The notes beneath the pieces are model-generated. The model was given only the letters and a program-made list of their open reading frames with translations, was not told the DNA's origin and did no database searches. DNA of 21,888 nt from positions 1 to 21,888 of IMG/VR virus record IMGVR_UViG_3300045135_001219. One strand, written 5' to 3'. This document shows positions 1-21,888 of the stretch, one piece after another; positions within the stretch are counted from its first letter, which is position 1, and every line of letters starts with the position of its first letter. The translations under genes were made by a program, and so were the position numbers. The DNA comes from a virus.

Positions 1-173
1 TACTCTTGAGAGTATTCTTCAGCGTCCTCTGGCATTTCGGCGTCCGCCTCTACGGCTTCGGCCTCAAGCGCATCAGGCTCCGTCACGGTATCCTCTTCAG
101 GCGCGATCATGGCTCTGATTGCATTTTGTGCGGTATTCAGATCAGTCCCTAACGGGTTGTTGGCTTCTGACAT
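1..173 (-). CDS. N-terminus of a putative scaffolding protein (3' part outside window)
   Basis: The minus frame opens with ATG at 173 and stays open to the window edge, giving the first 57 residues. They begin MSEANNPLGTDL and then turn very acidic, rich in Glu, Asp and Ala. A GGAG Shine-Dalgarno lies 8 bases before the ATG. The gene follows the portal and an 83-aa gene on the same strand. In P22-like and many other podoviruses the gene after the portal encodes the scaffold that directs procapsid assembly, and scaffolds often have an acidic, low-complexity N-terminus. The name therefore rests on position and composition only. An acidic structural protein of another kind is possible. Confidence 0.6.
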   Translation of the reverse strand, partial: MSEANNPLGTDLNTAQNAIRAMIAPEEDTVTEPDALEAEAVEADAEMPEDAEEYSQE

Positions 174-194
174 CCTTAAACTCCATATTATGCG

Positions 195-446
195 CTATTT
201 TGTCTTTTTTTCAATAGTCGCATTATCTTCCATTGCGCGCAGCTTCTGGCGAACCGCCTGTACGCCGCGCAGTTTCATGTAAATGCCCTCACGGGCACCG
301 TTATCGCTGGCATCAGTTGCCTTGAACTCCTCCCAGCAATCCTGCTCGATTTCATCCATGAAACGAATAAAATCTGTGTCACGTAAAAGACGGGCAGCCT
401 CGTGCCCGTCGTCTATGATTTGTTGCTTACTCTTCACGCGCTGCAT
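195..446 (-). CDS. Hypothetical 83-aa protein between portal and scaffold
   Basis: This short, charged, probably all-helical protein has no signal peptide or membrane segment. Its N-terminus resembles a soluble helical bundle (MQRVKSKQQIIDDGHEAARL) and its tail is Lys-rich (EKKTK). The ATG lies inside the last 20 bases of the portal gene, so translation is probably coupled. The gap to the next start (173) is only 21 bases. Its place inside the portal-scaffold block suggests an assembly role, but I do not recognise a family and give no function. Confidence 0.8.
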   Translation of the reverse strand: MQRVKSKQQIIDDGHEAARLLRDTDFIRFMDEIEQDCWEEFKATDASDNGAREGIYMKLRGVQAVRQKLRAMEDNATIEKKTK

Positions 447-2550
447 CCTTAATCAGATCGGCTTGCGCCTTCATCACTTCGCGATTGATCGCCATATCCG
501 ACCGGATTTTCTCGACGTTAAGCTGCGTGCCGTATTTCGCCTGCATCTCTTCTGCCTTGACGTATAGCTCCGCCTCCAGCTCGTCGCGCTTGCGATCGTC
601 CTCCATAAACATCTTCTCGCGGCCAAGTTGCAATTCGGCAGCCTTCTTCTGGATGTCCGCCTGAATTTGCTGGATTTGCACTTGAATAAGCTGCTCGTTG
701 ATGTCTGGCTTGTCTTCTTGTGGTGGCGCTTGGAACTGTGATGGGTCTGACCAGAATTGCGACACGTCCTTGAAGCCTGCAAGCTCTGTCATCGCCTTCA
801 GCGTGTTTGACAGCTTCTGCATGTCGGTCAACGGATTCACCGGCCCCATGGTCGCCATGGCCTCTTTCTGCATCTCGCCAATTTGTCGCAGCATCATCAT
901 TCGCTCAGTGTCCGTACCGCGGCCAAGTGCGACGTTAATCGATACATCCATGTTGGCGTTCCAAGTGCGCGGATCGATCGGAATAAACTCGTTCGACAGG
1001 CGAACCATGCGCGGCTGATCCTGATGCGTCGTAATTAAGTGCAACACGATCCGATAGAGCTGCTTCATTCCGGTTTCCGCAAAGATACGCGCAATCATCT
1101 CAATGTGCTGCTGAGCGCTCGACACAGTCGCGTTTACCGCTGCCGCGGTAGATGACTGCAATGCACCCGCATCAAGGCCCATAGACGCCTTTGAGATGCC
1201 TGTGCGGGCCTCTTTGATCTCGTCCATGTATTGCAGCACTGGGAATGCCTGCTGACCAACAAATGGCATAGACAACGGCTGCACCTGACCGGCGGAACGC
1301 TGGCGGATGATGGCGCCGACCTCTGTCGACATGACATCATCGATGTTGACCATTCCCTCGGTCACTGCGACGCGTGGGTGGATCGACATCGCCAAGCTGT
1401 CGAGCGTGTTACGCATGATCGACGACTTGATGCGCTGGATGTCCATGACGGTGTCTGCGATCGACATGCCAAAGAAGTCGTGCGCCTCTGGGTCTGGGCA
1501 GAACACGGCAAACGGCAACATCGCGCACGGCTCGTTCATGAGGATCGTCTTACCGTCGCCCGCGGTGCAAATTTTACGCAACTCTGCGATCCCGTCGCCG
1601 TCGTAATCGACGCGGATATAGTTTTCGACGTAAAGAACCTTCTTCATTGCCGGATCGTTGCGCTCGTTCATCTCGTTGGATAGCGCGCGGTTTCGCGTGC
1701 TGCGCTCAATGTTTGTTTCCATGTCATCGTATGACGATCCAAGTGACGCTACGTCGTCGTACTCGTAGCCCATGGCCACAAGCTCAGAAACCGTCACAAT
1801 CCGGCGGTGCGCGACATAGTCGGCGTCCTCTAACGATTTACTCTCACGAGAGATTAGGAACTCTTCCGGCGGCACAGCCTCTAGCTTCACACGGCCATCC
1901 GGATACGTGTATGTGGCGCGAACGGCGTGTACCATAGGCGGAGGCACGATCTGGCCGCTCATGGGGTCGATCTGGGGCTCTCCGATAGGCTCAGATGCGA
2001 CAATCTCTACATCGACGTCAGGGTCGGCCATAATCGCGCTCAGAGCGTTGTCGTCGAGGCCGGTAAGCTCGTGCGTTTCAAAGCGTGTCTGATCGTCCCA
2101 GTAGCACTTCAGTATGCCAGCCTTACGGATCAGCGCGTCCTTGAACGCCGCGTGAATGTGCAAGAAGCCGTTGTTGTCGCGGTTGATGATGTAGTTGGCG
2201 TATTCCGTCGCCTGCTTAGCAGCCGCGACATCCTCCGGCCCTTGGGGCGCGTATTCAACGGTGCGGTCGGTGCCATGAAAAATGCGCATCAGCGACGGCA
2301 TGATCGCCTGTACTGTGTCGCGCACGTCCATGCTGACAACTTGGCTACGGCCCTCTTCCTCATTGCCAAACGGCTCGCCGCGGTAGTACTGCGTCGCGGT
2401 GGCGCGTGTGGGGCTGATCCAGTTATCGATAAAATCGATTGCGTCGTCGATCTCTTTGCCAACGATGCCTTGCAGCTCGTCGTCGTCCATCTGGTTAGGG
2501 TTTAGCTCGGCTTCTAGTTGCGCCGCCAGTTCGTTGATTTCGTAGTCCAT
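427..2550 (-). CDS. Portal (head-tail connector) protein, P22 type
   Basis: The 707-residue product fits the P22-type portal family (P22 portal is about 725 residues), which forms the dodecameric vertex ring through which DNA is packaged and ejected. The N-terminal third carries recognisable portal sequence (FIDNWISPTRATATQYYRGE, then RSQVVSMDVRDTVQAIMPSL). The C-terminal ~100 residues, from about 600, are Gln/Lys/Glu-rich and predicted coiled coil, as in the barrel of P22-like portals. Start ATG at 2550 has an AGGAG site 7 bases upstream. The stop overlaps the next gene by 20 bases. Length and motifs argue against the ~530-residue T7 type. Confidence 0.93.
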   Translation of the reverse strand: MDYEINELAAQLEAELNPNQMDDDELQGIVGKEIDDAIDFIDNWISPTRATATQYYRGEPFGNEEEGRSQVVSMDVRDTVQAIMPSLMRIFHGTDRTVEYAPQGPEDVAAAKQATEYANYIINRDNNGFLHIHAAFKDALIRKAGILKCYWDDQTRFETHELTGLDDNALSAIMADPDVDVEIVASEPIGEPQIDPMSGQIVPPPMVHAVRATYTYPDGRVKLEAVPPEEFLISRESKSLEDADYVAHRRIVTVSELVAMGYEYDDVASLGSSYDDMETNIERSTRNRALSNEMNERNDPAMKKVLYVENYIRVDYDGDGIAELRKICTAGDGKTILMNEPCAMLPFAVFCPDPEAHDFFGMSIADTVMDIQRIKSSIMRNTLDSLAMSIHPRVAVTEGMVNIDDVMSTEVGAIIRQRSAGQVQPLSMPFVGQQAFPVLQYMDEIKEARTGISKASMGLDAGALQSSTAAAVNATVSSAQQHIEMIARIFAETGMKQLYRIVLHLITTHQDQPRMVRLSNEFIPIDPRTWNANMDVSINVALGRGTDTERMMMLRQIGEMQKEAMATMGPVNPLTDMQKLSNTLKAMTELAGFKDVSQFWSDPSQFQAPPQEDKPDINEQLIQVQIQQIQADIQKKAAELQLGREKMFMEDDRKRDELEAELYVKAEEMQAKYGTQLNVEKIRSDMAINREVMKAQADLIKDAAREE

Positions 2551-2559
2551 GTACGGCTC

Positions 2560-3114
2560 CTATCTGCTCAAATAACCTTCGACGTCGGCAAGTAGGCCAG
2601 CGCTAAGCTGTGGCTGCTTCCGCATCGACATAGGTGTTTTTGCCATTTTAGCGGCGTCGTTCTTCATTGCCCTGCGACCAAGCTGCAATCCCTTGAACCC
2701 GCCATAGATCAATGGGGCAGCGTCCAGACCAAGCATTGCAATGTGGCCAAGCATGTCGAGCTGGCGCCCTTCTTGGTATGCGTCTCTAACTTTTCTGGAG
2801 CCGCCATAGATGTCGTCTGCAACGTATGGTGCGTTTGCAACCGGCACCATCTCGGCAACCTTTGACATCGCCACAGCTTCCATAGGATCGCGGCCCTGAT
2901 CGATCAGCGACTGCACCGTACCGCGGCGTGCGTTAAACATGTTGGGCTCGGCATTCATGTAATCCATAAAACTTGCGAGCTGGTCTTCGGTGTAGAGGTA
3001 ATCGCCAAAATCGCGATATGTGCGGCCTTGGTCGTCGGTCTTGTATACCAACTTGCGTGCGTATGGATCGATCTGATCGTATGCTAGGGAAATCTTCTTG
3101 CGGATGTCACTCAT
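2560..3114 (-). CDS. Hypothetical 184-aa virion-module protein
   Basis: The gene lies 9 bases upstream of the portal on the same strand. The N-terminal half is charged and rich in Asp/Tyr (DQIDPYARKLVYKTDDQG). Around residues 122-145 there is a mildly hydrophobic helix-like stretch (LGHIAMLGLDAAPLIYGGF), followed by a basic tail with several Met and Lys. An AGAGG site precedes the ATG at 3114, and the start overlaps the preceding 53-aa gene by 8 bases. The hydrophobic, glycine-bearing segment recalls small ejection or internal proteins of podoviruses, but I recognise no family. Confidence 0.85.
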   Translation of the reverse strand: MSDIRKKISLAYDQIDPYARKLVYKTDDQGRTYRDFGDYLYTEDQLASFMDYMNAEPNMFNARRGTVQSLIDQGRDPMEAVAMSKVAEMVPVANAPYVADDIYGGSRKVRDAYQEGRQLDMLGHIAMLGLDAAPLIYGGFKGLQLGRRAMKNDAAKMAKTPMSMRKQPQLSAGLLADVEGYLSR

Positions 3115-3268
3115 CAGGCCTCTCTTCAGTCACCTTGACTTTGTATTTTAGGAGCAATGGCTCTTCGCTGTCTAACGTCTCAAGTATTTCAATTTTAAAA
3201 GATGGATCGCTCTCTAGAAGCGATTTTCCAAAGTCATCCATCTCCATTTCGTACACAAGTGTCGTCAT
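3107..3268 (-). CDS. Hypothetical acidic 53-aa protein
   Basis: A short frame starts at ATG 3268 and ends TGA at 3107-3109. The product begins MTTLVYEMEMDDFGKSLLES and is strongly acidic, with alternating hydrophobic residues near the C-terminus (PLLLKYKVKVTEE) that suggest a beta hairpin. The ATG overlaps the stop of the upstream 189-aa gene in an ATGA junction, and its own stop overlaps the downstream start by 8 bases. It therefore exactly fills the space between its neighbours, which is good evidence that it is translated. Function unknown. Confidence 0.8.
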   Translation of the reverse strand: MTTLVYEMEMDDFGKSLLESDPSFKIEILETLDSEEPLLLKYKVKVTEERPDE

Positions 3269-3834
3269 TTCTCTAATCCTTCCAAATAATCGAGAATACT
3301 CATAAACTGACCCTCCGGAGGCCTCACAAACTCCGGAACGACAGGGTTGAACTGGGTGTAAACATTTGGCCGCGCCTTGCGGTTTTGCAGGCCAAGGTAT
3401 TTTGCGACTTTTGCCATATCCATCGTTTCTGATATGATCAAGTCTGCGCGCTCATTCGGAGGGATGTTTATCCCAAACGTCGAAAGCACGTCGTCAACTT
3501 TTTCACGCGCGACAGGTAAAAATTTGTCAGCATCTTCGCTAACATCATAAAACCCCTCAACCGGCTGGCGTGTCGTGTGAATCGCATCACCTAGACCGCG
3601 TTCTTTCTTATACCCTTCAGACGCCCAATAGCTTTGCGGCGGGTAGGGGTCATAAAACTCTTTTGGCTCCTGCCGAAATGGCGATGTTCTTACCTTCGAG
3701 CGCGCAAGTGAAGCCTCTGCCCCACGAATGTTGGGGTTCGTTAAATGCTTCATTGGGTCAATGACGGGCCGCACTTCATCTGAGAAGTGCAGCAAGTCTA
3801 GTAAACCGCGTGCATATTTTAACGGGTTAGCCAT
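3265..3834 (-). CDS. Hypothetical 189-aa virion-module protein
   Basis: The product begins MANPLKYARGLLDLLHF, a short amphipathic start that resembles the beginning of the next protein upstream (MANLLDDIIKFALRQRY). The middle is proline- and tyrosine-rich (EFYDPYPPQSYWASEGY) and the C-terminus carries another proline-rich stretch. There is no membrane segment or signal peptide. The ATG at 3834 overlaps the preceding stop as TAATG. The shared opening with its neighbour may be a common packaging or docking signal, which is inference. No family recognised. Confidence 0.85.
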   Translation of the reverse strand: MANPLKYARGLLDLLHFSDEVRPVIDPMKHLTNPNIRGAEASLARSKVRTSPFRQEPKEFYDPYPPQSYWASEGYKKERGLGDAIHTTRQPVEGFYDVSEDADKFLPVAREKVDDVLSTFGINIPPNERADLIISETMDMAKVAKYLGLQNRKARPNVYTQFNPVVPEFVRPPEGQFMSILDYLEGLEK

Positions 3835-4922
3835 TAAGAACCGTTGCCCTCTAGGTTGGAGAAGTAGTTAAGAATATCGTTTGTCATTGGCGCGGCAGCT
3901 CCAACGCCGAAAACAGGAATGGAACCCTTGACCATACCGCGGACAACCTCTTTCGGTGTTAATCCGGTGATGGCGCTAGTGCGCTCAATCGCTTCGTTGA
4001 CGAACTGGATCATAGGCTTACCTTCTTTGCCAGTTCCACCATGCCAGACGACTTCTTGAAACTTCATAGGCGTAACGCCTTTTTTGTCGGCAAGCTCCAT
4101 AGCAACCTCTTCGACGGCGCCATATGTCTTTGGCGTTGGTACTTGCATACCGTAGCCAATAGTCATCATCTGCTCATCCATCGTCGCGCGATCACCGGCG
4201 CCTTGGAAATTTGTCGAGAAGTTAAAGCGCTTTGGGTTTGTCGTTGGGTTAATACCGCCTTCCGCCTCAATCTTAGATGCGGATTTAGCGTTATTACCTA
4301 AAAAGCGACCGCCAATCGGATACGGATAGTTAAAGGTATTTTCCGGTAAATTGGCGCCCTGCGCTTTGCGATAGTTATCAAACGACGCCATCAAAAAGTT
4401 TGCTTGCGGATCGGCGCCACCAGTCCATGCGGCCATAGGGTCAGCAAACATTTCTTGGAATTTTTTGCGGCCCAACTCTTCACCGTATTCGTTTATAAAT
4501 TCTTGCTCAAGCTGGCCCATAAAATACCAGTCAGACGTGTCTGGCCGATCGATACCTTTTTCGTATGCCTCAAGAAGGTTTCTTTTTGCCTGCGGATTGC
4601 CATAAATCTTGCGGTATTTATCGATGGTTTCCTGCTTTGCCGGCAATACCGAAAGCGTTTGGTTTGGCTGCGATGCGACCGGATACTTATAACGATCAAC
4701 GCTAAAGCGATCTGCAATGTTGAAGTACGGATCATAATCGCCAGCATTAATCCGGCGCTGCGTAACATCGCGAAATTTCTTTACAGCTTTAGCTTCTGGG
4801 CTTTCGCTTTTAGCTAAATACTCTTTACCCTTTTTAGCATCAAACTTCATCACTGGCGGCGTTACGTTAGGGTAACGCTGGCGCAGCGCAAATTTTATAA
4901 TGTCATCAAGTAAGTTAGCCAT
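3834..4922 (-). CDS. Hypothetical 362-aa virion-module protein
   Basis: The soluble-looking protein opens MANLLDDIIKFALRQRY. Its C-terminal half has a block that reminds me of phage domains of the DUF7178 type, with the order NAKSASKI, then GDRATMDEQMM, a TPKTYGAVEE helix, then MKFQEVVWHGG. That resemblance is from memory and is weak. The ATG at 4922 sits one base after the stop of the 88-aa gene, with AAGGAAAAG upstream. It is the largest unknown between the small basic genes and the portal. A virion or ejected protein is likely from position; a modifying activity cannot be shown. Confidence 0.85.
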   Translation of the reverse strand: MANLLDDIIKFALRQRYPNVTPPVMKFDAKKGKEYLAKSESPEAKAVKKFRDVTQRRINAGDYDPYFNIADRFSVDRYKYPVASQPNQTLSVLPAKQETIDKYRKIYGNPQAKRNLLEAYEKGIDRPDTSDWYFMGQLEQEFINEYGEELGRKKFQEMFADPMAAWTGGADPQANFLMASFDNYRKAQGANLPENTFNYPYPIGGRFLGNNAKSASKIEAEGGINPTTNPKRFNFSTNFQGAGDRATMDEQMMTIGYGMQVPTPKTYGAVEEVAMELADKKGVTPMKFQEVVWHGGTGKEGKPMIQFVNEAIERTSAITGLTPKEVVRGMVKGSIPVFGVGAAAPMTNDILNYFSNLEGNGS

Positions 4923-4923
4923 A

Positions 4924-5190
4924 TCACCACTTTTCCTTTGCTGCCCAAAATGCCGCGGACATCTTGCCCTTGGCTATGTTCTTCGCGTGACGTGCGCGAA
5001 ACGCTTTATTGCGTGCGCTACCCTTCGGCGAGCCCTTAACACCCTGCTCACCAAAGCGGATCGTCTTAACTTTGTCGCCTTCTTTCGCCACCACGACGTG
5101 CGATTTCGTCGGGTGCTTCGGGGTGCGCTTCGGCTTGTTGTAGCCAGATACGCCGACACGAGATAGCCGAGCATCTTTTTTCTCAGGCAT
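4924..5190 (-). CDS. Conserved small basic phage protein, 88 aa
   Basis: The Lys/Arg-rich protein begins MPEKKDARLSRVGVSGYNKP and continues with SHVVVAKEGDKVKTIRFGEQ and a C-terminal GSARNKAFRARHAKNIAKGK motif. I recognise this as a small protein found in many phage structural modules, without an assigned function. The central part reads as a small beta barrel with a basic tail, so nucleic-acid contact inside the virion or capsid is plausible. Its ATG overlaps the preceding stop as TAATG. Confidence 0.88.
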   Translation of the reverse strand: MPEKKDARLSRVGVSGYNKPKRTPKHPTKSHVVVAKEGDKVKTIRFGEQGVKGSPKGSARNKAFRARHAKNIAKGKMSAAFWAAKEKW

Positions 5191-5381
5191 TACGATTCAA
5201 CTTTCTTTTCCCACTCATAGCACTTCACTTGCATGATGGTGTGTGTCGGATAACGCACTTGCATCGAGATGACGCCGTTCTTCATAAAATCCGCGATGCA
5301 TTCGTTCTCGCTCGCAAATGCTGGCCCGCCAACGGCGAAGCAGTAATTTTGCGCACACAAGAGAACAAATGCTGTAAACAT
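5190..5381 (-). CDS. Small exported two-cysteine protein, 63 aa
   Basis: I chose ATG 5381 because it follows the stop of the 55-aa gene by 4 bases. A longer upstream extension of the frame would be an Arg-rich shadow of that gene. The product starts MFTAFVLLCAQNYCFAVGG, a probable signal peptide or short membrane segment. Cys28 and Cys54 then sit in a small domain (FASENECIADFM, then IMQVKCYEW). The spacing resembles two other small proteins here, at 5760 and 16255. The Shine-Dalgarno is weak (AGAAG), so expression may depend on coupling. Function unknown; periplasmic or membrane location is inferred. Confidence 0.75.
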   Translation of the reverse strand: MFTAFVLLCAQNYCFAVGGPAFASENECIADFMKNGVISMQVRYPTHTIMQVKCYEWEKKVES

Positions 5382-5385
5382 CACA

Positions 5386-5553
5386 TCACTTCTTACCCTT
5401 CTTCTTCGGTTTTTTCGCTGTTTTCGCAGCAGCTTTGAACGCCTTCGCGCTCGGCGCGCCCTTACTTCCAGCCTTGCGCATCTTTTCGCCGCTTCCCGCC
5501 GCAATGCGCTTACGCTTAGCGTGAATGTTCGCATAGAGCCCCTTCTTAGGCAT
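5386..5553 (-). CDS. Small Lys-rich phage protein, 55 aa
   Basis: The start is ATG 5553, with a near-perfect AAGGAG 6 bases upstream. An in-frame start at 5592 lacks a site. The product begins MPKKGLYANIHAKRKRIAAG and ends in a Lys/Ala tail (KKPKKKGKK). I recognise the MPKKGLYANIHAKRKRI opening as common among phage structural-gene neighbourhoods, still without a function. The charge suggests binding to DNA or another acidic partner. It is the first gene of the leftward virion module. Confidence 0.88.
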   Translation of the reverse strand: MPKKGLYANIHAKRKRIAAGSGEKMRKAGSKGAPSAKAFKAAAKTAKKPKKKGKK

Positions 5554-5580
5554 GTTGATCTCCTTTAACGCGTTATCCAC

Positions 5581-5609
5581 ATAATACAGCATTTTCGCTA
5601 CTACGGAAC
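5581..5609 (-). promoter_or_regulatory. Candidate promoter for leftward virion module
   Basis: On the minus strand TATTAT (5586-5581) matches five of six bases of a -10 box and is preceded by TG. The -35 region 17 bases upstream (GTTCCG) is poor. Transcription would start about 20 bases before the Shine-Dalgarno of the gene at 5553. Confidence 0.3.
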
Positions 5610-5634
5610 CCCGCGCGTGGGAGGCCGCGCGGGG
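5609..5634. other. GC hairpin in divergent intergenic region
   Basis: CCCCGCGCG (5609-5617) and CGCGCGGGG (5626-5634) form a perfect 9-bp inverted repeat around the 8-base loop TGGGAGGC. Neither side has a U tract, so it is not a standard terminator. It lies just upstream of the candidate -35 of the leftward virion promoter and could be an operator or a factor-dependent stop. Confidence 0.5.
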
Positions 5635-5697
5635 GAGCCGGTAGCTCTTGCGGTGTGGAAGGAAAACCGCATGCGCATAATATGCCTGAAAATAGTG

Positions 5698-5727
5698 CTT
5701 GTGTCTATGTTAGCAATTTGTTAACAG
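5698..5727 (+). promoter_or_regulatory. Extended -10 promoter for the rightward small operon
   Basis: TTGTGT is followed by a 17-base spacer and TAACAG, with TG one base before the -10 (TGTTAACA). The register is identical to the elements at 15325-15354 and 19157-19186. All three share CTTG at position 1 and TGTTAACA at position 22 of a 30-base unit. This one and the 19157 element also share GTTAGCA within the spacer. The predicted start is about 5734, 26 bases before the ATG at 5760. Confidence 0.65.
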
Positions 5728-5759
5728 GTATTAAGGGATGGAATCAAAGGATGTAAAAA

Positions 5760-5975
5760 ATGACCTTCTTCTACGCGCTCATCATCGAATACGCTTTGCA
5801 GGGGCACACCCTGCAAGCACGCATGTACTTCGACAGCTCAAAGGCGTGTTTCGACGCCCTGCGGGCCGCGGAGGCGCTGTCAGACGCAATGCCGGCGGAC
5901 TTGTTCTGCGAAAACACCGGCAAGCTGTCTGGCTCAATCCGGCCGATGCTACGGCCAAGTAACTTGGGAGAGTAA
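5760..5975 (+). CDS. Small two-cysteine protein, 71 aa
   Basis: The protein begins MTFFYALIIEYALQGHTLQA, a hydrophobic strand-like opening. YFDSSKAC (Cys30) and LFC (Cys50) follow, with an Ala-rich helix between them. I recognise this layout from small phage proteins but no function. Start ATG 5760 has AAAGGA upstream and follows a well-formed promoter. An overlapping frame from 5738 was rejected because its product is Arg-rich and low in sense. The stop lies one base before the next ATG, so the two genes form an operon. It resembles the proteins at 5190 and 16255. Confidence 0.72.
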   Translation: MTFFYALIIEYALQGHTLQARMYFDSSKACFDALRAAEALSDAMPADLFCENTGKLSGSIRPMLRPSNLGE

Positions 5976-5976
5976 T

Positions 5977-6117
5977 ATGGGACGACCAAAATTTAACAGC
6001 CACACTGGCAAAGCTAAGTACGAAAAAGTCGAGGGAAAGTACAATTTAGCGCCAAAACCTGTAAATCGTGCTACCCGTAGGGCCGCAAAGGCGATAAACT
6101 CAAAACGTAAGAAGTAA
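5977..6117 (+). CDS. Small basic protein, 46 aa
   Basis: ATG 5977 lies one base after the preceding stop and has GGGAG at the right distance. The product begins MGRPKFNSHTGKAKYEKVEG and ends with a strongly basic helix (RATRRAAKAINSKRKK). Net positive charge and small size suggest a nucleic-acid-binding peptide or a small virion component. A strong terminator follows 126 bases downstream. No family recognised. Confidence 0.7.
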   Translation: MGRPKFNSHTGKAKYEKVEGKYNLAPKPVNRATRRAAKAINSKRKK

Positions 6118-6123
6118 CACCTT

Positions 6124-6142
6124 GGGCGCCTCATCAGCGCCC
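6124..6142. other. Small GC hairpin after the rightward small operon
   Basis: GGGCGC and GCGCCC form a perfect 6-bp stem with the loop CTCATCA, 7 bases after the stop of the 46-aa gene. No T run follows directly; a TTTTT lies about 30 bases further on. It may protect the 3' end or assist the terminator at 6243. Confidence 0.4.
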
Positions 6143-6242
6143 ACCGTAAGCCATGAGTGCGGGGGCGGGTTTTTACCTCATTATTTTTACCGCCAAACCA
6201 TGGCAGCGTGAGCTGGTGCGACATTCACCGGTGATCACGCAG

Positions 6243-6272
6243 AGAGGGGCGAATGCGAGCGCCCCTCTTTTT
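6243..6272 (+). terminator. Rho-independent terminator
   Basis: AGAGGGGCG (6243-6251) and CGCCCCTCT (6260-6268) make a 9-bp GC-rich stem with an 8-base loop, followed by a T tract (6268-6272). It ends the 5760-6117 operon on the plus strand. The HNH gene begins 22 bases later, so only read-through or a cryptic promoter would express that gene. Confidence 0.88.
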
Positions 6273-6294
6273 ACCAACGCAACGGGAGGACGAC

Positions 6295-6966
6295 ATGACC
6301 AGTAGAAGACGATTAACGCATGTAGAAAAGCAGGCAATCAAAAAGGCTTGGAATTTTAAGTGCGCATATTGCAGAGACACAGTTGTCGGCGACGCGTGCC
6401 ACATAGACCACATTGTGCCAGTAAAGCATGGCGGGAAGTGCGAAATAGAAAACCTAGCGCTATCGTGCATCAAGTGCAATCACCAAAAAGCAGACGCGCG
6501 ATTACCTCGGATGCATGAAGGCTTATTACTCGCGACCGCCGCCAGAAAAGCCCCTAAAGTACGTCAAGGCATGAAACGCACGCGCGTGGCAAAGAACAAA
6601 ATGCTAAATGCGTTCTTAACTAGCCTTGCGGACACGATTGACGGATACGGCAAAGAGATCGATCAGGTTGACATACCTGTGCGGCTTTACAGCAACCAAG
6701 AAGAAATTAAGGCAACTATAAGCATACCTTTAAAAGACGTCGTATACGAAGAGTTTATCGCAGAAGCATCTGAAGACATAACTAATACAAAAGCTATCGT
6801 GTTAGATAGATTGTCAGAAGTCAGAGAGCGTACAAAGCGGTCTAGGCTTGTAAAAGCCATTTCCGAGGAGGCTAACGTCAGCACAAGGTCAATATCGCGA
6901 TACGTCAAAGAGCTTGGCGAAGAGGGGCAGGCCAACGTTAAAGGCGGTTGGGTATACCCACTCTAA
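6295..6966 (+). CDS. HNH endonuclease with C-terminal winged-helix domain
   Basis: Start ATG 6295 has GGGAGG 6 bases upstream. An earlier in-frame ATG at 6253 lies inside the terminator loop and is unlikely. The product is 223 residues. An HNH module occupies residues 20-65: CAYC (Cys23, Cys26), HIDHIVPVKHGG (His36, Asp38, His39), Asn53, and CIKCNHQKA (Cys58, Cys61, Asn62, His63). These are the zinc and metal-binding catalytic residues of the family. Residues ~180-222 look like a helix-turn-helix (SEEANVSTRSISRYVKELGE). It is convergent with the large terminase, overlapping it by 4 bases. HNH proteins next to terminases can assist packaging cleavage; a homing or mobile endonuclease is the alternative. 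Confidence 0.9.
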   Translation: MTSRRRLTHVEKQAIKKAWNFKCAYCRDTVVGDACHIDHIVPVKHGGKCEIENLALSCIKCNHQKADARLPRMHEGLLLATAARKAPKVRQGMKRTRVAKNKMLNAFLTSLADTIDGYGKEIDQVDIPVRLYSNQEEIKATISIPLKDVVYEEFIAEASEDITNTKAIVLDRLSEVRERTKRSRLVKAISEEANVSTRSISRYVKELGEEGQANVKGGWVYPL

Positions 6967-8387
6967 ACGACGCCCCGAATACTGCGCTTCAACGGCTTAC
7001 TCCAGCTCCCCGCAGACGCGCGCCCAAACGCCATCGTCGTATAATCATTCGCCAGCGACAAGCACACAGCATCCGCGCGGTCAGGCGAATTAACGCCGCG
7101 CTTCTTCATCGCCTCCTTGCTCTCAACCTGCATCTTGCCGGAGCTCGTAAAGTGATAACGCGGCGCCGCTAAATCCGCATACAGCGCGTCATCCTTCGGC
7201 AGCTTAACGTCGAGCCCCTCCAGCCACGCCTTCGCCTTAAACCACAGCTCAGCGCGCAAGTTGATGTACGTGTCCTTCTGCGACGACCTCTCCGCGACGT
7301 TCAGTCCACGCGCCGGCAGCTCAAGCTCACGCAGGCGATCGAGCACGCCAGCCCCAAAGCCATTACTATCCACAATGATCTCGATCGGGCGCTTGGATGG
7401 CGACAGCGCGTCGTATTCCGCCTTCACGGCGCCAGTAAGCTGCATCAAGTCGAGGTTACGCCAGACCGTCAGTGGATGGATCACCGGCCCCTGCCGCTTA
7501 CACAGCACGCTGCTGTCGTTGCCCTGCCGTGCGACGTCCAAGCCCCAAATTGCCGGCGTGTCGTCGTCAATCCGTATCTCGTTGTTCATCGCGTGCTCGA
7601 TCAACGACACAGGCACCACCGTGTCCTCCTCACTCGGGGGGAAGTTGCCAAGTACACGCACATGATACGCGGGGCTGTCCTCGCCGTAGCGCTTCTTCAT
7701 GTCCTCAACGAAGTCATCGCTGACGCGTGGGCTCGTGACGCATGAAACGTGCATCGTGTACCAGTCCTCGCGCAGCCGATTGTGCGTGTCGTAAAAGAAG
7801 CCCGTGTTACGCGTCGGGTTGCCCGTGAGTACCGTCGTCGCGTTGTGGCCTGACATCGAGCCAGAGGCAGCCTCAAACACGGCATTCGGGACACCGCTGG
7901 CCTCGTCGGCAATCAGAAGCACGTTTTGGCTGTGGACACCAGCCAGTGCCTCCGGCTGCTCCGCACGCGACGTCCTACACGAAATAAACGTGCTCTCGGG
8001 CTGGCTCTTCAGCTCAATCCGGTCACTCTTGATTTCGAGGAGGTCGTTAAACGGCGGCTTCAGGCGCTTGGCGACGTTCTTCATCTCCGCGAAGCAAGCG
8101 TCGAAAAGCTGCGAGCTGGTGGGCGCCGTGACAACCGTCTTGGACGGGATACGCATGAGAACATGCCACACGGCCGCCATCGCGACGGCCGTCGACTTAC
8201 CGACACCGTGGCCAGAGCGAACGGATATACGCCGCTCCGCTGGGGCCGCGATGGCGTCTAACAGCTCCGTCTGCCACTCGTCGGGCTCGATGCCGATGAC
8301 CTCGCGCGCAAACGCGACGGGGTCGTCACGGTAGCGACGCATTAACGTAATGAACGGGTTTTCGTGGGATTTTTTTTGCGGGGTCAT
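6963..8387 (-). CDS. terL: Terminase large subunit (packaging ATPase/nuclease)
   Basis: The 474-residue packaging motor has both expected domains. In the ATPase, Walker A is SGHGVGKST (residues 58-66), Walker B is VLLIADEAS with Asp161-Glu162, and the coupling motif is LTGNPT (187-192). The nuclease domain shows acidic residues in GLDVAR (Asp284), IIVDSNG (Asp340) and SPDRADA (Asp436, Asp439), the RNase H-like arrangement. The start at 8387 has AGGTG upstream. It binds the portal and cuts and translocates concatemeric DNA. It is separated from the small subunit by an unusual 323-bp gap. Confidence 0.96.
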   Translation of the reverse strand: MTPQKKSHENPFITLMRRYRDDPVAFAREVIGIEPDEWQTELLDAIAAPAERRISVRSGHGVGKSTAVAMAAVWHVLMRIPSKTVVTAPTSSQLFDACFAEMKNVAKRLKPPFNDLLEIKSDRIELKSQPESTFISCRTSRAEQPEALAGVHSQNVLLIADEASGVPNAVFEAASGSMSGHNATTVLTGNPTRNTGFFYDTHNRLREDWYTMHVSCVTSPRVSDDFVEDMKKRYGEDSPAYHVRVLGNFPPSEEDTVVPVSLIEHAMNNEIRIDDDTPAIWGLDVARQGNDSSVLCKRQGPVIHPLTVWRNLDLMQLTGAVKAEYDALSPSKRPIEIIVDSNGFGAGVLDRLRELELPARGLNVAERSSQKDTYINLRAELWFKAKAWLEGLDVKLPKDDALYADLAAPRYHFTSSGKMQVESKEAMKKRGVNSPDRADAVCLSLANDYTTMAFGRASAGSWSKPLKRSIRGVV

Positions 8388-8710
8388 GTTAACACCTGTT
8401 TACGGAAAGGGGGGTGGGGGTGCGTGGGGGCGTCCTTTGCATTTGCACCGGCCCGCCGAATCGAAGGGGGGGGTCAAATCGCGTCCGGTATGCGCGCGGC
8501 GCATAGATCACTCCGATAATGTCGATTATGTTAAATTCCACTTCTCGCATACGACATATAAATAAGGCGTTTGCGCGATGCCACGCTGCAACGAGCCATG
8601 CAAATAACGCAATGGCACAAGATGTAGTGTCAAGCGATTGTAATTGAACGCTCGTTCTGTTATCCGCGCGCACGCGTATGCGACTGTGAGCCAGTGCGTG
8701 GATTCGCCGC
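8388..8710. other. Gap between small and large terminase genes
   Basis: No gene is certain here. On the plus strand it holds G runs of 6, 5, 5 and 8 bases (8409-8414, 8416-8420, 8426-8430, 8466-8473). It also has a tandem near-repeat CGATAATGT/CGATTATGT (8514-8531) whose centre is palindromic (ATAAT-GTCG-ATTAT). On the minus strand TTGACA (8633-8628) is followed 18 bases later by a poor -10, CGTTAT. A minus frame from ATG 8724 to TAA 8389 spans the gap but has an unconvincing composition. A packaging (cos/pac) site is possible from position only. Confidence 0.5.
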
Positions 8711-9154
8711 TCACACGTCGTCATCGTCCACCTCTACCGCTTCACCCTCAATCACGTCACCAAGTAACGCCGCAGCTTGCGCGTGCAAGTCGTTCACGCT
8801 GATGTTGATGGCGACGTCACGCTGTCTCGTGTCGTACTGCGCGTTCAACTTCGACGCCATCCACTTATCCGTATCCACTTGCAAGCGAGCTACGTTGACC
8901 ATCGACGGATCAGTGTTCTGCGCTGTATCGACTGCACGCTCAGCGTAATAGTGTCCAGCCTCTAGCTGCGCAGTCGCGTAACGATCACGTCGGCCAGCCC
9001 TAGCGTCTAACCACTTCGCCCACAGCTTGTACCCGATGTTCTGCTCCTTCATGATGTTACGCACGCTCTTGCCCTGCGCTATCTGCTCGAACAGCTCATC
9101 CTCTCCAACCGCTTCCAGCGCTGCAATCTTTGCCTTGCCTACTTCACCGCCCAT
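8711..9154 (-). CDS. terS: Terminase small subunit
   Basis: The 147-residue protein has an N-terminal helix-turn-helix (IAQGKSVRNIMKEQNIGYKL, then WAKWLDA). A helical middle follows (YYAERAVDTAQ, then KWMASKLNAQYDTRQRDVA), and the tail is acidic (EVDDDDV). This is the usual plan of small terminases, which bind the packaging site as a ring and hand DNA to the large subunit. It lies upstream of the large subunit on the same strand, and its start overlaps the preceding gene by 11 bases. The family assignment is by recognition; no catalytic residue is expected. Confidence 0.88.
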   Translation of the reverse strand: MGGEVGKAKIAALEAVGEDELFEQIAQGKSVRNIMKEQNIGYKLWAKWLDARAGRRDRYATAQLEAGHYYAERAVDTAQNTDPSMVNVARLQVDTDKWMASKLNAQYDTRQRDVAINISVNDLHAQAAALLGDVIEGEAVEVDDDDV

Positions 9155-9416
9155 CGCTCACGATCTCTCCTGTTAACGCCGCATAGCCGCAGATGTCGAC
9201 CCAGTGATCCTGTTTCCTTGGTGACGTCTTACTACGCGCTATCTTCATCAGTATCATCATGTTGGCCACGTCCACTACTGTGAAGTCGTGATCCAGATAA
9301 GACGACCACAACGCTGCGATCGTCTCAAAGTTATCCTTTGCATCGCCGTAATCCTTGTTGCGCTCTCCGCTAATTACGCCTTCTGCTATTGCCAGTATCT
9401 CGTCTCTCGTTACCAT
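9144..9416 (-). CDS. Conserved phage protein, DUF6378-like, 90 aa
   Basis: The protein has the pattern I associate with the DUF6378 phage family: RNKDYGDAKDNFETIAALWS (residues ~19-38), then VDVANMMILMKIARSK, and a C-terminal QDHWVDICGYAALTGE. The conserved Tyr-Gly, Asn-Phe, Leu-Trp and Asp-x-x-Gly-Tyr positions are all visible. Function is not known to me. The start at 9416 overlaps the preceding stop by 7 bases and the end overlaps the small terminase, so it is part of one transcript. Confidence 0.85.
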   Translation of the reverse strand: MVTRDEILAIAEGVISGERNKDYGDAKDNFETIAALWSSYLDHDFTVVDVANMMILMKIARSKTSPRKQDHWVDICGYAALTGEIVSDGR

Positions 9417-9994
9417 GGTATTTCATCTCCACCTAAATCCCAGTTGATGCGATCATCACCATCACGCACCATCCGCGTTACCTTTGCATTCGGAAACGCA
9501 TTGAACGCATTGTTCAGGAAAGTCTCCGTCCAGTCAAACCTGATCACGCGTGCGGCATCCTCGAAGCTGTACACGATCCAGCTTGGATGCTTCTTCCGCA
9601 GCTCCGCCCACCCGTGCAACGCAAAGCATACGATCTTGTCATCGATCTCCACGCAATACGCGTGCGGCGGTAGCGGCTTGTGCCCTGCATCCTCCGCAGC
9701 CTTCTCAAGCACGTCCCACGCTCTCATGAGCTGCGTTGCGATCTGATTGACGCCAACAACATCCTCCGCATCCACACGCTCTCTCAGCGCCTCGTATGCA
9801 GCTTCAAACCGTCCTGCCAGATCAGGCGATACTAAGTCGGGCAACGTATCGCCCCACTTCGCTATCTTCTCCTTTGCCTTTTCATCGAGCGGACGTAACT
9901 GCCCCCATACGCCAGCACTGATCTTCGTCCCTTCGTCAGTAAGCGTACCTCTGACTTTCACGTCCTTGTACTTCACACGCCCCTTCTTTGCCAT
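9410..9994 (-). CDS. Hypothetical 194-aa protein
   Basis: The soluble protein has a basic N-terminus (MAKKGRVKYKDVKVRGTLTD), a helical middle (DLAGRFEAAYEALRERVDA) and a C-terminal part with paired aromatics. Start ATG 9994 has GGAGGAG 9 bases upstream, the strongest site in this stretch. It is the first gene downstream of the CCTCAGTT repeat cluster, so it may be what those repeats control, or it may bind them. I recognise no family. It lies in the replication module. Confidence 0.85.
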   Translation of the reverse strand: MAKKGRVKYKDVKVRGTLTDEGTKISAGVWGQLRPLDEKAKEKIAKWGDTLPDLVSPDLAGRFEAAYEALRERVDAEDVVGVNQIATQLMRAWDVLEKAAEDAGHKPLPPHAYCVEIDDKIVCFALHGWAELRKKHPSWIVYSFEDAARVIRFDWTETFLNNAFNAFPNAKVTRMVRDGDDRINWDLGGDEIPW

Positions 9995-10013
9995 GCTACA
10001 ACTCCTCCACTTT

Positions 10014-10148
10014 CCTCAGTTACTTTCACCTCAGTCCGAAGTTACCTCCTCAGTTACGTATATATACGTAATAACTGAGGAGGAACTAAAATCGGCCTCT
10101 TTTACCTCACTTCCTCACTCTACCTCAGTTCAACTGAGGAAACTGAGG
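10014..10148. repeat. CCTCAGTT repeat cluster with two hairpins
   Basis: This intergenic stretch holds the octamer CCTCAGTT or its complement at 10014 (+), 10048 (+), 10073 (-), 10123 (+), 10132 (-) and 10141 (-). Near-copies lie at 10029 (CCTCAGTC), 10105 (CCTCACTT) and 10113 (CCTCACTC). Copies at 10014 and 10048 extend identically to CCTCAGTTAC. Two inverted pairs form strong hairpins. 10123-10139 is perfect with a one-base centre. 10045-10083 has 11-bp outer arms around the perfect palindrome ACGTATATATACGT (10056-10069). It could be a replication origin with iterons or a multi-site operator. It is not a terminator, since no T tract follows. Confidence 0.85.
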
Positions 10149-10150
10149 AA

Positions 10151-10399
10151 CTAATGCAAAGTGCCATTCGACCCCTCTCTTAGCAGCGCCATATTCAGCG
10201 CCTTGGCCATCGTCACGTCGGTATCGATGCCTTGCAGCACCTCCATCACGAATGCCACGTCGATCGCCGCTGATGACATCATTGGCATTTCGTCTGCGCA
10301 CCACTCGATCACGGCGCCTCCGATTTCCTCGTCCCACACGATGCGTCCAAGCTCCAGCTTATTTTCGTCTTCTTCTATCTCACGTACTGGCAGTGTCAT
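10151..10399 (-). CDS. Hypothetical acidic 82-aa protein
   Basis: ATG 10399 is preferred because AGGAG lies 8 bases upstream. A GTG two codons earlier is too close to that site. The product begins MTLPVREIEEDENKLELGRI and is acidic and rich in Met and Asp. The stop lies 3 bases from the repeat cluster, and the start lies 2 bases after the upstream stop. Its role in the replication block is unknown. Confidence 0.8.
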   Translation of the reverse strand: MTLPVREIEEDENKLELGRIVWDEEIGGAVIEWCADEMPMMSSAAIDVAFVMEVLQGIDTDVTMAKALNMALLREGSNGTLH

Positions 10400-10401
10400 T
10401 G

Positions 10402-10824
10402 TCACAGCTCCTTAAAGTTAGCTATATCAAAGTGTACCATAGGCTCGATGTCTTGTGGATCGTCTCGTCGCGTTGTTCCGCCCATTTCGACGTGCATGTT
10501 CTCGTGCGCCGGCGGTAGCTTTGCGATGCCTGCCTTGTCCGTCCACTGCACTGCGAGAAAGCACGGTAAGCCTGTCGTCATTGTCAGCGAGCGCGCCTGC
10601 ATCGCCTTGTAGAGCGACAGCATGTACGTCGGGTACGTGTTCATCGCGATCTTGCGTTGTCTGGCTTCTATGAATGCTACGGCTTTCCCTTCGCGGATCG
10701 CCATGAAGTCTAGACTTAGCTTCATTGGCATCTTTGACAGGATGCACCCGTAATGCTTTTCGATCTTTGCTGCGAGGCGGCGCTCGTTGTTGCGATCTGT
10801 CTGCGTTTCGTATGTTGGCCTCAT
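10402..10824 (-). CDS. Putative small PD-(D/E)XK-like nuclease, 140 aa
   Basis: The core resembles a small restriction-fold nuclease: an N-terminal helix with ERRLAAKIEKHYGC, then LSLDFMAI (Asp39), a short turn, and AFIEARQRK (Glu53, Arg55). In classical members the last position is Lys, so Arg55 would be a variant or a sign of lost activity. Overlap with the upstream gene is ATGA. The gene lies beside helicase, exonuclease and resolvase genes, so a DNA-processing role is reasonable. The fold assignment is by motif only. Confidence 0.7.
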   Translation of the reverse strand: MRPTYETQTDRNNERRLAAKIEKHYGCILSKMPMKLSLDFMAIREGKAVAFIEARQRKIAMNTYPTYMLSLYKAMQARSLTMTTGLPCFLAVQWTDKAGIAKLPPAHENMHVEMGGTTRRDDPQDIEPMVHFDIANFKEL

Positions 10825-11060
10825 AGTTCCTCCTCCAGTTGCCTTAGCCTGAACGCCAGCTCACGTAGCTGCTCGCTCATGCCCTTCTCTATGTGCGCGC
10901 TAAACAGCGGCCGGCGATCCTTTGCGCTGTACGCCTGCCCCGCTATGAGCGCGAACGTCTTCGCGTCCGGCGCAATCTCAAATGTTATGTGCGCCACTTC
11001 GTAATGTTCCCGCGGTGCATCAGGATGACGCTGCTTCGATTTCTGGCTGTGACGGCTCAT
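10821..11060 (-). CDS. Hypothetical 79-aa protein
   Basis: Start ATG 11060 overlaps the helicase stop as TAATG and has GGAGG 8 bases upstream. An in-frame ATG at 11105 would lie inside the helicase gene. The product begins MSRHSQKSKQRHPDAPREHY, contains VAHITFEIAPDAKTFALIAG, and ends in a Leu/Glu/Arg helix (LRELAFRLRQLEEEL). The basic start and amphipathic end suggest an adaptor or nucleic-acid-binding partner. No family recognised. Confidence 0.8.
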   Translation of the reverse strand: MSRHSQKSKQRHPDAPREHYEVAHITFEIAPDAKTFALIAGQAYSAKDRRPLFSAHIEKGMSEQLRELAFRLRQLEEEL

Positions 11061-13252
11061 TAGCTTACCTCCGACGCGTTGATCCATTCCCCGACGACGA
11101 CGCACTGCACGTCACGCCCCTGCCGTTTATCTGGCCACTCCTCGACCTTCAGCACGTTTGTCTCGATCCACTTCTTCAGGATCGCCTTTGCCCGCGCCTT
11201 CTCGTGCTGCTTGTCCAAGTCGAGATCGAGCTGCACGGCCACCGCATTGCCCGCCCACGACTTTGCGCGTGCATCTGCGCGCATTGGCTCGCCACGCTCC
11301 GCGGCTGCCCCGATTAGACGTTGCACGGCCTGCGCGTCCTTTGCGCTGACCCCGTCGAACAAGTCTGGCATTTTGAACGGCACGCAGACGCCCACATATT
11401 CACCGTTTGGCAGCTCCACCCCGTGCATACGTCTGTACAGCGCCTTTGCGGCCGGCGGTGCGAGGTTTGCCTTGCCATCGTCAACACGGAATATGCCGAG
11501 CGCCTCCTGCTCCGACACGCCCAGCTTCATCGCGTCTTCTTGGCTCACGCGATTGATGACGCGGGCTGCGCGCGCTGCACCGATCAGCGATCCGGCGCCG
11601 CGGACGCTGTCAACCGTCGCGTCTTCGCCGTTTGTCTTACGAATGTGGTGCGTCAGCACGATCGCGGCGTCGGTCTTGTCTGCGACGTAGCGCGCGGCTG
11701 CGACCGCCGCGTTCATCGCGACGTTGTCGTTTTCGTTGATGTCGTTGAAGCCGACCCACGGGTCAATGATGACCAGCCCGATGTTGTGACGCTTAATCTT
11801 TTCGATCATGTATTCGAGCATGTCTTCGTCCGTTACGATGCCGTCACGCGTTTGCTTTGCGAACTGGATCATGAGGTCACGGCCAGCGTCGAGGAATAGC
11901 TTGCCGCGTATGTCCTCCGGCTTGATGCCATAGTGGATGAAGATGGCCGCGAAGCGTCGCTGCATTTCCTCGTATGGGTCTTCGCCGTTGATCACCCAGA
12001 CGTTGCACTGCTCGCGCACCTCCTCTTCTAGAAGCGGCTTGCCCAGCGCAATGGCGCAGGCTTCCACGCCCTGCATGGATGTCTTACCAACGCCGCCCAT
12101 CGACGCCAGCACGCTGACATATCCGCGGATGTAATGCGTGCCATATATCCAGCGCCGCTTTGGTATCAGCGACGGGTCGATGACCTCAAATTCAGTTGGC
12201 CACTGGCGCTCGCTTTCGATCTGTATCTGCTTAGCCTCTTCATAAAGTTGCGCAGTTGCCAGCGCCTCACGCAATTTTGTTTCGCCGGACTCACGTAGGT
12301 AGTCGTTTGCGTCCTTGACGTTTTCGGCGTCTAGCCGGTCGAAACGTATGACGTGCACTTGCGTGCTGCCGTCGCCCTTTAGGACGTCGACGCACTTTTC
12401 GATATCGAGGTCAGGGTCTGCGCATATTGTTACGTCTGAGGCGCGCGGAGGCGTGTACGTCGCCATGCCGGCCTTACCGAACGTGCAGATCACCGCCGCA
12501 TCGTCTTTGGCTGCCTGACGTATGCTGAGCGCATCCTCTGGGCCTTCGACAATGACGATTGGCTTTTCACCTTGCGTCTCGCCGATCTGCATTACGTTGC
12601 CAGCGATAACGCCGCGCGAGTATTTCGTAATGCCGTTTACCTCGCGCTTTTTGCCCTCTGGCGTAAGTAGCACGCTCTGGATGCCCTCGATCTCGCCCTC
12701 CGGCGTTGTCGCTGCGAAGATAATCGCGGGCCCGTCGTAAACGTTGGGGCTAAACTTTGCCACGTTGACCGCTGCGCTCGCTCTGAGGCCGCGTGAGTTA
12801 AGGTAAAGCAACGCAGGCTTTACCGCGTCTAGGTTTTCTCTTGTGATCGGCACGGCGCGCTCCCACGCCTCCTGCGCCTTCTTGATTTTGTCTCTGCGGC
12901 TTTCCTCGTCGCGTATGATTAAGTCTTTACTGGCCAGACGTGTAACCAGACGCTCCAGTTCACTTGGTATATACGGTTGTATATCCGAGTTTTCGAGCTG
13001 CTTTGGGTTTTCGCCGCCGCGTTTAAATCCGCTGCCAATGGTGGACTTGATCTCGAAATCCTTGAGCCCGACCTGACGCGCTGCCGCGTGTAGCTGTAGA
13101 ATGGCACCGTCAATGTTGGCCGGCGACATGTGCGCGTGCCTGCCAATTGAGAATGCTGCCTTGTTTAAGTTTTCGTTTCTGCCGCCCTTCATGGACGCAA
13201 TGACGTCGCCTACCGCTCCATCTACGACCTTATTAAAATATGCTTCTGACAT
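11060..13252 (-). CDS. Toprim/RecA-type replicative helicase-primase protein
   Basis: ATG 13252 (AGGGA upstream) gives 730 residues and is preferred to an in-frame ATG at 13306. The N-terminal ~80 residues resemble the helical region that follows the catalytic part of prim-pol type primases (NLNKAAFSIGRHAHM, then STIGSGFKRG). A Toprim domain follows at about 230-310, with IVIVEGPEDAL (Glu236) and CADPDLD (Asp279, Asp281). The C-terminal RecA-like ATPase has SMGGVGKTS (Walker A, ~384-392), LVIIDPWVGF (Asp497) and LTHH. No zinc finger or polymerase domain is visible at the N-terminus. It probably unwinds DNA at forks and may prime. Neighbours are the ssDNA-binding and nuclease genes. Confidence 0.88.
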   Translation of the reverse strand: MSEAYFNKVVDGAVGDVIASMKGGRNENLNKAAFSIGRHAHMSPANIDGAILQLHAAARQVGLKDFEIKSTIGSGFKRGGENPKQLENSDIQPYIPSELERLVTRLASKDLIIRDEESRRDKIKKAQEAWERAVPITRENLDAVKPALLYLNSRGLRASAAVNVAKFSPNVYDGPAIIFAATTPEGEIEGIQSVLLTPEGKKREVNGITKYSRGVIAGNVMQIGETQGEKPIVIVEGPEDALSIRQAAKDDAAVICTFGKAGMATYTPPRASDVTICADPDLDIEKCVDVLKGDGSTQVHVIRFDRLDAENVKDANDYLRESGETKLREALATAQLYEEAKQIQIESERQWPTEFEVIDPSLIPKRRWIYGTHYIRGYVSVLASMGGVGKTSMQGVEACAIALGKPLLEEEVREQCNVWVINGEDPYEEMQRRFAAIFIHYGIKPEDIRGKLFLDAGRDLMIQFAKQTRDGIVTDEDMLEYMIEKIKRHNIGLVIIDPWVGFNDINENDNVAMNAAVAAARYVADKTDAAIVLTHHIRKTNGEDATVDSVRGAGSLIGAARAARVINRVSQEDAMKLGVSEQEALGIFRVDDGKANLAPPAAKALYRRMHGVELPNGEYVGVCVPFKMPDLFDGVSAKDAQAVQRLIGAAAERGEPMRADARAKSWAGNAVAVQLDLDLDKQHEKARAKAILKKWIETNVLKVEEWPDKRQGRDVQCVVVGEWINASEVS

Positions 13253-13321
13253 TGTTTTCCCTGTACGCCGTTCTGCTGTGATGCGTGCGGCGCCGGAGCG
13301 CCACACACGTTATTACATTTG

Positions 13322-13897
13322 TTAGAACCCGAAGTTGTTTCCTTCCGCCGCTGGCGCTGGTTCTGGTGCTGGCGCTGGTGCCGCTGCCACAGGTGCTGCC
13401 GGTGCAGCGTCTGCCGCAGGCTTGTCGATCCATGTGCGGATGTTAAAGCCGACGTCATACGACGTGCCCTTACCAACAACGACAGGCGTCGTTGATGTCA
13501 CTTGTACGACCGGAACTTTGCCAGCAGTGAACTCTGGCATCGTTTCAGCTTGGTTGTACAGCTTCGCAATGAACTGGCCCAATCCGTATGAATTGCCAGA
13601 AAACTCCGCAGGGCGCCCATCACTGAGCCAGCAATTGACGCTGAAGCCTTGCTTATGGTTTTCGCTCGGGCGCTCAGTGCGCTGAGCTGGCGACGGCCAC
13701 GGCTGCCAGTCGCGGACGCCGATGTCAATGTGAAGCCACCCGAAAGTAACGTCTTTGATGTCGATCGCAAAGCCGCGATCCATGTCGATAGCTTCATCGC
13801 CTGCCTCCGTCTTAGCCCACCAGCGGTTTTGTGGTAGGTTACCGCGAATGTAAACGCCGGTGTTTTCGCTGTCAGTTGATCCGAATGAAATTGGCAT
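13322..13897 (-). CDS. Putative single-stranded DNA-binding protein
   Basis: The 191-residue protein has a beta-rich N-terminal domain of about 150 residues with many aromatics (FGWLHIDIGVRDWQPWPSP). A linker of repeated Ala/Pro/Glu follows, and the end is GNNFGF, laid out like the flexible tail and hydrophobic tip of SSB proteins. The tip lacks the usual acidic run, so this is a resemblance and not proof. It lies between the exonuclease and the helicase, the usual place for an SSB or annealing partner. ATG 13897 has AAGGAG 8 bases upstream. Confidence 0.7.
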   Translation of the reverse strand: MPISFGSTDSENTGVYIRGNLPQNRWWAKTEAGDEAIDMDRGFAIDIKDVTFGWLHIDIGVRDWQPWPSPAQRTERPSENHKQGFSVNCWLSDGRPAEFSGNSYGLGQFIAKLYNQAETMPEFTAGKVPVVQVTSTTPVVVGKGTSYDVGFNIRTWIDKPAADAAPAAPVAAAPAPAPEPAPAAEGNNFGF

Positions 13898-13913
13898 AAT
13901 GTGTCTCCTTGAC

Positions 13914-14708
13914 TTAATTTGCCTGAGTGAATTTGAACGACCAAGGCGGGATGCGGATTGTTGTCAACTCTCCGTAATCGTAACCCCAGTCGTCGTTTGC
14001 TTGCGCTATTGCATATTGCTCTAGCGCGTACTGGACAGCCGCATCGCCTTCGTTAAGGCTTTCGGTGTCGAGTTCGTAAATACCTACTTTGTAAGGTGCG
14101 TCTTTGCCGACAGCTATAAAGATAAACCGATCTACCTCATGCCCGTCAAGCTCCATCACGCGACGATACCAGCTTTCCTGTATGTGGTATCCCAAATTTG
14201 CCGCCTGCTTTGCGAAGCCTTCTGGTGATGGATCGATCGTCGTCTTTAAGTCTAACAGGCACGCGATGTCAGTGCGCCACCCGTCAGGGCGTGCGCGCAT
14301 GTCAACGCCTGTTAGCGCGTCTTTCGTTAGGATGCTGGCCTCGCACACAAGTTTACCGGATAGCAACTCAGCGGCCGCGCTGTTGGCTCTGACAGCCTCC
14401 GCCATGCGGTGCACCTTGTCGTACTCCGCGGTGTTTAGGATGATCGCGCCCGCGGCATCTGCGCTTTCCTTTAGCTCGTTGTATTCCTTGCCGGCGCGTC
14501 TACCGCCCCACTCCCAGATGCTGTCTGCGAGATGCGGCTCAAACGTCAACGTGTGCGCCGCTGAACCCATCAGCATTGCCGTCGTTTCCTTGCGCTCGCC
14601 GTGCTTGTAGTCGGCCAAAGATTGCAGCGCGATCGTCTTTGCGCCTGACGACGACAAGTGGTGCAGCGCGTGATAGTTTTCGTTTGGTATGTCGTAGTGT
14701 ACTGGCAT
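13914..14708 (-). CDS. RecE-like PD-(D/E)XK exonuclease
   Basis: ATG 14708 overlaps the resolvase stop as TAATG and has AAGGGA upstream, giving 264 residues. An in-frame ATG at 14801 lies inside the resolvase gene. The opening MPVHYDIPNENYHALHHLSS is typical of the RecE/DUF3799 family. Catalytic elements are MGSAAH (His52), RPDGW (Asp142), LLDLKTT (Asp153, Lys155) and YHIQESWY. These proteins resect double-stranded DNA to give 3' single strands for annealing or recombination. With the SSB-like and RuvC-like genes it forms a recombination set. Confidence 0.9.
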   Translation of the reverse strand: MPVHYDIPNENYHALHHLSSSGAKTIALQSLADYKHGERKETTAMLMGSAAHTLTFEPHLADSIWEWGGRRAGKEYNELKESADAAGAIILNTAEYDKVHRMAEAVRANSAAAELLSGKLVCEASILTKDALTGVDMRARPDGWRTDIACLLDLKTTIDPSPEGFAKQAANLGYHIQESWYRRVMELDGHEVDRFIFIAVGKDAPYKVGIYELDTESLNEGDAAVQYALEQYAIAQANDDWGYDYGELTTIRIPPWSFKFTQAN

Positions 14709-15151
14709 TACTTTCCCTTTCCGTAAAGCGCGATTAGGAGCGCCTCCGCACGGTGTTCGTCTTTTTTGCGTTTGAGCTGGCCGGCTAAATCCGGAAACCA
14801 TTGCTGCGCCAGCCTACGCGCCGCGTCCTTGTCGCGCGGTAAGTTGAGCGAACGCTTCCAATTGTTAGGCGTGACCAGAGTATATGGCGAACGCGATAGC
14901 GCGCACGTTGTCACGATCTGCCCGAACCCGTATCCAAGTTTAAACGTGGATGACACGCCCTGCTTTGGCATCGCCTGCTGCTTCTCGATATATATGTGAT
15001 CCACCCGTTCAACCGACGTTAGGATGTCCATCAGCGCCACGACGTCGACCCCGCCTTCGTCGTATGTTGGTAAGTCGTGGACTTCTGCCCAGTCGTCGCC
15101 AACAAGCGCCACGCCGCCGGTGCGGTATCCGCAATCAACGCCGATTATCAT
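14708..15151 (-). CDS. RuvC-like Holliday-junction resolvase
   Basis: The 147-residue protein has the RNase H-fold order of RuvC: IIGVDCGYRTGG with Asp6, IYIEKQQAMP with Glu56, and DEHRAEALLIALYG with Asp131/Glu136. The middle NNWKRSLNLPRDKDAARRLA also fits phage members of this family. Such enzymes resolve branched DNA before packaging and during recombination. The start overlaps the upstream ribbon-helix-helix gene by 17 bases. Phage gene, so the host name ruvC is not applied. Confidence 0.9.
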   Translation of the reverse strand: MIIGVDCGYRTGGVALVGDDWAEVHDLPTYDEGGVDVVALMDILTSVERVDHIYIEKQQAMPKQGVSSTFKLGYGFGQIVTTCALSRSPYTLVTPNNWKRSLNLPRDKDAARRLAQQWFPDLAGQLKRKKDEHRAEALLIALYGKGK

Positions 15152-15302
15152 CAGACACCTCGAAGCCTTGTCTTTCCAAGTATTCTCTTACAGCGTCTTC
15201 GACTATCTTTGACATGGATAACCTTGTCATTGCGCTGTAACTGTGCAGCGCGTCGTATACTTGCTCACGAATGCGTGGGCCAATTTGTTTTAGTTGATAC
15301 AT
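15135..15302 (-). CDS. Ribbon-helix-helix DNA-binding protein, 55 aa
   Basis: The 55-codon frame starts at ATG 15302 with GGAGG 5 bases upstream and ends TGA at 15135. The product opens MYQLKQIGPRIREQVYDALH, giving a short beta strand and first helix. SMSKIVEDAVREYLERQ follows as the second helix, the hallmark of Arc/MetJ/CopG repressors, which dimerise and insert the strands in the DNA major groove. It is the first gene of the leftward replication operon, directly behind a promoter and opposite the lysis genes, so self-regulation or switching is likely. Target sites are not proven. Confidence 0.85.
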   Translation of the reverse strand: MYQLKQIGPRIREQVYDALHSYSAMTRLSMSKIVEDAVREYLERQGFEVSDDNRR

Positions 15303-15324
15303 AATATCCTCCGTCCTTCACACT

Positions 15325-15354
15325 TTGTTAACATTGATGTCAGTGTGGTGCAAG
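15325..15354 (-). promoter_or_regulatory. Extended -10 promoter for replication operon
   Basis: On the minus strand TTGCAC (15353-15348) is followed by 17 bases and TAACAA (15330-15325), with TG one base before the -10. The last 11 bases (AATGTTAACAA) are identical to the promoter at 19157-19186. The start would fall about 15318, leaving a leader of about 15 bases before the ribbon-helix-helix ATG. Confidence 0.7.
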
Positions 15355-15363
15355 TGGGTTGCA
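15349..15363. promoter_or_regulatory. Candidate operator, TGCAA/TTGCA inverted repeat
   Basis: TGCAA (15349-15353) and TTGCA (15359-15363) form a 5-bp inverted repeat with a 5-base centre GTGGG. It overlaps the -35 of the leftward promoter and lies just upstream of the rightward -10 at 15369. That is a good place for a repressor, such as the ribbon-helix-helix protein, to block both directions. The pairing is short, so it may be chance. Confidence 0.35.
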
Positions 15364-15365
15364 TG

Positions 15366-15374
15366 TGTTATGTT
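15366..15374 (+). promoter_or_regulatory. Candidate extended -10 for lysis cassette
   Basis: TGTTATGTT has the TG-n extension and a TATGTT -10. The -35 region 17 bases upstream (GGTGCA) is poor. Transcription would start about 15381, and the first lysis-cassette ATG is at 15400. Confidence 0.35.
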
Positions 15375-15399
15375 AGGAAAAAGTTTCTTGAGGTTAGAC

Positions 15400-15627
15400 A
15401 TGCTGGATATGATTGAGCCTATTCTGCGTTGGCTTGTGGCGCCCCTTGTGGCGTTTGTGTGGCTTATGCATACACGTTTAAATAAGCACGATACGGAGAT
15501 TGCTGTGTTGAAATCTAAGTATGAGGCGGACAAAACCGCGCACGACCGCGAGATGAAAGAGATGAAAGAAACCATCAAAGCCATCTTCCAGAAGCTAGAC
15601 AACATCGAACAAGCATTGAGAAAGTAA
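15400..15627 (+). CDS. Small membrane coiled-coil protein of lysis cassette, 75 aa
   Basis: ATG 15400 has GAGGT 6 bases upstream. A TTG at 15325 in the same frame falls in the promoter and was rejected. The protein has one membrane segment at residues ~8-24 (ILRWLVAPLVAFVWLM), then an uninterrupted charged coiled coil to the end (KSKYEADKTAHDREMKEMKE). This recalls XhlA/spanin-type accessory lysis proteins, but true spanins lie downstream, so it may be a holin partner. Its stop overlaps the next start as TAATG. Confidence 0.82.
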   Translation: MLDMIEPILRWLVAPLVAFVWLMHTRLNKHDTEIAVLKSKYEADKTAHDREMKEMKETIKAIFQKLDNIEQALRK

Positions 15628-15785
15628 TGCTTTGGGTGTTGATCCGCGTTGCTGTGACGTGGGTCATGATGCCAATGGGGCCGGTTCCTGTCGTTGTCTG
15701 CGTTTATTCTTCACCCGAAATAGAGTACAATTACACAAAATATCAGCCGCATTGGGAGCCGTGTGCGGAATATAGGAATGTCTGA
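15627..15785 (+). CDS. Small hydrophobic two-cysteine protein, 52 aa
   Basis: The frame starts in a TAATG overlap with the gene before it. Residues 1-26 are hydrophobic (MLWVLIRVAVTWVMMPMGPV and on to VVVC), resembling a signal or membrane segment. The rest is polar and aromatic, with Cys25 and Cys46 (HWEPCAEYRNV). No separate Shine-Dalgarno is obvious, so translation probably depends on coupling. Function unknown; membrane or periplasmic location is inferred. Confidence 0.65.
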   Translation: MLWVLIRVAVTWVMMPMGPVPVVVCVYSSPEIEYNYTKYQPHWEPCAEYRNV

Positions 15786-15787
15786 CT

Positions 15788-16255
15788 ATGGCCATACTCG
15801 AATCCATTGCCGCCGCGAACGCAGCCTATTCTGTGATTCGCACCGCTCTCTCTAACGGGAAAGAAACCGCCAGCCTAATGGGCTCGATCGGCAAGTTCCT
15901 AACTGCCGAGGAGGACATAAAGTCCGCGGTTGAGCGCAAGAGGAAGAGCCCGCTGACAGCGATTACAGGCGGAGAACAAGGGGACTGGGAAGAGTTCCAA
16001 GCCCTTGAAGACATTAAACAAAAACGCGCCGAACTCGAGAGCTGGTGCCGCTTGTACGCGCCCAGCGGAACATGGGATCGCTGGGTATCTTTCGAGGCTA
16101 AGGTGCGCACGCAGCGCGCCGAGGCTAAGAAAGCCGCAGCCGCGGCACGAGAGAAACGAAACGAGCAGATCGCGATGGCGATCGCAATCGCCGTGGCGTT
16201 CTTCACTTGCATCGCCGGCCTGTACTACGTTGGCGAATACATGGGTAAGTGGTAA
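15788..16255 (+). CDS. Lysis-cassette protein with C-terminal membrane segment, 155 aa
   Basis: The N-terminal half begins MAILESIAAANAAYSVIRTA, an amphipathic helical start. A charged helical middle follows (residues ~40-125, with WEEFQALEDIKQKRAELESW). One membrane helix lies near residues 127-148 (IAMAIAIAVAFFTCIAGLYY) with a short tail. I have seen similar proteins in marine phages ahead of the holin, without a function. A tail-anchored protein with a large cytoplasmic helical domain could regulate holin or link to another membrane protein. It starts 2 bases after the previous stop. Confidence 0.85.
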   Translation: MAILESIAAANAAYSVIRTALSNGKETASLMGSIGKFLTAEEDIKSAVERKRKSPLTAITGGEQGDWEEFQALEDIKQKRAELESWCRLYAPSGTWDRWVSFEAKVRTQRAEAKKAAAAAREKRNEQIAMAIAIAVAFFTCIAGLYYVGEYMGKW

Positions 16256-16419
16256 TGTGGATACTCGTTTGGCTTAGCTTTATCGACGGCCGGCTCGAAT
16301 ACTTTCAGCTTGGCTCATATGGGACAGAGGCGCACTGCAATCGCGCCAAAGCAAAGGCGGAGGTAATGGTAAAAAATGCCGGACAAGCAGTCGCCTGCTT
16401 CGCGGTTGATCGAAACTGA
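16255..16419 (+). CDS. Small two-cysteine protein, 54 aa
   Basis: ATG 16255 overlaps the previous stop as TAATG. The product begins MWILVWLSFIDGRLEYFQLG, then SYGTEAHC (Cys28), an Ala/Lys helix, and AVACFAVDRN (Cys48). The hydrophobic start, Ser/Thr three to four residues before the first Cys, and about 20 residues to the second Cys match the 71-aa protein at 5760 and broadly the 63-aa protein at 5190. A disulphide-bonded exported fold is possible. Function unknown. Confidence 0.75.
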   Translation: MWILVWLSFIDGRLEYFQLGSYGTEAHCNRAKAKAEVMVKNAGQAVACFAVDRN

Positions 16420-16510
16420 TAAGCAATACATCGTCTACGATAGCAGCGGGAAGGTGATCATCATCACCAGTAACAAGAGGATCGCGGAGCATTATGCCAA
16501 TAACACCTGA
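16376..16510 (+). CDS. Hypothetical 44-aa protein overlapping its neighbours
   Basis: The frame overlaps the end of the 54-aa gene by 44 bases and the holin start by 17. The product begins MPDKQSPASRLIETDKQYIV and continues YDSSGKVIIITSNKRIAEHY, which reads as a beta hairpin followed by a helix and looks like real protein, not a shadow. GGAGG lies about 12 bases before the ATG, rather far. Without it the space between the 54-aa stop and the holin start would be 74 bases, longer than usual in this cassette. Confidence 0.6.
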   Translation: MPDKQSPASRLIETDKQYIVYDSSGKVIIITSNKRIAEHYANNT

Positions 16511-16745
16511 GTGGCTCGACAAGTGGCGCATCTGGCCACGCATGATTATCACGCTGTACGGCGTCGCGTTCTACCAGACGACAACTTGGTTTATGAACTT
16601 AGACATGCCCACAAACGCCCAGAGCGCCTTCGTCAGCGTCATCGTGGGCGCCGGTGCGGGTTTCTTCGGCATATATACAAATAGCAAGTCATCTGTTAAC
16701 GTAGCGCCAGCCAAGAAGGAGGCTTGTGACAAATGCGGAAAATAG
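16494..16745 (+). CDS. Putative holin, 83 aa
   Basis: The protein has two membrane segments, at residues ~14-33 (WPRMIITLYGVAFYQTTTWF) and ~44-61 (SAFVSVIVGAGAGFFGIYT). It ends in a polar tail with Lys and two Cys. Size, topology (class II-like, two helices) and its place immediately before the amidase fit a holin, which forms the inner-membrane lesion that starts lysis. A GGAG site lies 6 bases before ATG 16494, and the end overlaps the amidase by 13 bases. Activity is inferred. Confidence 0.82.
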   Translation: MPITPEWLDKWRIWPRMIITLYGVAFYQTTTWFMNLDMPTNAQSAFVSVIVGAGAGFFGIYTNSKSSVNVAPAKKEACDKCGK

Positions 16746-17389
16746 ACACGATCATTGTGCACTGCACTGCGACACGCGCGGAGTGGTGGGAAAGCAGATC
16801 AGCGGAAGATAAGATGGCCGAGTGTAAGAGCTGGCATTTAGCTAAAGGCTGGTCGGATATTGGATACCATTACCTCATTGACCGCGACGGTACCGTTACG
16901 GAAGGGCGCCCGATTGAGAAGTCTGGCGCGCACGCGAAGGGACATAACAAGTCATCAGTTGGCATCGCATTGTGGGGCGGACACGGTGGCTCTCAGGACG
17001 ATAAGTTCGAGGAGCACTTCACGCCGCAGCAAGATCGCGCGCTACGCCGGCTGATTGCACAGCTCCGCATGGAGTACCCCGCAATCGCAACCATCATGGG
17101 CCATAATGAAGTATCACCTAAAATGTGCCCCTGCTTCGAGGTGTCAGCATGGCTCAGCAACGCAGAACCGGAACCCAAGAAACAGAAGACGCACATAGTG
17201 CAGTCGAAGACAGTTCAGGCATCGACCATTGCAAAGGTTACGTCTGCCGCCACACCCCTTGTTGGTGTTATCGGTGGGCTAGAGTGGCAGAAGCTGGCCC
17301 TGATGGGAGTGTTCGCTCTGGTGGGTATGGTAGCGTTAGGGGTGGTCGATATGGAGCGCCTGAAGAAGTGGAATAAGGGCGACCGCTGA
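16733..17389 (+). CDS. N-acetylmuramoyl-L-alanine amidase endolysin with C-terminal membrane segment
   Basis: The type-2 amidase domain covers residues 1-142 and cuts the amide bond between muramic acid and the stem peptide. Zinc and catalytic residues line up with T7 lysozyme: IIVHCTAT (His10), IGYHYLID (Tyr45/47), IMGHNEVSPKMCPCF (His124, Lys130, Cys132). It has no N-terminal signal. Unusually, the C-terminal extension from ~150 holds a hydrophobic helix (~187-206, LALMGVFALVGMVALGVVDM) and a basic end (RLKKWNKGDR), so the enzyme may be held at the inner membrane. AGGAGG lies 10 bases upstream. The stop overlaps the next start as TGATG. Confidence 0.95.
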   Translation: MRKIDTIIVHCTATRAEWWESRSAEDKMAECKSWHLAKGWSDIGYHYLIDRDGTVTEGRPIEKSGAHAKGHNKSSVGIALWGGHGGSQDDKFEEHFTPQQDRALRRLIAQLRMEYPAIATIMGHNEVSPKMCPCFEVSAWLSNAEPEPKKQKTHIVQSKTVQASTIAKVTSAATPLVGVIGGLEWQKLALMGVFALVGMVALGVVDMERLKKWNKGDR

Positions 17390-17631
17390 TGTTTTTATTG
17401 GCCAGACTGAAGATGTACCTGTGGATCGTGGGCGCAGCACTTGTGGCTGTTGTCACTGTGTACTTCCGCGGCAAGGCGGATGGACGCCACGATCTGGAAT
17501 ACGAAATCAAAGATAAACGCCTTGAAGATATTATGAAGGCGAAGGAGATAGAAGATGAAGTTGAAGCTCTTGATGACATTGGGCTCGCTGAGCGTGCTTC
17601 TAAGTGGGTGCGCAACGATAACGGGCGGTAG
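17389..17631 (+). CDS. Inner-membrane spanin (Rz-like), 80 aa
   Basis: One N-terminal membrane helix (residues ~8-26, KMYLWIVGAALVAVVTVYF) is followed by a charged helical domain (DLEYEIKDKRLEDIMKAKEI) as in Rz proteins, which span the periplasm. The outer-membrane partner gene begins inside it in another frame, the classic Rz/Rz1 arrangement. It is shorter than lambda Rz (153 residues). Together they fuse the two membranes in the last step of lysis. Confidence 0.9.
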   Translation: MFLLARLKMYLWIVGAALVAVVTVYFRGKADGRHDLEYEIKDKRLEDIMKAKEIEDEVEALDDIGLAERASKWVRNDNGR

Positions 17632-17764
17632 CTACTGCGATTTAGCCAAGCCGCACTATTTTAAGTCTAGCGATACAGCGGACATTCTGATGCAGTACGA
17701 CCGCGGATTATTGACCGATACGATCGTGCACAACGAGACGTTCGAAAGAATTTGCGGCCAGTAG
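17555..17764 (+). CDS. Outer-membrane lipoprotein spanin (Rz1-like), 69 aa
   Basis: The signal peptide MKLKLLMTLGSLSVLLSGC ends in a clear lipobox (LLSGC, lipid-bearing Cys19). The mature part has 51 residues. The gene overlaps the inner-membrane spanin by 77 bases in another frame, with AAGGAG upstream of ATG 17555 inside that gene. The pair is a strong marker for a Gram-negative host. The mature protein is not as Pro-rich as lambda Rz1. Confidence 0.9.
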   Translation: MKLKLLMTLGSLSVLLSGCATITGGSYCDLAKPHYFKSSDTADILMQYDRGLLTDTIVHNETFERICGQ

Positions 17765-17808
17765 CATTTTGCCGTTGACCGCGCCGCACGCTACATTAAA
17801 AAGGCGTA

Positions 17809-17893
17809 GCGGAGAGCAAATCAATGTGCCGCGTCCCTACCACGGGCGGTTTTGTTGGTTCCCAGTATAGCCCGACACTTACTGGCTCTCCGC
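17809..17893. other. Convergent intergenic structure, possible terminator
   Basis: This lies between the spanin stop and the converging HNH stop. GCGGAGAGC (17809-17817) pairs perfectly with GCTCTCCGC (17885-17893), enclosing 67 bases. Inside, a short GC hairpin (CCG, CCC, loop TACCAC, GGG, CGG) is followed by TTTTGTT, a plausible rightward terminator. CGCTAC/GTAGCG just before (17789-17810) is another short stem. The whole could be a structured RNA or a two-way terminator. Confidence 0.4.
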
Positions 17894-17897
17894 ACGA

Positions 17898-18254
17898 TTA
17901 CTTCTCTTCGTCGTGAAGCACTCGATGACAGTTTGCACATAAAACGATGCAACGCTCCAGCGCTTCTTTCTGAGCCGCGCCGAACCGACCATTGCGCACA
18001 AGGTCGGTGACGCGTTGGTTGTCATCGCTTTTGATGACGTGGTGAAAGTCTATCGCTGCTGGGTGGGAGAATCCGCACTTGACGCACGATAGCGTTGCCT
18101 TCCACTCACGATACTCTTTGCGCTTCTTGCGGCGATAGCTGTTGATTCTGTCTTGGATTTTCCTTTTGTTTTTCTGGTAATACTTTTTGCGATACTCGCG
18201 ATTATAGGCGCGCTGGCGCTCCTTGTCTGCGTAAGGGATGGCTACGTCCTCCAT
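17898..18254 (-). CDS. HNH endonuclease, 118 aa
   Basis: The N-terminal half is a long basic helix (RQRAYNREYRKKYYQKNKRK). The HNH module lies at residues 57-114: CVKC (Cys57, Cys60), IDFHHV (His71, His72), then CIVLCANCHRVLH (Cys106, Cys109, His110, His114). The basic helix probably binds DNA. The ATG at 18254 directly follows a rho-independent terminator. The GGAG of the hairpin's 3' arm is the only Shine-Dalgarno, 8 bases upstream, so read-through RNA would hide it in the stem. It may be a mobile (homing-type) nuclease or part of packaging or early host takeover. Confidence 0.88.
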   Translation of the reverse strand: MEDVAIPYADKERQRAYNREYRKKYYQKNKRKIQDRINSYRRKKRKEYREWKATLSCVKCGFSHPAAIDFHHVIKSDDNQRVTDLVRNGRFGAAQKEALERCIVLCANCHRVLHDEEK

Positions 18255-18255
18255 G

Positions 18256-18278
18256 AAAAAGGCTCCCGTAGGAGCCTT
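18256..18278 (-). terminator. Rho-independent terminator at end of small-gene operon
   Basis: On the minus strand AAGGCTCC, loop TACG and GGAGCCTT form an 8-bp stem followed by a T run. It lies 3 bases past the HTH-gene stop and one base before the HNH start. Its 3' arm contains the GGAG that would serve the HNH gene. Confidence 0.85.
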
Positions 18279-18281
18279 ATA

Positions 18282-18572
18282 TCATATTTTATGTTTAGAC
18301 CGAAACTCGTATAACCGCTGTCGCGTTATATCTAACCTCCGCGCAATTTGGTCGTTGCTGTAGCCTTGCGCGGCCATCTCCTTGACGATCTGGTAGTGGC
18401 GCTCGTTGCGCTTGCGTCCACCCTTTTGGCCGGCTGCGCGCTGCGCGTTTGTTAGGTTTACCTTTTTCTGTAAAATCTTGTTCTCGATAGAGCACGTAGC
18501 GTAAATGTGATGCAGGCATTTTAGCCAGCGTTCTTCCGTAGGCACCATTCCCTTTGGCCAAGTAAAACTCAT
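18282..18572 (-). CDS. Helix-turn-helix protein, 96 aa
   Basis: The C-terminal ~35 residues form a resolvase/Hin-like helix-turn-helix (EMAAQGYSNDQIARRLDITR, then QRLYEFRSKHKI). A basic linker (AAGQKGGRKRNERHYQIV) precedes it. The N-terminal ~40 residues have Trp, Cys and His but no clear domain. No catalytic serine-recombinase part is present, so it is probably a DNA-binding regulator. The ATG overlaps the stop of the 31-aa membrane peptide gene as TAATG. GGGGG upstream is a weak Shine-Dalgarno, so coupling probably matters. A terminator follows. Confidence 0.82.
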   Translation of the reverse strand: MSFTWPKGMVPTEERWLKCLHHIYATCSIENKILQKKVNLTNAQRAAGQKGGRKRNERHYQIVKEMAAQGYSNDQIARRLDITRQRLYEFRSKHKI

Positions 18573-18667
18573 TACATTACCCCCATTACTAGCATTTCAA
18601 ACATACGTGCCACTGAGGCGCCCGCTAAGGCGCACAGCGTGATTAGTAGTGCATTAGACAGTGACAT
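18572..18667 (-). CDS. Tiny membrane peptide, 31 aa
   Basis: ATG 18667 has GGAG about 10 bases upstream and lies 14 bases inside the end of the preceding gene. The stop forms TAATG with the next start. The product begins MSLSNALLITLCALAGASVA and continues with a Met-rich second part, all hydrophobic except one Arg and one Glu, so it is a single-helix membrane peptide. Junctions on both sides favour translation. It could be a regulator of a host membrane complex or a small toxin. Function unknown. Confidence 0.65.
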   Translation of the reverse strand: MSLSNALLITLCALAGASVARMFEMLVMGVM

Positions 18668-18887
18668 CTATTCCAAGCTCCTTCTGTAGTTTGCGCAGCT
18701 CTGCGCGGTCGTCTGAGAGCAATGCCTGCTCTATGCCAATGTCTGCGCTGTGTCCGCTCCAACGCACGCCTCTGACTTCGTTTAGGCGCTCGATCTTAAT
18801 CAGGCGCTTCTTGATCCGGCCAACCAATTGCTCCATGCGCTCCTGCGGGGTGATGACGTATTCGCCAGTTGTAATATCGTATTTCAA
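18654..18887 (-). CDS. Hypothetical 77-aa protein with TTG start
   Basis: Two starts are possible. GTG 18896 sits right on the Shine-Dalgarno. TTG 18887 has GGAG 8 bases upstream and overlaps the preceding stop as TTGA, so TTG is preferred. After the start the product reads KYDITTGEYVITPQERMEQL, then a basic helix (VGRIKKRLIKIERL) and a Leu/Lys-rich C-terminus. It looks soluble and helical. No family recognised; an early-gene accessory protein is likely by context. Confidence 0.78.
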   Translation of the reverse strand: MKYDITTGEYVITPQERMEQLVGRIKKRLIKIERLNEVRGVRWSGHSADIGIEQALLSDDRAELRKLQKELGIDVTV

Positions 18888-18979
18888 AACGGACACTCCT
18901 CTTCCGGTGTTTTAGGGCGCCACACAACGTCGACGTTGTGCAGCGCTTTGATAAAGTCTACTAAGTTACTGGGCCACAT
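18884..18979 (-). CDS. Hypothetical 31-aa peptide
   Basis: The frame begins at ATG 18979 in a TAATG overlap with the preceding gene, and ends TGA overlapping the next TTG start. The product begins MWPSNLVDFIKALHNVDVVW and ends in acidic residues and CPF. AGGA lies upstream. The double overlap supports translation; size and sequence give no function. Confidence 0.65.
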   Translation of the reverse strand: MWPSNLVDFIKALHNVDVVWRPKTPEEECPF

Positions 18980-19131
18980 TAGTACAAATCCTGCATATCG
19001 TTGTCGTAAACATTCTGCCACCAATCTTTGTAGACCTTTTCACGCGCTTGCGTTTCTAGTGTGTCTGCAAGATCGTAGTGGCCTTGTTCGCGTAGCGCGT
19101 CTGCTGCAATTTTTGCTTGTTCTTGTGTCAT
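18979..19131 (-). CDS. Hypothetical 50-aa protein, first of small-gene operon
   Basis: ATG 19131 has a perfect AAGGAG 7 bases upstream and lies 26 bases after a promoter-like element. The product begins MTQEQAKIAADALREQGHYD and ends with aromatic residues (DWWQNVYDNDMQDLY), a single helical hairpin of acidic character. It opens a run of overlapping genes down to the HTH gene. No family recognised. Confidence 0.8.
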   Translation of the reverse strand: MTQEQAKIAADALREQGHYDLADTLETQAREKVYKDWWQNVYDNDMQDLY

Positions 19132-19156
19132 TTTGATTCTCCTTCTGTACTTCCTC

Positions 19157-19186
19157 TTGTTAACATTATGCTAACACATATGCAAG
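19157..19186 (-). promoter_or_regulatory. Extended -10 promoter for small-gene operon
   Basis: On the minus strand TTGCAT is followed by 17 bases and TAACAA, with TG one base before the -10, in the same 30-base register as the elements at 15325 and 5698. It starts right after the T run of the terminator at 19187-19216, so one transcript ends where the next begins. Predicted start is about 19150. Confidence 0.7.
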
Positions 19187-19216
19187 AAAAAATGCCCCAC
19201 GCTTTCGCGCAGGGCA
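19187..19216 (-). terminator. Rho-independent terminator of rightmost virion genes
   Basis: On the minus strand TGCCCTGCGC, loop GAAA and GCGTGGGGCA form a 10-bp stem (two G-T pairs) followed by T6 and then the promoter at 19186. It would end transcription from the virion genes at 21888-19521, which runs past the opposing 60-aa gene. Confidence 0.9.
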
Positions 19217-19283
19217 GTACAGGGAGGCGAATGAGGAACATGGTGTGTCCTGTGCATTCCAGTGCACTATATTTAGTTCCGGT

Positions 19284-19313
19284 TTGCTTTGCAATCCCGA
19301 TGCGTGTTAAAAG
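19284..19313 (+). promoter_or_regulatory. Candidate promoter for the 60-aa gene
   Basis: TTGCTT (19284-19289) is followed by an 18-base spacer and TAAAAG (19308-19313), with TG before the -10. It is a looser relative of the other three elements. The ATG at 19342 lies 28 bases downstream. Confidence 0.45.
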
Positions 19314-19341
19314 TTAACTAGCATTTAACGGAGGATTACCC

Positions 19342-19524
19342 ATGCTAACTGAAGAACAACGCGAACTCGTCCGCATCCTGAACCAGCCGCACCGTGTACA
19401 CAATATGCTGGCGCTGTTCCGCTCATGCGAAAAAGCCGCGACGCTGATCCAAGATCAATCCGCTGAAATTGATAAACTGAGTGAAGCGAAGCCGGCGCCA
19501 AAGAAGCGCGCGGCGAAGTCTTAG
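19342..19524 (+). CDS. Hypothetical 60-aa helical protein
   Basis: The helical, charged protein begins MLTEEQRELVRILNQPHRVH and has a C-terminal tail of Pro/Lys/Ala (KPAPKKRAAKS). GGAGG lies 8 bases before ATG 19342. It converges on, and overlaps by 4 bases, the large virion gene at 19521, whose transcripts would read through it as antisense. No family recognised; the basic tail suggests nucleic-acid contact. Confidence 0.75.
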   Translation: MLTEEQRELVRILNQPHRVHNMLALFRSCEKAATLIQDQSAEIDKLSEAKPAPKKRAAKS

Positions 19525-21476
19525 TAACCGCTCTCGCTTTGGTTTAAGCCAATTGCTGCGCCAAGGATACCGCCATACAGCTCAGGCTGTACTGTGAGCC
19601 TCTGGCGTAGCATTGCGTCCTGCATCTGGCGAGCTGAAAGCCTGCCCATTGCCTGACGCTGCGCTGGCAGCCCCTGCGCAAACAAGATGTCAGACATCTG
19701 CTCCGCAACCGGAGCGCCGATACCCTGCATCCGCGATGACAGTGCGCCCGCCGCTTGGCGTACAGCCTCGCCACGACCACCTGTCATAAGTTGCAATAGT
19801 GTCGCTGGGTCTACGCCCTGCTCCGCCATCTCTTGGATATTGCGCTGCGTGTCTGAGCCGCCGAGAACGCGACGCTGAGTGCGCTGTATGGCCGCTTCTG
19901 CATTCATGTAGCTCTCAAAGTTATTGAACGCTTGTTCAGATGGGAACGCCTGCTTCAACGCCTCACGTCGTTTTGGTGATCCAAACAGGCGCTGCACGTA
20001 GTCAGTGCGATCCGATCCAGACGCGATGTTGCGAATGCGTGTGATCATGCCGACCTTCATCGCCTCAACTTCATCTGGCGTCATGGCTTTTACCTTACGC
20101 GCAAATTGCTGTGGATCGAGTTTTTCAAACGCATCACCCACATCAAACGCGCGACGCAAGTCCATCATGTCGGCGAACTGTGAATCCGCCTTGGCATATG
20201 CCTCGTTCAAGTCGCCAAGTACGCTCTTAAACTCGTTGCGCACCGTTAGAACGTCTTTAGCTCTGTCGTTTAGCTTACCGGTCACAGCATCTGTATTCTG
20301 CGCGATAACGCGATCCAGACCCTGCGCAATTTTCTGTAAGTAAGACGTCGGAACAACGTCGCCCGCAAGCGCCGTCTCCAAGTCTTTTATTGGCGCCTCG
20401 CCAAGTGTGTCTGCGCGGCTCTGTATTGCGCGGAACGCGTCCTTGAAGACGCGGCGGTTTGCATATTTACGGAATGGCTCTGCGGATACGTCTACATCCG
20501 CCGCCTCGTATAGAGGTTTAAACTTCTCAGACGCCGCCTCGTAGATGTCGTCCAAGTAGTCCAAGCCATACGCGCCCGCGGCGTCCATCTTTTCCGCTGT
20601 CGTATCGGCAATCCGTGAACCCTGCTCCACGCTGCGCTCCATTAGCGCCTCAAGCACGCCAGTGCGGCGAGCTGATGGCACTGCCTGCGCCGCATATGCT
20701 GCCCCACGGGTGGCCTCTCCGATGTCCGCTGGCATCATAGGTGCGCCAGCCGCTTGGGCTCTCTCTAGTGTGCCCATGGCCGTCTCCGGCGTTAATCCTT
20801 CTCGCTCTAACGCTTTTAGCGCACGGCGTTCTGCAAGAGTGCGTGCACGCTGAGCTCCACTTAGGCCAAGCCCATCTAGTGCACGACGGCCGATGTCGGC
20901 AGCCCCAGCCGCGGCGAACGGTACAGCACCGCCCAGTGCGCCGCCCAGAGCGGCCCCTGTGGCTGCGCTTTCTAGTCTGGGGGCTAGTCCACCCTCGCCA
21001 GCGCCAAAGCCTGCTATGCCGCCTTCTACGGCGCCTGCGGCCGCGCCACGGGCTGCCGTTGCACCAAGGCCAGCAGCGCCCGCTCCGGCCATTGCGCCGC
21101 GGGCAACTAAGCCGGCGGGTACAAGTGACGGCAGAACGGCTCCGCCAATCTCCAATGCAGCGGCAGTCTTAGGACGTGCGGCGCCATACTGTGCTATGTC
21201 TTTGCGGATTTCTGCAAGCAGCTCGTCGCGATCTTGGCCGCTAAATGTTGACCTAACGTAAGCCTCCGCCTCGTCACCGAAGCCAAGTAAGATGCCCTGC
21301 GCAAGTGTCCGGACGGCGCCGGATGCTGTTGCTTTCGGCCTTTCTACTGGCGCGCGCTCCGGAGCTTGCTGGCTCCGTATGCGCTTTATCTCCTGCAAGA
21401 TGATGCGTACATCGTCCTCGTTGCCAGCAGCCTCGGCTTGCTTTGCGGCTTGGAGTAGTTGGTCAACTGTAGCCAT
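19521..21476 (-). CDS. Putative DNA-ejection (internal virion) protein, 651 aa
   Basis: The N-terminal ~60 residues are helical and charged. Residues ~105-200 form a long Gly/Ala-rich, weakly hydrophobic region (GAMAGAGAAGLGATAARGAA, LGGALGGAVPFAAAGAADIG). The rest is predicted mostly helical and charged (to the C-terminal LYGGILGAAIGLNQSESGY). This is the usual look of podovirus internal proteins that leave the capsid and line a channel through the envelope, such as the P22 ejection proteins. Start 21476 overlaps the preceding stop as TAATG; the Shine-Dalgarno is weak. Assignment is by composition and context; no enzymatic motif was found. Confidence 0.7.
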   Translation of the reverse strand: MATVDQLLQAAKQAEAAGNEDDVRIILQEIKRIRSQQAPERAPVERPKATASGAVRTLAQGILLGFGDEAEAYVRSTFSGQDRDELLAEIRKDIAQYGAARPKTAAALEIGGAVLPSLVPAGLVARGAMAGAGAAGLGATAARGAAAGAVEGGIAGFGAGEGGLAPRLESAATGAALGGALGGAVPFAAAGAADIGRRALDGLGLSGAQRARTLAERRALKALEREGLTPETAMGTLERAQAAGAPMMPADIGEATRGAAYAAQAVPSARRTGVLEALMERSVEQGSRIADTTAEKMDAAGAYGLDYLDDIYEAASEKFKPLYEAADVDVSAEPFRKYANRRVFKDAFRAIQSRADTLGEAPIKDLETALAGDVVPTSYLQKIAQGLDRVIAQNTDAVTGKLNDRAKDVLTVRNEFKSVLGDLNEAYAKADSQFADMMDLRRAFDVGDAFEKLDPQQFARKVKAMTPDEVEAMKVGMITRIRNIASGSDRTDYVQRLFGSPKRREALKQAFPSEQAFNNFESYMNAEAAIQRTQRRVLGGSDTQRNIQEMAEQGVDPATLLQLMTGGRGEAVRQAAGALSSRMQGIGAPVAEQMSDILFAQGLPAQRQAMGRLSARQMQDAMLRQRLTVQPELYGGILGAAIGLNQSESGY

Positions 21477-21888
21477 TACTCAATCCCATACTTCTTCAGC
21501 ATTGCATCAACTTCGTCTAGGCCACCAAGCTCACCCTCAAGGCGGCTAATAGTTTGACCTAATTTATCGTAAAGACGTAAAATATTCTCAGCGGATTGCA
21601 CCGGCATATTCTCCGGATCAATGACGCCACTTAGGCTACCAAGTAATCTGATGTCGCTATCGGAGAGAATGCCTAGCTTTGCGCCTGCCTTAATGACATC
21701 AGCCATATTTTGGAATGTCATGATCGCACCAAGCTGATTTGCTGCAGCTTGGAAGTCTTTAAAACGACGCGTGTCTGGTACGAAGCCTTGGCGTGTAATG
21801 AAGAATGAGCTGGGGTCGAATTCTCCGCCCGCAACGGCGCTCTCCAAGTATTGGTCAAACGCTTCGTCCTCTTCCATGCCAAGTGCGG
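21476..21888 (-). CDS. Virion-module protein, N-terminus cut by window end
   Basis: The frame is open through the window edge. The ATG at 21877 has no Shine-Dalgarno and is probably internal, as three further in-frame codons (Ala-Leu-Gly) precede it. The visible 133+ residues are acidic and helical (MEEDEAFDQYLESAVAGGEF, then KDFQAAANQLGAIMTFQNMA) and end in a Leu/Glu-rich helix (RLEGELGGLDEVDAMLKKYG). It directly precedes the ejection-type gene on one transcript, so a structural or internal virion role is likely. No family recognised. Confidence 0.75.
   Translation of the reverse strand, partial: ALGMEEDEAFDQYLESAVAGGEFDPSSFFITRQGFVPDTRRFKDFQAAANQLGAIMTFQNMADVIKAGAKLGILSDSDIRLLGSLSGVIDPENMPVQSAENILRLYDKLGQTISRLEGELGGLDEVDAMLKKYGIE

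Follow-up and report, generated by a model that had tools for sequence, protein, structure and literature searches.

A conserved octamer array that covaries with the predicted C-terminal winged helix of a primase-helicase: a candidate replication origin for an uncultured aquatic phage group

The array of nine octamer sites at positions 10014–10148 of the window (the whole 21.9-kb stretch of DNA analysed) very probably constitutes the initiator-binding (iteron) part of the phage replication origin, at which the phage-encoded primase-helicase would bind through its predicted C-terminal winged helix. This assignment is based on the conservation of the array, on the concerted change of its octamers among relatives and on a covariation confined to two residues of the primase-helicase. 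It is also likely, albeit with a lesser degree of confidence, that there is a family-wide code in which a single wing residue determines a single octamer base and residue 662 the first dinucleotide, that co-circulating phages form orthogonal origin–initiator groups, and that these groups arise via single substitutions together with concerted rewriting of about nine iterons. There thus appears to be a natural protein–DNA recognition code, in which single substitutions in the tail of the protein go with the same base change in every repeat; physical binding, melting of the dyad, helicase loading and origin function itself are what we infer from these patterns. The initial annotation had left open an origin or an operator; the origin, in which repeated binding sites adjoin an AT-rich palindrome, is the better supported of the two, although the proteins then proposed as binders are not those to which the comparative data point.

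Six exact octamers (CCTCAGTT/AACTGAGG) start at 10014, 10048, 10073, 10123, 10132 and 10141, and three near copies start at 10029 (CCTCAGTC), 10105 (CCTCACTT) and 10113 (CCTCACTC); all nine, which fill 10014–10148 in both orientations, could be located as initially annotated. Read on the minus (transcribed) strand, the consensus is AACTGAGG, with the core A[C/G]TGAGG. Exact copies of AACTGAGG lie on the minus strand at 10014–10021, 10048–10055 and 10123–10130, and on the plus strand at 10073–10080, 10132–10139 and 10141–10148; the near copies, i.e. GACTGAGG (10029–10036), AAGTGAGG (10105–10112) and GAGTGAGG (10113–10120), are all on the minus strand. The copies at 10123 and 10132 are the two halves of a perfect 17-bp inverted pair (10123–10139), the smaller of two hairpins described previously, and those at 10048 and 10073 are the facing arms beside the AT-rich palindrome. 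No exact octamer occurs elsewhere in the window. Within 140 bp, six non-overlapping copies of one 8-mer occur, compared with a maximum of 2–3 when the window was simulated 200 times under a first-order Markov model; the clustering of the octamers is not due to chance. An Rfam search returned no match.

The larger of the two hairpins is likewise present, as an inverted repeat (CCTCCTCAGTTA...TAACTGAGGAGG, 10045–10083) with 12-bp outer arms (10045–10056/10072–10083) and an inner, perfect, AT-rich 18-bp palindrome (TTACGTATATATACGTAA, 10054–10071), which lies between the facing octamers and is a candidate unwinding element or extruded hairpin. Folding of the 143-nt array strand as DNA gave z = −8.4 relative to shuffles. 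The symmetry of the dyad is kept across lineages with compensatory sequence changes, as in the variants ACGTATATATACGT, TTGCATATATATATGCAA, ACGCTTATATTAAGCGT, ACGCCTATATAAGGCGT and GCACCCTTATAGGGGTGC; among 26 distinct elements, pairs form at 76% of the dyad positions, compared with 57% (maximum 60%) in shuffles, and most positions show several pair types. That symmetry is retained while the letters vary favours a structural role for the dyad, by melting or hairpin extrusion, over that of one fixed binding sequence.

Among the relatives, i.e. IMG/VR loci found via the gene for the 194-aa protein (p194), a set later extended via the primase, every one with sufficient flanking sequence has the array. 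Their octamers, which include AACTGAGG, AACTGTGG, AACTGCGG, AGGTGAGG, AGGTGGGG and others, conform to the pattern xx[AC|GG]TG-N-GG, where N is A, T, C or G depending on the lineage, and nearly all octamers of a single genome, near copies included, share one variant. The scaffold is nearly fixed and the site positions are near-constant, while the octamers change together; concerted change on a kept scaffold is the mark expected where a single trans-acting protein reads all the sites. Conservation of octamer number and spacing, on which the initial annotation had staked its interpretation, is thus borne out by the relatives. Each of ten 35–38-kb genomes has one octamer cluster, and six of the ten have overlapping ends, as expected for circular assemblies. 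The GC-skew analysis proposed earlier, when run, gave no sign change at the array and positive skew throughout; since nearly all coding in these genomes is on one strand, which the all-positive skew reflects, it is uninformative. One group of relatives (group M; L094, L019–L022) has a mixed array of GGTGAGG and TTAGG-type copies, and its dyad differs too, as if in transition from one octamer type to another.

To identify which protein tracks the octamers, labels were taken solely from the repeats, using a search word that allows ACTG/AGTG and GGTG, and every column of 11 proteins was scanned by leave-one-clade-out prediction; L068, L169 and L203, whose sequences stop short of the array, were omitted. 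Residue 711 of the primase-helicase predicts the variable base N with an accuracy of 0.96–0.985, compared with at most 0.79 for other columns anywhere and 0.79 for the best of 200 label shuffles. The best columns of the other proteins (TerS, p194, p84, TerL, p191, exonuclease, RuvC, RHH, DUF6378 and PDDEXK) reach 0.57–0.75, such that among the 11 proteins the primase-helicase alone tracks N. Residue 662 of the same protein predicts AC versus GG with an accuracy of 1.00, the next column reaching 0.82. On the basis of this column scan, p194, TerS, p84, RHH and the six others were rejected as specificity determinants.

The observed pairings are Q711 with TGAGG; A711, H711 and T711 with TGTGG; D711 with TGCGG; and A708 together with Q711 with TGGGG. 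At residue 662, R pairs with AC and Q with GG as the first dinucleotide. In the first set, all 69 distinct primase C-termini obey this rule, and L095–L101, L099/L100 and L131 fit it when GGTG is counted. The rule was fixed before a later scan led by distant primases, in which 25 of 25 testable new loci fit for residue 711 (D711 with C), D being the only known 711 state in that scan, so that the test spans one base and one new residue; that new residue, T711, occurs with TGTGG in all eight loci carrying it. For residue 662, the rule (R662 with AC, Q662 with GG) holds in each of the 33 new loci with an array. Glutamine prefers adenine, aspartate cytosine, and small or methyl-bearing side chains thymine; the observed residue–base pairs fit these preferences.

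The octamer base label changes at least nine times on a tree of the primase (residues 1–600, the C-terminal domain being excluded), and some of the changes separate close relatives. The primases of L105 and L107 are 97% identical, with five differences in the C-terminal 130 residues, including D708A in the wing, and the octamers change from A to G. Those of L112 and L113 are 98.7% identical over residues 1–600 and differ by H711D, with octamers changing from T to C. In the latter pair the C-terminal domain is only 84.6% identical, i.e. more divergent than residues 1–600, which makes block exchange likely; some switches may therefore represent exchange of the C-terminal domain and the array as a block, which would be evidence for their functional linkage, not for causation by a single residue.

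The candidate initiator is a 730-aa protein (11060–13252, minus strand), whose start, from alignment with relatives, is MSEAYF at 13252 and not the GTG at 13306. It comprises an N-terminal region, a DnaG/T7 gp4-like TOPRIM core, an RSF1010-RepA-like SF4 helicase (residues about 375–612) and a predicted C-terminal winged helix. Pfam matches are to Toprim_3 (1.3e-10), AAA_25 (1.1e-35) and DUF7146, the helicase part matches RSF1010 RepA (1g8y; E 4e-8), and Foldseek matches of an AlphaFold2 model are to T7 gp4, Twinkle, DnaG cores and RepA. The winged helix (residues 637–720; 11093–11344, minus strand) is predicted from the model, with pLDDT of about 80–90 in the domain, and from the covariation. 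In the model of the last 131 residues (mean pLDDT 79), the elements run helix-helix-helix-strand-wing-strand; residues 708–713 lie at the turn of the wing, and residue 662 precedes the second helix. On the minus strand, the wing tip DKRQGR (708–713) is encoded at 11114–11131, with the codon of Q711, which tracks octamer base 5, at 11120–11122; the codon of R662, where R/Q tracks AC/GG at octamer bases 2–3, is at 11267–11269. A search of the PDB with a sequence profile of the C-terminal domain found no relative, and its Foldseek matches are weak (E 0.02–0.5), the top ones being mostly winged helices; they include the BLM RQC domain, DnaD, MarR/PadR regulators and Orc1/Cdc6 bound to origin DNA.

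These observations suggest a mechanism in which the C-terminal winged helix would bind each octamer, the wing tip (708–711) reading octamer base 5, i.e. N of the [AC|GG]TGNGG core, and residue 662, which directly precedes the second helix, reading the AC/GG dinucleotide. Several protomers on the nine sites would flank the dyad (10054–10071) and then melt or extrude it, the RepA-type SF4 hexamer would load at the opened dyad, and the attached TOPRIM domain would prime synthesis.

The array lies between the genes for an 84-aa protein (given as 82 aa in the initial annotation; the ORF list has 84 aa, with a GTG start) and for p194 (9410–9994), both on the minus strand. It is downstream of a replication module encoding a RuvC-like resolvase, an exonuclease VIII-like protein, a 191-aa protein, the 730-aa TOPRIM primase/AAA_25 helicase and a PDDEXK nuclease, and upstream of genes for DUF6378, an Sf6-like small terminase and the large terminase. 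In relatives the distance from the array to the p194 start is 76–199 bp, the array always being upstream, whereas that to the primase varies from 6 to 1783 bp. The array could thus have a regulatory role towards the p194 operon, and intergenic palindromic sites are a common trait of operators; the winged helix of the primase-helicase or another factor might then mainly regulate the downstream operon (p194, DUF6378 and terminase), e.g. by coupling replication to late expression. We nevertheless consider it unlikely that the array is primarily an operator. A promoter scan of 9800–10450, limited to the sigma-70 type, found no sigma-70-like promoter, the covarying protein is a primase-helicase, whose natural role would be origin binding, and an origin better accounts for nine sites that face both ways about an AT-rich dyad whose changes are compensatory.

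The proximity of the terminase genes, which are just downstream, raises a packaging (pac/cosB) site bound by the Sf6-like TerS (8711–9154, assigned by its match to Pfam Sf6_terminase), and TerS proteins bind repeated sites. This is very improbable given that the best TerS column reaches 0.68, compared with the almost perfect tracking by the primase winged helix, and that between the TGTGG and TGAGG groups TerS consistently differs solely by the conservative I/M34L. It is equally improbable that the array serves p194, the 84-aa protein or the ribbon-helix-helix (RHH) protein (15135–15302), the binders initially proposed, as an operator or partner site: the first two adjoin the array, but none has a residue that tracks the octamer, as the primase winged helix does. 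The p194 of L001 is 93% identical to that of the window though all the octamers differ, and has no residue specific to the L001 group; more generally, in close groups with different octamers it is the C-terminal tail residues of the primase that switch alongside, p194 having no group-specific residue. Neither the 84-aa nor the RHH protein was detected in many relatives that retain the array.

With respect to the origin reading, p194 may instead be a partner. Encoded directly downstream of the array wherever seen, it has no protein family match, and its C terminus is D(D/E)IP(W/F) in 192 of 192 homologous hits examined (overlapping loci included). This tip resembles that of bacterial SSB and so may recruit host SSB-binding replication proteins beside the origin; p194 is thus a possible candidate for an SSB-tip mimic or replisome-recruiting partner.

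Comparison with characterized replication systems places the candidate initiator close to, but distinct from, several of them. The alpha protein of phage P4 combines a TOPRIM primase, a helicase and a C-terminal winged helix in one polypeptide, which binds origin repeats, unwinds and primes (PMC4234260). The 730-aa protein likewise has a TOPRIM primase (by Pfam Toprim_3 and the DnaG cores) and a helicase, together with a predicted C-terminal winged helix that covaries with the repeats and would bind them; short repeated sites with an AT-rich dyad are present and conserved, as candidate counterparts of the P4 origin repeats. By analogy it may work like P4 alpha at its origin. It lies outside the P4 alpha family because its helicase is SF4, RepA/T7 gp4-like (AAA_25, RSF1010 RepA and the T7 gp4 fold), whereas that of P4 alpha is SF3. 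Its octamers differ from the P4 repeats in sequence and size, and, unlike P4 alpha, it shows a two-residue specificity code with four-base switching. RSF1010 has a hexameric helicase, RepA, iterons recognized by an initiator and stem-loops near its origin (PMC4234260). The RepA-type hexameric SF4 helicase (1g8y match) and stem-loops near the candidate origin are common to both systems, but the three functions distributed over RepA, RepB' and RepC in RSF1010 are combined here, as primase, helicase and predicted DNA-binding domain, in one protein, and no separate RepC-like initiator was recognized among the genes neighbouring the array. The sites are 8 bp long and in both orientations, unlike those of RSF1010 oriV. 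By this second analogy, the protein could work like a fused version of RepA/RepB'/RepC. T7 gp4 and Twinkle share the overall TOPRIM primase and SF4 helicase fold, but not the additional C-terminal winged helix or an iteron array tracking it.

Covariation of an initiator domain with iterons has a precedent in RepA of the PLE satellite of Vibrio cholerae (PMC8263062). PLE RepA belongs to a different protein family, and there the whole RepA_N domain is exchanged between two types, whereas here residue matches base, across all four bases and with repeated switches. In the open-licence papers searched we found no residue-by-base code that switches across all four bases, and no direct work on the candidate primase family. 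A nucleotide search against named phages gave as its sole match the DUF6378 gene (9144–9416, minus strand) in mycobacteriophages; the label phosphofructokinase given to this protein in records of D29 and others is probably a propagated misannotation. A protein search with the primase found two weak relatives among named phages, and in neither region does an iteron array lie near the primase; the dense repeat of the Microcystis phage falls inside its CobT-annotated gene. In the nearest cultured relative, Rhizobium phage RHph_X2_26 (L212), the primase is of the TOPRIM/RepA type (38% over part of the protein) and its C-terminal tail is similar; no octamer array lies within some 5 kb of this primase.

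How an initiator and all of its origin repeats shift specificity together without loss of replication is a question that is hard to study. The relatives provide a natural graded series of about a hundred origin–initiator pairs, including nine or more switches as well as minimal pairs with few differing residues, which opens the question to direct test. Candidate origins are also provided for an uncultured aquatic phage group, the predicted orthogonal origin–initiator pairs would be usable as tools, and the wing offers a candidate code for how winged helices recognize DNA. The P4-type all-in-one initiator would also gain a version with an SF4 helicase.

Some other features of the region may be recorded. 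The 191-aa protein of the replication module (13322–13897, minus strand) is conserved; its tail is acidic or rich in proline/alanine and in most cases ends in (N/D)FGF, and it is a candidate phage SSB. A 96-aa protein (18282–18572, minus strand), encoded outside the module, has a resolvase/transposase-type HTH and a weak match to RepB_primase_C. An HNH endonuclease gene on the opposite (plus) strand (6253–6966) abuts the end of the large terminase gene, and its product is possibly a homing or packaging-associated nuclease. Finally, L131 (CAKZOI010000056.1), with a ten-copy GGTGCGG array, is from a MAG assigned to Opitutae (Verrucomicrobiota), a weak hint as to phage host range.
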